Below, one piece after another: positions 1 to 64,000 of a DNA stretch of 64,000 bases. Positions within the stretch are counted from its first letter, which is position 1; every line of letters starts with the position of its first letter. The notes beneath the pieces were generated by a model. That model did not search any database. It saw only the letters and a list, made by a program, of their open reading frames with translations, and was not told where the DNA came from. Both the position numbers and the translations under genes were made by a program. Source of the DNA: Candidatus Latescibacterota bacterium (GTDB taxonomy: Bacteria > Latescibacterota > UBA2968); the NCBI GenBank assembly GCA_022821275.1, contig JAJEDY010000060.1:62001-126000 (forward strand). Direction: 5' to 3'.

Positions 1-1
1 A

Positions 2-775
2 ACCGCGCTACTCTACACGGCATATCTCACCGTGGCCAAATTCACGGCCGCCAGTGGTTTTCCCCATCTCCTACCTGTATATGGTAAGGGCGGAGGCCTG
101 GTCTATACCTTTACCGGCACTGCCAACTTGACCCCCTCGGACTTTGTGGGTACTGAATTTGTCAACTCCAGCGCCTTCTTTGGCAACACGCGCATTCCCG
201 CATGGCCCGCACTACCCCACCACCTGAAATTGCACGGCGCAACGCCAAACGCCCGCATTGCCCGTATTGCCGCGCTCGCCTTCACCGTGGGCTTGCTCGC
301 ATCCTTCATCTTTATTATTTATTTGGCCTATACTCACGGAGGGCAAAATCTGCACACAGCCCCATTTTCCGGCCGCTCAAACTCGGCCTCGGTCCGCCTC
401 TACAGCAACATGACCAACCACATTCTCAACGAACAAAAAACCGTTTTTGATCCATATAAAATGGCCGTATGGTTTATTGGCATCTTTGAAGCACTCATAC
501 TCATTGGCTTGCGAAGTCGCCTGCCATGGTGGCCCCTGCACCCAATTGGCCTCGCCTTTCAAAATACCTCTGGTCCGAGAATCTACAGCTTCTCTATTTT
601 TCTCACCTGGGCGGCCAAATCTCTTTTCCTGCGCATTGGTGGCATTACCCTGTACCGCCGCGCAGCACCTTATTTTATCGGCCTGCCAGTGGGCTATGTC
701 ACCGGCGTCATCGTTTCGTCTATTGTCGATCTCATCTGGTTCCCAACAGGTGGGCACTGGACACATGGATGGTAG
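2..775 (+). CDS. C-terminal part of a polytopic membrane protein (DUF6785/DUF6784-like), truncated by window start
   Basis: The frame is open from base 2, so the gene begins upstream of the window. A GTG at 32 is probably internal, because the codons before it (TALLYTAYLT) continue a hydrophobic helix. About 257 residues are visible. They hold several hydrophobic segments and end in a conserved-looking tail with WWPLHPIGLAF, a helix near SLFLRIGGITLYR and a last helix near GLPVGYVTGVIVSSIVDLIW. The PLHP-x-G segment followed by paired helices resembles the C-terminal domain of large DUF6785/DUF6784 membrane proteins of planctomycete- and Latescibacteria-like genomes. That assignment is from memory of the motif. 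Function is unknown. The SDR gene follows 28 bases downstream on the same strand. Confidence 0.6.
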   Translation, partial: TALLYTAYLTVAKFTAASGFPHLLPVYGKGGGLVYTFTGTANLTPSDFVGTEFVNSSAFFGNTRIPAWPALPHHLKLHGATPNARIARIAALAFTVGLLASFIFIIYLAYTHGGQNLHTAPFSGRSNSASVRLYSNMTNHILNEQKTVFDPYKMAVWFIGIFEALILIGLRSRLPWWPLHPIGLAFQNTSGPRIYSFSIFLTWAAKSLFLRIGGITLYRRAAPYFIGLPVGYVTGVIVSSIVDLIWFPTGGHWTHGW

Positions 776-803
776 GCCTGAATCTACTACAGAAAGGTTT
801 CTC

Positions 804-1523
804 ATGTCCAAACAAAAACACATTCTCATCACAGGCGGTGCGGGCTTTGTCGCCAGCATGTTGCGCCAGCACTGGAGCGAGACCTATCGCCTTCGGCTTG
901 CTGATGTGAACCCGATTGAAAATCTTGCAGATCACGAAGAATCTGTCCAGATGGACATTGCCAATCTCGACGAATTTCAAGCTGCTTGTCGGGACATTCA
1001 TACCGTCATCCATCTCGCAGCTGATCGCAGTCCGCGCGCCGACTTTTACGAAACCCTGCTCGACCTCAACATCATTGGCGCATACAATGCCTTTCACGCT
1101 ACGTACTTGAGTGGTTGCAAGCGCATTGTTTTTGCCAGTTCGGTCAATGCCGTGTTGGGCTATCGGGGAGATTCCCCCATAGAATGGGATGTACCCGTAT
1201 TTCCCACCAATGTCTATGGCGCCACCAAATGCTGGGGCGAAGCCCTTGCGCGGGTGTACTCCGAAACCCACGGACTATCCTGCATCTGTGTGCGCCTGGG
1301 CGGTCCGAGATGGAATCCCGATGAAATTTACGATCCGGACAAACCCAGCATGCTCATCAGTCCCAGAGATACCGCACAACTTTTTCAAAAATGCATAGAA
1401 GCAGATACCGACTTTGCCATTGTACATGGCGTATCTGATCACAAAAAACCCTATCTCGGAATTAATAGCACCAGGAAAGTATTGGGCTACGCCCCGCAAG
1501 ACGGCACAGCCAAAAGGCTATAA
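804..1523 (+). CDS. NAD(P)-dependent epimerase/dehydratase (extended SDR), short form
   Basis: A 239-residue Rossmann protein. It begins with the dinucleotide-binding motif TGGAGFVAS (residues 8-16) and carries the SDR catalytic pair in YGATK, preceded by a VFASSVNAV strand. It probably oxidises, reduces or epimerises a sugar or sugar acid, with NAD(P) as cofactor. I chose the ATG at 804 because AGAAAGG lies 7 bases upstream and the Rossmann fold starts right after it; a longer frame from 447 would overlap the preceding membrane gene. At 239 residues it is shorter than most extended SDRs (about 300) and lacks much of the C-terminal substrate domain. The next gene follows after 15 bases, so they are probably cotranscribed. 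Confidence 0.8.
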   Translation: MSKQKHILITGGAGFVASMLRQHWSETYRLRLADVNPIENLADHEESVQMDIANLDEFQAACRDIHTVIHLAADRSPRADFYETLLDLNIIGAYNAFHATYLSGCKRIVFASSVNAVLGYRGDSPIEWDVPVFPTNVYGATKCWGEALARVYSETHGLSCICVRLGGPRWNPDEIYDPDKPSMLISPRDTAQLFQKCIEADTDFAIVHGVSDHKKPYLGINSTRKVLGYAPQDGTAKRL

Positions 1524-1538
1524 ACAGAAAGGATCCCC

Positions 1539-1991
1539 ATGGGGAAGGGAAAATTCTCTTCGACAAAAACCTATCACGACCTGCCCTGTGCGCATCGCCA
1601 GGGGTACCACGACGGTCACTGTCGATTTATTCACGGATACAACCGCGAGGTCACCTTTTATTTTACCTGCAACAAACTCGATGAAAATCACTTTGTCGTC
1701 GATTTTAGCAAGCTCAAGAAGCTCAAAGCGTGGTTAGAACACATGTTTGACCACACGATGCTCATCAACGAAAATGATCCCGAACGCGAATTTTTTGAAG
1801 AAATGCACCGCAGGGGTATAATCGATCTGCGCATTATGCCCAACGTTGGCATGGAGGCATCGTCAAAATTTGTCTTTGATTATGCCGACAAACTCGTGCG
1901 CGACATGACCCACAACCGATGCTGGGTCTATAAAGTTGAAACCCGCGAAAACATGAAAAACTCGGGCATATACGAACTCGTGGATGGCTGA
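1539..1991 (+). CDS. 6-carboxytetrahydropterin synthase-like (QueD/PTPS family) protein, zinc-site variant
   Basis: A 150-residue T-fold protein. CAHRQ (H19) and GHCRFIHGYN (residues 26-35) align with the AAHRL and C-x-x-x-HGH zinc/catalytic region of QueD and PTPS. DFSKLK (55-60) and FDHTMLIN (70-77) match the family's substrate region, and ME-ASS near residue 107 supplies the expected glutamate. The usual HGH is HGY here, so the third zinc histidine appears to be Tyr34; H27 could substitute. QueD converts dihydroneopterin triphosphate to 6-carboxytetrahydropterin in the queuosine/7-deazaguanine pathway. No other queuosine gene is seen nearby, so the reaction is uncertain. A long hairpin and T-run follow at 2055-2103. 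Confidence 0.75.
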   Translation: MGKGKFSSTKTYHDLPCAHRQGYHDGHCRFIHGYNREVTFYFTCNKLDENHFVVDFSKLKKLKAWLEHMFDHTMLINENDPEREFFEEMHRRGIIDLRIMPNVGMEASSKFVFDYADKLVRDMTHNRCWVYKVETRENMKNSGIYELVDG

Positions 1992-2054
1992 ACTACGGTA
2001 TCTGAATAACGGATCTTAAACTTACTGCTCAAAATACTGCACATATTTTTTACT

Positions 2055-2103
2055 ATAACACAATAAATTGCGTATAAACAATAATTTATTGTGTTATTTT
2101 TTT
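2055..2103 (+). terminator. AT-rich 15-bp hairpin followed by T-run
   Basis: ATAACACAATAAATT (2055-2069) and its exact reverse complement (2083-2097) form a 15-bp stem with a 13-base loop, followed by seven T. It can end transcription of the epimerase/QueD-like genes. It lies only two bases before the -35 box of the sigma-factor promoter, so a role as an operator cannot be excluded. Confidence 0.65.
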
Positions 2104-2104
2104 C

Positions 2105-2133
2105 TTGACTTATGAACAAATGTTCACTATATT
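2105..2133 (+). promoter_or_regulatory. Sigma-70 promoter with a LexA-like GAAC-N4-GTTC box in its spacer
   Basis: TTGACT (2105-2110), a 17-base spacer and TATATT (2128-2133) form a near-consensus promoter for the sigma-factor gene. Inside the spacer, GAACAAATGTTC (2114-2125) matches the GAAC-N4-GTTC core of the LexA/DinR box known from Gram-positive bacteria. A repressor bound there would block the promoter. LexA control is inference. Confidence 0.7.
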
Positions 2134-2224
2134 TTTGCTCAGCTATAACTGAGGCCGTTTCACAGAAGCAGACCGATGTTCCGCACGCGATATAGGACCT
2201 CAGAACACCATAAGGAGGAAAGAA

Positions 2225-3202
2225 ATGAATCAGCATCATACCCCCGTCCGACAGGCCCTTCGCAAAACTCCAGATTGCACCTCGCCCTATGTGGGCGATG
2301 AACCCTCTCTGGCCTATTACTACAAAGAGATCGAGCGACACCCACTGCTCACACCAGACGAAGAAAAAGCACTGACAGAACAAATTGCCCTGGGCGATCT
2401 GCCAGGTGCAAGTGCTCAGGCTCGTCGGGCAGGAGAACACGCCCGCGAAAAACTCATCACCAGCAACCTGCGCTTTGTCATTCACATTGCCAAAAATTTT
2501 GTGAATCAAGGGCTTCCCCTGGCCGATCTCATCAATGAAGGCAACATGGGCTTGATGACTGCCGCTCGCAAATTCAAACCCGAAAAAGGTTACAAGTTCA
2601 TTACGTACGCAGTCTGGTGGATCCGACAGAACATCCTCAAAGCCCTCGAAGTCCAAACCCGGTCCATCCGGATTCCCGGCAATGTTGTCAACGACCTCAA
2701 TAAATTGCGCAAAGTCGAAGCTGATCTGACTCAGCACCTCGACCGACATCCCGATGCCGATGAACTCGCCCGAGAAACCGATCTGCCTTTAAAAAAAGTC
2801 ACACATACCCTCGAATCTGCCTATAACACCGTGTCGCTGGATACGCCAATGTACGAAGAAGCCACAAACTCCGCACCGCGTGCTGTCACCCTGCAAGAAA
2901 CCCTGTCAGATCCCCAAACATTGTCTCCAGAAGACGCCTATATTCAAGACACCATGCACAATGATATACACAACGCGCTCGGTGCCTTGCCCGATCGCGA
3001 CCGGCAAATTCTACATCTCTATTACGGTTTCAGCGACCCGGCGGAACGCGCCGAACCCAGCAGTTCAAAACCCGCTACCTATCAACAAATAGGGAACAAA
3101 CTGGGGGTGAGCAGAGAACGAGTGCGCCAACTCAAAGAAGAGGCACTCAATCGGCTGCGGCATCCCATCCACAGTAAGCGACTCGCTACCTATTGCAGTT
3201 AA
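2225..3202 (+). CDS. RNA polymerase sigma factor, RpoD/SigA-like alternative (group 2/3)
   Basis: A 325-residue sigma-70 factor. Region 1.2 is around YYKEIERHPLLTPDEE (residues 37-52). Region 2 follows, with LRFVIHIAKNFVNQGLPLADLINEGN and the -10-recognition segment KGYKFITYAVWWIRQNI. Region 3 is next, and region 4 ends with a helix-turn-helix near YQQIGNKLGVSRERVRQLKEEAL. The long acidic region 1.1 and non-conserved insert of housekeeping RpoD are missing, so this is probably an accessory factor. A strong Shine-Dalgarno (AAGGAGG) precedes the ATG. The gene is monocistronic: it has its own promoter (2105-2133) and a terminator (3254-3287). The LexA-like box suggests induction by DNA damage, but this is not shown. 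Its regulon cannot be seen from this sequence. Confidence 0.93.
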   Translation: MNQHHTPVRQALRKTPDCTSPYVGDEPSLAYYYKEIERHPLLTPDEEKALTEQIALGDLPGASAQARRAGEHAREKLITSNLRFVIHIAKNFVNQGLPLADLINEGNMGLMTAARKFKPEKGYKFITYAVWWIRQNILKALEVQTRSIRIPGNVVNDLNKLRKVEADLTQHLDRHPDADELARETDLPLKKVTHTLESAYNTVSLDTPMYEEATNSAPRAVTLQETLSDPQTLSPEDAYIQDTMHNDIHNALGALPDRDRQILHLYYGFSDPAERAEPSSSKPATYQQIGNKLGVSRERVRQLKEEALNRLRHPIHSKRLATYCS

Positions 3203-3253
3203 AGCGGGAGATTGCACACTGCTTATCTCAAAAAAAATAGTCCCAACAAAATC

Positions 3254-3287
3254 AGAGCGTCGGCGCAATATACCGACGCTCTTTTTT
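3254..3287 (+). terminator. Rho-independent terminator after the sigma-factor gene
   Basis: AGAGCGTCGG (3254-3263) pairs perfectly with CCGACGCTCT (3273-3282) around a 9-base loop, followed by a T-run to 3287. Confidence 0.9.
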
Positions 3288-3388
3288 CTTTCTACTTGCG
3301 TCTAAAGCAAAAACCTTGCTATTTACAATATTCAAATGAATTTCTTAGAAAGTTGCACACCGCTTATTGGCTCACGGGTAAATCAACT

Positions 3389-4201
3389 ATGAAAATCCTC
3401 ATCCTCTCTACACTCGGCGCACTCATTCTGCTCGGCGTGGGTGTGTACATTGTTTTTTACGTCTCAGAGCGCGACAAAATTGAGGGTAAATCCTTCTTTC
3501 GCCTTGAAAATCGCTGGCTCTACGGATTTTTGGGCTACGCATCTGTCATTATCATCACTTTTCTGGTCCTGATTTTGCAAACCTCGCTCACGCGCCAGGA
3601 GCAAACCCTTGAAAATACCCAGGCGCGGTTCCAGCAAGAACTCACGGCTTTCCGCGAGCGACTCGGCGAACAAACCGACCGCCTCATGTCCCAAATCAAT
3701 GAAAAAGCGGAACTCACTGGCTCCGAAGTCGAGGTACGCGGCAAACTATCCAATGAGATCGCACATCATCAACGCACCCTCAAAGAGCGCGACGCTGCAC
3801 GCGAACAATTGCGCCTCACGCAAAGCGAATTAAACCGAGAAACTCTCGCACACCGCGCCTATCTCGACAGCCTCAACACCGAAAGATCGCTTCACGCATC
3901 AACCCAAAATCGGCTCAAACGCGAGGAAGAACAACACGCCAAAAGCCGCGAGACATTGCGAAATACCCAACAAAAACTCGACCGCGCCAACGAGCGTCTA
4001 AACGTACAAAATCGCCAGATTACAGCCCTGAGAAACGATCTCAAACGCGCGCAGGACAACGCCAGTAGCGCACGCCAGATGGCCAGTCGTCTCTTACAAC
4101 AATCCGACGACCATCAGCGTGCACTCATAACCCTTCAAGCCACCGTCGATTCTCTTTTTCTAAAAGAATTTAAACGCCCCCGAATTCCCTCAGACAAATA
4201 G
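3389..4201 (+). CDS. Membrane-anchored coiled-coil protein of unknown function
   Basis: A 270-residue protein with two N-terminal membrane segments (about residues 3-25 and 47-68). The rest is a long, highly charged helix rich in E, R, Q and N (about 70-260), which reads as a coiled coil with repeated QNRLKREEEQ/RETLRNTQQK-type heptads. I chose the ATG at 3389 because the hydrophobic segment starts immediately after it; the frame upstream runs through the sigma-gene terminator. No catalytic motif is visible. The gene ends 19 bases before the efflux adaptor and may be cotranscribed with it, so a scaffolding role at the envelope is possible. This is inference. Confidence 0.7.
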   Translation: MKILILSTLGALILLGVGVYIVFYVSERDKIEGKSFFRLENRWLYGFLGYASVIIITFLVLILQTSLTRQEQTLENTQARFQQELTAFRERLGEQTDRLMSQINEKAELTGSEVEVRGKLSNEIAHHQRTLKERDAAREQLRLTQSELNRETLAHRAYLDSLNTERSLHASTQNRLKREEEQHAKSRETLRNTQQKLDRANERLNVQNRQITALRNDLKRAQDNASSARQMASRLLQQSDDHQRALITLQATVDSLFLKEFKRPRIPSDK

Positions 4202-4220
4202 ACGAGGAGAAAAATACATC

Positions 4221-5375
4221 GTGAAACTCAAAATCTTCCTTCCCATAATTGTCCTGATTATCGGCGTGCTGGGCGCTTATACTCTTGTCAAAAACCGGGA
4301 AGCCGTCCGGCCCAAACCAACAGAGGCACCCCCGCCGCTCGTGCGCGTTCAATCCGTTCATACCACAGACTTTCAACTCGTTATTCCAGCGCAAGGCACG
4401 GTTGCCCCGCGCACGCAAACCACGCTCATCTCACAAGTGGCAGGACAAATCATTGCCGTATCGTCTGCATTTGCCAATGGTGGCTTTTTCGAAAAAGGCG
4501 ATGTTCTGCTCACCATAGACCCGCGCGATTACGAAGTTGCTGTTGCACAAGCACAGGTTCAGGTTGCACAGGCCAAATTGCGATTGGCACGCGAAGAAGA
4601 AGAATCCGCAATTGCCCGCGACGAATGGAAACGCTTAGGCAGTGGAGAGCCAACCGATCTGGTTTTGCGCAAACCACAAATTGACGAAGCCCGTGCGACC
4701 ATTGCCGCTGCCGAAGGCGCATTGATGCGCGCCAACCTCAACCTTGAACGCACGCAAATCAGAGCGCCATATCCCGGACGTGTGCGCACCAAAAATGCCG
4801 ATGTCGGACAATTCGTCAACCCCGGTTCTCCACTCGGTCAAATTTACGCCATCGACTATGCCGAAGTGCGCCTGCCCGTACCCGATGATCAACTCGCTTA
4901 TCTGGACCTGCCGTTCTCCTTCCGCAATAATCCCCATGGCCATTCAGGTCCCGATGTGCGTTTCCGCGCCACATTTGCCGGGCGCGAACACACCTATATG
5001 GGACGCATTGTGCGCGTTGAAGGCGAAATTGACACACGCTCTGGCATGATCGCGCTCGTCGGGCGCGTAGATAACCCATACCACCAGCGCGCTAATAACA
5101 CGCCGCCATTAGCTGTGGGCATGTTTGTCACCGCAGAAATTCTGGGTCATCACACGGAAAACGTCGTAGTCATCCCACGCGCTGCACTGCGCGGTAAAAA
5201 TCGCGTTCTCGTGGTTACGAGCAATCGCCTCTATTACCGAACCATCGACATCTTGCGCGCCGACGCAGAAAAAGTCATTGTTAAAAGCGGTCTAAAATCG
5301 GGCGAGCAACTCTGCGTATCGCCAATTGATACCGTCGTGGATGGCATGCGCGTGCGCACTGGAGGTACACAATGA
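4221..5375 (+). CDS. RND efflux periplasmic adaptor subunit (membrane fusion protein)
   Basis: A 384-residue adaptor. An N-terminal anchor (residues 4-23) is followed by a proline-rich linker, then a lipoyl/barrel-sandwich half near AQGTVAPRTQTTLISQVAG. An Ala/Gln/Glu-rich helical hairpin (about 95-175) comes next. The second lipoyl half contains TQIRAPYPGRV, followed by beta-barrel and membrane-proximal domains. It links the inner-membrane RND pump to an outer-membrane channel. No TolC-like gene lies nearby, so the channel must be encoded elsewhere. The GTG start at 4221 has GAGGAG upstream. The stop overlaps the pump's ATG by 4 bases (ATGA), indicating translational coupling. Confidence 0.93.
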   Translation: MKLKIFLPIIVLIIGVLGAYTLVKNREAVRPKPTEAPPPLVRVQSVHTTDFQLVIPAQGTVAPRTQTTLISQVAGQIIAVSSAFANGGFFEKGDVLLTIDPRDYEVAVAQAQVQVAQAKLRLAREEEESAIARDEWKRLGSGEPTDLVLRKPQIDEARATIAAAEGALMRANLNLERTQIRAPYPGRVRTKNADVGQFVNPGSPLGQIYAIDYAEVRLPVPDDQLAYLDLPFSFRNNPHGHSGPDVRFRATFAGREHTYMGRIVRVEGEIDTRSGMIALVGRVDNPYHQRANNTPPLAVGMFVTAEILGHHTENVVVIPRAALRGKNRVLVVTSNRLYYRTIDILRADAEKVIVKSGLKSGEQLCVSPIDTVVDGMRVRTGGTQ

Positions 5376-8300
5376 AAAATGCCATTGAATGGTTTGCCCG
5401 AAACAGCGTGGCGGCCAATCTGTTGATGGTATTGATCCTGGGAGGTGGTATTCTTCTCGTATCCCGCATTCGCATGGAAGTCTTCCCAGAATTTTCACAG
5501 GACATGATCAATATCTCCATGATCTATCTGGGGGCTGCTCCCGAAGAAGTCGAAGAAGCCGTCTGCATACGCATCGAAGAAGCCGTGCTGGGTCTCGACG
5601 GCATTGAGCGCATCACCTCCACGGCATCGGAGAACAGCGGTATTGTCAATATCGAACTCGAGTCGGGTGCTGATATGCGCAAATTGCTCGACGATGTCAA
5701 AGCCCGCGTAGATGCCATCACCACGTTTCCGGTGGAAACGGAAAAACCCATCATTCGAGAAATCACCAATCGCCGCCAGGTCATCAACGTGGCTATCTCT
5801 GGACTGACAGATGAAAAAACCCTCAAAACAATTGGCGAGCAAGTCAGAGACGACATTGCAACCATTCCCGGCATCACACAAGTAGATCTCGTAAGCACAC
5901 GCCCTTATGAAATCGCTATCGAAATCTCGGAAAATGACCTGAGGCGTTACGACCTCACCTTTAGCGAAATTGCCCTGGCCATAAGGCGCTTCTCTATTGA
6001 TCTGCCCGGCGGTGCCATTCGCACAAAGGGCGGCGAAATCCTATTGCGCACCAAAGGGCAGGCATATCACGGCAAAGAATTTGAATCGCTCGTCTTGCGC
6101 TCTCGTCCCGATGGCACGCATCTTCGCCTGGGCGATGTCGCCACAGTTATCGACGGCTTTGCGGCAACAGATCAATCTGCCCAATTTGATGCAGAACCCA
6201 CCGTGACGGTCAAGGTTTATCGCGTAGGAGATCAAAATGCCCTGGACATCACCGAAAAAGTCAAAGCCTATATCAATAAAACACAACCACGCATGCCCGA
6301 TGGCATCAAACTCACCGTCTGGGCAGACTTTTCTCGCATCTTAAATGACCGCCTGGAACTCATGCTGCACAATGGTCAACTGGGTTTTATCCTCGTCTTT
6401 ATCGCGCTGACGATGTTTCTCCGTTTGCGACTCGCCTTCTGGGTCGCTCTGGGCATTCCCATCTCATTTCTCGGCGCAATCGGCCTGATGCCCTTCTTCG
6501 ACATCTCCATCAACATGATCTCCCTCTTTGCTTTTATCGTGGTGCTCGGCATTGTCGTAGATGATGCGGTCATCGTAGGAGAAAACATCTATCGCCATTA
6601 CCAAATGGGCAAACGCGGTTTGCGCGCAGCCATTGATGGCGCGCAAGAAGTATCTGTGCCCGTCATTTTTGCTATCCTCACATCTATTGCCGCCTTCTCT
6701 CCCCTGCTAACGGTTGAAGGCAGCATGGGGAAAATCATGAGAATCATTCCCATGATTGTCATTCTCACCCTCATCTTTTCACTCATCGAATCGCTCTTTA
6801 TTTTGCCAGCGCACCTCGCACATGCCAAAATAGATCCCAAAAAAGATGGGGATCCCCCGCGCAAACGCGCTATCATCAGCCTGTGGCAACGCGTTCAAAA
6901 TGGCGTGGCCGATGGCATGCTCACCGCTGTTGACCGCTATTATCGCCCCTTTCTCGAATGGGCGCTTCAGTGGCGTTATTTGACCCTCGCAGGGGGTGTT
7001 GCCACGCTCTTTCTCACCGTGGGGCTCGTTGGCGGCGGGTGGATCAAGTTCGTCTTTTTTCCCAACGTCGAAGCCGATAATATCGCAGCTATGCTCACCA
7101 TGCCTCAGGGCACACCTGCCGAGGTGACAGAGACCGCAGTGCGCCGCCTGGAGGCGTCAGCCCGCCAACTACAACGCGAAATAGAAAGTGAAGAGTCGGG
7201 TGCGGTATTTCGCCATGTTTTCGCAACCGTAGGTGAACAGCCCTATCGCGCGGCACAAGGTCCACCCACTGGAAATGCCGCCTCATTTTCATCAGCACAT
7301 CTGGGCGAAGTCTATATTGAACTCGTGCCTTCAGAAAATCGCGACATCAGCAGTGAGGAAATTGCCAACCGCTGGCGCAAACTCACCGGCGCTATTCCCG
7401 ACGCGGTCGAACTGACCTACTCATCCTCGCTATTTGCATCTGGCGAAGCCATCAATATCCAGTTCTCAGGCCCCGACTACGGCGAATTGCGCGAAGTCGC
7501 CGAAAAATTCAAAAGCGCGTTGGATGACTATCCCGGTGTCTTTGACATCGCCGATTCATTTCGCCCGGGGAAAGAGGAGGTGAAACTCTCCCTCACCCGA
7601 CAGGCCGAAACCCTGGGCATCACATTGGCCGATCTCGCACGTCAGGTCAGACAGGCGTTTTACGGCGAAGAAGCACAGCGCATTCAGCGCGGGCGCGACG
7701 ATATCCGCGTGATGGTGCGCTATCCCGAATCAGAGCGACGATCCCTCGGCAATCTCGAAGACATGCGCATTCGCACGCCCAGTGGTGGCGAAGTGCCCTT
7801 TTCAATCGCCGCGAGTGCCGAACTCGGCCGGGGTTACGCATCCATTCGCCGCACCGACCGCCAAAGAGTTATCAACGTCACTTCCGATGTCGATATAAGC
7901 ATCGCCAATGCAAACGAAATCATCGCCGATTTCACCCGCACTGTCTTGCCCCAAATACTGGCAGACCACCCCCGCGTGCGCTACGATTTTGAAGGTCAGC
8001 AAAGAGAACAAACTGAAATGCTACAGGGACTGGCCCAAAGCTTTGTTATCGCCTTGCTCATCATTTATATTTTGCTCGCTATTCCCTTCAAATCCTATGT
8101 CCAACCCCTCATTGTGATGGGGGCCATCCCATTTGGAATCGTCGGCGCGGTCTGGGGGCATGTCGCTCTTGGATTTAATCTCTCTATTCTCTCCGTATTT
8201 GGCATTGTTGCACTTACAGGTATCGTCGTCAATGACAGTCTGGTCATGGTCGATTTTATCAACAAACAACGCGAAAAAGGCCACGCACTTTCCGAAGCTA

Positions 8301-8581
8301 TCAGAGAAGCCGGTGCCGTGCGTTTCCGTCCCATTCTCTTGACCTCAGTCACGACATTTCTCGGCCTCACGCCCCTGCTATTAGAAAAAAGCCTCCAGGC
8401 ACAATTCCTGGTTCCCATGGCCATATCCCTCGGTTTTGGCGTTCTCTTTGCAACCGTCATCACCCTCTTACTCGTTCCCATCACATACAATATTCTCGAA
8501 GACCTCATCAACGCCTTCTACCGCCTCATTGGGCGCGAACGCGGCGCATTTCGCGCAGACCTGACTCGCGCAGCAGATTAA
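5372..8581 (+). CDS. RND-type efflux pump, inner-membrane transporter (AcrB/HAE-like)
   Basis: A 1069-residue RND permease of normal family length. It begins NAIEWFARNSVAANLLMV, followed by a first periplasmic loop, the helix 2-6 bundle with the proton-relay aspartates in VVLGIVVDDAVIVGEN, a second large periplasmic loop, and the repeat bundle ending near residue 1045. It exports small molecules from periplasm or membrane using the proton gradient. The substrate cannot be told from sequence; motif style and partner fit the hydrophobic/amphiphilic (HAE) group rather than heavy-metal pumps. It is translationally coupled to the adaptor. The next gene has its own promoter. Confidence 0.95.
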   Translation: MKNAIEWFARNSVAANLLMVLILGGGILLVSRIRMEVFPEFSQDMINISMIYLGAAPEEVEEAVCIRIEEAVLGLDGIERITSTASENSGIVNIELESGADMRKLLDDVKARVDAITTFPVETEKPIIREITNRRQVINVAISGLTDEKTLKTIGEQVRDDIATIPGITQVDLVSTRPYEIAIEISENDLRRYDLTFSEIALAIRRFSIDLPGGAIRTKGGEILLRTKGQAYHGKEFESLVLRSRPDGTHLRLGDVATVIDGFAATDQSAQFDAEPTVTVKVYRVGDQNALDITEKVKAYINKTQPRMPDGIKLTVWADFSRILNDRLELMLHNGQLGFILVFIALTMFLRLRLAFWVALGIPISFLGAIGLMPFFDISINMISLFAFIVVLGIVVDDAVIVGENIYRHYQMGKRGLRAAIDGAQEVSVPVIFAILTSIAAFSPLLTVEGSMGKIMRIIPMIVILTLIFSLIESLFILPAHLAHAKIDPKKDGDPPRKRAIISLWQRVQNGVADGMLTAVDRYYRPFLEWALQWRYLTLAGGVATLFLTVGLVGGGWIKFVFFPNVEADNIAAMLTMPQGTPAEVTETAVRRLEASARQLQREIESEESGAVFRHVFATVGEQPYRAAQGPPTGNAASFSSAHLGEVYIELVPSENRDISSEEIANRWRKLTGAIPDAVELTYSSSLFASGEAINIQFSGPDYGELREVAEKFKSALDDYPGVFDIADSFRPGKEEVKLSLTRQAETLGITLADLARQVRQAFYGEEAQRIQRGRDDIRVMVRYPESERRSLGNLEDMRIRTPSGGEVPFSIAASAELGRGYASIRRTDRQRVINVTSDVDISIANANEIIADFTRTVLPQILADHPRVRYDFEGQQREQTEMLQGLAQSFVIALLIIYILLAIPFKSYVQPLIVMGAIPFGIVGAVWGHVALGFNLSILSVFGIVALTGIVVNDSLVMVDFINKQREKGHALSEAIREAGAVRFRPILLTSVTTFLGLTPLLLEKSLQAQFLVPMAISLGFGVLFATVITLLLVPITYNILEDLINAFYRLIGRERGAFRADLTRAAD

Positions 8582-8594
8582 CCAATTCAAAAGA

Positions 8595-8623
8595 TTGACA
8601 AGCTATTTCAATGCGTGTACATT
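8595..8623 (+). promoter_or_regulatory. Sigma-70-like promoter upstream of the first sulfatase
   Basis: TTGACA (8595-8600), 17-base spacer, TACATT (8618-8623), about 45 bases before the sulfatase ATG. Confidence 0.6.
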
Positions 8624-8667
8624 GCGCTCAAGGCTTATAACGCACCTGTATCGTGAAAGGATAACCT

Positions 8668-10041
8668 ATGGCTCCCAACATCATCTTTATCCTCACCGAT
8701 GATCAAGGACCCTGGGCTGCCGGATGTTATGGCAATCCAGAAATTCGCACCCCCAACCTCGACCGCATTGCTGCCACGGGTATTCGCTTCGACAATTTCT
8801 TTGTCACCATCCCCGTGTGTTCGCCCAGCCGCGCTTCCTTTCTCACCGGTCGCATACCCTCACAACACGGCGTACACGACTGGATCCGCGAAGGCAATAC
8901 GGGACCCGATGCGGCTTCTTATCTCCAGGACGAAATCTGCTATACCGACATCTTATCCGAACACGGCTGGACGTGCGGGCTATCGGGCAAATGGCACCTG
9001 GGCAATAGCACCTTGCCACAGCACGGCTTCTCGCACTGGTTTGCCCACGAAAAAGGCGGTGGTCCCTATAACGACGCCACACTGGTACGCAACGGCGAGC
9101 TCGTCACTGTACCTGGTTATGTGACCACCGCCATCACAGACGACGCCCTCGCATTCATCGACAACCACGCCGATGACGACAATCCCTTTTACCTCAGCGT
9201 TCACTACACAGCGCCCCACAGCCCCTGGACTGGACACCCCCAGGATATTGTCGATTCCTACGACGACTGTCCATTCGAATCCTGTCCACAAGAAGATCCG
9301 CACCCCTGGGCGGGTGGCTTGAGCGGCAATTTGGGCAACCGCGAAAGCCTCAAAGGCTACTTTGCCGCTGTCACTGCAATGGACTATGACGTGGGGCGCA
9401 TCCTCGATAAAATTGAAGCCAAAGGAATTCGCAATAACACCCTCGTTGTCTTCACCTCTGACAATGGCTTTTCCTGCGGTCATCACGGCTTTTGGGGCAA
9501 GGGCAATGGCACGCGCCCCTTAAATATGTATGAAAACTCCATCAAAGTCCCCTTCTTGGCCAGCCATCCTGGCGTCATTCCCGAAGGCAGCGTGCAGCCC
9601 GCAATGGCTTCGGGGTACGATTTTATGCCCACCCTCCTCGACTATCTCAACTTGCCCCTACCCGAAGACCGAAACTACCCCGGTCAATCCTTCCTCAACG
9701 CGCTCAAAGGCGAAGAAGACCCCGGACGCGACAATGTCGTTATCTACGACGAATACGGCACGACGCGCATGATCCGCACGGCCGAGTGGAAATACGTACA
9801 TCGCTATCCCGATGGTCCCAATGAACTCTACGACCTGCAAAACGATCCCGACGAGCGCAGCAACCTCGTTGATGACAATGCACAGGCCAACCGCATCAAA
9901 ACGATGAAAACGCAGATGGAAACGTGGTTTTCAACCTATGCCGTCTCCGACAAAGACGGACGCGATTACAATGTCAGCGGCGGCGGACAACTCCGCCCCG
10001 TCGGCCAAAAATGGGAAGACGACCGCAAACCCTTTGCGTAA
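8668..10041 (+). CDS. Sulfatase (type I, formylglycine-dependent)
   Basis: A 457-residue alkaline-phosphatase-fold sulfatase. It has the metal-binding start FILTDDQG (residues 7-14), the activation motif CSPSRASFLTGR with C51 as the predicted formylglycine cysteine, and the second signature LSGKWHLG. FTSDNGFSCGHHG supplies later metal and substrate ligands, and a typical YDLQNDPDE tail closes the domain. There is no signal peptide, so it probably acts in the cytoplasm on small sulfated sugars, or is exported by an unusual route. It hydrolyses sulfate esters. RBS GAAAGGATAACC precedes the ATG. It is a close relative of the second sulfatase in the window (18562), which shares many blocks. No maturation enzyme is encoded here. 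Confidence 0.93.
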   Translation: MAPNIIFILTDDQGPWAAGCYGNPEIRTPNLDRIAATGIRFDNFFVTIPVCSPSRASFLTGRIPSQHGVHDWIREGNTGPDAASYLQDEICYTDILSEHGWTCGLSGKWHLGNSTLPQHGFSHWFAHEKGGGPYNDATLVRNGELVTVPGYVTTAITDDALAFIDNHADDDNPFYLSVHYTAPHSPWTGHPQDIVDSYDDCPFESCPQEDPHPWAGGLSGNLGNRESLKGYFAAVTAMDYDVGRILDKIEAKGIRNNTLVVFTSDNGFSCGHHGFWGKGNGTRPLNMYENSIKVPFLASHPGVIPEGSVQPAMASGYDFMPTLLDYLNLPLPEDRNYPGQSFLNALKGEEDPGRDNVVIYDEYGTTRMIRTAEWKYVHRYPDGPNELYDLQNDPDERSNLVDDNAQANRIKTMKTQMETWFSTYAVSDKDGRDYNVSGGGQLRPVGQKWEDDRKPFA

Positions 10042-10085
10042 AGAGCAGTCAGCTTCCAGACAGTTTTCTATCAAAGGAGGTACCG

Positions 10086-10970
10086 GTGAAAGTGGGTGTG
10101 TGCAGTTACTGCTTCAATTCGATGCTGACCGAGGGTAAGATCTCTTTGATGGAGGCGATCGAATTCGTGGGAAAGGAGACTGAGGCCGACTGCTTTGAGC
10201 CCTACTCCCCATACTGGCGTCTCGATCGAGACGTGCAAGAACAGGCGCGTGAGGCCCGGACCCTGATGGACCGGGTGGGCTTGCAGGCCTCGTGCCATGC
10301 CCTGGCGACCGATTTCGCCGTCTATGACGAAGGCAAAAATCGCGCCTGCCTGGACTGGTGTGAGAAGATGCTCCAGGTCACCGTGATCCTCGGGGCCGAT
10401 ACAGTCCGCGTCGATCCCCGCACCGCCCCACCCCCCGGCAGATCCCACGGCGATATCGATCCCGAAGACGCCCTCGCCCGCGTTGCTCAAAGCATGCAGA
10501 CCGTCGCCGACATCGCGACCGAAAAAGGCCTGAAAGTCGGTGTTGAGAACCACGGGCTGCTGCTCGGACGCACGTCGCAGACCGCGCGCATCGTCGAGAT
10601 GGTCGATCGCCCCAACTTCGGCGTGAACCTCGACTTCACCAATTTTCGCACGGTCTTCGGAGAAGACCACGTTGAGGCGGCCCGGCTTCTCGCCAGACAT
10701 GTCGTTCACATCCACGCCAAGGACTTCCACATTCGGCAGGATCCCCAGCCTGGGGAGGAGTGGCGCGAAATCCCCTCGGGCGAATATGTCAAACGCGCGG
10801 TCGGCGGCGAGGGGAACTCGGGTTGGGCCGAGATCTTTCGCATCCTCAAAGATGCGGGCTACAGGGGTACTATCTCCCTCGAGGTCTCAGACCCAGCGGA
10901 CATCCGGGGCAGTGTCGCGAAAGGGGTGGCCAATCTGAAGCGTATCATCGCGGAGGTGGAGCGGTTGTAA
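10086..10970 (+). CDS. Sugar phosphate isomerase/epimerase-like TIM-barrel protein
   Basis: A 294-residue AP-endonuclease-2/xylose-isomerase-type TIM barrel. Metal-binding residues can be seen in VGVENHG, VNLDFTN, VHIHAKDF and the terminal ISLEVSDP strand. Such proteins isomerise or epimerise keto sugars and often pair with Gfo/Idh oxidoreductases. A strong AAAGGAGG lies just before the GTG at 10086, which I take as start; an earlier frame would run through the sulfatase. The gene looks more G+C-rich than its neighbours and uses codons such as CTG, GGG and GAG more freely, so recent acquisition is possible. It follows the sulfatase by 44 bases. Confidence 0.85.
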   Translation: MKVGVCSYCFNSMLTEGKISLMEAIEFVGKETEADCFEPYSPYWRLDRDVQEQAREARTLMDRVGLQASCHALATDFAVYDEGKNRACLDWCEKMLQVTVILGADTVRVDPRTAPPPGRSHGDIDPEDALARVAQSMQTVADIATEKGLKVGVENHGLLLGRTSQTARIVEMVDRPNFGVNLDFTNFRTVFGEDHVEAARLLARHVVHIHAKDFHIRQDPQPGEEWREIPSGEYVKRAVGGEGNSGWAEIFRILKDAGYRGTISLEVSDPADIRGSVAKGVANLKRIIAEVERL

Positions 10971-11144
10971 TGCCAGAGCTAATCGCATATTACGCGATAA
11001 AACAATGGTTGCAAACATTCCCCTATCGCATTGAGTTGAATTTGGTTACATTTTTACGATGAAAACTCGATATTTGGAAGTAACATTTCGCAAAGGTAAA
11101 CCGCTTGCAGCCTATTTGTATTTTAAGAAAATCGGAGACGGAAT

Positions 11145-12371
11145 ATGGACGAAAAATTAGCTCTTCATGGCGGAGACAAAACGCGCACAGCTCCCTTCCC
11201 CTCACGCGCGCCATTTGGAAAAAAAGAAGAAGAATTGTTGCTGGACGCCGTGCGCAGTCAAAATTTGTTTGGCAAGAGCGGCACCTATGTCAAAGATTTT
11301 GAAAAGCAATTTGCGGAATTTTACGGGACGGAATATGCACAAAGTTCAACGAGCGGTACGGCGGCCATTCATCTGGCAGTGGGTGCTGTCGATCCCGAAC
11401 CGGGAGACGAAATCATCACCGCGCCCATTACCGATCCGGGTAGTGTAATGCCCATTTTAATCCAAAATGCCGTGCCCATATTTGCCGACGTCGATCCCCT
11501 GACAATGAACATGACACCTGAATCAATCGAGGCAAATATTACGGACCGAACGCGCGCAATCATCCTCGTACATCTGTTTGGGCGCCCCTGCAACGTCGAA
11601 GAAGTGATAAAAATTGCGGAAAAATACCACATTACACTAATTGAAGATTGCAGCCAATGTCACGCCACAAAATACAAAGGTCGCTATGTGGGAACTTTTG
11701 GGGATATGGGTTGTTTTAGCCTGCAACAGTCCAAACACATGACCACGGGTGATGGCGGGATGACGGTCACGCATGACCGAGAAACCTATATCCGCCTCAA
11801 GTTGTTCTCCGATAAAGGATGGGATTATCAATATATGGCCGATCGCGATCACGCTTTTGTCGCACCCAACTATCGCATGACCGAGATGCAAGGCGCAGTT
11901 GGCCTCGCTCAGTTGGAAAAGGTACGCGGCGTAGTCGAAAGACGGCACGAATTGGGCGCGTTGCTTTGTGAACTGATTGCCGATGCACCGGGCATAACGC
12001 CCGTTCCATACGAGGGAGACCGCGAAGTTTCGTGGTGGAATTTTATTTTTCACGTCACGGGGCACGATCCCGATGAATTCTGCCAGGCCGTACGTGCCGA
12101 AGGCGTATCTATGGGAGCGCATTATATCAAAGATCCGATTTTTATGCGCGGAAATTATCTGACCGAAAAACGCACCTATGGAAACAGCGGATTCCCCTTT
12201 CACCACGGCGTAACAAGCCGCGAATATAACTACGGTCCAGAACTCGTTCCAGGTGCAGTAGAGGCATTGAATACAGTCGTCGTATGGGGCTTGCACGAAC
12301 ACCTCGACGAAAACGACATTCGCGACACCGCTGCCGCGATTAACAAAGTCGCAAACGGTCTGGGCAGATAG
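11145..12371 (+). CDS. DegT/DnrJ/EryC1/StrS family PLP-dependent aminotransferase
   Basis: A 408-residue fold-type I aminotransferase. STSGTAAIHLA (residues 68-78) binds the phosphate of PLP. IEDCSQ (166-171) holds the aspartate that contacts the pyridine nitrogen. FSLQQSKHMTTGDGGM places the Schiff-base lysine at K197. The family transfers amino groups to keto sugars, or acts as dehydratase in deoxysugar pathways. A 174-base gap separates it from the TIM-barrel gene, so it may have its own promoter. The ATG has GGAGACGGA upstream. Location after a sulfatase and before a lipoprotein suggests sugar metabolism; the substrate is unknown. Confidence 0.9.
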   Translation: MDEKLALHGGDKTRTAPFPSRAPFGKKEEELLLDAVRSQNLFGKSGTYVKDFEKQFAEFYGTEYAQSSTSGTAAIHLAVGAVDPEPGDEIITAPITDPGSVMPILIQNAVPIFADVDPLTMNMTPESIEANITDRTRAIILVHLFGRPCNVEEVIKIAEKYHITLIEDCSQCHATKYKGRYVGTFGDMGCFSLQQSKHMTTGDGGMTVTHDRETYIRLKLFSDKGWDYQYMADRDHAFVAPNYRMTEMQGAVGLAQLEKVRGVVERRHELGALLCELIADAPGITPVPYEGDREVSWWNFIFHVTGHDPDEFCQAVRAEGVSMGAHYIKDPIFMRGNYLTEKRTYGNSGFPFHHGVTSREYNYGPELVPGAVEALNTVVVWGLHEHLDENDIRDTAAAINKVANGLGR

Positions 12372-12388
12372 ACAAAAAAGGAACCCAA

Positions 12389-13414
12389 ATGCACCAGTCT
12401 CGCACACAGTGGTTTTATACCAGAATCATTTTTATCTGTGTCCTAACTCTTTCTGCTTGTGGGAACACACCGCCGGACATCACGGGTCCTGCACCGGGAG
12501 AACCCGGTGCAGAGGCAATACCGGGAGGTCCTGGTCGAATCGCATATATAAAACAAAACCTGCAAACGGGCAGTTTTCATCTTCATATCGTAGATCCCGA
12601 CGGTAAAAACCCCATCAATCTCAATCCCATAGACGATCTGGCTTCATATTCCGGACAATCGTGGTCGCCCAACGGCACACAACTCGCCTTTATCTCAAAT
12701 CGCAGTGGTAATGCCATCCAAAACATTTTTCTCATGAATGCCGACGGGAGCAATATACGCAGTGTGGTTGAAAATTCGACAAACGAATTTGCAGCATCCT
12801 GGTCGCCAGATGGACAGAAAATACTCTTTCAAACAATACGCAGCGACTCGACAGCCCAAGATATTTATGTGATCAACATCGACGGTTCCGGCGAGCAGGT
12901 GCTGATCAATACAGATATGGAAGAGCAACTGCCCGTCTGGTCGCCCGATGGCACCAAATTTGCCTATCAGGCTGGGCATCGCGGTCGGGGAATTGATATT
13001 TATATCGCCAATGCCGACGGTACAGGCGCGATGCGTTTGACAGATGGCAATGGCACCTTGCACGCATCACCTGCCTGGTCGCCAGATGGAACACAGATTG
13101 CGTTCGAATCCAATCGGCATCAACCCCCGCCAACAGGCACGAGAACTCCCCTGGCACAGTACGAGATTTACGCGATGAATCGGGATGGATCAAATATGCG
13201 CCGTCTCACGTCTTCCCAACCTCTCGAAGCATTACGCAATCCAACCTGGTCGCCAGATGGGAAGCAAATTGCATTTGAATTTCATACTTATGCAACAAAT
13301 CTCATCTCGGGATTTTCGACCATTAAAGTCATGAACGTAGATGGGTCCAACACGTTCTCCATACCCGATCTCCCTATTGGCGCACGCTTTCCGCGCTGGT
13401 CACCCGTACCGTAA
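12389..13414 (+). CDS. TolB-like beta-propeller lipoprotein
   Basis: A 341-residue protein with a signal sequence ending in the lipobox LSAC (cysteine at about residue 24). A Gly/Pro-rich linker follows, then repeated WD40-like/PD40 blades of the form W-SPDG-x-x-IAF-x-SNR (five or more copies) with intervening NADGS/NxDGS turns. It is probably anchored in the outer or inner membrane, facing the periplasm. Such propellers bind partners or ligands; this is not TolB itself, because the N-terminal TolB domain and the Pal/TolA neighbours are missing. RBS AAAGGAACCC precedes the ATG. It lies 17 bases after the aminotransferase and is probably cotranscribed with it. Confidence 0.88.
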   Translation: MHQSRTQWFYTRIIFICVLTLSACGNTPPDITGPAPGEPGAEAIPGGPGRIAYIKQNLQTGSFHLHIVDPDGKNPINLNPIDDLASYSGQSWSPNGTQLAFISNRSGNAIQNIFLMNADGSNIRSVVENSTNEFAASWSPDGQKILFQTIRSDSTAQDIYVINIDGSGEQVLINTDMEEQLPVWSPDGTKFAYQAGHRGRGIDIYIANADGTGAMRLTDGNGTLHASPAWSPDGTQIAFESNRHQPPPTGTRTPLAQYEIYAMNRDGSNMRRLTSSQPLEALRNPTWSPDGKQIAFEFHTYATNLISGFSTIKVMNVDGSNTFSIPDLPIGARFPRWSPVP

Positions 13415-13441
13415 TAGCGAACCACTTTTCAGGAGGCGCAT

Positions 13442-14062
13442 ATGAGACGGCCAACAGATGCTGAACGACAGGAGTGGGAAGACAACGGCGTGTTGTTTTT
13501 AGAAAATGCAATTGTGGGGGAAGACCTCGCGCGGTTACAGACGACGTTTGATCGGTGTGCCGCCGAAGCCAGGCGCGAATGGTTGGAGGGAATTGCAAAA
13601 GGTACGCGTCCCGCTGCCCATTTTGATATTCCAAAGCCATTGGAAAAAGACGACGTATTTATCGACCTGATCGATTATCCGGGCTGGTACGGATTTTTGA
13701 TGGATTTTGCCGATGAAGATTTGATCCTGCTCGCGCCACAAGTGCGAACCCTGCCGGTCTCGCCCATCAGTTATGTAGGCTGGCATCCGGACGTGCCGCA
13801 CACGACACCACTCCACATGAAGGTACAGATTTATATCGAAGATGTTCCGGCCAATGGCGGTGCATTTGGGTATGTACCGGGCAGCCATAAACCCGACGCC
13901 GGACCGTGTCCCGTAGTTCGTCCACTGGATTCAATGCCTGGGCACAAAGTGTATCCGGGCAAAGCGGGCGATGTGGTATTATTCAATTCTTATGGATGGC
14001 ATACATCAATGGTCAATCGCACGTTAAAGCCGCGCAAGTCGATTATCATCATTTACGAATAG
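13442..14062 (+). CDS. Phytanoyl-CoA dioxygenase (PhyH)-like Fe(II)/2-oxoglutarate oxygenase
   Basis: A 206-residue cupin-fold oxygenase, shorter than the usual 250-300. The iron ligands are visible as H-P-D in GWHPDVPHT and the distal histidine in YGWHTSMVNRT. Between them lies the diagnostic NGGAFGYVPGSHK segment. Family members hydroxylate small organic substrates using O2 and 2-oxoglutarate; the substrate here is unknown. AGGAGG precedes the ATG. It sits between the beta-propeller lipoprotein and an amidohydrolase on the same strand, and a second PhyH-like gene is at 55884. Confidence 0.85.
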   Translation: MRRPTDAERQEWEDNGVLFLENAIVGEDLARLQTTFDRCAAEARREWLEGIAKGTRPAAHFDIPKPLEKDDVFIDLIDYPGWYGFLMDFADEDLILLAPQVRTLPVSPISYVGWHPDVPHTTPLHMKVQIYIEDVPANGGAFGYVPGSHKPDAGPCPVVRPLDSMPGHKVYPGKAGDVVLFNSYGWHTSMVNRTLKPRKSIIIIYE

Positions 14063-14165
14063 TGGAGTAAGGACCGCATACCCACCAACCAATTTGCAGC
14101 CATTGCAGATAAATGCACAACGCCAGACCGCAGGCGGTTGTTCAGCCTGGATGAGAGATGATAAT

Positions 14166-15068
14166 ATGCCAATTATTGACTCGCACCTGCATGTATTTGA
14201 AAAACTGTCTGACGAATTCCCCCGCGAGGTAAATGATCAGTGTCCCGCAGACAGGGCGGAAACAGCGGAAAAGTTACTGGAAGTCATGGCGGACAATGGC
14301 GTCGACCAAGCGATACTAACGCAGATTGGCGGTGCACAATTGGCGCACCATCGGTACTTACAGCATTGTTTAAAGACCTATCCCAATCGCTTCCGAGGAA
14401 TTGGGTTGATTCCTCGAGACGAATGGGACGCGCCAGAAGACCACATGGATCGGCTCGCCGAGAATGGGGATATTATCGGATTCAGGATTAACGAAATAGG
14501 CGGACCTGTCGATCCCTTATCCCACATGGATGTAGAAACATTTACTTCGTATCGCATCTGGAAACACGCAGCCAAAAAAAATTATGTAATGTGGCTGTAT
14601 ATCCGGGCAAAAGACGCGCATCAAATCGCCTTTATGGTTCGTGCATTTCCCGAAATTCGCGCCGTGTTTAACCACCTGATGATCTGTCCGGGCGAGGAAA
14701 TGTTTTCGTGGGATGACGAAGGCCGTCCGCACATCACTACCCCCATACCGCCGATGACGCGCTACTCAATGCTGGGCTTGCACGAATACCCCAATATCTG
14801 CGTACATCTATCGGGGCAATATGCGTTTAGCCAGGAGGCCTGGCCCTATCGCGACCTGGAAAGTTGGCACAAAACATTGCTCGCCAAGTTCGGCGCAGAC
14901 AAATTGATGTGGGCAACGGATTTTCCCTGGATTTTGGAAGACCCGGGGTACGATAAGCTGGTACAGGTAATCGATGAATTATTGCCAGATTTAAACGCGC
15001 AGCAAAAGGCAGAAATTATGGGGGGAACGGCAAAACGGGTTTTGGGCTTTCCCGGCCTGGCGGATTGA
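14166..15068 (+). CDS. Amidohydrolase family 2 (metal-dependent TIM-barrel hydrolase/decarboxylase)
   Basis: A 300-residue amidohydrolase-2 protein. It starts with the metal-binding H-x-H in MPIIDSHLHVF, and the catalytic barrel runs to the conserved ATDFPW segment, which supplies the last metal aspartate. Related enzymes hydrolyse lactones or decarboxylate aromatic acids. I chose the ATG at 14166 because the family begins directly at this strand; an in-frame ATG at 14151 is possible. The 3' end overlaps the convergent DUF2723 gene by 53 bases, so the last 17 codons are read on both strands. Confidence 0.85.
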   Translation: MPIIDSHLHVFEKLSDEFPREVNDQCPADRAETAEKLLEVMADNGVDQAILTQIGGAQLAHHRYLQHCLKTYPNRFRGIGLIPRDEWDAPEDHMDRLAENGDIIGFRINEIGGPVDPLSHMDVETFTSYRIWKHAAKKNYVMWLYIRAKDAHQIAFMVRAFPEIRAVFNHLMICPGEEMFSWDDEGRPHITTPIPPMTRYSMLGLHEYPNICVHLSGQYAFSQEAWPYRDLESWHKTLLAKFGADKLMWATDFPWILEDPGYDKLVQVIDELLPDLNAQQKAEIMGGTAKRVLGFPGLAD

Positions 15069-17100
15069 CCCCTTTGAAATTGACCTTGTATTGTTCGAGG
15101 GCCTCGAGAGCTTTGTTATCGGGATGGGGATATATGTCGCGGGACTTCCCAAAAGACGCAACAGCAGCCACCCTCTTGCCCTGTTTTTCCAGCAGACTGC
15201 CCTTCAAGTAGTATAGTCGTGCCAGGGTTTTCTTTTTAAAAGCCTCGTGTTTGAGCGTCTCCGCCCTATCTAACCACGTCGAGACCTGTTCCCAGTGCGA
15301 ACTATTCCCGTTCTCTATCAGGGTGGCCGCCATGCCGATGAGACAGGCGTAACTACCCTCTGCGAGGCGAAACAATTCCCGCATTGAATTGAGAAATCCC
15401 GAATCGCCCGAAAAATAAATCAAACCCAAATATCGCCCGTACTGAAACAACAACCCGTTTCGCCTCACGCGCTCCCAGCGATCAATGGGTTGCTGATGTA
15501 TCAGATAGGTGAAATACTCCTCGCCGCGCGGATGGCGTTTTATTTCTATGGTACCTGGCTCACTATCTTTAATCGCCTCCATGAGAAAACCGTAGATCCG
15601 TCCCTGGCGGTCGGGAAAAATGTCGTAATCCATGGGAAAAAAGAGGGCGCGCTCCGTCGAATCGGTAAATTGTTCCAAAACCTCCTGCTTTTTCTCTTTG
15701 GGCAGGAATGGATCGTAGAGACGTTTGCCATATACGAGTCCCTGAAGATTGTACAACGCGATATCTGGACGGCGGTTCTCGATGTATTGATAATAGCCTA
15801 TCGGCCCGGTTGCATCGCCAAATACGAATAAAACTGCGTCCTCTGGCAGAATATCTAACTGCATATCCGTATAGTGCTCGGCAAAATCGCTATCGGACCG
15901 ATCATTGGCTCGCCAGTGTTCGTGCACTGACCATGCAACCATCGCCGTACCCACCAGCGCTGCCATACCAATTTTGAGTCTCGGCCTCTGGGCAAATTTA
16001 GAAGGCAACCGTTCCGTCAACCAGTCGAGCACAATCTGCAATCCAATACCCAACCACAAGGCCATTATGCCGTAACACAACAGAGAATAAGGACGGAAGA
16101 TCGCAACCCAGAAAAAGTCAAAATCGAAGCTCAGCAGGGCGATCAACACAATGCTATTGCCCAAAAATACCAGCAAACCCGAACCTGCCTGTGCGATCTG
16201 TCGCCGCTGAAACAGAACGATCAGGCCGAACACAGCGAGTGCAAATCCCGGCAGCGTCAATTGCCACAAAAACTCGTTGCCCAGCCACTGCATGAACCCA
16301 AAACGGTCATTCCATCCCGCGCTGGGGCTGGCATCTATATGGGCATAGCCCTGCCGACTAAAATAATGCCAGAATTCTTTCAACGTATCGATAGAACCAT
16401 AAAAATTGATCAGAGGATCCCGATGCGATTGCCACACCATCCACGCATAGGGCAAGGCCGCACTCGGCAGGGAAACTCCCAAAAGTAGCGGCAGTTTCCG
16501 ATACAAGGTGCGCCAAACGGGAAAGACCAATAACATCAAACCCGGCGTTGAAAGCACCATCAGCGGCCAGTGGTTGGTCAAGCTCAATCCGTAAGTGATA
16601 GCCGCAGCAATCCAGATCCCGGTACGCTGCGGCTGGCGGACGCCGTATAAAAGCAGCGCATAAAGGCCAAAAAAGAACAGCGCATTGAGCGCATAAACCT
16701 CGGCGATAATAGCCTGAGACCAGAAATGCTCAGAAACGGCAAACAGCCAGGCGGCAGTCCTGGCTGGGGTTGGCGATGCGCCCAACAAACGGGCACATAC
16801 ATAAACGCAGCCACAGGTAAGCGCCCCCAATACGGCACTGGACAAATGGCCGAGAAAAGCAACACTGCCAAAAGGCAATTGCGTAAACAGATAGACAATA
16901 AGGGTATAGAGCGGATAGCCCGGCGGATGTGCCACGCCGAGGCGTGCTCCAGCCATGAGAAACAAGCCGTCATCTTCCAGAACAACAGTGCGCGGCATAG
17001 TAAGCACATAAAGCACGAGCGGGCCGATAACCGATGCGGCCAGTGCGATTCCATCGCGCAAGGGATTAAATGTTCCATCCTGGGCATGCACGCGATTCAT
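15016..17100 (-). CDS. DUF2723 polytopic membrane protein (probable glycosyltransferase-like)
   Basis: A 694-residue membrane protein. After a first helix it has the DUF2723 hallmark LEDDGLFLMAGARLGVAHPP followed by GYPLYTL. Ten or so hydrophobic helices follow to about residue 400, and then a soluble C-terminal part with a TPR-like end (about 580-690). The E-D-D/HPPGYPL layout resembles GT-C-type glycosyltransferases that use lipid-linked sugars. Its partner is probably the GtrA protein encoded just upstream, since the two overlap by 4 bases (ATGA). I chose the ATG at 17100 for that overlap. The 3' end runs 53 bases into the convergent amidohydrolase gene. Confidence 0.85.
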   Translation of the reverse strand: MNRVHAQDGTFNPLRDGIALAASVIGPLVLYVLTMPRTVVLEDDGLFLMAGARLGVAHPPGYPLYTLIVYLFTQLPFGSVAFLGHLSSAVLGALTCGCVYVCARLLGASPTPARTAAWLFAVSEHFWSQAIIAEVYALNALFFFGLYALLLYGVRQPQRTGIWIAAAITYGLSLTNHWPLMVLSTPGLMLLVFPVWRTLYRKLPLLLGVSLPSAALPYAWMVWQSHRDPLINFYGSIDTLKEFWHYFSRQGYAHIDASPSAGWNDRFGFMQWLGNEFLWQLTLPGFALAVFGLIVLFQRRQIAQAGSGLLVFLGNSIVLIALLSFDFDFFWVAIFRPYSLLCYGIMALWLGIGLQIVLDWLTERLPSKFAQRPRLKIGMAALVGTAMVAWSVHEHWRANDRSDSDFAEHYTDMQLDILPEDAVLFVFGDATGPIGYYQYIENRRPDIALYNLQGLVYGKRLYDPFLPKEKKQEVLEQFTDSTERALFFPMDYDIFPDRQGRIYGFLMEAIKDSEPGTIEIKRHPRGEEYFTYLIHQQPIDRWERVRRNGLLFQYGRYLGLIYFSGDSGFLNSMRELFRLAEGSYACLIGMAATLIENGNSSHWEQVSTWLDRAETLKHEAFKKKTLARLYYLKGSLLEKQGKRVAAVASFGKSRDIYPHPDNKALEALEQYKVNFKGVNPPGRESPKPVLPFPP

Positions 17101-17519
17101 TGCGTACCGTCCTCTTGTTCTCTTGCCCGTCCGTCTGTCTTCTCGCGAAACGTCCAGAGGGAATTGATGAAATAGTTGAACAATGTAGCCGGAGCAATTG
17201 CACACCCCTGCAAAATGACCGATGTCACCGCTGGAAAAAGGAAGGAAAGCAAGATAAATGTGCCATAACTCAGCATGAGCGTCACTAGTGAAACGAGGTT
17301 ATACTTCAACCCTCGCACGCGCTTTCTTCCCATCAGTGCGCGATCGCGAAAGGTCCAGTAATTATTGAGCAGAAAATTTGAGATAATCGACAGCTCAATT
17401 GCAATTGGCGATGCCAGTAACTTATGCACACCGAGATTGAGCAAAAGCTGAAACGAACCGAGATTGACAAAGACCCCCGATAAACCCGTGAGGGCAAATT
17501 TGATAAATGTCCGGGACAT
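17097..17519 (-). CDS. GtrA family membrane protein
   Basis: A 140-residue protein with four membrane helices: FIKFALTGLSGVFVNLGSF, then around ASPIAIELSIISNFLLNNY, LVSLVTLMLSYGTFILLSF and a last one before the motif NYFINSLWTFRE. The NNYWTFRDR and N-x-x-WTFRE repeats are typical of GtrA, which helps move polyprenyl-linked sugars across the inner membrane. It is translationally coupled to the DUF2723 gene, which fits a flippase/glycosyltransferase pair in cell-surface glycan or lipid modification. Confidence 0.88.
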   Translation of the reverse strand: MSRTFIKFALTGLSGVFVNLGSFQLLLNLGVHKLLASPIAIELSIISNFLLNNYWTFRDRALMGRKRVRGLKYNLVSLVTLMLSYGTFILLSFLFPAVTSVILQGCAIAPATLFNYFINSLWTFREKTDGRAREQEDGTQ

Positions 17520-17635
17520 AAATTTTCCGAATAAATTGGATTCTCAACCGATCAAAGTAACAACGCGCATTCGAGAAATCAAGCGCGAAAGAAAAAGTTC
17601 TCTCTCCCATTCGCCCATATCAAAATGGCCCAATA

Positions 17636-18520
17636 GTGAAACGCCTCGCTAAAATTTTGCTCATCTCCATATTGTTTTTCACTGCGCTGTGTATTGTACT
17701 ATCCATCTGGAGGAAACCGATGCCAGATCATCCCTTTTTACAAAAAAACGCGGGTGTTGAAGTGATCGCACACCGGGGAGGATGGCGATTGTGGCCCGAA
17801 AATACGCTATATGCTTTTCAACACGCGATAGATCTCGGCGTGGATATGCTGGAAATGGATATCCGAAGCACAAAAGACGGCCATATCGTGGTCTTCCACG
17901 ATGAGACCGTGACGCGAACGACCAATGGCAACGCGCGTGTAAATGATTTGACACTTGCAGAATTGAAACAGTTAGATGCGGGATACAAATGGACGGCGGA
18001 TAATGGCGCAACTTTTCCTTTTCGCGGAAAAGGAATTGAGCCTCCAACGCTGGATGAAGTCTTCGCGTCTTTTCCGCACATGCGAATGACCATTGAAATC
18101 AAACAGAAAGAGCCGGATATTGTCACGACATTTGGCAACTTGATTCGCCACCATGGGATGCAGCACCGCGTGCTGGTCGCGTGTTTTGACACCGGAACAT
18201 TGAAGCGTTTTCGCAAGCAGTTTCCCGAAGTTGCGACATCGCCGGGAATGTCGGAAGGAATGATTTTTTACGCCCTGTGCTGGTTACATTTGAGCGCGAT
18301 TTATCAGCCCAATGTCGAAGTATTGCAATTCCCGCTAAAGATGGGACCGATAAACGGTACCCATCCACGCCTTTTATCCGGAGCGCGCAAAAACAATATA
18401 CAGGTACAAATATGGACTGTGGATGACGAATCGAAAATGCGAATGCTGATCGAAAACGGGGTGAATGGCATCATCACCCGCCGTCCAGATCGCCTGTTAA
18501 AAATACTGGGGCGAAAATAG
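17636..18520 (+). CDS. Glycerophosphodiester phosphodiesterase, membrane-anchored
   Basis: A 294-residue GDPD. An N-terminal hydrophobic anchor (residues 6-24) is followed by the TIM-barrel motifs AHRGG (45-49), PENT (54-57), the metal pair EMD (73-75) and VVFHDE with the catalytic H88. WTVDDE and NGVNGIITRRPD close the barrel. It hydrolyses glycerophosphodiesters to an alcohol and glycerol-3-phosphate, probably on the periplasmic side. The GTG at 17636 is taken as start because the anchor begins there; there is no strong Shine-Dalgarno. It is divergent from GtrA (116-base gap) and 41 bases before a sulfatase. Confidence 0.9.
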   Translation: MKRLAKILLISILFFTALCIVLSIWRKPMPDHPFLQKNAGVEVIAHRGGWRLWPENTLYAFQHAIDLGVDMLEMDIRSTKDGHIVVFHDETVTRTTNGNARVNDLTLAELKQLDAGYKWTADNGATFPFRGKGIEPPTLDEVFASFPHMRMTIEIKQKEPDIVTTFGNLIRHHGMQHRVLVACFDTGTLKRFRKQFPEVATSPGMSEGMIFYALCWLHLSAIYQPNVEVLQFPLKMGPINGTHPRLLSGARKNNIQVQIWTVDDESKMRMLIENGVNGIITRRPDRLLKILGRK

Positions 18521-18561
18521 GTCATTTACGGAGTGAACCCTTACAATATGGAATAAATACT

Positions 18562-20034
18562 ATGTCTGAACAAATCAACTTGCTTTTTATATTAACAGAC
18601 GATCAGGGATATTGGGCGATGGGATGTGCGGGCAATACGGAAATTCGCACGCCCAATCTGGACCGATTGGCCGCAACGGGATCGCGCTTTGAGAATTTCT
18701 TTTGCGCGTCGCCGGTCTGCTCGCCAGCTCGGGCTTCCATCTTAACGGGCCGCATTCCATCGCAACACGGCGTACAGGATTTTTTGCGAGCGGGCAATTC
18801 TAATATCTACGGTGTAGATGATCGGGCCATCGAATATCTATCGGGACAAACATCATATACAGATATCCTATCTGAACGGGGCTATACGTGTGGTTTAAGT
18901 GGCAAATGGCATCTTGGATATTCGGAAAAACCGCAGAAAAGTTTTGCGTTTTGGGATGTACACGCAAGTGGCGCAGGCCCGTATTACAATCCCCCGATGA
19001 TTCGCGACGGCAAAGCATATCAAACATCGGATTACGTGAGTGATCTAATTACAGATAATGCGTTGGACTTTTTGGAAAGTGCAGATCAACCGTTCTGTTT
19101 AAACGTTCATTACACAGCACCTCACGCGCCCTGGGGACGCGAACACCATCCACCCGAATTATTCGAAGATTATTATCAGAATTGTCCTTTTGAATCAACA
19201 CCCGATGAACCCATGCATCCGCAGCAGTTGTCAAAAACGGGGTCATCGGGTTCTTTGGGATTTACGGAAGAAGAACGCAAAGAAACACTCAGCGGCTATT
19301 TTGCCGCAATGACCGCAATGGACGCCAACGTGGGCAGATTACTGGATTGGCTGGAAGCCAATGGATTGCGAGAAAATACACTCATCGCATTTACAAGCGA
19401 CAATGGAATGAACATGGGGCATCACGGAATTTACGGCAAAGGCAATGGGACATTTCCGCCGAATATGTTCGATACCTCGGTAAAGGTCCCCATGCTCTTC
19501 TCGCGTCCAGGCCACATTCCCGAAGGCAAAGTTATTTCCTCACTCCACAGCCATTACGACATCCTGCCGACCTTATTGGACTATCTCAACATAGAAAATC
19601 CCGACTCCGACGCCCTTCCCGGGCGCAGCTTTTCCGCATTATTAGAAGGTCGCGCTATAGGGGGCGATGACCGGGTGGTTGTATTTGACGAATACGGTCC
19701 CACGCGGATGATCCGCACCGTGAAATGGAAGTACGTCCATCGCTATCCCTATGGTCCTCATGAACTCTACGACCTGATAAACGACCCGGACGAACGACAA
19801 AATCTGATTGCAGAACAGAAACATCAACCAATAAGGGAATCGCTACAGGCCGATCTGGATGCGTGGTTTGTGCGCTATGCCGATCCCGAACGGGATGGCT
19901 CGCGCGAAGCCGTGATGGGCAGAGGACAACTGGACATTGTTGGACCCGCCGCAAAGGGACGGAAGCGATTTGGCGATGATGTGGTTTTTGAACGCGATAA
20001 AAATGGAGGTCTCGACAATGGCCGATCTACTTGA
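18562..20034 (+). CDS. Sulfatase (type I, formylglycine-dependent)
   Basis: A 490-residue sulfatase. FILTDDQG (residues 9-16) begins the metal site, CSPARASILTGR gives C53 as the formylglycine precursor, and LSGKWHLG is the second signature. FTSDNGMNMGHHG, YGKGNGTFPPN and the MIRTVKWKYVHRYP tail closely match the sulfatase at 8668, so the two are paralogues. No signal peptide is seen. The end overlaps the next gene by 17 bases, so sulfatase and enolase-superfamily enzyme are translationally linked, which fits desulfation before sugar-acid dehydration. Confidence 0.93.
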   Translation: MSEQINLLFILTDDQGYWAMGCAGNTEIRTPNLDRLAATGSRFENFFCASPVCSPARASILTGRIPSQHGVQDFLRAGNSNIYGVDDRAIEYLSGQTSYTDILSERGYTCGLSGKWHLGYSEKPQKSFAFWDVHASGAGPYYNPPMIRDGKAYQTSDYVSDLITDNALDFLESADQPFCLNVHYTAPHAPWGREHHPPELFEDYYQNCPFESTPDEPMHPQQLSKTGSSGSLGFTEEERKETLSGYFAAMTAMDANVGRLLDWLEANGLRENTLIAFTSDNGMNMGHHGIYGKGNGTFPPNMFDTSVKVPMLFSRPGHIPEGKVISSLHSHYDILPTLLDYLNIENPDSDALPGRSFSALLEGRAIGGDDRVVVFDEYGPTRMIRTVKWKYVHRYPYGPHELYDLINDPDERQNLIAEQKHQPIRESLQADLDAWFVRYADPERDGSREAVMGRGQLDIVGPAAKGRKRFGDDVVFERDKNGGLDNGRST

Positions 20035-21151
20035 TGAACGCATTGTACGCATTGAAAAAGTAATGTTAAAAAGTCCGCGTCCGCGCTTTGTGGGCGTAAA
20101 TTCCAAAGGTGGTCCCATAGGCGATATGGTTACGGATCACGTCATTCGCATCCATACAGAGAGCGGGGCTGTTGGCGTTGGCTGGTCGCGCATAAATCCC
20201 AAACAGGCCGAACAATTTTTGGGAAAACAACTGAATGAACTCTTCGCATTGCCCAAAGGCTGTCTGGAAGCAGGAGAAAGCATCGACTTGCCACTGTGGG
20301 ATCTGGTGGCAAAACTCTCGGATTTGCCATTGTACAAACTGCTGGGCGCGCGCGGTTCCCAGGCAGTGGAACTTTACGATGGATCGGTCTATATCGACGA
20401 CCTGGAAGCGGATGACGACGAAGCAGTGGCAATTTTCCAGGAAGAAGTAAAAACCGGGCAGCAATACGGATTCAAAAATTTCAAAATAAAAATTGGGCGC
20501 GGGGCAAAGTGGATGCCGATTATGGAAGGTCTGGAAAGGGATGTGCTGGTCATCCAAACAATTCGAGAGGCAGCGGGTCCAGACGCCAAAATTCTCGTTG
20601 ACGCCAACAATGGCACAACGCTAAATATTGCCCAGGAAATTCTCAAACGGTGTGAAAAAGTAAGTATCTACTGGTTTGAAGAAGCCTTTCACGAGGAAAG
20701 GGGATTCAACGAACCTTTTAAGGCATTTATTCAAGCCTCTGGTTATGATACTTATGTCGCAGATGGCGAATCCGGTCCGCCACCACCTAATTTTTTTGAC
20801 ATGGTAGAACGCGGCTGGATTGACATTGTGCAACACGATTTTCGCGCCAGAGGATTGACCTGGTGGAAAGCGACTGCGGATATGATCGCGCCCTGGGGTG
20901 CGCAATGTGCCCCGCATTGCTGGGGTAGTATTATCGAACGTTACGCACACGCACATTTTGCCGCTTCGATTCCAAATTTCTGTCTATTAGAAACAGCACC
21001 AGCAGATACGCAAGGCGTAGTACTCGACGGTTGGGAATTTCGAGATGGCCACCTCATTGTGCCAGATACGCCGGGAACGGGATTTGACCTCGCGCCTGAA
21101 ACAATCGCACGGGGAATACGCGAAGAAGGCGGGTTTGATATTTCCATATGA
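20018..21151 (+). CDS. Enolase-superfamily enzyme (mandelate racemase/muconate lactonizing type)
   Basis: A 377-residue MR-like protein. An N-terminal capping domain is followed by a barrel with the KIK motif (K156/K158), metal ligands D195 (LVDANN), E221 or E222 (WFEEAF) and E251 (ADGES), and a late histidine in CAPHCWGS. These features fit proton abstraction alpha to a carboxylate, as in sugar-acid dehydratases and racemases. The ATG at 20018 has ATGGAGG 12 bases upstream and lies inside the sulfatase 3' end. It is part of the 18562-25040 block with a sulfatase and fucosidase. The exact sugar acid is unknown. Confidence 0.88.
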   Translation: MADLLDERIVRIEKVMLKSPRPRFVGVNSKGGPIGDMVTDHVIRIHTESGAVGVGWSRINPKQAEQFLGKQLNELFALPKGCLEAGESIDLPLWDLVAKLSDLPLYKLLGARGSQAVELYDGSVYIDDLEADDDEAVAIFQEEVKTGQQYGFKNFKIKIGRGAKWMPIMEGLERDVLVIQTIREAAGPDAKILVDANNGTTLNIAQEILKRCEKVSIYWFEEAFHEERGFNEPFKAFIQASGYDTYVADGESGPPPPNFFDMVERGWIDIVQHDFRARGLTWWKATADMIAPWGAQCAPHCWGSIIERYAHAHFAASIPNFCLLETAPADTQGVVLDGWEFRDGHLIVPDTPGTGFDLAPETIARGIREEGGFDISI

Positions 21152-21164
21152 AAAGGATAACACA

Positions 21165-22265
21165 GTGAATAACACACTCGTAGTAGCTACTCCCCAGGAC
21201 GTCGGCATGTCTGCCGATCAACTCGACCGAGCCTTTGGCCTGCTCACAGCCGCTACAGAAGCCGGACTAATTGGTGCGGCCTCGCTAACGGTTGCGCGGC
21301 ACGGCAAGGAAGCCTTCGCCCGGGGATGCGGGCAACAGCACCCTCTCACAGGCCAGCCAGTCGATGCGGATTCGATATTTCTCCTCGCCTCAATCACCAA
21401 GCCGGTTACCGCCTGCGCGCTAATGATCCTCGTGGATCGGGGCCTGATCTCACTCAATGATCCGGTCATCGCCTATTTGCCTGAATACACAGGAGGCGAC
21501 CGTCCCGCCGTCAAAGTGCGCCACTTGCTCTCGCATATATCCGGCATGCCCGACATGCTGCCCGAAAACACCAGCTTGCGACAGGCACACACGCCCGTAT
21601 CCGGCTTTGTCGAGCGTGCCCTTCAAACACCCCTACTCTACAAACCGGGGACCGACTTTTGCTACCAGAGCATGGGCATCCTGCTCGCAGCCGAAATAGT
21701 CGAACGCGTCAGCGAACAGCGATTGCGCGACTTTGAGCGCGAGGAAATCTTCGCACCACTGGGAATGGCGCACAGCGCACTTGGGATGGGCGAATGGACA
21801 CTTGAGGACGTGGTATGGTGTGGAACGGATGCCGAAGAGGACGAAGAACAACAGAGTTGGGGGTGGAACTCCCCATATTGGCGCGACTTTGGGGCACCGT
21901 GGGGCGGCATGCACAGCACCGGACGCGATCTGGCAATCCTCTTACAAACCATGCTCAACGGCGGAACTTATGGCGATCGGCGCATCTTCAGCCGCGCCGC
22001 AGTCGCGACAATGACGCGCGATCAAAATGGGGCACTCAATGCGCCCTGGGGAATCGGTTGGGGCGTATCCGGAGCGCGCGTGTGGGGCTTTTGGGGCGAC
22101 CTGGTATCGCAACAAACTTTTGGACATACTGGAGCGACCGGCACAGTAGCCTGGGCAGACGCCGAGCGACAGCTCAGTTGCGTCGTGCTCACCAATCAGA
22201 TGGTCGCCGAAGGAAGCCTCCTGCGACGGGTTTCTAACGCAGTCGCAGCAGCAGTGGAAGAATAG
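21165..22265 (+). CDS. Serine beta-lactamase-like protein (class C/esterase family)
   Basis: A 366-residue penicillin-binding-fold hydrolase. SITK (S76-K79) supplies the nucleophile and general base, YQS (Y167-S169) the second motif, and HTGATG near the C-terminus the third (KTG-like) motif. Family members act as esterases, peptidases or beta-lactamases. Without a signal peptide a cytoplasmic esterase is more likely than a periplasmic beta-lactamase. The GTG at 21165 has AAAAGGATAAC upstream and follows the dehydratase by 13 bases. In this operon it could remove ester groups from glycan-derived sugars; this is inference. Confidence 0.87.
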   Translation: MNNTLVVATPQDVGMSADQLDRAFGLLTAATEAGLIGAASLTVARHGKEAFARGCGQQHPLTGQPVDADSIFLLASITKPVTACALMILVDRGLISLNDPVIAYLPEYTGGDRPAVKVRHLLSHISGMPDMLPENTSLRQAHTPVSGFVERALQTPLLYKPGTDFCYQSMGILLAAEIVERVSEQRLRDFEREEIFAPLGMAHSALGMGEWTLEDVVWCGTDAEEDEEQQSWGWNSPYWRDFGAPWGGMHSTGRDLAILLQTMLNGGTYGDRRIFSRAAVATMTRDQNGALNAPWGIGWGVSGARVWGFWGDLVSQQTFGHTGATGTVAWADAERQLSCVVLTNQMVAEGSLLRRVSNAVAAAVEE

Positions 22266-22292
22266 TTTTCAGCCATATACTAAGGAGACAGT

Positions 22293-24011
22293 ATGAATAC
22301 CGCAGCAAAAACTCGACAGACCAGACGCGACCGCGAGCGCATTGCATGGTGGGAAGAAGCGCGGTTTGGCATGTTCATTCATTGGGGCGTGTATGCAATT
22401 CCCGCAGGCAAGTGGAAAGGCAAAGCCATTGAGGGCATTGGGGAATGGATTATGCGTCGCGCGGAAATTCCAGCCGAAGAATACGAACAACTCGCCTCAC
22501 AATTCAATCCAATAAAATTCGACGCCGATGCAGTTGCCAAACTCGCGCGGGATGCGGGTATGAAATACCTCGTGATCACGGCCAAACACCACGACGGCTT
22601 TGCCATGTATAACTCCCCGTGCAGCGACTACGACATCGTCGATGCCACGCCTTATGGCAAAGATATTATGGCAGACCTCTCCAAAGCCTGCCAAAAATAC
22701 GGCATTCGCCTCTGCTTCTACTATTCTCAAGATCAGGACTGGCACGACCCCAACGCCTCTGGGAATAACTGGGATTTTGATCCCGCGACCAAAGACTTCG
22801 CCTATTATCTCGAAAACAAAGCCAAACCCCAGGTGCGCGAGTTGCTCACGCAATACGGGCCTATCGGCCTGATATGGTTCGACACCCCCGTCTCTATCTC
22901 TCTGGAACAGAGCCAATTCCTCTCCCGTCTCGTCCACGGCTTGCAACCCGACTGTCTCGTCAGTGGTCGCGTCGGCAATGGCGTGGGGGACTACGGCAGC
23001 CTGGGTGACAACCAGATCCCCACCGGTCGCCTCGAAGGCTACTGGGAGACACCCGCCACCCTCAACGATACCTGGGGTTATAAAACCGATGATCACAACT
23101 GGAAAAGCGTAAAAACACTGCTCCATCTTCTCGTTGAACTCACCAGCAAAGGCGTCAACTACCTGCTCAACATCGGGCCACGCGCCGACGGCAGTGTGCC
23201 TATGCCCAGTATCGATCGCCTTCGCGCCATTGGCGAATGGATGAAAATCAACGGCGAAGCAATCTACGGTACCAAAGCCACGCCATACCCCTATGAATTT
23301 CCCTGGGGCGGCATCACGCAAAAAGACAACCACCTCTACTTGCTCTTTACCACCTGGCCCGGCGAAGACTTCGTCCTCCTGGGCCTGCGCAACCGCGTTG
23401 CAAAAGCGACCTTGCTCGCCGACAAAAGCGCGCACATCGACGTCTCTCAAACCCGCGACAGTGATTGCGATATCTTAACATTGCGTCTGCCTGAATGTCC
23501 CGATCCAAATGTCTCGGTCGTCGCCCTTGAACTCGATGGCGCACCAGATGTCGATCAAACCGCCCTCCAACAAACCGATGGCTCTATCACTATGATCGCC
23601 AGCATGGCGAACCTGCACACGCCCGAATCGGGAACGCAAATCCGAATAGGCGAAAGCGGCGTTATCGAAGACTGGTTTGACACATCCAACTGGATCGATT
23701 GCGACTTCAAAGTATTCAAACCCGGCACCTTTGAAATACGCGTTCACACCAGCGCGCTCCGCCGTGCCCGCGAATGGACAGGCGGTCACGAAGTCCGCGT
23801 TGATATTGCGGGCAGTACATTCCGCAAAACCATCACACCCGACGCCTGGAGCGACAGCCCCAAAGCGCAGTATTTCCCCGAAGCCGCAACTGTTATCGGT
23901 CAGGTTCAGCTCGACAAACCCGGCCTTCACACCATCGAAGTCCGCGCCGAATCCATCAACGAAAAATCTCAAACAGGATTGTCTATCTCGGCCATTTCCC
24001 TGATTCGCTAA
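22293..24011 (+). CDS. Alpha-L-fucosidase, GH29
   Basis: A 572-residue GH29 enzyme. FGMFIHWGVYAIPAG (residues 25-39), ITAKHHDGF (95-103) and LIWFDTP (193-199) are the signature blocks; D197 is the predicted catalytic nucleophile. A C-terminal beta-sandwich (about 420-572) follows the barrel. It releases alpha-L-fucose from glycans with retention of configuration. No signal peptide is visible, so it probably acts on imported oligosaccharides. The strong GGAGAC site precedes the ATG. Together with the sulfatase, MR-like enzyme and MDR dehydrogenase it forms a plausible fucose-containing sulfated-glycan operon. Confidence 0.95.
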   Translation: MNTAAKTRQTRRDRERIAWWEEARFGMFIHWGVYAIPAGKWKGKAIEGIGEWIMRRAEIPAEEYEQLASQFNPIKFDADAVAKLARDAGMKYLVITAKHHDGFAMYNSPCSDYDIVDATPYGKDIMADLSKACQKYGIRLCFYYSQDQDWHDPNASGNNWDFDPATKDFAYYLENKAKPQVRELLTQYGPIGLIWFDTPVSISLEQSQFLSRLVHGLQPDCLVSGRVGNGVGDYGSLGDNQIPTGRLEGYWETPATLNDTWGYKTDDHNWKSVKTLLHLLVELTSKGVNYLLNIGPRADGSVPMPSIDRLRAIGEWMKINGEAIYGTKATPYPYEFPWGGITQKDNHLYLLFTTWPGEDFVLLGLRNRVAKATLLADKSAHIDVSQTRDSDCDILTLRLPECPDPNVSVVALELDGAPDVDQTALQQTDGSITMIASMANLHTPESGTQIRIGESGVIEDWFDTSNWIDCDFKVFKPGTFEIRVHTSALRRAREWTGGHEVRVDIAGSTFRKTITPDAWSDSPKAQYFPEAATVIGQVQLDKPGLHTIEVRAESINEKSQTGLSISAISLIR

Positions 24012-24023
24012 CAGGAGGATACC

Positions 24024-25040
24024 ATGCCACTGGAAGTATGTGCCCTATCGCCCGAAAAGATGGAACTGCGGGAATACGAAGTACCAAAAGTTGGAAAAGG
24101 ACAGATGAAAGTGCAGAGCATGTACGCTGCTGCCAAGCACGGAACCGAGTTATCGGGGATAAAAGGTGACAGCGCGAAACGCGGACCTTATGATCCGGAA
24201 CTCCAGGTATTCCCAAACACGGGCAGAGGACGGTCGTCTCGTACGGGCAATATGTTTATAGGCACTGTAATCGACGAAGGCGTGGATGGGTTTGTAGAAG
24301 GCGATACGGTGCTGAGTTACGGACCGTTTAGAGAAGTCCATGTCATCTCGACAGAACGGTGTTGGAAGGTCCCAGAACGGTTCTCGTGGAAGTCCGCGGT
24401 CTGTTTGGACCCGGCGGATTTTGCCATGTGCGCGATCAGAGATGGACAGGTAAGAGTCGGAGACGCTGTGGCTGTATTTGGGATGGGAGCCATCGGACTG
24501 ATGGTCGTACAAATCGCCAAATTATCCGGGGCATACCCAATCATCGCGGTCGATCCATTGGAAAACCGCCAAAAAGTGGCCCAAATCTGCGGTGCCGACC
24601 TGATCCTTGACCCCACAACCTGTGATGCGGGCGTAGAAATTAAAAAAGCAACCGGAAACCGGGGCGTAGATGTGGCAATTGACTACAGCGCCAATGTACA
24701 CGCCCTGCAAGCGGCCATACGCGGCGTGGCATTTGGAGGCAATGTGGTAGCTGGTGCTGCGCCAGCACCTTATGGTCCCGGACTGGATTTGGGCGCAGAA
24801 GCGCATTACAACCGCCCCAATCTCATCTTTTCACGGGCATGCAGTGACCCCAACCGGGAATATCCCCGATGGGACGAAAAACGCGTTTACGCCACCTGCT
24901 GGCGACTACTCACCGAGGGAAAACTAACGGGCGAATCCATCGTAACACCCGTAGTCGCTTTTGAAGACCTCGTCACAGAATATCCCAAAATCACCAGCAA
25001 CCCCGAGCAAAATATCAAATTGGGGGCTTATTTTGAATAG
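24024..25040 (+). CDS. Medium-chain (MDR/zinc-type) alcohol dehydrogenase-like protein
   Basis: A 338-residue MDR protein. An N-terminal GroES-like domain is followed by a nucleotide-binding domain with VFGMGAIGLMVVQIA (about residues 152-166). The usual catalytic zinc cysteine is replaced by a KHGTEL segment, so the active-site zinc may be missing or bound differently, as in several non-classical MDR lineages. It probably oxidises a sugar or polyol with NAD(P). It follows the fucosidase by 12 bases with AGGAGG before the ATG, and could act as a fucose or related-sugar dehydrogenase; the substrate is inference. Confidence 0.87.
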   Translation: MPLEVCALSPEKMELREYEVPKVGKGQMKVQSMYAAAKHGTELSGIKGDSAKRGPYDPELQVFPNTGRGRSSRTGNMFIGTVIDEGVDGFVEGDTVLSYGPFREVHVISTERCWKVPERFSWKSAVCLDPADFAMCAIRDGQVRVGDAVAVFGMGAIGLMVVQIAKLSGAYPIIAVDPLENRQKVAQICGADLILDPTTCDAGVEIKKATGNRGVDVAIDYSANVHALQAAIRGVAFGGNVVAGAAPAPYGPGLDLGAEAHYNRPNLIFSRACSDPNREYPRWDEKRVYATCWRLLTEGKLTGESIVTPVVAFEDLVTEYPKITSNPEQNIKLGAYFE

Positions 25041-25103
25041 CACTCGGCGTACAGACAGCGTGGATGCGGGTATTCAATCCTGATCCGAGGAAGGAAGGCA
25101 AAG

Positions 25104-25646
25104 ATGTCCAGCACAGAAATCAAACTTACTTCTGAAGACTACCTGAAGATGCCTGGCGATGAACGCTATGAACTCTTGAACGGAGAATTGGTTATGGCAC
25201 CGGCACCCCGTACAGATCATCAGATGGCTGTGATGAACCTGGGATCGCTATTGCACATATTTGTGAAAGAAAAAAATTTAGGTGTCGTGCTTTCTGCTCC
25301 CACCGACGTGGTGCTTTCGGACATAGACGTTGTGCAGCCAGACCTGTTGTTTATCTCCAATGAGCGCGTGCATATCATCACAGATGAGAATATTCAAGGC
25401 GCGCCCGACCTGATTATAGAAGTTCTATCTCCATCCACAGCCGAGCGCGACAGAATGTTCAAACTCGACCTGTATGCCCGGCACGGCGTAAAAGAATACT
25501 GGCTTGTAGATACCGATGCCAAAACCGTGATGGTCCTGCTCTTAGGCGAGCACCGCTTCGAGGTGATAGGCATCTACGGAGAAGACCAGACTTTGAGTTC
25601 GCCAACCTTGAAGGAATTCTCCCTCAACATTAGTGACTCAATTTAG
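25104..25646 (+). CDS. Uma2 family (DUF820) PD-(D/E)XK nuclease-fold protein
   Basis: A 180-residue protein. It has the family start YLKMP-x-DERYELLNGEL, then VVQPDLLFI, and the nuclease-fold core PDLIIEVLSPST followed by DLYARHGVKEYWLVD. The D, E-x-V and K positions fit a PD-(D/E)XK active site. Uma2 proteins are widespread in cyanobacteria and environmental genomes, often in many copies; their biological role is not settled. GAGGAAGGAAGG precedes the ATG. It opens the accessory pocket between the fucosidase operon and selB. Confidence 0.88.
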   Translation: MSSTEIKLTSEDYLKMPGDERYELLNGELVMAPAPRTDHQMAVMNLGSLLHIFVKEKNLGVVLSAPTDVVLSDIDVVQPDLLFISNERVHIITDENIQGAPDLIIEVLSPSTAERDRMFKLDLYARHGVKEYWLVDTDAKTVMVLLLGEHRFEVIGIYGEDQTLSSPTLKEFSLNISDSI

Positions 25647-25754
25647 ACATTAATGCCTTTGTAACAGACGGCTACAACACTACGATTCGATAGGGTGAGT
25701 CAACGTGCTATGCGCTGTTCGAGAATTTTGACCCGCCAAGATAGAACCCAACAC

Positions 25755-25785
25755 AAAACAGCCATCCAATGTGGGTGGCTGTTTT
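25755..25785 (+). terminator. Hairpin terminator between the Uma2 gene and the secreted-protein gene
   Basis: A 13-base arm (25755-25767, AAAACAGCCATCC) pairs with 25773-25785 (GGGTGGCTGTTTT), with one G-T wobble and a 5-base loop. A near copy lies at 26891-26921 after the next gene. Confidence 0.75.
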
Positions 25786-25801
25786 AATAAGGAGAAGTCT
25801 C

Positions 25802-26884
25802 GTGCTGAAAATCAAGGTAGTTGTGTTGTTTTTTCTTTTTTTATGTCAGACCGCTGAGAGCAAAGAACTAAGTCCAGATATACAGTTATTGATTGCTCAT
25901 GGGTTTATTAAAGAAGCAAAACTTGAGTTGATTGCCGTAGCTCGCAATCCGGCAAATAGTGCCCCAGAGAAAATACAGGCTCTATTGCTTTTGGGCACTA
26001 TAGCATCAAATAATACAGAAAAAAAAGTTGTTTTGGAGATGCTATGTGACATTGACAACAAATACTTGCCACAGCTAAAACAATTTGAGGCTGATGTTTT
26101 AAAGGAAAAAGAGCAAGAGAAATTAGCCCAGCAAAGGCTCCGAGATGAGGAACACGCCAAACAGTATCTTGAACATGCAAAGTTATGGAGAAAACGGATA
26201 AGAGAATGGGAGGATAGTTCCAAAGATATTTCCGATTATTATGACTATGAAGAGTTGGTGGCGTCTATGGAATTTTGGCTTAACAAGGCACTAAATCAGG
26301 TTCCCAACTCCGATGTATCCAAGGAAGCCTTTGAATTTTATTTTGATGTTCTATTTCAGGACCTGCTTAAGCTTAAGCCTAAGCCAGGATTCCTTAACCT
26401 CATCCTTTCTAACATAGATGGAAAGAATTTTGAAGAAAATATAGTTAAAATTGTCAATGGTCTTGAAATTTATGAGACAATGTATCCCGACTCTCCAGAG
26501 ATTTTGCAACGGCTGTGGGATCTGCATACTATTTATTACCTGTTGTCTCGGGAACGTCCATGGACGAAAAAGCAGTGGGATTTAACTTATTTCGGGTCTA
26601 TGTCTGATATGTACATGCTGTCAATAAAATGGTTAGATCGTATTATGAAAAGATCCGAGGATAAGGAGAATTTCTATTCTGATATGGTACGTCGAAGATA
26701 TCGGTTTCTGTCTCGTGAATTCCACCGTTATGTCTTTGTGGATGAAAAAAACCAAGTTGTCCGTCGTCGGGTCACTGGTAGATTTAAACTTGTAGCAACA
26801 GAAAACCTACAAAGGATACATGCAGAAATCAGTCGAAGAGTCACGAAGTACCCCGTTATAGAAATATCTCCTGTTTCCCAGTAG
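25802..26884 (+). CDS. Secreted protein of unknown function, AT-rich
   Basis: A 360-residue protein with a signal peptide (LKIKVVVLFFLFLCQTAES) and a predicted cleavage near residue 20. The mature part is helical and rich in Lys, Glu and Asp, with a basic stretch EKEQEKLAQQRLRDEEHAKQ around residues 100-120, which suggests a coiled coil. I recognise no domain. The GTG at 25802 has AAGGAG 7 bases upstream; an upstream in-frame start at 25769 lies inside the hairpin. The gene is visibly richer in A+T than its neighbours and lies between two similar hairpins, so it may have been acquired as a unit. Function unknown. Confidence 0.7.
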   Translation: MLKIKVVVLFFLFLCQTAESKELSPDIQLLIAHGFIKEAKLELIAVARNPANSAPEKIQALLLLGTIASNNTEKKVVLEMLCDIDNKYLPQLKQFEADVLKEKEQEKLAQQRLRDEEHAKQYLEHAKLWRKRIREWEDSSKDISDYYDYEELVASMEFWLNKALNQVPNSDVSKEAFEFYFDVLFQDLLKLKPKPGFLNLILSNIDGKNFEENIVKIVNGLEIYETMYPDSPEILQRLWDLHTIYYLLSRERPWTKKQWDLTYFGSMSDMYMLSIKWLDRIMKRSEDKENFYSDMVRRRYRFLSREFHRYVFVDEKNQVVRRRVTGRFKLVATENLQRIHAEISRRVTKYPVIEISPVSQ

Positions 26885-26894
26885 GCATAAAAAC

Positions 26895-26920
26895 AGCCAC
26901 CCGTGATCGGTGGCTATTTT
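26895..26920 (+). terminator. Hairpin terminator after the secreted-protein gene
   Basis: AGCCACC (26895-26901) pairs with GGTGGCT (26909-26915) and is followed by ATTTTCTTT. The extended arms (from 26890) resemble the 25755-25785 hairpin. Confidence 0.75.
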
Positions 26921-26986
26921 CTTTATACGTATTTATGAATTGAACCACTAGCCGCCAACATGCTCTGTCGGCCCACTGCCCGCGTC

Positions 26987-27901
26987 TCATTCTTGAGAAT
27001 AACGTTGTGTGACCGCCTTTGCGGCTTCGTCAAGACCGGGAAAAAGACTCTCGCGGGTGATGTTTAGGAGATGCAGTTCTTCGATAATATCCTGCTTATT
27101 CGTGTACGGCACCTTGAGCGTGTAATAGTCGTAAACTGGAATCTCCGCGTTCCGATTCAGGATTTCATCGCGCTCGAACCGCTCGTGAAACACTGAAAGG
27201 AGAAAGGCACCGGACTGCATCCGAATGCGCTCAAACGACTGTTGAGGTTCGACTACGAAGACGCGAAATAGATCTCTTAAGTCGATATTTTCCAAAAAAT
27301 ACGGTTTCTCTTGCCGGATGAAATGGTAGAGACGGCTCAAGGCTTCATCGCGTTCTTTTTCAAGGTTCAAGTCTCCGCCTTCATCGGTGTCATCCTCCGT
27401 TTGGCTCAACAACAGATTCTGCTCTATATGACGAAGTTTGGCGAAATTGGCAATGACGCTTACCGTGTCGCTGTTGAACGACTTAATCATGTCTCTCCAC
27501 ACCGAGAATACGTGCAGGCGACCATCCTCGATACCACCATCTTCGCAGGCATTGAACAGAGCAACCAAAGGATTTCGGGTTATATCGAGGAGGCGTGTCT
27601 TAAGCCCATAGTGTTGCGCCAGCACCCATTGTGAAAACGCTGATGTCAGCCCACTAAACTCCTCTGGCTGACGAGACATCAGTTCGTTCAACATCTCGCC
27701 TTCTTTTTTTTGAAAGCTGGAACGCCGCATCACGGAGGGCCGTAGATCCCAAGAATCACTACTTTCTCCCCGAAAATAGAACTGGACATCATCACCGTGT
27801 TCGTTTTGCAGGTCGCGGTAAACTTTCAGCAAATTCTCAATGCTTTTGATTTCCTTGTTGCTGTTCTCTCGATCTGCCCCAGTATCTTGGGATTCATTCA
27901 T
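26987..27901 (-). CDS. FRG domain-containing protein
   Basis: A 304-residue protein. The FRG motif that names the domain is in FYFRGESS (residues 41-48), followed by WDLRPSVMRR. The second conserved block is LAQHYGLKTRLLDITRNP (94-111), followed by LVALFNA. The C-terminal half (about 150-300) is charged and has no domain I recognise. FRG-domain proteins occur in bacteria and phages; the activity is not established. I chose the ATG at 27901 because it overlaps the upstream pentapeptide gene's stop by 4 bases (ATGA); an ATG at 27919 is also possible. The tight coupling suggests that both proteins work together. Confidence 0.82.
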   Translation of the reverse strand: MNESQDTGADRENSNKEIKSIENLLKVYRDLQNEHGDDVQFYFRGESSDSWDLRPSVMRRSSFQKKEGEMLNELMSRQPEEFSGLTSAFSQWVLAQHYGLKTRLLDITRNPLVALFNACEDGGIEDGRLHVFSVWRDMIKSFNSDTVSVIANFAKLRHIEQNLLLSQTEDDTDEGGDLNLEKERDEALSRLYHFIRQEKPYFLENIDLRDLFRVFVVEPQQSFERIRMQSGAFLLSVFHERFERDEILNRNAEIPVYDYYTLKVPYTNKQDIIEELHLLNITRESLFPGLDEAAKAVTQRYSQE

Positions 27902-28653
27902 ACGGCCTTCGCTTTCCACAGTTTAGCTTTCCATATCTGCGAATGCGATATATTTATGTTAATGAGCTTTGCAGAGACGAGATTTGCGCCAGCGACTGTC
28001 GCTTTCGTCAGGTTGGCATTGGAAAGATCGGCATCGGAAAAATCGGCATCAGAAAGGTCGGCACAGGTCAGATCGGCATAGATGAGAGTCGCTCCCTTGA
28101 GCTTGGCGCGGGTCAGATCGGCACAGGTCAGATCGGCTTGAAAAAGGTCGGCACCAGTGAGATCAGCACAGGTGAGATCAGCTTCAAAGAACTTGGCACG
28201 GGTGAGTTGGACATTGTCAGGTTTGTAATCGGACAAGTATGCTCTCTTTTGAAGCAAAAATTGATCAGGACGTTTAATGTTGATAGGGCCTACTTGGGCG
28301 AAATTGGCACTATTGAGTTTAGCGCGAGAAAAATTAGCGTCGGTTAAGTTGGCCTCCCTGAACTGAGCATAAGGGAGATCGGCATAGGTCAGATCGGCAC
28401 AGGTCAGATCGGCTTTGGAAAAGTCGGCACCCACGAGATCGGCACAAGAGAGGTTGACATCAGTGAGTTTGGCTTTCCGTAAATTGATTTCAGCAAGAGG
28501 ACTTTGATCGTTATGGTCGAGCTTACCCGCCTCCTGAAACTTTTTGGAGATGTCCACACCTGATAGATCCGGCACAAAATCTTCGCGCTCGCGCCTCGAG
28601 TTCCATGACTCAACGCCTTCGAGAAGCCATTGAATGTGTTGTGCATTTGCCAT
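27898..28653 (-). CDS. Pentapeptide-repeat protein
   Basis: A 251-residue protein. The first 30 residues (HIQWLLEGVESWN...PDLSG) match the N-terminal cap often seen on bacterial pentapeptide proteins. Two blocks of A(D/N)LXX repeats follow (about 56-120 and 148-250), broken by a 27-residue insertion (121-147). Such repeats fold into a right-handed square beta-helix; some members mimic DNA, others act as scaffolds. There is no membrane segment. The ATG at 28653 has GAGGAG upstream; earlier in-frame codons lack a site. The stop overlaps the FRG start. The repeated DNA here gives a spurious plus-strand frame, which I rejected. Confidence 0.9.
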   Translation of the reverse strand: MANAQHIQWLLEGVESWNSRREREDFVPDLSGVDISKKFQEAGKLDHNDQSPLAEINLRKAKLTDVNLSCADLVGADFSKADLTCADLTYADLPYAQFREANLTDANFSRAKLNSANFAQVGPINIKRPDQFLLQKRAYLSDYKPDNVQLTRAKFFEADLTCADLTGADLFQADLTCADLTRAKLKGATLIYADLTCADLSDADFSDADLSNANLTKATVAGANLVSAKLININISHSQIWKAKLWKAKAV

Positions 28654-28717
28654 ATCTCTTTCTCCTCTACATCCCAAAATTTCATCCGTTTAATCGTTTT
28701 AAATCAATATAGCCAAC

Positions 28718-28726
28718 ATTATAGCA
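28718..28726 (-). promoter_or_regulatory. Extended -10 promoter for the pentapeptide/FRG operon
   Basis: On the minus strand this reads TGCTATAAT, an extended -10 element. It leaves about 57 bases of leader to the ATG at 28653. No good -35 box is present at the normal spacing. Confidence 0.45.
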
Positions 28727-28744
28727 TCGTGCAAGGTCGCCGCT

Positions 28745-28921
28745 TTATTTCAGAGCGTCTTCACCCTCAACCTCAAGCCAGAGTGCAATCGCCTCCTCCA
28801 TCCGTTCAAGCAACAGGTCAATTGACTTGCCCTGGGTATGACAACCCGGAAGAGCAGGAACACTCCCGACATAATACCCATCTTCATCCTTCTCTATTAC
28901 AATCGTGTATTCAGTGCTCAT
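28745..28921 (-). CDS. HicB-like (UPF0150) antitoxin-type small protein
   Basis: A 58-residue protein that reads MSTEYTIVIEKDEDGYYVGS, then VPALPGCHTQGKSID and a helical tail LLLERMEEAIALWLEVEG. This is the HicB/UPF0150 fold: a Y-x-V strand, the D-G-x-Y-x-x-x-V/VPALPGC-x-TQG loop and an amphipathic helix. It lacks the C-terminal DNA-binding domain of longer HicB proteins. No HicA toxin is recognisable next to it. A 16-codon frame (28961-28911) overlaps its start and could be a leader or remnant. It is upstream of the pentapeptide/FRG pair on the same strand. Confidence 0.82.
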   Translation of the reverse strand: MSTEYTIVIEKDEDGYYVGSVPALPGCHTQGKSIDLLLERMEEAIALWLEVEGEDALK

Positions 28922-29041
28922 TTGATTCTCCCATAGCGTCGCATTCCTCTTGAACAGCCATCCTTCCTTGTCTCTCGCCTTTTATCTCTCCATCTCTATT
29001 CCCCTGTGCGCCTGTGCTACGGCCTCTAACCTGCGGGTTTT

Positions 29042-29081
29042 ATCCTGATCATCCTTTCATCCTGTAAATCCTGATTCCGAC
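29042..29081. repeat. ATCCTG-type intergenic repeat
   Basis: Four ATCCTG/ATCCTT units spaced 8-9 bases apart (29042, 29051, 29059, 29068), directly downstream of selB. The pattern resembles the CAGGATTTACAGGAT dispersed repeats known from many environmental genomes; no coding role is seen. Confidence 0.55.
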
Positions 29082-29088
29082 AATGTTT

Positions 29089-30984
29089 TCACCCCAACAC
29101 CCGCACATCCCCTTGCCGAATGGTTATACTCCGGGTATCGAAAAAATTTAACAGCGGCACGGCAAATTTGCGCGTGGTGCCGATCAGACTGCGAAAAGTC
29201 GATACGTCGATCTCCCCATTGTCTTTCAAATAATCAACCAATTGCCGCCTCACATCTTCCATCACCTCGGGGTGAAAGAGCAACGTATCGTCCAGGCGGA
29301 CCAAATTTCCCATTGCCTGCATAGCCGACACCACATCGCGCACCGATCGCGCATTGACCTGAATCGCATCGGGCAGCGTCTTTAAGTCCTCAGGCGTTGT
29401 GCCCCCATCTTTTAACACCCGCGCAATCGCATCGCGAATCTCCTCTTGTTCGGGCGTCAATGCGATTTTGTAATCGCGCAGTCGAATCAGCGCGTTATCG
29501 CTTTTTAAGGTACCTTCGTGAACGAGATGTTCAACACCATAGGCAAACAAATCGTCAGAAGGCTCACCTTGCACCATTACGCGAAGCTCCTCGCGTCGCG
29601 CACCTGACCGGAGAGGATGCGCCTCGTGAAAAACCCGCATCGCATCGCCAATCCCGTCCAGCAATTCACGCCAGCACATCGCGTGGACATACATCGCTTT
29701 ACCTGCCTGCACAAAAGAAACCACCTCGTCCAAATTGACAAGCTCAATGAGCTGACTCTCAATCTCGCTCGCAGACACCGCCATCTCAGATGCGAGTTGC
29801 AATGCGGTTCGCGATTGCAATCGCGCGGCCTTTAAGCGCGTCAACAAAACCTGTATGGGATCATCCTGCTCCAATTCTCGCAGTGCGTCAATAACATCAC
29901 CTCGAAACCGCCGATGCTTCACGGGTTGCGGATCCAGCACCACACCCCCACCCAGCGTTTGCACCGGAGAATACCGCCGGATCACAAACCGATCGCCCCG
30001 CGCAGCAACACCCGGTTCTTCCAGGCGCAACTGCACCAGTTGCGATTCACCCGGCAACAATGCCTCGCCTTCGAGCAACATCACGCGGGCCAAAACCTCT
30101 CGCGGCCCCATAAGCAGATGTACGCGCGTGCGATTTGTCACATGTACAGGTGCATCGGGCAGCATGTGCAAACGCGCATCGATCATATACGTCGTCTCAA
30201 AATACCCCGGTTGTGCCAGAAGATCGCCCCGCGATACCTCATCGACCTCAACCCCGCTTATATTAATAGCCGCACGCGCGCCCACCTGCGCCACATCCAC
30301 ATCCCGCCCATGCGTTTGTACACCACGCACGCGCACACTTTTGCCCGACGGCAACAGCGACAATGCATCGCGCACGCGCACATCCCCTGAAATCACAGTA
30401 CCAGTCACCACAGTCCCAAACCCCTGCACGGAAAAAGCGCGATCAACGGGCAAGCGAAAAATGCCCTGATCTGGCCGCGCCTCAACCCTTGCGACCTCCG
30501 CCTCAACCGCCGTGCGCAACGCATCGATCCCCTCACCCGTGATCGACGATACGGGCACAATCGGTGCATCCTCCAAAAATGTCCCGGCAAACACCTCCCG
30601 CAATTCCTCTTCCACCAACTCCAGCCATTCCTCTTCCACCAGATCGACCTTTGTCAACACCACAATACCGCGCGGCACGCCCAGCAGATTCAAAATACCC
30701 AGATGCTCGCGCGTCTGCGGCATCACGCCATCGTCGGCAGCCACCACAAAAAGAGCCAGATCAACCGTACACACACCCGTTACCATATTCTTGACAAACC
30801 GCTCGTGTCCGGGCACATCGATAATAGTCACATTGTCTTTCCAATACGCAAAGCCAATATCAATCGTCACACCGCGATCGCGCTCCTCCGGCAAGGTATC
30901 GGTCTCAATACCCGTCAATGCCTTGACCAGCGCCGTCTTGCCGTGATCGATATGCCCGGCCGTTCCAATAATCACATGCGCCAT
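29089..30984 (-). CDS. selB: Selenocysteine-specific translation elongation factor SelB
   Basis: A 631-residue GTPase. G1 is GHIDHGKT (residues 10-17), the switch-2 motif DVPGH is at 56-60, and TKVD (111-114) is the guanine-specificity motif. EF-Tu-like domains 2 and 3 follow (about 175-340). The remainder is made of winged-helix repeats that in SelB bind the SECIS RNA hairpin. It delivers Sec-tRNA to UGA codons at the ribosome. The ATG overlaps the selA stop by one base (TGATG), so the two are coupled. Length is normal for bacterial SelB. No selC or selD lies in the window. Confidence 0.96.
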
Positions 30985-32390
30985 CAGCCCCGCGCTCCTT
31001 GTTTTACCGCATCGCCCACAATACTCACTTCGTCATCTCTTATCGTGCGCAAATCCAGAAATAACTGCTCATCGCGCACATAGCAAATAACAGGCGGATC
31101 ATGGCGGCGCAACGCATTGGAAAGGGACAAAATATCGCCACCGGAAATTGCGACCGCAACACTCGGAATATTCTCCAAAGGCAACGCGCCACTACCGGTT
31201 TGAGCCTGGGACTCGACCAGTTCGCAGGTAAAGCCCTCAAGCTCACCGATCATCTGCAACAACCGCTGGCCGCGCTGCTCAAGCGTTGTTACAGGCTCTG
31301 TCAACATGCGAAGTGTGGGATGTTCGCGCGCCAATGCCTCTGGATTTAAGAACAATTTCAACGTCGCCTCCAGCGCGGCATACGTCAGCTTTCCACAACG
31401 CAACGCGCGCATCAAGGGATTTTTGCGAATTTGTTCTACCACATTTTGTTTGCCCACAATAATCCCACACTGCGGCCCGCCGAGAACCTTGTCACCGCTA
31501 AACATCACCACATCTGCCCCGGCGGAAATACTATCGGATACCAGAGGTTCATAAGGCAATCCGTAATCCCGCAAATTGACCAGCACACCGCCGCCCAAAT
31601 CGTGCGCCACAGGCACGCCGCGTTGTCGTCCCAATGCCACCATATCTTCCAGTGCAACCTCGGCGGTAAACCCCATCACCTTGTAATTGCTCGGATGTAC
31701 TGCCAGCATCACCCCCGTATTTTCCGTCAAAGCGTTTTCGTAATCGCTCAAATGAGTGCGATTGGTCGTACCCACCTCGACGAGTTGCGCCCCGCTGCGC
31801 GACATAATATCGGGAATGCGAAAAGATCCCCCAATCTCGACCAGTTGCCCGCGCGATACAATCGCCTCTTTGCCGCCGGCCAGTGTATTTAACGTCAACA
31901 AAACAGCCGCTGCATTGTTATTTGCAATCGCAGCGGCTTCGGCGCCGGTCAACTCACACAGCAAATTTTCTACAAGCGTCGTACGCGACCCGCGCTGTCC
32001 AGTCTCCAGATCCAATTCCAGATTGCTATACGAGCCAGCAATATCAACAACGTGTTTCACCGCAACATCTGGCAGTGGCGCACGTCCCAAATTGGTATGC
32101 AGAATAACCCCTGTCGCGTTCACAACACGCCTGAGATTTGGCGCAAACCGTTCTGCTAATTCCCTCTCAACATCTCCAACAATCCATTCGGTCAACGCCT
32201 CACGCGACGCACCCACCACCTCGCCATCGCGCATCATCCCCCGCACGCGGTCTATCGCCCGCCGAATCATATCGGTCAAAACAGACGTCCCACACCGCTT
32301 TGACAGCGTCTGAATCGTCTGTTCATTGAGCACTCGGTCCACACCGGGAATAATTGAATAATCTATATCTTTTTTTAAATCACCATTCAT
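30984..32390 (-). CDS. selA: L-seryl-tRNA(Sec) selenium transferase SelA
   Basis: A 468-residue PLP enzyme of normal SelA length. The N-terminal tRNA-binding domain (1-80) is followed by NATGVILHTNLGRAPL (91-106), the phosphate-binding region, and SGDKVLGGPQ with K301 as the predicted Schiff-base lysine. It converts Ser-tRNA(Sec) to Sec-tRNA(Sec) using selenophosphate. It is encoded immediately upstream of selB. The presence of both genes shows that this organism can insert selenocysteine, so UGA-containing genes should be expected elsewhere. The GWxTD gene lies 11 bases further downstream on the plus coordinate, that is, upstream in transcription. Confidence 0.96.
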   Translation of the reverse strand: MNGDLKKDIDYSIIPGVDRVLNEQTIQTLSKRCGTSVLTDMIRRAIDRVRGMMRDGEVVGASREALTEWIVGDVERELAERFAPNLRRVVNATGVILHTNLGRAPLPDVAVKHVVDIAGSYSNLELDLETGQRGSRTTLVENLLCELTGAEAAAIANNNAAAVLLTLNTLAGGKEAIVSRGQLVEIGGSFRIPDIMSRSGAQLVEVGTTNRTHLSDYENALTENTGVMLAVHPSNYKVMGFTAEVALEDMVALGRQRGVPVAHDLGGGVLVNLRDYGLPYEPLVSDSISAGADVVMFSGDKVLGGPQCGIIVGKQNVVEQIRKNPLMRALRCGKLTYAALEATLKLFLNPEALAREHPTLRMLTEPVTTLEQRGQRLLQMIGELEGFTCELVESQAQTGSGALPLENIPSVAVAISGGDILSLSNALRRHDPPVICYVRDEQLFLDLRTIRDDEVSIVGDAVKQGARG

Positions 32391-32401
32391 ATTCTACTGC
32401 C

Positions 32402-34018
32402 CTACGGTACAATCTTAAACGCAATCTCCTTCTTCACATCGCGATCCGCCAACAAATCCGTCACCTTGACGCGGACTTCTTGTCCCCCAGGCTCGGCGTC
32501 TTTCAAATCCAATTCGACATACGCCATATCCTCTGGGGTATCACCCGATTGCTCATAGGAAATCACCACTTCCCGGTGCTTCTCTTGCAAGCGCAACATG
32601 CGCCCCAATCCGCGCAACGCGCGAATCGGCACAAGCCCTTTTTCCTGAGCGCGAAAAGAATAATCCACGCGATACTTCGTCCGTCCAAATTCATCGCGTT
32701 TCAAATTGTACACTTCAAAATAGACAAATGCATTTTGATCGGGACGAAACGCCTTTGAAGCCATTGGAATAATTTTTAATCCGCGCTTTTGAAACGGACC
32801 TTGCTCGTCACTCGGACCAACATAAAATGCAAGGGCAATATCGCTCATCAACAAATCGTCGCTTTGCGAAAAATCTGACACAGATAGCGATTGCTGGTAC
32901 ACCTGTGACTTTCCCGACACCACATCGCGGATCTGAAAAGAGAGATAGTGCAGCCCCGCATCAACCTCAAACGCGAGCACGCCCGGAATAAACGCCCCTT
33001 CCAACACTTGCTGGTCTGACGGCGCCTGAAATGTCAGTTGATCCTGCACGCGATAGACCTCTGACCACAGGCTATCAAACATCGCAAGGCCGCGGTCCAG
33101 CATCACCTGATCGGTTTTGTCATCAACGGGCAACCGCGCCATTTCCTCGGCTGGCAACCCATAGTAGATTTCCAACCTTGTCGTGCCATCTTCGCCGCGA
33201 AATCCAGCGGGAAAATAATAAAAATCAACTGGGAGCGCGGCAATATCTGCATCGAACACAGAGGGCTGATGCGCCGTCACCTGCCGCAAAACCACCTCGC
33301 TCTGATACGCCAGCAAATCCGTTGTCAAAGACAGACTCAAACCATCGGGCATCGGTGCAAATTCATACCTGTTCCCCTTGCCGCGGCGCACAAAATCAAA
33401 TTCTGTACCACCCTCCAAATCCGCATATACCCAGTATTCCCACCAGGACATCGCCGGCACGGGGAAAATGGGTTGCCCGGGCCTGATCCTCAGGGCAATG
33501 CGTTTGCGATTCACATAATTTTGCCGCGCATCCTGTATCTCTCGATCCATCTCATTTTGAATATCGCCCGACTTGCTCGTGTGATCGGGCTTGCCAAACC
33601 GCACATAAACCTCGCCCCGATCATCCCACGGGAACTGTCCCTGACCGTAATATCGGCGCGCATACGCCACGCGTCGATAATGCTCAATAAGTCGCTCATT
33701 TGCCTTTGTCAACGGCGAGGGATCCAGGCGTCGCCAAAAGCGATCGATCAACTCCGCGCGTTTTTCTGTATCCGCATCCCGGTAAATCTCCAGATCTTCG
33801 GGCCATGCAACCTGCGCCAAATTGCGATAGAGCGTCTGCTCTTCTTTTGACAGGTCTTTGATATATTCTTCAAATAGCGCCTGTGCCTTCGCATAATCTC
33901 GAACGGACTGCGCCTGAACCGCCTGTACCAACAGCGGATCGTCAAAATCACCCACCTGCGCCCAAAGCGTTGTGCTCAATGCACACACCATCAGAAAACC
34001 CGTCAATATCGCATGCAT
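32402..34018 (-). CDS. GWxTD domain-containing secreted protein
   Basis: A 538-residue protein with a signal peptide (MHAILTGFLMVCALSTTLWA, cleavage after about residue 20). The GWxTD-type domain (about 85-190) is recognisable from IDRFWRRLDPSP, ERLIEHYRRVAYA and then PWDDRGEVYVRFGKPD. The name-giving GW-x-TDRG is FPWDDRG here. The C-terminal half is beta-rich, with immunoglobulin-like strands. The domain is common in Gemmatimonadota, Acidobacteriota and FCB relatives; its function is unknown. The ATG at 34018 has AAGGTGG upstream. It is upstream of selA on the minus strand by 11 bases and may share a transcript. Confidence 0.85.
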   Translation of the reverse strand: MHAILTGFLMVCALSTTLWAQVGDFDDPLLVQAVQAQSVRDYAKAQALFEEYIKDLSKEEQTLYRNLAQVAWPEDLEIYRDADTEKRAELIDRFWRRLDPSPLTKANERLIEHYRRVAYARRYYGQGQFPWDDRGEVYVRFGKPDHTSKSGDIQNEMDREIQDARQNYVNRKRIALRIRPGQPIFPVPAMSWWEYWVYADLEGGTEFDFVRRGKGNRYEFAPMPDGLSLSLTTDLLAYQSEVVLRQVTAHQPSVFDADIAALPVDFYYFPAGFRGEDGTTRLEIYYGLPAEEMARLPVDDKTDQVMLDRGLAMFDSLWSEVYRVQDQLTFQAPSDQQVLEGAFIPGVLAFEVDAGLHYLSFQIRDVVSGKSQVYQQSLSVSDFSQSDDLLMSDIALAFYVGPSDEQGPFQKRGLKIIPMASKAFRPDQNAFVYFEVYNLKRDEFGRTKYRVDYSFRAQEKGLVPIRALRGLGRMLRLQEKHREVVISYEQSGDTPEDMAYVELDLKDAEPGGQEVRVKVTDLLADRDVKKEIAFKIVP

Positions 34019-34106
34019 AACAACCACCTTGTGAAATGTAGATAGGCCATATAAACCAAATCTACCCGATAATCCCCCGACTCGCAAAGAAAATTTCCCT
34101 CATTTA

Positions 34107-34135
34107 TTGACAAGCGGCACACCTGCATGTATCTT
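34107..34135 (+). promoter_or_regulatory. Consensus promoter for the aldolase gene
   Basis: TTGACA (34107-34112), 17-base spacer, TATCTT (34130-34135), about 90 bases before the aldolase ATG. Confidence 0.7.
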
Positions 34136-34225
34136 TTTCACCTATTTTTGGAAAAATCAACGCGCTTTTGCAATTCAGTAACCTCACTGGCCTGACCCAA
34201 TTTAATTTTTTAGAAGGAGTTCTCC

Positions 34226-35299
34226 ATGGCAGTTGCTGTTCAAAGAGGCATTGACAAAATCGCAGACTATCTCGACGATGACGCCGAAAATTTGCTCGAT
34301 TATGAAGCACTGATCGACAAAAACTTTCTCACACTACCCGGTCCCGACTTTATCGACCGGGTCTTTGCAGACTCCGACCGCAGCATTCCCGTGCTCAACA
34401 ACCTGCAACGCCTCTACAGTGCGGGGCGGCTCTCGGGCACCGGATACATTTCCATACTCCCCATCGATCAGGGAATCGAACACTCTGGCGGTGCATCCTT
34501 TGCCCCCAACCCCATATACTTTGACCCCGAAAACATCGTCAAACTCGCCATTGAAGGGGGCTGTAATGCCGTGGCAACCACACTGGGCGTACTCGGGATG
34601 GTCGCCCGCCAATACGCCCACAAAATCCCCTTCATCCTCAAATTCAACCACAATCAACTGCTCACGTATCCATCCCAATACGACCAGGTCATATTTGGAC
34701 AAGTCGAACAAGCCAGGGAAATGGGGTGTGCAGGTGTGGGCGCCACAATTTATTTTGGCTCACCTGAATCCAACCGGCAAATTGTCGAAATCAGCGAAGC
34801 ATTTGCCCGCGCACACGAACTGGGGCTATTTACCGTACTGTGGTGCTATTTGCGCAACTCGGCATTTGCAACCGACGACATCGACTATCACGAAGCCGCG
34901 GACCTCACGGGACAGGCCAACCACCTCGGCGTCACCATTGGTGCAGACATCATCAAACAAAAATTGCCGACCAACAACAACGGTTACACAGCCCTGAATT
35001 TTGGACGCACCCACGACAAAGTCTATACCGAACTCTCATCCGATCACCCCATTGACCTGTGCCGCTATCAGGTTGTCAATTGTTACATGGGCAAAGCGGG
35101 GCTGATCAATTCTGGAGGCGCATCCTCAGGTGCCAGTGATTATGCCGAAGCCGTGCGAACCGCTGTGATCAACAAACGCGCCGGAGGCACGGGCCTCATC
35201 TCTGGGCGCAAAGCATTTCAACGCCCCATGCACGAAGGCATCCAACTGCTCAACGACATCCAAGACGTCTATCTCTGCCCCGATGTGACCATCGCCTGA
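34226..35299 (+). CDS. fbaB: Class I fructose-bisphosphate aldolase (FbaB/DhnA type)
   Basis: A 357-residue aldolase of the FbaB/archaeal class. [13 protein letters not shown] (about residues 75-87) and [15 protein letters not shown] (239-253) match the family; the Schiff-base lysine is in IIKQK (K244 or K246). [15 protein letters not shown] forms the phosphate-binding end. It cleaves fructose-1,6-bisphosphate to glyceraldehyde-3-phosphate and dihydroxyacetone phosphate, in the cytoplasm. AGAAGGAG precedes the ATG. The gene is monocistronic with its own promoter and terminator, as expected for central metabolism. Confidence 0.94.
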
Positions 35300-35313
35300 T
35301 TCACAAAAAAAAG

Positions 35314-35346
35314 CGGAGCTTTCGATCTATCGAAGGCTCCGTCTTT
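35314..35346 (+). terminator. Rho-independent terminator after the aldolase gene
   Basis: CGGAGCTTTCGAT (35314-35326) and ATCGAAGGCTCCG (35329-35341) pair with one wobble, followed by TCTTTT. Confidence 0.85.
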
Positions 35347-35365
35347 TACTATTCCCATCAGATTC

Positions 35366-35803
35366 TCATTCAACCAACTTCTCACCGTCGAAAATCATCT
35401 TGTCCTTTTCGTAAATTGCACCCGTTTCTTCATCCAACTTGTACTTCATCAACTGCCCCATAGACATGTGGTTAAACACCTCTTTGGGATCGCCGTATTT
35501 TTCCAGCAACTTTTCAATTGGACCTTCAAACTCATAGGTCCGACGTTTGGGGCGTTCGCGCGCTCTGCGCTCGGATTCTTCTTTGCTCAAAATGGGCAAC
35601 CGCTCGGCGGTGGGTCCCAATCGACTCGCGTATTCCTGCCGCCTGCGGTACTGATCGTGCCGCTTTTCGACCTCGTCCTTGTCCTCTTCTCGCTCCTTGT
35701 GACTGAGCAAATCTCCTTCTCGCTCTGACCACTTTTCTCGCTCGCGCTCGCGCACATCATCGCGGCCCACTTTTCGCATAATATCTCGCAGTGAATCACT
35801 CAT
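35366..35803 (-). CDS. Highly charged small protein of unknown function
   Basis: A 145-residue protein, strongly rich in Arg, Glu, Asp and Lys (EREREKWSEREG, KEREEDKDEVEKRHDQYRRR). It has a long charged helix (about 10-85) and a C-terminal part FEGPIEKLLEKYGDPKEVFN that may form a small domain. I recognise no family. The ATG at 35803 has GGAGGG upstream, and the reading frame is intact and well used, so it is probably real. It is convergent with the aldolase gene (35299) and divergent from mazG. Confidence 0.65.
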   Translation of the reverse strand: MSDSLRDIMRKVGRDDVREREREKWSEREGDLLSHKEREEDKDEVEKRHDQYRRRQEYASRLGPTAERLPILSKEESERRARERPKRRTYEFEGPIEKLLEKYGDPKEVFNHMSMGQLMKYKLDEETGAIYEKDKMIFDGEKLVE

Positions 35804-35971
35804 CTCTCAAACCCTCCAAAGCCAGATAAATTCAGGACTACCGGATAACCCAAAAATAACGCACCACATCCCGCTTGTCAAAGGTAATTCCCACTTTTAA
35901 AAACATCGGGGTTGACGCAGACCCTCTTTGCGTACATATTGCAGCCATACACACCATGCGAAAGGAAATAC

Positions 35972-36757
35972 ATGTCCAATTATGAACGACTCATCGACAT
36001 CATGGCGCGCTTGAGAGGACCTTCGGGTTGCCCGTGGGACAAAGAGCAAACGCACCAGAGTCTGAAACCCTACCTCATCGAAGAAGCCTATGAACTCCTC
36101 GATGCGATTGACCGCAATGACGATGAAGAAATCAAAGAAGAACTGGGCGATCTCTTGCTACAAGTCGTCTTTCACGCGCAAATTGCCAGCGAAGAAAACC
36201 GATTTACCATAGACGACGTGGCCGAAGCCATCGCCGACAAACTCATCCGTCGCCATCCGCATGTTTTTGGCGACACACAAGCCGATACACCCGACGAAGT
36301 CATCAAAAATTGGGAAGCCATCAAAGCCGAAGAAAAACCCGACAAAAAAGCCTCTCTACTCAACGACGTGCCGCAGCATCTGCCGGCATTATTGAAAGCC
36401 CGCAGACTTCAGGAAAAAGCCGCACGAGTGGGATTTGAATGGGAACACATTGCAGATGTGGCTCAAAAAGTGCGGGAAGAAACAGAAGAATTAATGCACG
36501 CACGAGAATCCGGCGCACCAGAAAAAATTCAAGAAGAATTTGGAGACTTGCTATTTGCCCTGGTCAATCTCGCTCGATTTCTCCAAATATGTCCCGAAGA
36601 AGCACTCATACAAACCAACAGAAAATTTCAATCGCGCTTTCAGTACATCGAAACCCAACTGGACAAGCAGGGCAAAACACCCCATGAAGCTACGCTTGAG
36701 GAAATGGATGTACTCTGGGAAGCCGCGAAAAAAGAGAATCAGCCCCAAAAATCGTAG
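35972..36757 (+). CDS. mazG: Nucleoside triphosphate pyrophosphohydrolase MazG
   Basis: A 261-residue MazG. RLRGPSGCPWDKEQTHQSL (residues 13-31) begins the first domain, with EEAYELLDAI and EELGDLLLQVVFHAQIA supplying the Mg-binding glutamates. The second domain repeats this with REETEELMHA and EEFGDLLFALVNLAR. It hydrolyses (d)NTPs to NMP and pyrophosphate and helps cleanse the pool or tune stringent response. Length and double-domain layout are normal. The ATG at 35972 has GAAAGGAAA upstream; an upstream in-frame start at 35912 lacks one. Its last 19 bases overlap the convergent gene. Confidence 0.94.
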   Translation: MSNYERLIDIMARLRGPSGCPWDKEQTHQSLKPYLIEEAYELLDAIDRNDDEEIKEELGDLLLQVVFHAQIASEENRFTIDDVAEAIADKLIRRHPHVFGDTQADTPDEVIKNWEAIKAEEKPDKKASLLNDVPQHLPALLKARRLQEKAARVGFEWEHIADVAQKVREETEELMHARESGAPEKIQEEFGDLLFALVNLARFLQICPEEALIQTNRKFQSRFQYIETQLDKQGKTPHEATLEEMDVLWEAAKKENQPQKS

Positions 36758-37251
36758 TGCGCAGACAATTCCAAAACGGGAATAGGAGCCGATTCCCAAT
36801 CGTCAATCCAACAAATAATGCTATCACAGGCCATATAATCGAGATTTTCGCGCTCGAAATCACTGCTGAGCAACACGACGTGCGCTCGAACCGGCAATTC
36901 ATTACTCGACAGAATATAATTGGGAAATGCCTCCTGGGATTTGAGGACCTCAAATCCCAATTTCTCATAAATCCGAATAAACAACTCGCGAACATTGGTC
37001 GCATTTCGCACAGCGGGATACGTCAAAATTGGTTCTCGATTGACAGGAGCCAATTGTTTTTCAATGACATCAAGCGTGCTCTGGGGAACCGTAATCGGCT
37101 TCGCATTTTTGCGCTCCAATTCAGCTTCGACCCGCTTGAGAGCCAACTCGGCGACCTCTTTGGAGTCGCTAATCGATTTGCGCACGCGCTTGCCCTCTTC
37201 ATCGTAGTACCCGATCCACCACTTTTTTCCCCGCTGATAAAGCCACGCCAT
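36739..37251 (-). CDS. Fusion of an integrase-type arm DNA-binding domain with a nuclease-like C-terminal domain
   Basis: A 170-residue protein. Residues 1-50 (WLYQRGKKWWIGYYDEEGKR and then ALKRVEAELERK) look like the N-terminal arm-binding domain of phage tyrosine recombinases. The catalytic recombinase core is absent. Instead, residues 85-162 show YEKLGFEV, VVLLSSDFE, CDSIICWIDDW and VLEL, which resemble a PD-(D/E)XK-type fold (E, D, E-x-L order). Function is unknown; a site-specific nuclease or a regulator are options. It has its own promoter with a palindrome (37329-37357). The end overlaps mazG by 19 bases. Confidence 0.65.
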   Translation of the reverse strand: MAWLYQRGKKWWIGYYDEEGKRVRKSISDSKEVAELALKRVEAELERKNAKPITVPQSTLDVIEKQLAPVNREPILTYPAVRNATNVRELFIRIYEKLGFEVLKSQEAFPNYILSSNELPVRAHVVLLSSDFERENLDYMACDSIICWIDDWESAPIPVLELSAHYDFWG

Positions 37252-37328
37252 AGTTGTGCTCCCACCGCAAAACGTCAGTGTGTCTTACAGATAGCCACAA
37301 AAAACGAGAAAAACAATTTTCTACTGAT

Positions 37329-37357
37329 ATTATACAATATATTGTGTATTTCTGCAA
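37329..37357 (-). promoter_or_regulatory. Promoter with internal palindrome for the integrase-arm/nuclease-like gene
   Basis: On the minus strand TTGCAG (37357-37352), 17 bases, TATAAT (37334-37329). ACAATATATTGT, a perfect 12-base palindrome at 37334-37345, overlaps the spacer and the edge of the -10 box and could be an operator. Confidence 0.65.
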
Positions 37358-37464
37358 AAATAAATCGCAATATATAGAGCCATTTATCTGAAAAGGTGAA
37401 AAAATGTGGCTATTAGCCACAAATTGTCCATCAAATAATAACCTAAGCCACACTTTCAAGCAAT

Positions 37465-37497
37465 AAAAAAGGCGGGCTTGAAAGGCCTGCCTTTTTT
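37465..37497 (-). terminator. Terminator of the ornithine-cyclodeaminase-like gene
   Basis: A-run plus GGCGGGC (37465-37477) pairs with GCCTGCC plus T-run (37485-37497), with one wobble. It is symmetric and may act on both strands; on the minus strand it lies 31 bases after the stop. Confidence 0.85.
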
Positions 37498-37528
37498 GTT
37501 TTATCCGAGTTGTAACTTCAACCTCCCA

Positions 37529-38476
37529 TCACCGAATTTTTCTCCAAACAGTCGCCGCGGCGTGGACATCTTGAATCGCCAGACCGCTCGAATACGCAAT
37601 ACATCCCTGTCCTCGCAAATGTTCCAAATGCCCCAACGCCGCATGCCCGATATTCAGTACCTCATCCCCCTCACCTTTTACCCAACGGGGCGTCTCATCT
37701 CTCTGGCGCAACGCCAGAAATTCCCCCGACTTCAGCACCTGCTCGCCGTGATCTGGCACCACAAATCGCCGCGTCAACAATCCCGGATCCAATTGCGTGG
37801 AGCGCCCATCGCCGCCAATCACAGAAATATGCACATCGCTTTTCACATCGAACAGGATCGGCTCTGGCGTAGGCACAGAAGTAAAAATAGCATCTGCCCC
37901 ATCAATACAGGTCTCAATATCTGCAACCATCTCCAGATCACAGGAAATATCCCCTCCAACATCTGCTGCGTAAGCCGCACGCCTCTCGGCCGTCCTGCTC
38001 GTTACGCGTATGATCTCTGGCGCCAGAGCCACATCAATACACCTGCCCATTGCCTGTGCGATGCGACCCGTCCCCAGAATCGCCGCCGTGCGTACCGGCA
38101 TCTTCGCCAAATACTTCGCACCCAACGCACCTGCCGCGCCCGTACGCATATTGGTAATATACTCGGCATCCAACGAAACGCGGTCACCCCTCCGCACATC
38201 CTCCAATTCGATCACAGCGGTTCTCGAACCCAACCGCCCGATCTTGACATCCGAACGCTCTTCGATAACCTTTTGTCCCGTAAACCTCCCCTTCCACCAG
38301 CCCGGCATCACCAGGCGAAAAAGATCCATCTCCCCCTCGCGCGAAACCTCTTCTTTGCGCAACGGATTCACCATTTTTCCAAGGCCATAAAGCCGAAACG
38401 CCTCGTCGCAACTCTCGACAAAATCCCGCGTTGTCATCACCGAAGCGATTTGCTCATCTGAAATATTTTTTCTCAT
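37529..38476 (-). CDS. Ornithine cyclodeaminase/mu-crystallin family protein
   Basis: A 315-residue NAD(P)-dependent protein. K69 (GQKV) lies in the substrate region, RTGAAGALGAKYL (111-123) is the family hallmark, and the Rossmann loop is ILGTGRIAQAM (133-143). Family members catalyse ornithine-to-proline cyclodeamination, alanine or ketimine reduction; the specific substrate cannot be told. The length is normal. The gene is single, with a strong terminator after it. The start at 38476 is followed directly by the canonical N-terminal helix. Confidence 0.88.
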   Translation of the reverse strand: MRKNISDEQIASVMTTRDFVESCDEAFRLYGLGKMVNPLRKEEVSREGEMDLFRLVMPGWWKGRFTGQKVIEERSDVKIGRLGSRTAVIELEDVRRGDRVSLDAEYITNMRTGAAGALGAKYLAKMPVRTAAILGTGRIAQAMGRCIDVALAPEIIRVTSRTAERRAAYAADVGGDISCDLEMVADIETCIDGADAIFTSVPTPEPILFDVKSDVHISVIGGDGRSTQLDPGLLTRRFVVPDHGEQVLKSGEFLALRQRDETPRWVKGEGDEVLNIGHAALGHLEHLRGQGCIAYSSGLAIQDVHAAATVWRKIR

Positions 38477-38532
38477 GTATTACCTCACGTAAGAATGGGC
38501 GAACCTCACCCAACCACCCAACGGGCGGGCAC

Positions 38533-38550
38533 GGGGGCGCCGCCCCTACA
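38533..38550. repeat. TGTAGGGGCG-type intergenic palindrome, copy 1
   Basis: A G+C-rich imperfect palindrome ending in CGCCCCTACA (38541-38550), between the ornithine-cyclodeaminase-like and CBM9-like genes. The other copies are at 44056, 45041 and 48679. Confidence 0.6.
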
Positions 38551-38615
38551 TTGTGTAGATAAACAGCTATCGTCTATGAACTGCTGACGCAGTTGTACAT
38601 CATTTCGTCTATCCG

Positions 38616-38644
38616 TTGACATTTGTTTTTGGGCGATCTATTTT
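38616..38644 (+). promoter_or_regulatory. Promoter for the CBM9-like/C45 peptidase genes
   Basis: TTGACA (38616-38621), 17-base spacer, TATTTT (38639-38644), about 40 bases before the GTG start. Confidence 0.65.
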
Positions 38645-38684
38645 AGGGATACAATGTAGTCAACTGAACCGGACGAGGTGACGA

Positions 38685-39446
38685 GTGAGATTACTCGCAC
38701 TCAAAACTGCCTCTCTAATTTTACTTCTTGGGGAGATTCTCATGGCACAATCAACTCATGCCGATCGCCCAATGTACACTATTTATCGCGCAGGCACACC
38801 AATTGTAATTGACGGACGCCTAAATGAACCTGCATGGGTAGCAGCCCCAGACGTGGGCGCCTTTGTATTTCCGTGGTACGAATCGGGGAAAAAAGAACAA
38901 ACCGTAGCCAAAATGCTATGGGATGACAATCATTTATACGTCTCATACATCTGTGAAGATGCACATATTTGGGCAGAACACACCGCGCGCGACTCCGACG
39001 TTTGGAAAGACGACACCGTCGAGGTATTCACAGCGCCCAATCCCGATCAGCCCCAGGCTTATTTCAATATCGAAATGAACGTGCTCGGCATCTTTCTCGA
39101 CCAATTTCATCCACAAGGCCCGGACGCACCCGTACCCGGCGAGTGGAACGGCGAAGGCATTCAAATCAAAACGCAAATCGTCGGCACATTGAACGATGAC
39201 AGCGACGAAGACGAATACTGGATATTGGAAGCCGCCATACCCTTTGCTAATTTTGCACACGTCGCCGTGCATACCCCTCCAAAAACAGGTGGCATCTGGC
39301 ACTTAAATCTAAATCGCCTGGGCGGAAAAACCAATGAGCAATTCAGCCAGTGGTCGGGCAGCCGCACGCCGGAGCCGCAATTTCATTCACCAGATGATTT
39401 CGGGCGGGTCGTATTCTCGGATAAAACAAGTCCATTCTGGCGATAA
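38685..39446 (+). CDS. Secreted CBM9-like (DOMON-fold) carbohydrate-binding protein
   Basis: A 253-residue protein with a signal peptide (LLALKTASLILLLGEILMA, cleavage near residue 22-26). The rest is a single CBM9-like domain: PIVIDGRLNEPAW, then VAKMLWDDNHLYVSYICED, VWKDDTVEVFTAPN and a closing strand near DFGRVVFS. The domain often binds sugar ends or heme; here it stands alone, so it may be a binding protein or part of a secreted complex. The GTG at 38685 lacks a clear Shine-Dalgarno but starts the signal peptide exactly. The C45 peptidase gene follows after 17 bases. Confidence 0.85.
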   Translation: MRLLALKTASLILLLGEILMAQSTHADRPMYTIYRAGTPIVIDGRLNEPAWVAAPDVGAFVFPWYESGKKEQTVAKMLWDDNHLYVSYICEDAHIWAEHTARDSDVWKDDTVEVFTAPNPDQPQAYFNIEMNVLGIFLDQFHPQGPDAPVPGEWNGEGIQIKTQIVGTLNDDSDEDEYWILEAAIPFANFAHVAVHTPPKTGGIWHLNLNRLGGKTNEQFSQWSGSRTPEPQFHSPDDFGRVVFSDKTSPFWR

Positions 39447-39463
39447 TTGTAAAGGAGAAAAAC

Positions 39464-40540
39464 ATGTCACAGACATTGCCATTGCTCGAAGTCAGTGGTT
39501 CGCCAACTGAGCGAGGCCAGGCACATGGAGAAACATTCAAAGACCTGATCCGAGACCTCGTCACCGTCAATTTTGAGGATATGGTCCATGGAACACAGGG
39601 CTATCTGACAAAAGAGCGCGTATATGAAATTGTATCCACTTACGCGGGGCCCAACCGCGACTATGCGCCCCACCTCTTTGAAGAAATGGAAGGAATCGCC
39701 GAGGCAGCGGATGTACCCGCAGAAGACCTGCTCGCATTAAACGGCTTTTTGGAATTGCACGACTATTATTCCGATGCATTTATGGTATCGGGTTGCACAT
39801 CGTTCATGGTTCCGGGAAGCACATCGGGCGAAGGTGCGTTAATCGCGCAAAATTACGACCTCTCGTCAATCTATGCAGCAGCAGCAATTCTGGTCAAAGT
39901 CAAAAATGATCACGCACCCGACGCGCTCTTTTACACATCAGCCGGCATGCTGGGCTGTGCGGGCGTAAACGATGCGGGCATTGGCGTGGTCATCAACAAC
40001 CTCGTCCCATCAGATGCGTCAGGCGGTGTACTCTATCCCTTCATCATTCGGCGCATCCTGGAATCCGTGCGAATCGGAGATGCCATAGATGCAGTTATAG
40101 CAAAACCGAGAGCATCGGGTATGAATTACGTAATATGCGATGAAAATGGCGAAATATACGACCTTGAAACCACGGCGAGAGAATACGAAGTCATCTGTCC
40201 CTTTGATGGCCCCATGGCCCATTCAAATCACTATCTGACCGACCGGCTCAAACCCTTTGAACGGCGTCAATGGGATCAGCGCGGCCAAAGCATCTTGCGC
40301 TGGGGACGTGCGACCAGATTGTTAAAATCCTGCGACAAACGCAATGCGGATGCCCTGAAAAATATGCTATCAGATCGCGTAAACACGCCCGTGGGAATAT
40401 GCCGTCACAACGAAATTCACAATGGCGAAGCATGCGGTCAGACCATTGCTGGTATCGTGCTCGACCCTCCGGGACGAAAAGCGTGGTACACAAAGGGACC
40501 GACCGGTGAAAACGAGTGGATTGAATATAGTCTAAACTAA
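39464..40540 (+). CDS. C45 family peptidase / acyl-CoA:6-APA acyltransferase-like Ntn hydrolase
   Basis: A 358-residue protein. The nucleophile is probably C111 in SGCTSFMVPG, followed by the GALIAQNYDLSS strand and GCAGVNDAGIGVVINNL typical of the linear-amide hydrolase fold. No propeptide cleavage signal or secretion signal is obvious, so C111 would become N-terminal by autoprocessing, as in Ntn hydrolases. Related proteins hydrolyse amide bonds of small substrates. AAGGAG precedes the ATG. It ends at a strong terminator and forms a two-gene unit with the CBM9-like gene. Confidence 0.85.
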   Translation: MSQTLPLLEVSGSPTERGQAHGETFKDLIRDLVTVNFEDMVHGTQGYLTKERVYEIVSTYAGPNRDYAPHLFEEMEGIAEAADVPAEDLLALNGFLELHDYYSDAFMVSGCTSFMVPGSTSGEGALIAQNYDLSSIYAAAAILVKVKNDHAPDALFYTSAGMLGCAGVNDAGIGVVINNLVPSDASGGVLYPFIIRRILESVRIGDAIDAVIAKPRASGMNYVICDENGEIYDLETTAREYEVICPFDGPMAHSNHYLTDRLKPFERRQWDQRGQSILRWGRATRLLKSCDKRNADALKNMLSDRVNTPVGICRHNEIHNGEACGQTIAGIVLDPPGRKAWYTKGPTGENEWIEYSLN

Positions 40541-40558
40541 AAAATCCGCGTACCTGTT

Positions 40559-40602
40559 AAGGCCGCTGCGAGAGATGATTCACCGCAACGGCCTTTTTTT
40601 TT
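40559..40602 (+). terminator. Rho-independent terminator after the C45 peptidase gene
   Basis: AAGGCCGCTGCG (40559-40570) and CGCAACGGCCTT (40584-40595) pair with one mismatch, followed by nine or more T. Confidence 0.88.
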
Positions 40603-40629
40603 GAATAATATACAAATGTGCAGTATATT
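40601..40629 (+). promoter_or_regulatory. Promoter with inverted repeat for the radical SAM gene
   Basis: TTGAAT (40601-40606), 17 bases, TATATT (40624-40629). AATATAC (40607-40613) and GTATATT (40623-40629) form an inverted repeat with a 9-base gap that covers the spacer and -10 box. Confidence 0.6.
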
Positions 40630-40665
40630 CTTGTGGAATATTGAAGCGAACAGGAGGCGAAAAAT

Positions 40666-41439
40666 ATGCCATCATTGCACATTGACGAGACCAATGTACG
40701 GTCGGTACTCGTGCCTCAAAATCCACCCGGAGAACCCATAACTGAATACACGCTCAACCCCTATTCCGGCTGTGGTATGGGGTGTGCCTATTGCTATGTA
40801 ATGAAATTTCCATTCGCCTACGAATATCCCAAAGCATGGGGTGAGTGGGTGCAGCCCAAAATGAACGCGCCTTTTTTATTGGGCAAGGCGCGTGCCAAAA
40901 TTTATGGACGCAAAATTTTCATGGGATCAGCAACCGATCCCTATCAATACATCGAGCGAAAATATCGATTGAGCCGACGCTGCTTAAAAGTGCTGGTAGA
41001 TTGCAATCTGAAGGCTCTAACCGTACATACGCGCAGTCATCTGATTTTAGACGATCTGGATTTATTGACGCAATTTGGCAGTCGATTGCGGGTGGGATTT
41101 TCCGTTCCGACGAATGATGATCGGGTTCGCAAACGCACGGAGCCGAAAGCGCCGAAAATCGGCGTACGTCTCAAAGCCATGAAGCAATTGCGCGAAGCTG
41201 GCATTCACGTCACCGCATCGCTCGCGCCAGTACTGTATTGTCAACCTCGCGAATTTGCCCAACAAATAGCCGAAGCAGCCGACGGGGTGTATTTTGGCAA
41301 AATGGATTATACGGACAGGACTGGCATCGCATCCATGCCAAGAGCGCGACGCTATTTTAACAGTCTTACATATCGAGAATTGATCGCAGAACTCAAAGCG
41401 GAATTGATCAACGTGGGGATGTTGAAAAGCGAAAAATGA
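40666..41439 (+). CDS. Radical SAM protein, SPL/SplB (COG1533)-like
   Basis: A 257-residue protein. TLNPYSGCGMGCAYCYV (residues 29-45) gives the 4Fe-4S cysteines C36, C40 and C43 (CxxxCxxC). FMGSATDPYQ and VHTRSHLILDDLDLL match the SplB-like family, which includes spore photoproduct lyase and many uncharacterised relatives. SAM-dependent radical chemistry is predicted; the substrate is unknown and DNA repair is not shown. AGGAGG precedes the ATG. It has its own promoter with an operator-like repeat and is convergent with the minus-strand sulfatase (8-base gap). Confidence 0.88.
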   Translation: MPSLHIDETNVRSVLVPQNPPGEPITEYTLNPYSGCGMGCAYCYVMKFPFAYEYPKAWGEWVQPKMNAPFLLGKARAKIYGRKIFMGSATDPYQYIERKYRLSRRCLKVLVDCNLKALTVHTRSHLILDDLDLLTQFGSRLRVGFSVPTNDDRVRKRTEPKAPKIGVRLKAMKQLREAGIHVTASLAPVLYCQPREFAQQIAEAADGVYFGKMDYTDRTGIASMPRARRYFNSLTYRELIAELKAELINVGMLKSEK

Positions 41440-41446
41440 TTTACCC

Positions 41447-42856
41447 TCATCTCCCTCCACTCGCTGCCGTAATAAATCGCCTCTCCCTTTGACTTTTGAG
41501 CACCTGTTGTTCGATCTCTCCTGGATCGCCCCAAATTTCCAATAGCCGCTCGCACATGGCATCGCGTATTTCGCGGTGTTGCGCCGACTCTGCCAAATCG
41601 TTAAACTCATTCGGATCTTCTGCAATATTGAACAACTCCAGCGGATCTCCTGGACTCATATTGAGTTTGTAATCGCCCTTTTTGAGCATACCCACGGGAT
41701 GGATAACTCCGTGCGCGAGGTATTCACAGAAGGCTTCGTCCTTCCAGGTCTCAGTCTCGCCATTGATCAGCGGCAAGAGGCTATCGCCGTCAAGAGGTGC
41801 AATATCCATCGAAGCGCCAGCGGCTTCGATTATGGTAGCCACGAGATCCACGAGTGAAACATTTTGCGCCACGCGCAATCCACCTGGGATATGCCCGGGC
41901 CAAACAATCTGAAGAGGCACGCGAGAGGACGCTTCATACATATTTGATTTGCGCCACATGCCGTGCTCACCATTCATTTCCCCGTGATCTGAGGTATGCA
42001 CGATAATCGTATTCTCAAGCTGGTCGGTTTCTTCGAGTGCATCGATGAGCCGGCCTATTTTTTCGTCTAAATACGTGATAAGCCCGTAATAACCCGAGCG
42101 TCCCCTCCGCACGAGTTCTTCGGGAAAATCGGTCATACCAAACATCAAGCGCAGGCGTTTGTAAACCGGGTGCATATTTTCCAGATGGCCTTCGGGGATA
42201 TCGGGCATATCAATCTGATCGCGCGGATACATGTCCCAGAACCGCCGCGGCACCACAAGCGGAAAATGGGGTGCGATAAACCCCACATTGATACACCAGG
42301 GCTGTTCTTTGCGAGCGGGATCTTTGATATACGCGAGAGCAGCCTCTTCAACCTGATCATCAACCTGTATCTCTGTCGTTGTACCCGGCCCTGCCTGTGC
42401 AATACCCCCCCAGGGATTTTTCGCCTCAACAACCCCCGCATCCCAATTGCCCTCGCCACGAGGAACGCCGTTTTTTGTCCACAGTTCCGCATGCAAATCG
42501 CGCGCGAGTTGTGTGCGAAAACCGTGCAATTGATCCAGACCACAAAAGTGCTGCTTGCCCGATATCACAACATCGTAACCGACATTTCGCAAGCGATGCG
42601 CCCACGTAACCGTATCCGACGCCATGGGAAAACCATTGTCATACGTACCGATGCGATTGATATAACGCCCCGTCATAAACGACATCCGAGACGGACCGCA
42701 AATCGGCGAATTGCAATACGCATTATCGAACGTAACCCCCATCTCAGCCAGACGCTCCATATTCGGCGATTGAACCAGTGAATGCCCGTGAATACTGCTG
42801 TATTGAGGGGCGTGCTCATCAGACATAATAATCAGAATATTGGGCTTATCAGACAT
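41447..42856 (-). CDS. Sulfatase, choline-sulfatase-like subgroup
   Basis: A 469-residue sulfatase. PNILIIMSDEH (residues 5-15) begins the metal site, CGPSRMSFMTGR gives C53 as the formylglycine precursor, and ISGKQHFCG replaces the usual GKWHLG, as in choline-sulfatase-type and related enzymes. IVHTSDHGEMNGEHG is the later metal loop. No signal peptide is seen. It is the last gene of a minus-strand block (47623 down to 41447), 15 bases after the epimerase gene. ACAGGAG precedes the ATG. The substrate is probably a sulfated sugar or sugar acid. Confidence 0.93.
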   Translation of the reverse strand: MSDKPNILIIMSDEHAPQYSSIHGHSLVQSPNMERLAEMGVTFDNAYCNSPICGPSRMSFMTGRYINRIGTYDNGFPMASDTVTWAHRLRNVGYDVVISGKQHFCGLDQLHGFRTQLARDLHAELWTKNGVPRGEGNWDAGVVEAKNPWGGIAQAGPGTTTEIQVDDQVEEAALAYIKDPARKEQPWCINVGFIAPHFPLVVPRRFWDMYPRDQIDMPDIPEGHLENMHPVYKRLRLMFGMTDFPEELVRRGRSGYYGLITYLDEKIGRLIDALEETDQLENTIIVHTSDHGEMNGEHGMWRKSNMYEASSRVPLQIVWPGHIPGGLRVAQNVSLVDLVATIIEAAGASMDIAPLDGDSLLPLINGETETWKDEAFCEYLAHGVIHPVGMLKKGDYKLNMSPGDPLELFNIAEDPNEFNDLAESAQHREIRDAMCERLLEIWGDPGEIEQQVLKSQRERRFITAASGGR

Positions 42857-42871
42857 AAATACTCCTGTTCT

Positions 42872-43909
42872 TCATGCCGAAATCACATCCGTAGGTTCAC
42901 CGGCTTGATCGGCGAGCGCGGTATCAAAGATATTTTCAAGCGTACACTGCGGTTCGTATCCGATGAGTGTGCGCGCCTTACTATTATCAGACCAATAGAT
43001 CCACTGCACGGGAACCTCAACCGCAAAAGGCGGAACACCCGTTATCTCCGCGAGATAATCCGCGACCTCGGGAAAAGCGAGTGGCCGGTAAATCGGCGCA
43101 TTAAACGCCTCACCCACCGCAGCCGGATGGTCGAGCGCGCAAATACACGCCCGCGCAGTATCGCGAGCATCAGAAGGCGACCACATCCACGGACGCCCCT
43201 CGCGAGAGGTGACAGCACATGGTTGATCGGGGCGCTCGGCGCGGTCGAGCATATCCTGTGCAATCGCCGCGCCATCGGGATGGTGAATACCGCTTTGCGG
43301 ATTATTCGCGGCATCGCGGATGCGTCCTGCAACAAACTGCACATTCCAACGCCCGAGCACTTCACTGCCCGCAAACATGCCAGATGGGCGAATAATGGAC
43401 AATTGGAGATCATGACCATTCATATAGCCTTCGGCCATCGCTTCGTTTATATATTTCAGCGTGCCATAAAGTCCACTCGGGCGTTTGGGATGGATTTCAT
43501 TCACCGGCTGATAACAGGGCGGGATATGCTGATTGCCCATCGGATAAACCGCGTCGGTGCTGACATGGACAAACCGGTGGAGGCTATTTGCCAACGGTGC
43601 TGCCGCTTCAAAAAGATTGTACGTACCCGTAACATTAATCTCGTAAAACGTCTGATTGTCCATACCGCGAGGGGGACCCAGAATATTTGCCGTATGAACA
43701 ACCGCATCTACCCCATCCACAATATCGCGACACAACGCCGCATCTCTGAGATCGCCCTCGATCTTTTCTATATCAAACAGATCGAGCTTGAATTTCTTGG
43801 GATCATCGGGAAGAATCAGCGCGCGAACCTCATCTCCACGCTCAACCAACTGCTTGACCACATTCGCGCCCAAACGCCCCGTAGCACCCGTAACGAGGAT
43901 TTTACTCAT
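42872..43909 (-). CDS. NAD(P)-dependent epimerase/dehydratase (extended SDR)
   Basis: A 345-residue extended SDR. KILVTGATGRLGANV (residues 3-17) is the dinucleotide loop, VHTANI is the second strand, STDAVYPMG carries the serine region and YGTLK the catalytic Tyr/Lys. It probably acts on a sugar acid, lactone or nucleotide sugar. SAGAGGCAACT precedes the ATG. It lies in the middle of the sulfatase/dehydratase block, so it is likely part of the same sugar-degradation route; the reaction is inference. Confidence 0.88.
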   Translation of the reverse strand: MSKILVTGATGRLGANVVKQLVERGDEVRALILPDDPKKFKLDLFDIEKIEGDLRDAALCRDIVDGVDAVVHTANILGPPRGMDNQTFYEINVTGTYNLFEAAAPLANSLHRFVHVSTDAVYPMGNQHIPPCYQPVNEIHPKRPSGLYGTLKYINEAMAEGYMNGHDLQLSIIRPSGMFAGSEVLGRWNVQFVAGRIRDAANNPQSGIHHPDGAAIAQDMLDRAERPDQPCAVTSREGRPWMWSPSDARDTARACICALDHPAAVGEAFNAPIYRPLAFPEVADYLAEITGVPPFAVEVPVQWIYWSDNSKARTLIGYEPQCTLENIFDTALADQAGEPTDVISA

Positions 43910-44055
43910 AGTTGCCTCTGACGAATACTCTATCTGTGTTCACTCTTTTGCGGTTTAAAACCGCAAACTACATCACTCTTCATCTTTTTTCTGCGTTCAT
44001 CCCTGTTTTCACAGGGACATGCCTGCGGATATAACGGCGGACGACCCGGTGGGAT

Positions 44056-44098
44056 CGCCCCTACACATCTGCGTCCATCTGCGTCCATCTGCGGATCA
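44056..44098. repeat. TGTAGGGGCG palindrome copy 2 plus three CATCTGCG units at a gene end
   Basis: CGCCCCTACA (44056-44065) is followed by CATCTGCGTC, CATCTGCGTC and CATCTGCGGA (44066-44095). The TCA at 44096-44098 is the stop codon of the Gfo/Idh gene, so the repeat abuts the 3' end of the coding region. Confidence 0.7.
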
Positions 44099-44953
44099 CA
44101 CTTCTACCTTCTCCCCCGACTCCTGCGACTTTTCGAGCGCCTCAAGCACGGCAACGGGCGTGAGAATTGAGCCATCTGTTTCATCTGTCTTACCCGTACT
44201 GAACATGTGGCAAAAATCGAGAACACCCGTCAGATACGTATTCTCATCGTATCCGATCACGCGATCGGCGCGCCCTTTTTCCCCAATCACAGAAACGTGA
44301 AAATCCACGCGACCTTCGCCAACGAGATTCATCGTTGAAATCGCGCCACTCGCAGAATAAAACGTCGCAGTGTGATTTTGCTTCCCGCGATTGAGCTGTA
44401 CATGCGCGATATCCTGATCGAGCAAGCGCACGACCATATCGACCTGATGAATGCCGTAAAAAAAGACACCGCCATATTCAGAATCAATATCGCAAGGTCC
44501 TGTCGAAACAACTGAAATAATGCGTCCGAGTTCTCGGACATCTTCTTGCAACTGCGCGAAAGATGCCTGCTTGGGCAAAACCGAAAAAGAACACACAGGC
44601 ACATCGAGCTCACGCGCTCGGGCCAAAAACTCTTTGCCTTCATCGAGACGATAGCAAAACGGCTTATCGACAAAAAGAGGAATTTTGGCCTCCAGCAACG
44701 GACGCACCGCAGGCAGGTGATATTTGGGGTGACGATGATCCACAATAGCCGCGTCAACCTGCCCGATCAGAGCTTCGGGATCCTCCACAATATTGGGAAT
44801 CAGCCCCCGCTCCTGTGCATCTTTCGCATCGCCCGGCGTCTCTCCCCAAACATGTGTAACACTAAAACCGGGCACCAGTCTATCAATATTAATAGTTTTT
44901 GCAATCGCCACAGTATGGCTATTCTCCGCCCCAATAATACCAATATTAGGCAT
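44096..44953 (-). CDS. Gfo/Idh/MocA family oxidoreductase
   Basis: A 285-residue protein, shorter than the usual 330-400. MPNIGIIGAENSH begins the Rossmann fold, DKPFCYR is the (D/E)KP motif that carries the catalytic lysine, and the C-terminal substrate domain begins near GRIISVVSTGP. YGIHQVDMVVRLL supplies the conserved histidine. It oxidises or reduces cyclic sugars with NAD(P). The ATG at 44953 is chosen because the Rossmann strand begins there and AAAGGAG lies upstream; the frame extends 57 bases further upstream without a site. It is in the sulfatase/dehydratase block. Confidence 0.88.
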   Translation of the reverse strand: MPNIGIIGAENSHTVAIAKTINIDRLVPGFSVTHVWGETPGDAKDAQERGLIPNIVEDPEALIGQVDAAIVDHRHPKYHLPAVRPLLEAKIPLFVDKPFCYRLDEGKEFLARARELDVPVCSFSVLPKQASFAQLQEDVRELGRIISVVSTGPCDIDSEYGGVFFYGIHQVDMVVRLLDQDIAHVQLNRGKQNHTATFYSASGAISTMNLVGEGRVDFHVSVIGEKGRADRVIGYDENTYLTGVLDFCHMFSTGKTDETDGSILTPVAVLEALEKSQESGEKVEV

Positions 44954-45025
44954 CGTATCACTCCTTTTGGTTGAATCACTTCCACCGTATCTCGAAAACG
45001 GGCGACCCAATAGGATCGCAACGAC

Positions 45026-45050
45026 GGGCGAGGCATGCCTCGCCCCTACA
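45026..45050. repeat. Perfect 20-bp palindrome plus TGTAGGGGCG, copy 3
   Basis: GGGCGAGGCATGCCTCGCCC (45026-45045) is an exact palindrome running into CGCCCCTACA (45041-45050). It can fold as a hairpin between the Gfo/Idh and enolase-superfamily genes. Confidence 0.7.
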
Positions 45051-45110
45051 TACCTGTCCGCGCTTCAGCAGGCGGGTCTGCATAAAACGCTCAAATTATT
45101 CGCGTTTTTT

Positions 45111-45138
45111 CTGCGTCATCTGCGTCATCTGCGGATCA
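45111..45138. repeat. Two CTGCGTCAT units and a final CTGCGGATCA at a gene end
   Basis: CTGCGTCAT, CTGCGTCAT and CTGCGGA, in which the closing TCA (45136-45138) is the stop codon of the enolase-superfamily gene. The same arrangement is present at 44066-44098. Confidence 0.7.
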
Positions 45139-46377
45139 ACTCCACAGCCTGTCATTCACCTGTTCTTCATCCCACGCATCTGTCTGTTCAAAATAGCCCG
45201 GCAAATTGCGATTGATGTGTTCTTTTATCGCTTCTTCATTCAAATCAACACCGAGTCCGGGTGCGTCGGGCACCTGAATATAACCATTTTGAACAATGGG
45301 ATTGGGCAAGCCCGTAACCAGCGTATTCCACGGCGGATAATCAACGGCGTGACATTCCAGAACCAGAAAATTATTTGTCGCAGCCGCGCAATGCACGCTC
45401 GCCATCGTAGCAACTGGCGTCGCCGCCATGTGCATAGCCATCGCAATGCCGTGTTCTTCCGCGTAATCGCCAATCCGCTTAGTTTCGAGAATCCCCCCCG
45501 ACGTGGCGAGATCCGGATGAATAATGGAAACGGCTTTATTATCGATCAGCGGCTTGAAATGTTCCAGAAGATAAATATCTTCACCTGTGCAAACCGGGGT
45601 CGCAGTTGCGTTCTTGAGGCGCACCCATTGATCGGTCAGTTGCCATGGAATCATATCTTCCAGCCAGGCGAGATTGAACCGCTCAAGTGCGCGCGCAAGG
45701 CGAATACACGACTCCACATTGATATGTCCAAAGTGATCCGCAGCCAGGGGAATCTCATATCCCACAATATCGCGCACGACTTCCACATATCGCACGAGAA
45801 CATCGATACCCTTATCAGTGAACTGAATACCCGTAAAAGGATGCATAACCTGCGTGGTTTCCAGCATACCCGCAGGCGAAGACACCGTACCCGGAATATC
45901 TTTGAGCAAACGCACGCCAATATCCATCTTCAAAAAAGAAAACCCCTGCTCCATGCGCGCCTTCAAGCGATTGCCCATCTCTTCGGGATCTGGGGTTGTG
46001 TGAGTATCGCAATAAATGCGGATCTGATCGCGGAATTTCCCGCCTGCGAGTTGATAACAGGGCACGCCATAAGCCTTACCCGCCAGATCCATCAAAGCCA
46101 TCTCTACGCCACACACGCCGCCGGCCTGCCGCGCATGCCACCCGAACTGTTTGATCTTGCGAAATAATTTATCCACATTACAGGGATTTTCACCCAAAAG
46201 CTGGCGCTTCAGTTGCAAAGCGTAAATATGACTGGCCCCATCGCGCACCTCTCCCAGACCGTAGATACCTTGATTGGTATCCAGGCGAATGAGCGTAGAG
46301 CGCATAGGCACACCGGAAAGATTGACAACGCGCATATCGGTAATTCTGAGATCTGATGGGGATGAGTGTGTATCCAT
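45136..46377 (-). CDS. Enolase-superfamily dehydratase (MR/GalD-like)
   Basis: A 413-residue MR-subgroup enzyme. The capping domain starts RITDMRVVNLSGVPM. The barrel has FLKMDIG, metal ligands in AADHFGH (D), WLEDMIP (E) and CTGEDIYL (E), and a catalytic histidine in MAMHMAATP. It probably dehydrates a sugar acid to a 2-keto-3-deoxy acid. An 18-residue tail after the barrel is unusual. ACAGGAG precedes the ATG. It lies 24 bases after the ManD-like gene and is probably cotranscribed with it. The substrate cannot be deduced from these motifs alone. Confidence 0.88.
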   Translation of the reverse strand: MDTHSSPSDLRITDMRVVNLSGVPMRSTLIRLDTNQGIYGLGEVRDGASHIYALQLKRQLLGENPCNVDKLFRKIKQFGWHARQAGGVCGVEMALMDLAGKAYGVPCYQLAGGKFRDQIRIYCDTHTTPDPEEMGNRLKARMEQGFSFLKMDIGVRLLKDIPGTVSSPAGMLETTQVMHPFTGIQFTDKGIDVLVRYVEVVRDIVGYEIPLAADHFGHINVESCIRLARALERFNLAWLEDMIPWQLTDQWVRLKNATATPVCTGEDIYLLEHFKPLIDNKAVSIIHPDLATSGGILETKRIGDYAEEHGIAMAMHMAATPVATMASVHCAAATNNFLVLECHAVDYPPWNTLVTGLPNPIVQNGYIQVPDAPGLGVDLNEEAIKEHINRNLPGYFEQTDAWDEEQVNDRLWS

Positions 46378-46401
46378 AGAATTCTCCTGTGTTTTCTTCC
46401 A

Positions 46402-47607
46402 TCACGGCCGCATGGGCGATCCATCCGGTGCCCGCGTTTGCGTCCACTGAATAATCTCATCTTCGGGCGGATATTTTGCAGCGAGATCTTCGTCAATATC
46501 AATACCCAGACCGGGATTATCATTGGGATACATATAACCCTCTCGCACCTCGGGCAAACCGGGAAACATATCATAGACGAGATCGTTGAAACGACACCAC
46601 TCCTGAATCCCGAAATTGGGTGCCCACAGGTCCAGGTGCAAATTGGCTGCGTGACCAACAGGTGATGTATCGCCAGGACCGTGCCACGCGGTTCGCACAT
46701 TGTACATATTGGCAAATGCAGCGACATTGCGCGCAGGAGTAATACCACCCATCTGGCTGACGTGCATGCGAATAAAATCAATGAGCCGATCTTGAATAAG
46801 AGGTGTCCACTCGTGCGGATGATTGAAGAGTTCGCCCATCGCCAGTGGTGTGGCGCACTGCGCGCGCATGTGGTGAAAATACGCATTGTCTTCCGGCGCG
46901 AGTGCGTCTTCCAAAAAGAAAAGTTTAAAAGGCTCCACGTCTTTGGCGAACTGAATAGCGTCAATCGGGCGCAAACGCTCGTGAATATCGTGTAAAAGCT
47001 CGATTTCCGGCCCGACCTCCGCACGTACATGCGCAATCATATCGCACATGCGACGGCAATATTCTCGCGGGTGATAATAAGCACCATCGGGCGCACCATC
47101 GGGTTTTTGAATCGCATCTGACTGGCCCCCATATCCCCCCATCTGCACACGGATATGGCGATAACCCTGTGCCATATAATGACGCACGCTATCTACCACT
47201 TCGTATTTATCGCGCCCATTGGCGTGTGCATACGTATCTGCCGCCTCTCGACACTTCCCACCCAGCAGTTGATACACGGGCATACCCGCGCGTTTGCCCT
47301 TAATATCCCACAGCGCCTGATCCACCCCCGATATGGCATTATTGAGCACGGGACCATTGCGCCAGTACCCATTGACCATGCTCATCTGCCAGATCTCCTC
47401 AATGCGATCCACATCGCGTCCTATAACAAACGGCTTGAGATGTTTTTCAATAGCCGTACGCACCGCGTGAAATCGCTGCGTAAACGTCGCACAACCCAAC
47501 CCATAGAGTCCGGGTTCCGACGTAATAATTTTAACAATAATGAGCCGCGAACCCGCAGGCTGTGTCACAATGGTTTTAACATCTTTAATAGTTACAATTT
47601 CTGGCAT
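46402..47607 (-). CDS. ManD/RspA-like enolase-superfamily protein (mannonate dehydratase family)
   Basis: A 401-residue protein of exactly ManD-family length. The diagnostic blocks are LLHDIHERL (metal D, catalytic H), FFLEDALAPE, MGELFNHPHEW and RMHVSQMGGITPARN, with the final AWHGPGDTSPVGHAAN containing the second histidine. ManD enzymes dehydrate D-mannonate (some act on D-gluconate, some barely at all) to 2-keto-3-deoxygluconate. It uses MPEIVTIKDV as N-terminus, with GGAG upstream. Together with Ldh2-type dehydrogenase and a second dehydratase it fits uronate/aldonate breakdown. Confidence 0.93.
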   Translation of the reverse strand: MPEIVTIKDVKTIVTQPAGSRLIIVKIITSEPGLYGLGCATFTQRFHAVRTAIEKHLKPFVIGRDVDRIEEIWQMSMVNGYWRNGPVLNNAISGVDQALWDIKGKRAGMPVYQLLGGKCREAADTYAHANGRDKYEVVDSVRHYMAQGYRHIRVQMGGYGGQSDAIQKPDGAPDGAYYHPREYCRRMCDMIAHVRAEVGPEIELLHDIHERLRPIDAIQFAKDVEPFKLFFLEDALAPEDNAYFHHMRAQCATPLAMGELFNHPHEWTPLIQDRLIDFIRMHVSQMGGITPARNVAAFANMYNVRTAWHGPGDTSPVGHAANLHLDLWAPNFGIQEWCRFNDLVYDMFPGLPEVREGYMYPNDNPGLGIDIDEDLAAKYPPEDEIIQWTQTRAPDGSPMRP

Positions 47608-47622
47608 ATCTACTCCAATCTT

Positions 47623-48663
47623 TTACATTCCCTCGGGCAACGCGAGATCAAAGCGCCGCGCGGCTTCGCGGAGTTTTTCCGCCGTCCCCACCGGAATGGG
47701 AATACCTTCGGCAGAGCGTTCGGCAAGGGTGCGATTTTCGGGTTCTCCGGGCATGAGAATATCGTCAAAGCCATCTGCCCTGGGCAGAGCTTTGAGTTCA
47801 TCGATCAAATTATCAACGTGGTCTTTATAATCATCCAGCTCAACAAAAAAGGAAATATCAATCGCAGCGACAATGCCGTTTTGCCTTTTCGAACTCTCGT
47901 CCCCGCGCAATACGGGAACGAGCAGAGGATTATCGACCATCAAACTGGACAAACATTGAAAAATCAGTGCCAGCCCCGATCCCTTGGGACCACCCGCCGG
48001 GCGCAGAATAACCCCTTTACGCGCATCTGTCGTCGGATTGCCCTCAGCATCGAGTGCCCAGTCTTCGCCCAGCGGCACCCCCTTATCCTGCGCGAGCTGA
48101 AGTTTGCCCCCCGCTGCCACACTGGTCGCCATATCGAGACTTATGGGGTCGCGTTTGTTTGCTGGAACCGCAACGGCTATCGGACTATTGTGAATGCCCG
48201 CTGCCTTCGCACCAAAAGGAGCCATATTGGGCGGACTGCAAACAATGGCAATACCCGCAAAACCCTCCTGTGCCGCCATCAAAGAATAATAAGCCATCGC
48301 CCCCTGATGCGTAACATCGCTGAGCAACACCCATCCAATACCCACATTTTTGGCCTTCTCAATAGCTTTTTTCATCGCGGGAACAGTCGCCACAGGCCCA
48401 AGAGCGCGGTCACACGCGATATGGGCAACCGCTGGCGACTCTTTCACGACGCTGATATTGGGTCGAGGATTCATCGCGCCTGTTCTAATATTGTCGAGAT
48501 ACGAAATAATGCGCAAAACCCCGTGAGAATCGACCCCGCGCAGATTCGCCCAAATAAGCACTTCCGCTTCTATGGCAGCATCTTCGGGCGGCATACCCGC
48601 ATTTTCAAAAACGGACTGGATAAACGGTTCGAGGTGTTCTGCGCGAATGCGAATGTCCGACAT
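47623..48663 (-). CDS. Malate/L-lactate dehydrogenase family (Ldh2/MDH2) protein
   Basis: A 346-residue Ldh2-type NAD(P)-dependent oxidoreductase. ANLRGVDSHGVLR (residues 39-51) is the family start. DVTHQGAMAYYSLMAA holds the catalytic histidine, and ISLDMATSVAAGGK and GGPKGSGLALIF form the cofactor site. Members reduce 2-keto acids or oxidise 2-hydroxy acids (malate, lactate, ureidoglycolate, 2,3-diketo-L-gulonate). AGAAAGG precedes the ATG. It is the first gene of the minus-strand sugar-acid block, and lies divergent to the plus-strand run at 48825. Confidence 0.9.
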   Translation of the reverse strand: MSDIRIRAEHLEPFIQSVFENAGMPPEDAAIEAEVLIWANLRGVDSHGVLRIISYLDNIRTGAMNPRPNISVVKESPAVAHIACDRALGPVATVPAMKKAIEKAKNVGIGWVLLSDVTHQGAMAYYSLMAAQEGFAGIAIVCSPPNMAPFGAKAAGIHNSPIAVAVPANKRDPISLDMATSVAAGGKLQLAQDKGVPLGEDWALDAEGNPTTDARKGVILRPAGGPKGSGLALIFQCLSSLMVDNPLLVPVLRGDESSKRQNGIVAAIDISFFVELDDYKDHVDNLIDELKALPRADGFDDILMPGEPENRTLAERSAEGIPIPVGTAEKLREAARRFDLALPEGM

Positions 48664-48678
48664 AGCAATCCTTTCTGG

Positions 48679-48693
48679 TGTAGGGGCGCCCCT
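48679..48693. repeat. TGTAGGGGCG palindrome, copy 4
   Basis: TGTAGGGGCG (48679-48688) overlaps the perfect palindrome AGGGGCGCCCCT (48682-48693), between the divergent genes at 48663 and 48825. Orientation is opposite to copies 1-3. Confidence 0.6.
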
Positions 48694-48717
48694 GCTATTG
48701 AGAAACCTTGACTTTGT

Positions 48718-48746
48718 AATTTTTTTCCGCTATGCTGTCTGACAAA
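48718..48746 (+). promoter_or_regulatory. Promoter of the 48825 catabolic run
   Basis: TTGACT (48718-48723), 17-base spacer, TATGCT (48741-48746), about 80 bases before the first ATG. Confidence 0.6.
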
Positions 48747-48824
48747 TTAGTTTCGCATTTTTGAAGCGTCAAGATAATAAATCCCAACTGCAAAAAAGAA
48801 AAACAACTTCTGGAGGGCTGACTT

Positions 48825-50384
48825 ATGAAACAGTGCTTTGAACATTATCGGACATTGCGAAAAGAGATGGATGCGTGGTTAGATCAAAGCCGTCGGATGG
48901 ACCCACCGAGCAGGCATGGCGGAGGCGAAGATGAAGCGAACTATTCGCTGGCCTGGTTCCCCCACTATCTCATCACGGGAAATGACGGGGTGCGAGAGCA
49001 CTTTGAACACCTGCGCGATATGCTCGCCGGATGGGTAGAACGGGACTGCCTGCACGGTTACGAACCCGAAGCCGAAGCCCATCACGGAACCGAACCCTTT
49101 CTGCTCTTTTTGCCGCGTTACCTCGGATTATTTCCCAAAGACGAAAAAGCAAACGCCCTCCTACAAGACGCAGCCGAACACATCGGCAACTGGGTCGAAG
49201 GCATTCCCGAATGGTTTGACTGGGAGCGCAATCGGTTTTACGGATATTATATAGGCACGCGCACAGTTGGGCGAGACGACGGCTATGACGCCGAAATTGC
49301 CGAGCACTTCCGCTTTGTCCACATAGCCCTTGCCGCACACAGAATGACGGGGCAAGACCGGTACCTGGACTGGGCTTTGCAATACGGCAAGCGCCGGGCA
49401 GAAATGATTGTCGCCATACCAGATGGTCCCCTGCCCATTGCCTGGGATGCAAACGGACAACCGAGATTTGGCAAGCAGGCGACAGGACGACAAAAAAAGG
49501 CGGCACAAGCCGGACATCACGTCCCTGGCGACCCGCTCATCGGAGTCGAAGTCCTGCTGGCTTCCGGCGTTATATATGCCCTGGGCGATCTGTTCGAAGC
49601 ATCGGGAGACGCCGTATTTCACCAGGCAGCGCGGCGAATCGCAGAACCGATGGTCAGCGAATTGCTGGACCCGTATTCGGACCCCGGTGCAGCGGCGATT
49701 TCCTATTTTCGACAACAATTCTCCGACACTTCTCTGGATGAGGCGATTCGGGCGCAAATCGCGCGTTTTCCCGATATGCAAGAAGGCGAACTCGCCATGG
49801 TCTTCCCGCAGGCGCGTCGCCGCGATTGGCCCGGCGTGGGCAAGCGCGCCGACATGACCTATTGGGGGATATGGAACAGTGACGGCTCCGTAACACCCAC
49901 AACAGAACCGACCACTGCGGCACTAACGCTGGCCTATCAGGTGACGGGTGATGAGGACTATGCCGAACGCGCATTAAAACAGGCAGCAGACAAGCTGACG
50001 ATGGCGCGTCGGGTGCTGCGCGGTGGCAGAGAACACGCCGATATGGGTGGCGCGATCTGTTCGACAACGGCTGGACACGGACGCAACTGGGGCATTGGAC
50101 CCGTGACCGGATGTTACGGCCCATTGCTTTTGGGCACGCGAGAAGAAAAAAGCAAAGTGACGCCAGCAGTCGAAGTGAAACACGCCAATGGCGAACCCGG
50201 CGTTCCCAACCACATCCTTCCGCTTGTAATCCATTCGGGAACCAATATTGATGGCGTAAAGTTTTACAATGGCGGCGATTCAGACATCTCATTCTCGTGG
50301 CGATTTGAGGACAACGGGTGGCAGATTCTCACCGTAGAGTCCGGCGAAGTTGTCAATGTGGAATTGACAGGAGTAATGGCATGA
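48825..50384 (+). CDS. Probable alpha/alpha-toroid protein, unknown function
   Basis: A 519-residue protein. Repeated amphipathic helix pairs (residues 30-400) with AWFPHYLITG, LLFLPRYLGLFP, HFRFVHIALAAHRMTG and ALTLAYQVTGDEDYAE suggest a six-hairpin alpha/alpha toroid, as in unsaturated-uronyl and related glycosidases. A beta-rich C-terminal domain (about 430-519) follows. No catalytic residue can be named with confidence, and it could be a lyase, hydrolase or isomerase. No signal peptide. GGAGGG precedes the ATG. The aldo/keto-reductase gene starts within its stop codon, so they work together. Confidence 0.6.
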   Translation: MKQCFEHYRTLRKEMDAWLDQSRRMDPPSRHGGGEDEANYSLAWFPHYLITGNDGVREHFEHLRDMLAGWVERDCLHGYEPEAEAHHGTEPFLLFLPRYLGLFPKDEKANALLQDAAEHIGNWVEGIPEWFDWERNRFYGYYIGTRTVGRDDGYDAEIAEHFRFVHIALAAHRMTGQDRYLDWALQYGKRRAEMIVAIPDGPLPIAWDANGQPRFGKQATGRQKKAAQAGHHVPGDPLIGVEVLLASGVIYALGDLFEASGDAVFHQAARRIAEPMVSELLDPYSDPGAAAISYFRQQFSDTSLDEAIRAQIARFPDMQEGELAMVFPQARRRDWPGVGKRADMTYWGIWNSDGSVTPTTEPTTAALTLAYQVTGDEDYAERALKQAADKLTMARRVLRGGREHADMGGAICSTTAGHGRNWGIGPVTGCYGPLLLGTREEKSKVTPAVEVKHANGEPGVPNHILPLVIHSGTNIDGVKFYNGGDSDISFSWRFEDNGWQILTVESGEVVNVELTGVMA

Positions 50385-51358
50385 AATACCGCACACTGGG
50401 ACAGACCGGCCTCGAAGTATCGGAAATTGGATTGGGTGCCTTTCCCATCTCTGGAACACAACAGCGAGCAGATGGAAGTATCGAAGTCTGGTCGGGCACA
50501 AGCGATGCAGAATCCATCGCGCTGATCCATCGCTGTGAAGAACTCGGTGTGAATCTAATCGATTCTGCGGAAGGCTATGGCGACGGACACAGCGAAGAAC
50601 TCGTCGGACAAGCCCTACAGGGACGGCGAGATAAATGGATCATTGCGACCAAAGTGCAGCCAAACCGGGACATCGACCAAAATGATGAGCAATCAGTACA
50701 CAACCGGATTGTCGAAGCCTGCGAAAACAGCTTGAAACGCATGCAAACGGATTTTATTGACATTTATCAACTCCACGCGATCCCACATGAATGGGCCATG
50801 CCCGCCGTAATGAAAACCCTCGAAAAATTGCAACGAGAAGGCAAAATCAGATGGTACGGGATCTCGACCAACAACCGGGAAGCCATCGATAAACTACGGA
50901 ACTTAGGTCCTATCCACATCTTGCAGATCGGATACAATTTGTTAGAGCGCAGTGCCGACGAATTATTGCACTGGGCAAAAGAACAAAAAATAGGCACGCT
51001 CATCCGCGTGCCCCTTGCAAAGGGCCAATTGACCGGAAAATACTTTGGACAGAATGCCGAGAAAATACCGCAAAACGATTTGCGGTACGAACGGTTTCAG
51101 CGCACCGAAGTGCAAGAGGGCTTGAAAAAACTGCCCGAACTCCTGTTTTTACAAACAAAGCGTCGAACCATGGCACAGGCGGCTCTGCGGTTTGTATTGG
51201 ATCATCCCGGCGTATCCTGCGTCATTGCCGGCGCAAAAAATCGACAACAAGTTGAAGACAACACAGCAACGTCAGACATGCCACCGCTCACACACGAAGA
51301 ACTATCTCGCGCCCTGCCAATCGCAGATGCGATTGGCACAGCGGGATGGATTGGGTGA
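50381..51358 (+). CDS. Aldo/keto reductase
   Basis: A 325-residue AKR TIM barrel. KYRTLGQTGLEVSEIGLGAF is the common N-terminus. The catalytic tetrad is visible as D (LIDSAEGYG), Y (EGYGDGHSE), K (IIATKVQ) and H (IYQLHAIPHEW). It reduces aldehydes or ketones, or oxidises sugars, with NADP(H). The ATG at 50381 overlaps the upstream stop by 4 bases (ATGA) and GACAGGAG precedes it. The duplicated dehydratases follow after 15 bases, so it is part of the sugar-acid operon. Confidence 0.92.
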   Translation: MKYRTLGQTGLEVSEIGLGAFPISGTQQRADGSIEVWSGTSDAESIALIHRCEELGVNLIDSAEGYGDGHSEELVGQALQGRRDKWIIATKVQPNRDIDQNDEQSVHNRIVEACENSLKRMQTDFIDIYQLHAIPHEWAMPAVMKTLEKLQREGKIRWYGISTNNREAIDKLRNLGPIHILQIGYNLLERSADELLHWAKEQKIGTLIRVPLAKGQLTGKYFGQNAEKIPQNDLRYERFQRTEVQEGLKKLPELLFLQTKRRTMAQAALRFVLDHPGVSCVIAGAKNRQQVEDNTATSDMPPLTHEELSRALPIADAIGTAGWIG

Positions 51359-51373
51359 ATCAGGAGGAACATC

Positions 51374-52513
51374 ATGAAAATCACCGCACTAAAAACATTC
51401 ATTGCGCCCACAACGGGAAATTTTTTCGTCAAAGTCGAAACAGACGAAGGGATTTACGGATTGGGAGAAGCGGGCGTAATACGTCGCGGAACCGCGATAG
51501 CCGAAGTGATCCGCTCGTTTTCCCCAGATGTTATCGGGCAAGACCCCTTTCGGATTGAGCACCTGTGGCAGGTCATGTTTCGCGGCGGATTTTTCCCGGG
51601 CGGCGTGGTACAGTCATCGGCAGTAAGCGCCGTTGACATCGCGCTCTGGGATATCAAAGGCAAAGCCCTGGGCGTACCCGTCTATGAACTACTGGGCGGA
51701 AGAACCCGCGACAAAGTGGCGTGTTATCCGCATGTTGGCGATAAGAACAATATCGATCGGCTGGTCGCAAATTGTGTGCAACGACAGGAGGAAGGCTGGA
51801 AATTTGCCCGATGGAGCATGAGCGACCCCACAGATCCCAATGTATTTGAACCTTCGCGCGCCGTGCGTTATGGCATTGAACAGGTAAAAGCCGTGCGCGA
51901 AGCCTGTGGCGATGAATTCGAAATCTGCGTAGATGTTCACACGCGACTGGATCCTACCTGGGTCATTGCATATTGCAAAGGCGTAGAACCCTATCGCCCA
52001 TTTTTTATCGAAGACCCATTGCGAAGTGAAAGCCCACAGAGTCTGCGCCTCGTGCGACAAAACACGCATCTGCCCTTAGCCATTGGCGAACAATTCGATA
52101 GCAAATGGAAATTTCAGCAAGTAATCGAAGAAGATTTGATGGACTATTGCCGCGTTGACCTCTGCATTGCGGGCGGTTTTACCGAAGCGAAAAAAATCGC
52201 GGGCTGGTGCGAGACACATTATATTCACCTGGCCCCTCACAATCCGCTGGGACCCGTGTCAACAGCCGCTTGTTTGCACCTGTGTCTATCGTCTTCTCTC
52301 GTCGGCGTACAGGAATTGCCCAGACCCCCCATGACCACCTTGACAGATGTATTCCCCAAACAAATGCCCTACGCAAATGGCCATCTGCTCGTCCCCGAAG
52401 GACCGGGATTGGGCATTGAATTTAACGAAGACGCGATTGCAGACGCATCCCCTCCCGAACCATTTACAGGATGGGGTTACCGCCGCGAAGACGGATCGTA
52501 CGCAAATTGGTAA
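51374..52513 (+). CDS. GalD-like enolase-superfamily dehydratase, copy 1 of a tandem duplication
   Basis: A 379-residue protein of the galactonate-dehydratase subgroup. The catalytic set is D187-V-H189 (CVDVHTRLDP), E213 (FIEDPLR), E239 (AIGEQFD) and H289 (LAPHNPLGP); the metal site and both bases are intact. It should dehydrate an aldonate to a 2-keto-3-deoxy acid, but the exact sugar acid is unknown. It is about 94% identical to the gene at 52645 (24 differences by my reading, mostly near residues 10-11, 35-36, 121-124 and the C-terminus). CAGGAGG precedes the ATG. Confidence 0.93.
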   Translation: MKITALKTFIAPTTGNFFVKVETDEGIYGLGEAGVIRRGTAIAEVIRSFSPDVIGQDPFRIEHLWQVMFRGGFFPGGVVQSSAVSAVDIALWDIKGKALGVPVYELLGGRTRDKVACYPHVGDKNNIDRLVANCVQRQEEGWKFARWSMSDPTDPNVFEPSRAVRYGIEQVKAVREACGDEFEICVDVHTRLDPTWVIAYCKGVEPYRPFFIEDPLRSESPQSLRLVRQNTHLPLAIGEQFDSKWKFQQVIEEDLMDYCRVDLCIAGGFTEAKKIAGWCETHYIHLAPHNPLGPVSTAACLHLCLSSSLVGVQELPRPPMTTLTDVFPKQMPYANGHLLVPEGPGLGIEFNEDAIADASPPEPFTGWGYRREDGSYANW

Positions 52514-52529
52514 AAAAGGAGTATTAAAG

Positions 52530-52586
52530 ATGCGGATACAACAGTACCCCGGTCTGCTCGCATTGATTTATTTGCGCGCCCAACGC
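52530..52586 (+). pseudogene. Remnant of the Tsx-like porin gene start, left by tandem duplication
   Basis: The first 15-18 codons (MRIQQYPGLLALIYLRAQ) resemble the start of the porin gene at 53800 (MRKQQHRGLLVLIACILLQ), with the same upstream AAAGGAGTATTAAAG leader. The match then fades. It marks the end of the duplicated unit; the fragment is not a gene. Confidence 0.75.
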
Positions 52587-52644
52587 ACAACTTTAATACA
52601 ACTCAGAAGCATCTGTATGTATCCATCTTTTCAGGAGAATAATC

Positions 52645-53784
52645 ATGAAAATCACTGCATTAAAAACATTCGTCGTGCCCACAACGGGCAATTTTTTCGT
52701 CAAAGTCGAAACAGACGAAGGGATTTACGGCTTGGGAGAAGCGGGTTTAAAACGTCGCGGAACCGCAATTGCCGAAGTAATCCGTTCGTTTTCCCCAGAC
52801 GTCATCGGACAAGACCCCTTTCGGATCGAGCACCTGTGGCAGGTCATGTTTCGCGGCGGATTTTTCCCGGGCGGCGTGGTACAGTCATCGGCCGTGAGCG
52901 CCGTGGATATCGCGCTCTGGGACATAAAAGGCAAAGCCCTGGGCGTACCCGTCTATGAACTATTGGGCGGCAGAACCCGCGACAAAGTGGCGTGTTATCC
53001 ACACATTGGCGAACGGGACAATATCGACCGACTGGTCGCAAATTGTGCACAACGACAAGAAGAAGGCTGGAAATTTGCCCGATGGGGCATGAGCGACCCC
53101 ACAGACCCCAATGTATTTGAACCTTCGCGCGCCGTGCGGCACGGCATCGAACAGGTAAAAGCCGTGCGCGAAGCCTGTGGCGATGAATTGGAAATCTGCG
53201 TCGATGTACACACGCGACTGGATCCCGCCTGGGTTATTGCATATTGCAAAGGCGTGGAACCCTATCGCCCATTTTTTATCGAAGACCCATTGCGAAGTGA
53301 AAGCACACAAAGCCTGCGCCTCGTGCGACAAAACACGCATCTGCCTTTGGCCATTGGCGAACAATTCGACAGCAAGTGGAAATTCCAGCAGGTTATCGAA
53401 GAAGATTTAATGGACTATTGCCGCGTTGACCTCTGCATTGCGGGCGGTTTGACCGAAGCAAAAAAGATCGCGGGCTGGTGCGAGACACATTATATTCACC
53501 TGGCCCCCCACAATCCACTGGGACCCGTGTCAACAGCCGCTTGTTTGCACCTGTGTCTATCGTCTTCTCTCGTCGGCGTACAGGAATTGCCCAGACCCCC
53601 CATGACCACCTTGACAGACGTATTCCCCAAACAAATGCCCTACGCAGACGGCCATCTGCTCGTTCCCGAAGGACCGGGATTGGGCATTGAATTGAATGAA
53701 GACGCGCTCGCAGATGTGGCCCCTCCCGAACCATCTACAGGCTCGGGATTCCGCCGCGAAGATGGCTCGTACACAAATTGGTAA
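52645..53784 (+). CDS. GalD-like enolase-superfamily dehydratase, copy 2 of a tandem duplication
   Basis: A 379-residue protein with the same active-site set as its neighbour (D187, H189, E213, E239, H289 by equivalence), so both copies should be active. Differences from the first copy include I10V and A11V at the start, L35/K36 for V35/I36, and LADVAPPEPSTGSGF at the C-terminus for IADASPPEPFTGWGY. Most changes are outside the barrel core. The starts are 1271 bases apart. The porin gene follows after 15 bases. Divergent C-termini and capping positions could mean slightly different substrates, but this is inference. Confidence 0.93.
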   Translation: MKITALKTFVVPTTGNFFVKVETDEGIYGLGEAGLKRRGTAIAEVIRSFSPDVIGQDPFRIEHLWQVMFRGGFFPGGVVQSSAVSAVDIALWDIKGKALGVPVYELLGGRTRDKVACYPHIGERDNIDRLVANCAQRQEEGWKFARWGMSDPTDPNVFEPSRAVRHGIEQVKAVREACGDELEICVDVHTRLDPAWVIAYCKGVEPYRPFFIEDPLRSESTQSLRLVRQNTHLPLAIGEQFDSKWKFQQVIEEDLMDYCRVDLCIAGGLTEAKKIAGWCETHYIHLAPHNPLGPVSTAACLHLCLSSSLVGVQELPRPPMTTLTDVFPKQMPYADGHLLVPEGPGLGIELNEDALADVAPPEPSTGSGFRREDGSYTNW

Positions 53785-53799
53785 AAAGGAGCATTAAAG

Positions 53800-54582
53800 A
53801 TGCGGAAACAACAACATCGCGGCCTACTTGTACTAATCGCTTGTATCCTCCTGCAACCAGCCGCGGTAATCGCCCAAACCTCATTCCAATTTCAATACGG
53901 CAAACTCACAAACCCGTTTTCCGGAGCCGCGGAATACACCTCTATTCTCACCGTGCAACAGGCAGCGCCGTGGCGATATGGCGACAGTTTCTTTTTTATC
54001 GACTTCCTGGAAGATGGCGTTCCGGACAGCTTCAACGACAAAAGTATCTACGGAGAATGGTATCCAACCCTCAGCATTGGCAAACTGACGAACACAGAAT
54101 TTAGCCTCGGTCCCATCAGAGATATTTCCATAATCGCTGGATTCAATGCCGATTCTGATGCCAACGTCCTCAAATACCTGCCCGGCGTCCGGGCTTCGTG
54201 GAACGTACCGGGCTTCTTCTTTGTCAACACCGACCTGACCGCCCTGATCGACGCCAGCAGCGGCACAGCGCATGGCGGTGCGCCCACAACGAGCAACAGC
54301 TTTGTATTCGACATCAATTGGGGGACCGCCTTTGGAACCGGCGGTCAGTCCTTCGGGTTCTTCGGCCATGCAGAGTACATCGGCTCCCAGACCAACGAAT
54401 TCGGCAACGAAGTCAAAAGCTGGATCCTCGTGCAGCCACAACTCACCTATGACTTGAGCAAGGCGATAAACGGCGAGGGCAACAAACTTTTCATCGGCAT
54501 CGAATACCAGTACTGGTGGAACAAACTCGGCACCAACACTACCGAAAATGTCGCACAATTACTGGTTGTATGGCAACTCTGA
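53800..54582 (+). CDS. Tsx-like (nucleoside-channel family) outer-membrane protein
   Basis: A 260-residue protein with a signal peptide (GLLVLIACILLQPAAVIAQ, cleavage near residue 26). Alternating beta-strands suit a 12-strand barrel: WRYGDSFFFIDFLED, then SIYGEWYPTLSIGKL, SWILVQPQLTYDL and FIGIEYQYWWNKLG, ending in a hydrophobic strand with a terminal Leu after LLVVWQ. The pattern fits the Tsx/OmpK family. In the middle of a sugar-acid operon it is probably the outer-membrane entry point for the substrate rather than a nucleoside channel; this is inference. Confidence 0.85.
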   Translation: MRKQQHRGLLVLIACILLQPAAVIAQTSFQFQYGKLTNPFSGAAEYTSILTVQQAAPWRYGDSFFFIDFLEDGVPDSFNDKSIYGEWYPTLSIGKLTNTEFSLGPIRDISIIAGFNADSDANVLKYLPGVRASWNVPGFFFVNTDLTALIDASSGTAHGGAPTTSNSFVFDINWGTAFGTGGQSFGFFGHAEYIGSQTNEFGNEVKSWILVQPQLTYDLSKAINGEGNKLFIGIEYQYWWNKLGTNTTENVAQLLVVWQL

Positions 54583-54612
54583 TTTCTTTTAAAAAACAAA
54601 AGGAATTTCACC

Positions 54613-55869
54613 ATGAAAGTGCGAATTGGCATCATCGGGTGTGCGCGAATACTGAACGCCCATCTGCGCGGCTACAAAATCCTGCAGGAAAACGGTTTTG
54701 GCGATCTTTTTCAGATCACGGCATTGTGTGCGCGCAAAGAAGAAGACGCCCACCGCTTCCGCAAGCGAGGCGAAGGCCCCGGTCCCCGCCCAGCACCTGT
54801 TGACGCGCCCGGCGATCCGCTCAATGCCCCACATTCTTTTATCAGTGACCTGCATCCCGACAGCGATACAGAAGTGTACACCAATTACAACGAAATGTTG
54901 GAAAAGGGCAAAATCGATGCAGTAATCATCTTGACCGGACACGACAACCACCACAGCATCGCCATCAACGCCATGAGAGCCGGCAAACACGTCTCGGTCG
55001 AAAAACCAATGGCAATATCTGTAAAAGCAGCCCAGCGAATGTGCGAAGTCGCCGACGAAACCGGACAAATTTTGAGCATCGACGAAAACGTGAACTTCAA
55101 TCCCTCTACCTGGGCCAGCCAATGGGTCATAAAAAAGGGCTTGATTGGCGATGTACAAATGCTCTATCGGGGCGTCATAGGATTTCGCAATTCGCGTCCA
55201 GACCTCGTAGCTGCGCGAACACCCTGGCGTCAGAGCAAATTGGGCGCGGGTGGAGGCGTTGCCATCGACCTGGGCGTCCACCTTTTTAACGGCGTCCGCA
55301 CGATTTGTGGCCCCGTAAAATCGGTACAAGCCCTGTGGCGAACACTCGAACCTGTGCGCGTCTTGATGTCTGACGACGACCGCGCCGTGGTCGATCAAAT
55401 CGAAAATCAAGTGGATGACGCTTTTTTTGCCAACTTTGAATTTGAAAACGGCGGCATTGGACACATGGCTGTGTCGAGAAGCGCTTGGGGGACACAGATC
55501 GGCGTACCTGGCGGCACGAATATTTGGGGCAGCAGGGGAGCTATTTCAGACGGACAATTATTTGACGAAGACGGCACATCGGAAAACGTAGAAGACCGAT
55601 TTCAACGCGAGGCTGAACCCTCGCGCATATCCGAAGTCATGCCGCGCGGAATCACCGATGCATTTGCGCTTGAAAACCTGAACTGGCTGCAAGCCATCGC
55701 AAACGGCAAACCCGTCCAGATGAGCGGCGAAGAAGGCACCATCGATCTGGCATTGAGTTATGCGATTCTCGAATCTGGCTTGCTCGGATGCGCCGTCACT
55801 TTAGACGAGATGTTAAGCGGTGAGGTAGATGGGTATCAAAAAGAAATCAACGACTATTACGGATTGTAA
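54613..55869 (+). CDS. Gfo/Idh/MocA family oxidoreductase
   Basis: A 418-residue oxidoreductase. VRIGIIGCARILNAH is the Rossmann start, VEKPMAIS holds the catalytic lysine in the EKP motif, and GGGVAIDLGVHLFNGVRT carries the aspartate/histidine of the substrate domain. It is longer than typical (about 350-400), with an insertion around residues 50-75 that has a Pro-rich GPGPRPAPVDAPGDPLNAP stretch. It probably oxidises a sugar or sugar acid with NAD(P). AAAAGGAATTTC precedes the ATG. It is followed after 14 bases by a PhyH-like gene. Confidence 0.9.
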   Translation: MKVRIGIIGCARILNAHLRGYKILQENGFGDLFQITALCARKEEDAHRFRKRGEGPGPRPAPVDAPGDPLNAPHSFISDLHPDSDTEVYTNYNEMLEKGKIDAVIILTGHDNHHSIAINAMRAGKHVSVEKPMAISVKAAQRMCEVADETGQILSIDENVNFNPSTWASQWVIKKGLIGDVQMLYRGVIGFRNSRPDLVAARTPWRQSKLGAGGGVAIDLGVHLFNGVRTICGPVKSVQALWRTLEPVRVLMSDDDRAVVDQIENQVDDAFFANFEFENGGIGHMAVSRSAWGTQIGVPGGTNIWGSRGAISDGQLFDEDGTSENVEDRFQREAEPSRISEVMPRGITDAFALENLNWLQAIANGKPVQMSGEEGTIDLALSYAILESGLLGCAVTLDEMLSGEVDGYQKEINDYYGL

Positions 55870-55883
55870 CCCTGGAGCACGCG

Positions 55884-56681
55884 ATGAAAATCTCACCTGA
55901 ACACCGGCAACAATTAGACGAACAGGGCTATGTCATCATCCCCGATGTACTCTCTGAATCCGAGATAACGCACTACCGGGCACTTCTACTACACCTCGCT
56001 GAACAAGAGCGCGGAGACGGCTCAAGCCGGGTACATACCAGTGGCAGAGGTCAGCATGTGCGATGGCTGGTGAACAAGGGAAAGCCATTTGAAAAGCTGG
56101 TAGCACATCCCAAAGTCGTGCCCTATTTTGAATATATGCTGGGCGAAGATTATACACTCAGCACACTCACATCAAACGTAATTTACCCTGGCGCCGAAGA
56201 CAATGCGTTCCACGTCGATAATGCACTGGGCAAAATGCCAGAGCCGCTGCCCTCATTTCCCATGTTTGTCAACAGCCTGTGGCTCTTAAACGATTTTACC
56301 CCGAAAAACGGAGGCACGCGCTTTGTGCCCGGCAGCCATCGGTTCTTAAAAAAACCGCCGCCAACAGACCATCCACACGCGCTTTGCCATCCCGACGAAA
56401 TGCGGCTCTCGGCTCCAAAAGGCTCAGTATTCTTGTTCAACGGCGCGATATGGCACGCCACAGGAGCCAACCGAACAGATGACGCCCGCGTATGTCTGAT
56501 CTGCTTCTGCTGCCGGTCATTTTTAAAGCCGATGTTCGATTTTGTCCACTTCCTCAAACCCGAAGTCGTGGATCGAGCCACACCAGAGATGAAGCGCATC
56601 TACGGATTTAATTCTCAACCCCAGCCGCCAGACGTGCGCGATAAAACTGATCTCAAATCCAACAAAAGAGGCAAGCCGTGA
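55884..56681 (+). CDS. Phytanoyl-CoA dioxygenase (PhyH)-like oxygenase
   Basis: A 265-residue Fe(II)/2-oxoglutarate oxygenase of normal length. AFHVDNAL gives the H-x-D iron ligands, GGTRFVPGSHR is the diagnostic loop, and WHATGANRTDDAR supplies the distal histidine and the 2-oxoglutarate-binding arginine. N-terminal helix LDEQGYVIIPDVLS is typical. The substrate is unknown. Its stop overlaps the GTG of the next gene by 4 bases (GTGA), so the oxygenase and the dehydratase are translationally coupled. Confidence 0.9.
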   Translation: MKISPEHRQQLDEQGYVIIPDVLSESEITHYRALLLHLAEQERGDGSSRVHTSGRGQHVRWLVNKGKPFEKLVAHPKVVPYFEYMLGEDYTLSTLTSNVIYPGAEDNAFHVDNALGKMPEPLPSFPMFVNSLWLLNDFTPKNGGTRFVPGSHRFLKKPPPTDHPHALCHPDEMRLSAPKGSVFLFNGAIWHATGANRTDDARVCLICFCCRSFLKPMFDFVHFLKPEVVDRATPEMKRIYGFNSQPQPPDVRDKTDLKSNKRGKP

Positions 56682-57820
56682 AAATTACCGATGTCAAAGC
56701 CACAACATTGAAAGGCTACAAAGACTGGAACTACGTAAAAGTAGAAACCGATGCTGGCATATCGGGCGTGGGAGAAGCGCATCCGGGCGAAGGCATAACC
56801 GATGCGGTGACAAAATGCTTGCGCCCTATGCTCATCGGACAAAATCCCCTGAATGTCGAGCCACTCTACACGCGAATGCTCGACCGCAGCACCGGGCAAT
56901 CTACCGCCGGGATACTCCTCGGCGCAATCGGCGGCGCGGAAACAGCGCTTTGGGATGTCGCGGGCAAAGCCATTGGCGTGCCGGTCTATCAATTACTCGG
57001 CGGAAAGTACCGGGACCGGCTGCGAATGTATGCCGATGTGGGCAGGGGACGAAATCGACAAAACACCCCCGAGACATGGGCAGAACGCGCCAAAGAGGGC
57101 GTGGCAGATGGATTTCAGTCCATCAAATTCGACATCGACGGATCGGCAAACGAATTGCAACACGACCCCGTAGATCGCGGGTTATCACTCGCCGAATTGG
57201 ACAAAATGGAAGCCATGGTATCCGCAGTCCGCGACGCCGTCGGATACGACATTGACCTGTGTATTGATTGCCATGGGAAATACAATGTGCGCGACGTGCT
57301 CTTACTCGCCCAGCGCCTGGAAAAATTCAACCTGATGTTCCTCGAAGACCCCGTACCCCCGGAAAATATCGACGCCATGGGCAAAGTAACGGCTTCGACA
57401 TCCATACCGATCTGCACGGGCGAATGGGTCCACCGCAGGGACGGGTTTCGCAGGCTCATAGAGAATCAGGCCTGCGACATGCTACACATCGATATCTCAG
57501 CGACCGGAGGCATGCTGGAAGGCAAAAAAATCGCAGACCTGGCAGATCTGTACTACATGCCCGCCGCATTCCACAACATCGTATCACCACTCGGCATGGT
57601 AGCATCCGCACATGTGGGTGCAGCCGTGCGAAACCTCCACACTCTGGAACTGCCCTACCACGCAGACCAGATAGAATGGCGATGGGACCTCGTAATCAGC
57701 GACGAGCCATTAATCCAGGATGGACAATTTGTACTTCCCGAAAAACCAGGCCTCGGCGTCGAATTTAACGAGGATTTGGCACGGGCGCATGTGAAAGAAG
57801 GATATGACTTTTTTGAGTAA
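56678..57820 (+). CDS. GalD-like enolase-superfamily dehydratase
   Basis: A 380-residue protein related to but distinct from the 51374/52645 pair. Key positions are KFDID (barrel lysine), CIDCHGKYN (D-x-H), FLEDPVPPE (E), CTGEWVHRR (E) and AFHNIVSPL (H). The DCHGK motif is close to the DFHGR of known galactonate-type dehydratases. The GTG at 56678 is coupled to the PhyH-like gene. It ends the catabolic run; 81 bases later a promoter for the HicB-type gene begins the next unit. The specific sugar acid is unknown. Confidence 0.9.
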   Translation: MKITDVKATTLKGYKDWNYVKVETDAGISGVGEAHPGEGITDAVTKCLRPMLIGQNPLNVEPLYTRMLDRSTGQSTAGILLGAIGGAETALWDVAGKAIGVPVYQLLGGKYRDRLRMYADVGRGRNRQNTPETWAERAKEGVADGFQSIKFDIDGSANELQHDPVDRGLSLAELDKMEAMVSAVRDAVGYDIDLCIDCHGKYNVRDVLLLAQRLEKFNLMFLEDPVPPENIDAMGKVTASTSIPICTGEWVHRRDGFRRLIENQACDMLHIDISATGGMLEGKKIADLADLYYMPAAFHNIVSPLGMVASAHVGAAVRNLHTLELPYHADQIEWRWDLVISDEPLIQDGQFVLPEKPGLGVEFNEDLARAHVKEGYDFFE

Positions 57821-57841
57821 ATGTCACCAGAATAATTCCCG

Positions 57842-57870
57842 TTGACTCTTAGTATCATTATTGGTATCAT
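57842..57870 (+). promoter_or_regulatory. Promoter and direct-repeat operator for the HicB/RHH gene
   Basis: TTGACT (57842-57847), 17 bases, TATCAT (57865-57870). GTATCAT occurs twice 12 bases apart (57852-57858, 57864-57870) inside the promoter; such direct repeats are typical operators for ribbon-helix-helix repressors. Confidence 0.65.
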
Positions 57871-57905
57871 AAATTATCGAGATAATCGAAAACGGAGAAC
57901 ATGAA

Positions 57906-58232
57906 ATGAGTGACCATTACACCTACCGCATCACATGGTCTCCTGAAGACAACGCGCATGTGGGTCTATGCGCTGAATTCCCATCGCTAAGCTGGCTGGC
58001 ACCTACTCCCGATGAAGCATTGGAAGGTATCCAGCGGCTTGTACAAGAATGTCTCTCAGATCTGCACACAACCGGAGAAGAAATACCGCAACCAATAGCA
58101 GATCGCACCTACAGCGGAAAGTTCATAGTGCGCCTACCGCCGGAATCGCACCGTGCTCTCGCCATACAAGCCGCAGAACAAGGTGTGAGCCTGAACCGCC
58201 TTGTGAGTGCGCGACTCGCAAACACCACCTGA
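57906..58232 (+). CDS. HicB-type antitoxin with ribbon-helix-helix C-terminal domain
   Basis: A 108-residue protein. The N-terminal part is HicB-like: YRITWSPEDNAHVGLCAEFP, then PSLSWLAPTPDEALEGIQRLV. The C-terminal FIVRLPPESHRALAIQAAEQ, continuing GVSLNRLVSARL, is an Arc/CopG-type ribbon-helix-helix DNA-binding domain. The usual HicA toxin (a small basic RNA-binding protein) is not encoded on either side. The direct-repeat promoter suggests self-repression. AACGGAGAACATGAA precedes the ATG. The methyltransferase gene begins 46 bases later. Confidence 0.9.
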   Translation: MSDHYTYRITWSPEDNAHVGLCAEFPSLSWLAPTPDEALEGIQRLVQECLSDLHTTGEEIPQPIADRTYSGKFIVRLPPESHRALAIQAAEQGVSLNRLVSARLANTT

Positions 58233-58278
58233 TTGATATTGCAGATTGATGAGTTCTTCTTGTGAGAGGAGTTCCTCG

Positions 58279-59223
58279 ATGAAAGCCATTGAAAAATTAG
58301 GATTGGATTACAAATCAGAGATTATAGGACAATCCCTGATATTACAGGCAGATTGTTTTGAATGGTTCAGCCGGATACCCAAAAATAGCATCCATGCGAT
58401 TGTAACTGATCCGCCTTATGGCGTTAAAGAATACGATTTGCAACAACTTAAAAAACGGGAAAGTAATAATGGAGGAATCTGGCGCATTCCACCCTCATTT
58501 GACGGCCATAAACGCGCCCCCTTGCCCAGATTTACGGCGTTAAATCAGAAAGAGCGCGAGACTCTAAGGCAATTCTTTGTAGAATGGGCGCGGCTGGTGG
58601 TCAATACACTACGGCCAGGAGGGCATGTATTTATTGCAACCAATGTGTTTCTCTCTCAGTTGGTTCTTTCGGCACTCGTGAAGGGCGGATTGGAGTTTCG
58701 AGGCCAGTTAATTCGGCTTGTGCGAACACTCCGGGGTGGGGATCGCCCTAAGAATGCCGAAAAGGAATTTTCCGAGGTATCATCTATGCCGAGAGGCTGT
58801 CACGAACCATGGGGAATTCTGCGAAAGCCAATGCTTCCCAAGATGAAGGTGAGTGACTGTCTGAGAGAATTTCAAACAGGAGGGCTGAGAAGGCGACCTG
58901 ACGGTACGCCATTTGGCGACGTAATTATGAGTGAACGAACTCCGCGAAAAGAACGAGATATTGCGGATCATCCCAGCCTAAAGCCGCAATCGTTCCTCCG
59001 TCAGATCGTATATGCAGCACTTCCGCTTGGAGAAGGTGTCATTGTTGATCCATTTATGGGATCGGGATCCACAATTGCAGCAGCAGAGGCCGTGGGTATC
59101 TCATCTATTGGGATAGAAAGACATCAAGAGTATTTTAAGATGAGCAGTGAGGTGATTCCAAAGTTGGCAGTTTTAGAGTCTCCCTGTGGTATTGGTTTGG
59201 ATGCACAGCTTCAATTATTGTAA
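58279..59223 (+). CDS. DNA methyltransferase, beta-class (N6-adenine/N4-cytosine) type
   Basis: A 314-residue SAM-dependent enzyme. TDPPYG (residues 43-48) is the catalytic motif IV and DPFMGSGSTIAAAEA (257-271) is motif I near the C-terminus. The order IV then I marks the beta class (circularly permuted). The GNxFxSQLVL-type region around residue 125 could be the target-recognition part. No restriction endonuclease is encoded nearby, so it may be solitary. The ATG at 58279 has GAGAGGAG 8 bases upstream; an upstream in-frame ATG at 58246 does not. The recognition sequence cannot be deduced. Confidence 0.92.
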   Translation: MKAIEKLGLDYKSEIIGQSLILQADCFEWFSRIPKNSIHAIVTDPPYGVKEYDLQQLKKRESNNGGIWRIPPSFDGHKRAPLPRFTALNQKERETLRQFFVEWARLVVNTLRPGGHVFIATNVFLSQLVLSALVKGGLEFRGQLIRLVRTLRGGDRPKNAEKEFSEVSSMPRGCHEPWGILRKPMLPKMKVSDCLREFQTGGLRRRPDGTPFGDVIMSERTPRKERDIADHPSLKPQSFLRQIVYAALPLGEGVIVDPFMGSGSTIAAAEAVGISSIGIERHQEYFKMSSEVIPKLAVLESPCGIGLDAQLQLL

Positions 59224-59269
59224 GTCTGGTGCTTTATAGATCCAGTTCTCCATTATTTGGTTTTAGTCG

Positions 59270-59297
59270 TTGACAAGAGATAGCAGATTTCTATATT
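59270..59297 (+). promoter_or_regulatory. Promoter of the Gfo/Idh-TIM barrel unit
   Basis: TTGACA (59270-59275), 16-base spacer, TATATT (59292-59297), about 50 bases before the ATG. Confidence 0.65.
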
Positions 59298-59347
59298 GAT
59301 GCGGCTTTGAAGAAAACTATAGATACACATAGAACAAGGAGACATCT

Positions 59348-60505
59348 ATGGAACTCAACATCGGCATGATCGGATATTCATTCATGGGCAAAGCGCACAG
59401 CAATGGATTCCGTCAATTGCCCGCATTTTTTCCCGAACTCGGTGTAACACCTGTACTAAAAGTAATCTGTGGACGCAACCTCGATGCCGTAAAAGACGCG
59501 GCTGAAACATATCAGTGGGAAGAATACGAAACCGACTGGGAGAAAGTCATCGATCGAGACGACATCGACGTCATCGACATCTGCACACCTGGCGACCAGC
59601 ACCTGCCCATGGCACTCGCCGCATTAAAAGCTGGCAAACACGTCATCTGTGAAAAACCCCTCACAAACACCCTCGCAGAAGCCAGAGAATTGTTGGCCGT
59701 GGCTGAAAACACCAACAAAAAAACCATGGTTGCATTCAACTACCGCCGCGTACCCGCAGTGGCATTGGCGCGGCAATTGATCGCCGAAGGACGGATTGGA
59801 GAAATTTATCACTGGCGCGCCGTGTACTTGCAAGACTGGATCATCGACCCCGACTTCCCACTCGTCTGGCGATTGGAAAAAGACAAAGCGGGTTCGGGAC
59901 CGCACGGCGACTTGAACGCGCATATCATCGACCTCGCCCTGCATCTCGTAGGCGACATCGACAGCGTAGTCGGCGCAGATACCACCTTCATCAAAGAACG
60001 CCCACTGCTCGAAGCCGCTGATGCGGGCTTGGGTGCGCAAGGCGGCGAACAAATGGGGCAGGTGACCGTTGACGACGCCACCATGTTTTTGGCCCGATTC
60101 CAAAACGGCGCACTCGGCACATTTGAAGCCACGCGCTTTGCCGCCGGACGGCGCAACTACAACCATTTTGAAATCAACGGAAGCAAGGGAAGTATGGCAT
60201 TCAACCTGCAAAAAATGAACGAATTGCAATTCTATTCGCGCGACGACGAAGATCATATCCAGGGCTTCCGCGAAATCATCGTAGGCGAAGGCAGCCAGCC
60301 CTTTATGGGTGCGTGGTGGCCGCCGGGACACATCATTGGCTGGGAACACACATTCACGCATGAATTCAGAGACTTCTTTGAAGCGATTGCACAGGATGGC
60401 ACCTTTTCCCCCGACTTTGCCGAAGGCACAAAGGTACAGGCCGTCCTGGAAGCCGTAGTCGATTCGGCAGCATCTAAAACCTGGCAAGACGTACCAAAAA
60501 TCTGA
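59348..60505 (+). CDS. Gfo/Idh/MocA family oxidoreductase
   Basis: A 385-residue oxidoreductase of normal length. [20 protein letters not shown] is the Rossmann start, ICEKPLTNT carries the EKP catalytic lysine, and [19 protein letters not shown] holds the conserved Asp/His of the substrate domain. It oxidises a sugar or inositol-like compound with NAD(P). It is closest in layout to the inositol/glucose-fructose type. AACAAGGAG precedes the ATG. The TIM-barrel partner begins 19 bases downstream, an arrangement seen in many sugar-oxidation operons. Confidence 0.92.
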
Positions 60506-60524
60506 GATAAAACAGGAGCGAGAA

Positions 60525-61523
60525 ATGGCAAGACCAGTTACGTTATTCACCGGACAGTGGGCGGACTTGACACTGGAAGTCATGTTGCAAAAAGCCAGAG
60601 ACTTTGGCTATGACGGCGTGGAACTCGCCTGTTGGGGCGACCACATGGACGTGCGCGAAGCCGCATCAAACGACGGCTATGTGCGCGAGAAAAAGGAATT
60701 GCTCGAACAATACGGCATGCAGTGCTTCGCCATTAGCAATCACCTGGCTGGGCAGGCCGTATGCGACAACATCGACGCGCGGCACGAGGCGATTTTACCG
60801 CCCCATGTGTGGGGCGATGGCGATCCCGAAGGCGTGCGACAACGCGCCGCCGAAGAAATGATAGCAACAGCCGAAGCTGCAAAAGCCCTGGGCCTGACCG
60901 TAGTCAATGGATTTACCGGATCCTCAATCTGGCATCTGTTGTACTCTTTCCCCCCGGTGTCACCCGATCAGATTGATGCGGGATTTAGCGACTTCGCGGA
61001 TCGCTGGAATCCCATTCTGGATGTCTTTCAAAAGAACGACGTGCGATTCGCACTCGAAGTGCATCCAACGGAAATCGCATTTGATATAGCTTCATCTGCC
61101 CGGGCATTAGAAGCACTGGAGAACCGACCAGAATTTGGCTTCAATTACGACCCCAGCCATCTGGTCTATCAAAATGTGGATTATGTTGGCTTTATCCGCG
61201 AATTCAGCGACCGGATCTATCACGTCCACATGAAAGACGCTTACCTATCGCCCAACCCCAAACGAGCGGGTATATTTGGCGGACATACAAATTTCGGCGA
61301 CCCAGACCGCAGTTGGGATTTCCGCTCAGTGGGCCGCGGCAGCGTGGATTTTGAAGAAATTATTCGCGCATTAAACGACATTGGCTACGATGGACCACTC
61401 TCAGTCGAGTGGGAAGATTCGGGTATGGACCGCGAACACGGCGCAACCGAATCCTGTGCCTTTGTCAATGAGATCGACTTTGAACCCTCAGACGTGGCAT
61501 TTGACGCGGCGTTTGAAGAATAG
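60525..61523 (+). CDS. Sugar phosphate isomerase/epimerase-like TIM-barrel protein
   Basis: A 332-residue xylose-isomerase-type TIM barrel. The metal ligands are visible in [11 protein letters not shown] (E), [10 protein letters not shown] (D-P-S-H), [10 protein letters not shown] (H-x-H) and [11 protein letters not shown] (E). It likely isomerises or epimerises the oxidised product of the preceding dehydrogenase. ACAGGAGCG precedes the ATG. A strong terminator (61547-61604) ends this two-gene unit. Compared with the TIM barrel at 10086 it has a longer N-terminus and a different C-terminal sequence. Confidence 0.9.
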
Positions 61524-61546
61524 CTTTCAGCAGTCAACTTTCAGCA

Positions 61547-61604
61547 GTCAGCCCTCCCATTTACCACCCAAACAGGGCGGAATAGTGAGGGCTGACATTT
61601 TTTT
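61547..61604 (+). terminator. Terminator after the TIM-barrel gene
   Basis: GTCAGCCCTC (61547-61556) pairs perfectly with GAGGGCTGAC (61587-61596) over a long loop, followed by A and seven T. A tandem TTTCAGCAGTCA (61526 and 61540) lies just before it. Confidence 0.75.
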
Positions 61605-61616
61605 GGGGAATACACA

Positions 61617-63170
61617 ATGGCACGCTATCTATTTCTCGCAATATTGATGGTAATAACCGCTTGTAGTCAACAAACCGGGCGCACAGTTGTTTTTGGGCGC
61701 GGTGGCGACTCTGTCGGACTGGATCCCGCGCTCGAGACAGACGGCGAGTCGTTTAAGGTATGCGATAATATTTACGAAACGCTCATCGCATTTGTGCCCG
61801 AACGCACCGACCTCGCACCCGGATTAGCCACATCCTGGCAAGCCTCAGAAGACGGATTGACCTGGACATTTAAGTTGCGCGAAAATGTCGTCTTTCACGA
61901 CGGCACGCCCTTTAATGCCGATGCCGTCGTCTTTTCACTCGCGCGACAATTCAAACCAGACCATCCCTTTCACAAAGTAGAAGGCGCGTATCAATACTGG
62001 GCGGGCATGTCCATGAGCGACATCGTAAAAGACGTCCGCAAAATAGACGACCTGACCGTATCCATTGACCTGAAACGCCCCAACGCGCCTTTCCTATCAA
62101 ATCTGACGATGAATTTTTGCGCCATCGTCAGCCCTGTTGCCGTCGAAAAATGGAGAGCTAATTTTGCACGGCATCCCGTGGGCACGGGGCCATTTCGCTT
62201 TGTCGAATGGATAAAAGATGACCGCGTGGTATTGGAACGCAATCCCGATTATTGGGGACCAGCCCCCAAAATTGATCGCCTGATTTTTAGAAGCATTCCC
62301 GAAAACTCCGTCCGACTAATCGCGCTAACTCAGGGATCTATCGACGGCATGGACAACCTCGTGCCAGACTTCTTGCCGACAATCGAATCGGATGAAAATC
62401 TCACATTGCTATCTCAGTCGGGAATGAACGTGGGCTATCTGGCGATGAACATGGACAAAGAGCCATTCCAGAACCTCAATGTGCGGCGCGCCATAAACCA
62501 CGCGATCAACAAACAGGCACTAATCGACAACTTGTATCAGGGCCTGGCCATTCCCGCGGTCAATCCCATTCCACCAACGCTCTGGAGTTATCGGCAAGAA
62601 ACCTCTGGCTATGAATACGATCCGGAAAAAGCCAGAACGCTCCTATCCGAAGCGGGATTCCCAAACGGATTCAAAACCACCCTCTGGGCAATGCCCGTAC
62701 CTCGTCCCTATATGCCACAACCGCAAAAAATCGCTCAGGCGATTCAGGCTGATTTACAAATAATCGGCATCGAAGCAGAAATCGTCACCTATGAATGGGG
62801 CACATATCTGGACAAAGTCCAGCGTGGACAACACGACATGGCATTGCTGGGATGGACCGGAGACAACGGCGATCCCGACAACTTCCTCTATATTCTGCTG
62901 GACAAAAGCGCGACCCAAATGCCAGCCAATAACATCGCCTTTTACCGCAGCGATCCCTTGCACGAAGTATTGGTGGCCGCCCAGAAAGAATCCGACAAAG
63001 CAAAACGCACGGCCCTGTATCAAAAGGCTCAAGAAATCGTCTTTCACGACGCCCCGTGGGTCCCCCTCGTACACGCAACCCAAACAGCGGCATTCCGCAC
63101 CCGCGTCAAAGGATTTAAGCTACACCCAACAGGGAGCAAATGGTTTCACAATGTGATGATTGAAGAGTAA
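61617..63170 (+). CDS. Oligopeptide/dipeptide-type ABC transporter substrate-binding lipoprotein
   Basis: A 517-residue SBP family 5 protein. The signal peptide ends in the lipobox ITAC (C16). The family start GRGGDSVGLDPALETDGES is followed by LATSWQASEDGLTWTFKLRE and then NVVFHDGTPFNADAVVFSL, typical of DppA/OppA-type binding proteins. The C-terminal lobe runs to LHPTGSKW. It captures a peptide or small molecule in the periplasm. No permease or ATPase gene follows within the window. The gene has no obvious own promoter; it may be read through from the unit before. A 12-bp inverted repeat lies after its stop. Confidence 0.9.
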   Translation: MARYLFLAILMVITACSQQTGRTVVFGRGGDSVGLDPALETDGESFKVCDNIYETLIAFVPERTDLAPGLATSWQASEDGLTWTFKLRENVVFHDGTPFNADAVVFSLARQFKPDHPFHKVEGAYQYWAGMSMSDIVKDVRKIDDLTVSIDLKRPNAPFLSNLTMNFCAIVSPVAVEKWRANFARHPVGTGPFRFVEWIKDDRVVLERNPDYWGPAPKIDRLIFRSIPENSVRLIALTQGSIDGMDNLVPDFLPTIESDENLTLLSQSGMNVGYLAMNMDKEPFQNLNVRRAINHAINKQALIDNLYQGLAIPAVNPIPPTLWSYRQETSGYEYDPEKARTLLSEAGFPNGFKTTLWAMPVPRPYMPQPQKIAQAIQADLQIIGIEAEIVTYEWGTYLDKVQRGQHDMALLGWTGDNGDPDNFLYILLDKSATQMPANNIAFYRSDPLHEVLVAAQKESDKAKRTALYQKAQEIVFHDAPWVPLVHATQTAAFRTRVKGFKLHPTGSKWFHNVMIEE

Positions 63171-63191
63171 GCAATCAATGTATCGGATATC

Positions 63192-63230
63192 TTTTAGGGG
63201 TTGCCTCCAATCCCTAAAATCCTGTATAAT
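63192..63230 (+). promoter_or_regulatory. Promoter and overlapping inverted repeat for the MNT-HEPN gene
   Basis: TTGCCT (63201-63206), 18-base spacer, TATAAT (63225-63230). TTTTAGGGGTTG (63192-63203) and CAATCCCTAAAA (63208-63219) form an inverted repeat with one wobble and a 4-base loop that covers the -35 box; it is either an operator or the terminator of the upstream gene. Confidence 0.6.
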
Positions 63231-63288
63231 TTGGTGAAGTTGCACATCGATCCGACAGACGTTTATCCCGATCCATAGAATTGACACC

Positions 63289-64000
63289 ATGTCAGATACG
63301 ACAACACAGTTGCATCCCGATCCCAAAGCCTGCGCTGTCGCTCGTGCGGTCTGTGACGTGGTCCATCCCAATACCGTCATCCTGTTCGGATCCCGCGCCC
63401 GGGGCGACTTTACACCCGATTCCGATATTGACCTGCTCATCATCACTGACGCCCAGCAGATAGATCGGCAGGAATACATGCGCACGAGTGAGGCGGCTCG
63501 CCGCAAAGTCCAGGAAGTTTACGGCCACTCCATGGGCGTTGACCTTGTCCACCTGAGCGAGGACATTTTCCACGACGGTCGCCGTGCCCGAAATCATGTC
63601 GCAGGACAGGCTGTCCGCGACGGCGTCGATATACATGGCGCAAAAATAATCTATGACAACCCGGAACCGACCAACTGGCCTGACATACGACAGCGAATCA
63701 TCAATGCCGAACGGGAACTTCGCGTTCTGAATGTCTTAGTTGAAGCAGATGCCGACCAGGAAGCCATCGGCTTCCACGCCCAACAGGCTCTTGAAAACGC
63801 GCTAAAAGGTTGGATCTCAGCACTCGATACCGACTACAAAAACACCCACGACCTATCCGACCTATCCGCCATCATCCGAACCCATCCCGAAGAGAACGAC
63901 ACGCCCGCCGGTGAAAAGCTGACATGGCTAACCGACTATGCCGTAAGATATCGCTATCACGGCATAGAGGTCTGCGTGGAGGACCGCTTCGAATTGCTCG
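63289..64000 (+). CDS. Fused nucleotidyltransferase (MNT) and HEPN domain protein, cut by window end
   Basis: At least 237 residues; the frame is open to the last base, so the stop lies beyond the window. The N-terminal half is a minimal nucleotidyltransferase: ILFGSRARGDFTPDSDIDLL (residues 31-50) gives the G-S-x-A-R-G and D-x-D metal motif. The second half (about 125-237) is HEPN-like: RVLNVLVEADADQEAIGFHA, then QQALENALKGWI, THDLSDL and VRYRYHG. These two domains usually form a toxin-antitoxin pair as separate genes (HEPN toxin, MNT adenylylating antitoxin); here they are one chain. The role is not certain. It has its own promoter with an inverted repeat. Confidence 0.82.
   Translation, partial: MSDTTTQLHPDPKACAVARAVCDVVHPNTVILFGSRARGDFTPDSDIDLLIITDAQQIDRQEYMRTSEAARRKVQEVYGHSMGVDLVHLSEDIFHDGRRARNHVAGQAVRDGVDIHGAKIIYDNPEPTNWPDIRQRIINAERELRVLNVLVEADADQEAIGFHAQQALENALKGWISALDTDYKNTHDLSDLSAIIRTHPEENDTPAGEKLTWLTDYAVRYRYHGIEVCVEDRFELL

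Follow-up and report, generated by a model that had tools for sequence, protein, structure and literature searches.

FRG domains (Pfam PF08867) occur frequently in plasmids and prophages, and have repeatedly been listed as defence candidates. A published assignment (PMC9503650) counts FRG among the ADP-ribosyltransferase (ART) superfamily and sees in it a possible NADase and antiviral effector; the literature searched contained no experiment on an FRG protein. The original prediction had granted the domain no established activity, which holds for experiment but passes over this published candidacy as an ART-superfamily antiviral effector or NADase. Among catalogued systems the closest is PDC-S15 of PADLOC, a candidate family listed as a single gene, whose likeness to the locus described here is a strong, near-full-length match to the FRG protein. 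Even the long PDC-S15 models cover no more than the FRG part of fused relatives, and the family has neither a pentapeptide-repeat (PPR) module nor a two-gene split, whereas the pair described here has both. In the P2-like phage P22H1 a single chain joins an N-terminal module to an FRG domain that is homologous (35% identity). About 165 aa long and with a THWAIKD-like motif, that module is unrelated to the pentapeptides found at this place in the present system. NAD+-targeting RES, TIR and SIR2 effectors and ART toxins are linked to FRG by its published ART placement (PMC9503650), yet show no significant sequence or fold similarity to it. For the other half of the system the reference proteins are Qnr, MfpA and AlbG, which share the right-handed pentapeptide solenoid with the PPR module; unlike them, the module has a conserved non-repeat N-terminal motif and a covalent or operonic link to FRG.

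The DNA analysed here, referred to as the window, is a 64,000-nucleotide stretch of a Candidatus Latescibacterota genome (contig JAJEDY010000060.1). Its relevant features are as follows.

25041..29088, no strand: accessory slot between the convergent core genes adh and selB, from genome comparison
25104..25646, plus strand: Uma2-family gene co-resident in the slot (Pfam Uma2, 1.1e-35)
25769..26884, plus strand: AT-rich gene with a signal-like N-terminus, 371 aa, no family, co-resident in the slot
26987..27901, minus strand: FRG-domain protein, putative effector, 304 aa, ATG at 27901-27899
27898..27901, minus strand: ATGA start/stop overlap, the split point, matching the linker of fused relatives
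27898..28653, minus strand: pentapeptide-repeat protein (PPR), putative regulatory or sensor module, 251 aa, ATG at 28653
28745..28921, minus strand: HicB-like truncated orphan ORF, 58 aa (Pfam HicB_lk_antitox, 5e-10)

Both genes of the pair match their Pfam families (Pentapeptide at 1.5e-41 for PPR; FRG at 1e-18, with a PF08867 score of 68.4 bits, the cut-off being 25). The FRG protein belongs to PDC-S15 (1.2e-79, nearly full length), and PPR matches the Qnr/MfpA/AlbG pentapeptide proteins by sequence. The overlap that had been noted is present on the minus strand, where the TGA of PPR (27900-27898) shares four bases, ATGA, with the start codon of FRG. The single promoter proposed with it finds no support: the site scan returned no promoter-like site upstream of PPR, and such sites are no commoner than in shuffled sequence. 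Could a programmed -1 frameshift act at the junction instead? Inspection by eye showed no canonical slippery heptamer, and by inference we prefer stop-start coupling.

The closest relatives of the FRG gene, 48-58% identical, come from Chloroflexota (L016, L018, L024), the alphaproteobacterium Silicimonas (L017) and another Latescibacterota family (L005), and all five are complete proteins, drawn from three phyla, with both Pfam domains in one chain. These fusions run from an N-terminal motif, MAxxxHIxWLLEGxxxWNxRRExxxFxPDLSG, through the pentapeptide repeats and a short linker beginning WxAKL to the FRG domain; two further records (L019, L020) have linker and FRG in the same frame, with the repeats partial or missing. 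The split copies come from one genus, that of the window. The window PPR carries HIxWLLEGxxxWNxRRExxxFxPDLSG, common to the PPR-FRG fusions, and ends in QIWKAKLWKAKAV, and the FRG frame begins one base back. Because of that motif and that one-base step, the window pair is, as judged by alignment, a PPR-FRG fusion split in its linker by a frame change. The ATGA junction is retained in four further copies from the genus (L013, L014, L015, L008), and in L021 the split lies a few codons from the same position.

In a tree of the FRG part, fusions and split copies form one clade (100/99), inside which the split copies form a single clade of their own (100/99). The fusions are paraphyletic in most bootstraps, which would probably nest the split clade among them; since support for this paraphyly is moderate (86/76), a single fission event in the window's genus is rated only as likely. 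Flat identities across phyla, together with the gene tree, suggest horizontal transfer. Several of the carriers (the L013-L025 records) are presumably from sponge-associated metagenomes, as their bin names suggest, and for that reason the clade may be circulating among symbionts of different phyla. A Nostoc PPR match (H40) was set aside, its C-terminus being different. Nor could a link be made between the N-terminal motif and other effectors (TIR, for example), since most of its Latescibacterota carriers are standalone PPR proteins; the alignment of PPR N-termini varies too much to serve in scanning contigs.

The earlier view of the two genes as a functional unit is strongly supported by the independent fusions into one protein seen in other phyla, and these comparisons make it very probable that PPR and FRG act as one. 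Could the PPR simply be an antitoxin, the protective partner that the original prediction had thought possible? FRG would then be an always potentially active toxin, and PPR a protective partner made first and coupled to it through ATGA, an arrangement that suits the partner-first gene order, the overlap and the small operon. PPR is also retained beside damaged FRG genes (L025, L008), and against a dN/dS of 0.26-0.27 for PPR among the genus copies, the PPR that adjoins a deleted FRG looks relaxed (0.54, from few changes). This reading is nevertheless unlikely, as the two parts form a single chain in other phyla, unlike a labile free antitoxin, and other FRG proteins exist without any PPR. Because PPR and FRG share one chain elsewhere, PPR is better read as a regulatory or sensory domain than as a free antitoxin.

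The fate of the pair within the genus raises another alternative, in which the split is a frameshift lesion of a formerly single gene and the pair a pseudogene heading for loss. Every other genus copy has a damaged FRG, whether through truncation (L021, L008, L025), a frameshift (L014, L015) or an internal deletion (L013, from which about 11 conserved residues are missing). In two sister genomes (G012, G015) the slot is empty, with adh and selB nearly touching. Because most FRG copies in the genus are broken, the unit is dispensable. Against decay, the window FRG is intact and is the only genus copy with every residue that is invariant across 30 homologs (R44-G45, Q96-H97, T102-R103, R225, Q229, G231 and F233), the split copies have one origin, and the ATGA junction has been kept in several of them. 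The dN/dS of FRG between split genus copies is about 0.17-0.21, so that by this measure the gene is still constrained, under purifying selection after the split. A pair on its way to loss is thus quite unlikely to be what the window holds.

What might the FRG half do? Its AF2 model (pLDDT 82.9) returned no Foldseek match in PDB and BFVD at E <= 0.001. A few of the insignificant top matches were the toxins TreTu, TreX and NatT (E 2.5-3.5), which we take to have the ART fold, and these weak matches offer only a hint that the modelled FRG shares it. Comparison of FRG with RES ARTs by hhalign revealed no profile similarity, and a search of PDB sequences with the FRG profile was set aside, the matches being chance ones to ribosomal proteins. 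Five of the invariant residues (R44, H97, R103, R225 and Q229) are polar candidates for an active site. The chances that FRG has its putative NAD+/ART chemistry appear about even.

The structure model of the fusion shows a pentapeptide solenoid resembling QnrB1, MfpA and AlbG, followed by the FRG domain. How far the two families keep company elsewhere depends on the clade: pentapeptides accompany FRG within the PPR-FRG clade but in none of 79 viral-contig (phage or prophage) FRG loci, and among FRG relatives in viral contigs and plasmids outside the clade no PPR lies beside or is fused to FRG. Rare adjacency elsewhere, which the original prediction had named as grounds for rejecting its view, is thus half borne out. 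A search of viral contigs with the whole fusion gave no match, and no plasmid-encoded protein covers at least 80% of it. About half of the 79 viral loci bear another N-terminal module, most commonly the one of about 165 aa with the THWAIKD-like motif (RTHWAIKD; L031-L042). Such architectures suggest that N-terminal modules on FRG may be interchangeable. A role for PPR as the putative sensor or restraint of FRG is proposed tentatively, at somewhat less than even chances. Other phage FRG N-termini (L087, L096, L100, L101) include repeats resembling DUF1508.

Defence links come from the distribution and surroundings of FRG genes. In P22H1 the FRG gene has gpA on one side and the portal gene on the other, and the gpA-gpQ region of P2 is a defence hotspot (PMC9122126); FRG genes of the P22H1 type occur in 59 of 5,426 E. 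coli genomes, and FRG relatives on 293 plasmids. Seven fused loci outside the genus were compared for neighbours, with no background rate. In L016 (1408-2327) a ThsB_TIR gene overlaps an 8xMP membrane gene just upstream of the fusion, and this ThsB-like TIR and 8xMP are candidates for a TIR/membrane pair in defence. In L018 the fusion stands in line with genes for DUF4238, a UvrD helicase and a type III-like methylase, and L017 has a DUF4238 gene nearby, DUF4238 being protective against T7 (PMC9122126); no defence neighbours were seen in L020 and L024.

These surroundings bear on a further alternative, that the pair is a functional unit with a task outside defence, for instance in host-process regulation or interaction with an animal host. 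FRG activity is unrecorded experimentally, the links to defence are by neighbourhood, and the slot contains no integrase or other mobile-element gene, all of which would fit such a task. Patchy presence, the FRG relatives in prophages and plasmids, the location in the P2 hotspot and the PDC-S15 listing speak against it, and a non-defence role is improbable. Judged by gene context, a part for PPR-FRG in anti-phage defence is reasonably probable.

The best explanation, to which we give slightly better than even chances, is that the pair is the two-gene version of the PPR-FRG protein, in which an effector, FRG, has a regulatory or sensing PPR module of its own, and that it is probably anti-phage. 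FRG would be the effector and, by its published assignment as an ART-superfamily enzyme, would consume NAD+ or ADP-ribosylate a target; the PPR rod would hold, place or trigger it on cue, most plausibly phage infection, and the infected cell would stop growing or die. The presence of other N-terminal modules in the position of PPR fits interchangeable sensor or regulatory parts around one effector. A broader proposal is more speculative and rather doubtful: that the proteins of this clade are immune proteins whose pentapeptide rod is the dedicated sensor or assembly module of FRG (a putative ART/NADase), present as one chain in several phyla or, after fission, as two translationally coupled genes, while other FRG effectors carry interchangeable N-terminal modules. 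If true, pentapeptide repeats would have a part in regulating an immune effector and would not be only gyrase-protecting DNA mimics. The fusions and their natural split also provide a defined unit in which to ask which half harms, whether the rod inhibits or activates, and what is sensed. No paper joining pentapeptide repeats, FRG and phage was found, the first Frg report, of 2020, lying outside the search's reach; a prior mention of the PPR-FRG fusion there is possible. The idea of an undescribed system stands for the combination of PPR and FRG but not for FRG alone, already a listed defence candidate; what is new here is that combination and the two-gene split of a candidate FRG kind.

The slot itself is a small hotspot for accessory genes, set where two core genes converge. 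Its GC content is 45.6%, against 52% around it, and falls to 39% at 25701-26890, consistent with the AT-rich gene for a protein with a secretion-signal-like N-terminus that had been noted there. On the selB tree, the FRG label requires several gains or losses. Other genomes vary the cargo: G020 retains Uma2 alone, G021 has a PADLOC HEC-01A/B pair (4.5e-140 and 2e-71), and in G014 (L014:4293-5888) a HEPN_LA2681 gene (3e-57), absent from the window locus, directly follows FRG. An accessory or conflict setting is thus borne out by the empty sites, the defence cargo of the slot, the neighbours of the fusions, PDC-S15 and the P2 hotspot, but not by two genes first cited for it. Uma2 says little as a sign of defence because it is a ten-copy family in the window's genome. 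The supposed HicB-like antitoxin is an orphan fragment that matches only 47 of the 123 positions of the HicB_lk_antitox profile, with no HicA partner matched among the slot ORFs tested, and is not evidence of defence.

The HEC-01A/B pair in G021 (L165:2073-6048) consists of AAA and DUF4276 proteins, and the same slot has an ATPase of the AAA_15 family, for which NsnB is the best PADLOC model, adjoined by a 156-aa gene without a family. In L013 and L166 the HicB-like DNA is found across PPR-FRG from its place in the window, and L014 has it on each side. The fragments, at 28745-28933 in the window, 4262-4425 and near 1712 in L014, and 1692-1855 in L013, are in direct orientation; HicB-like fragments may perhaps serve as recombination substrates. 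A second PPR of the same subfamily occurs in G014 (contig C300, L142:1078-1614), terminating in the fusion-type linker SKPWQADLWQ and with, in place of FRG, an adjoining transposase-like ORF.
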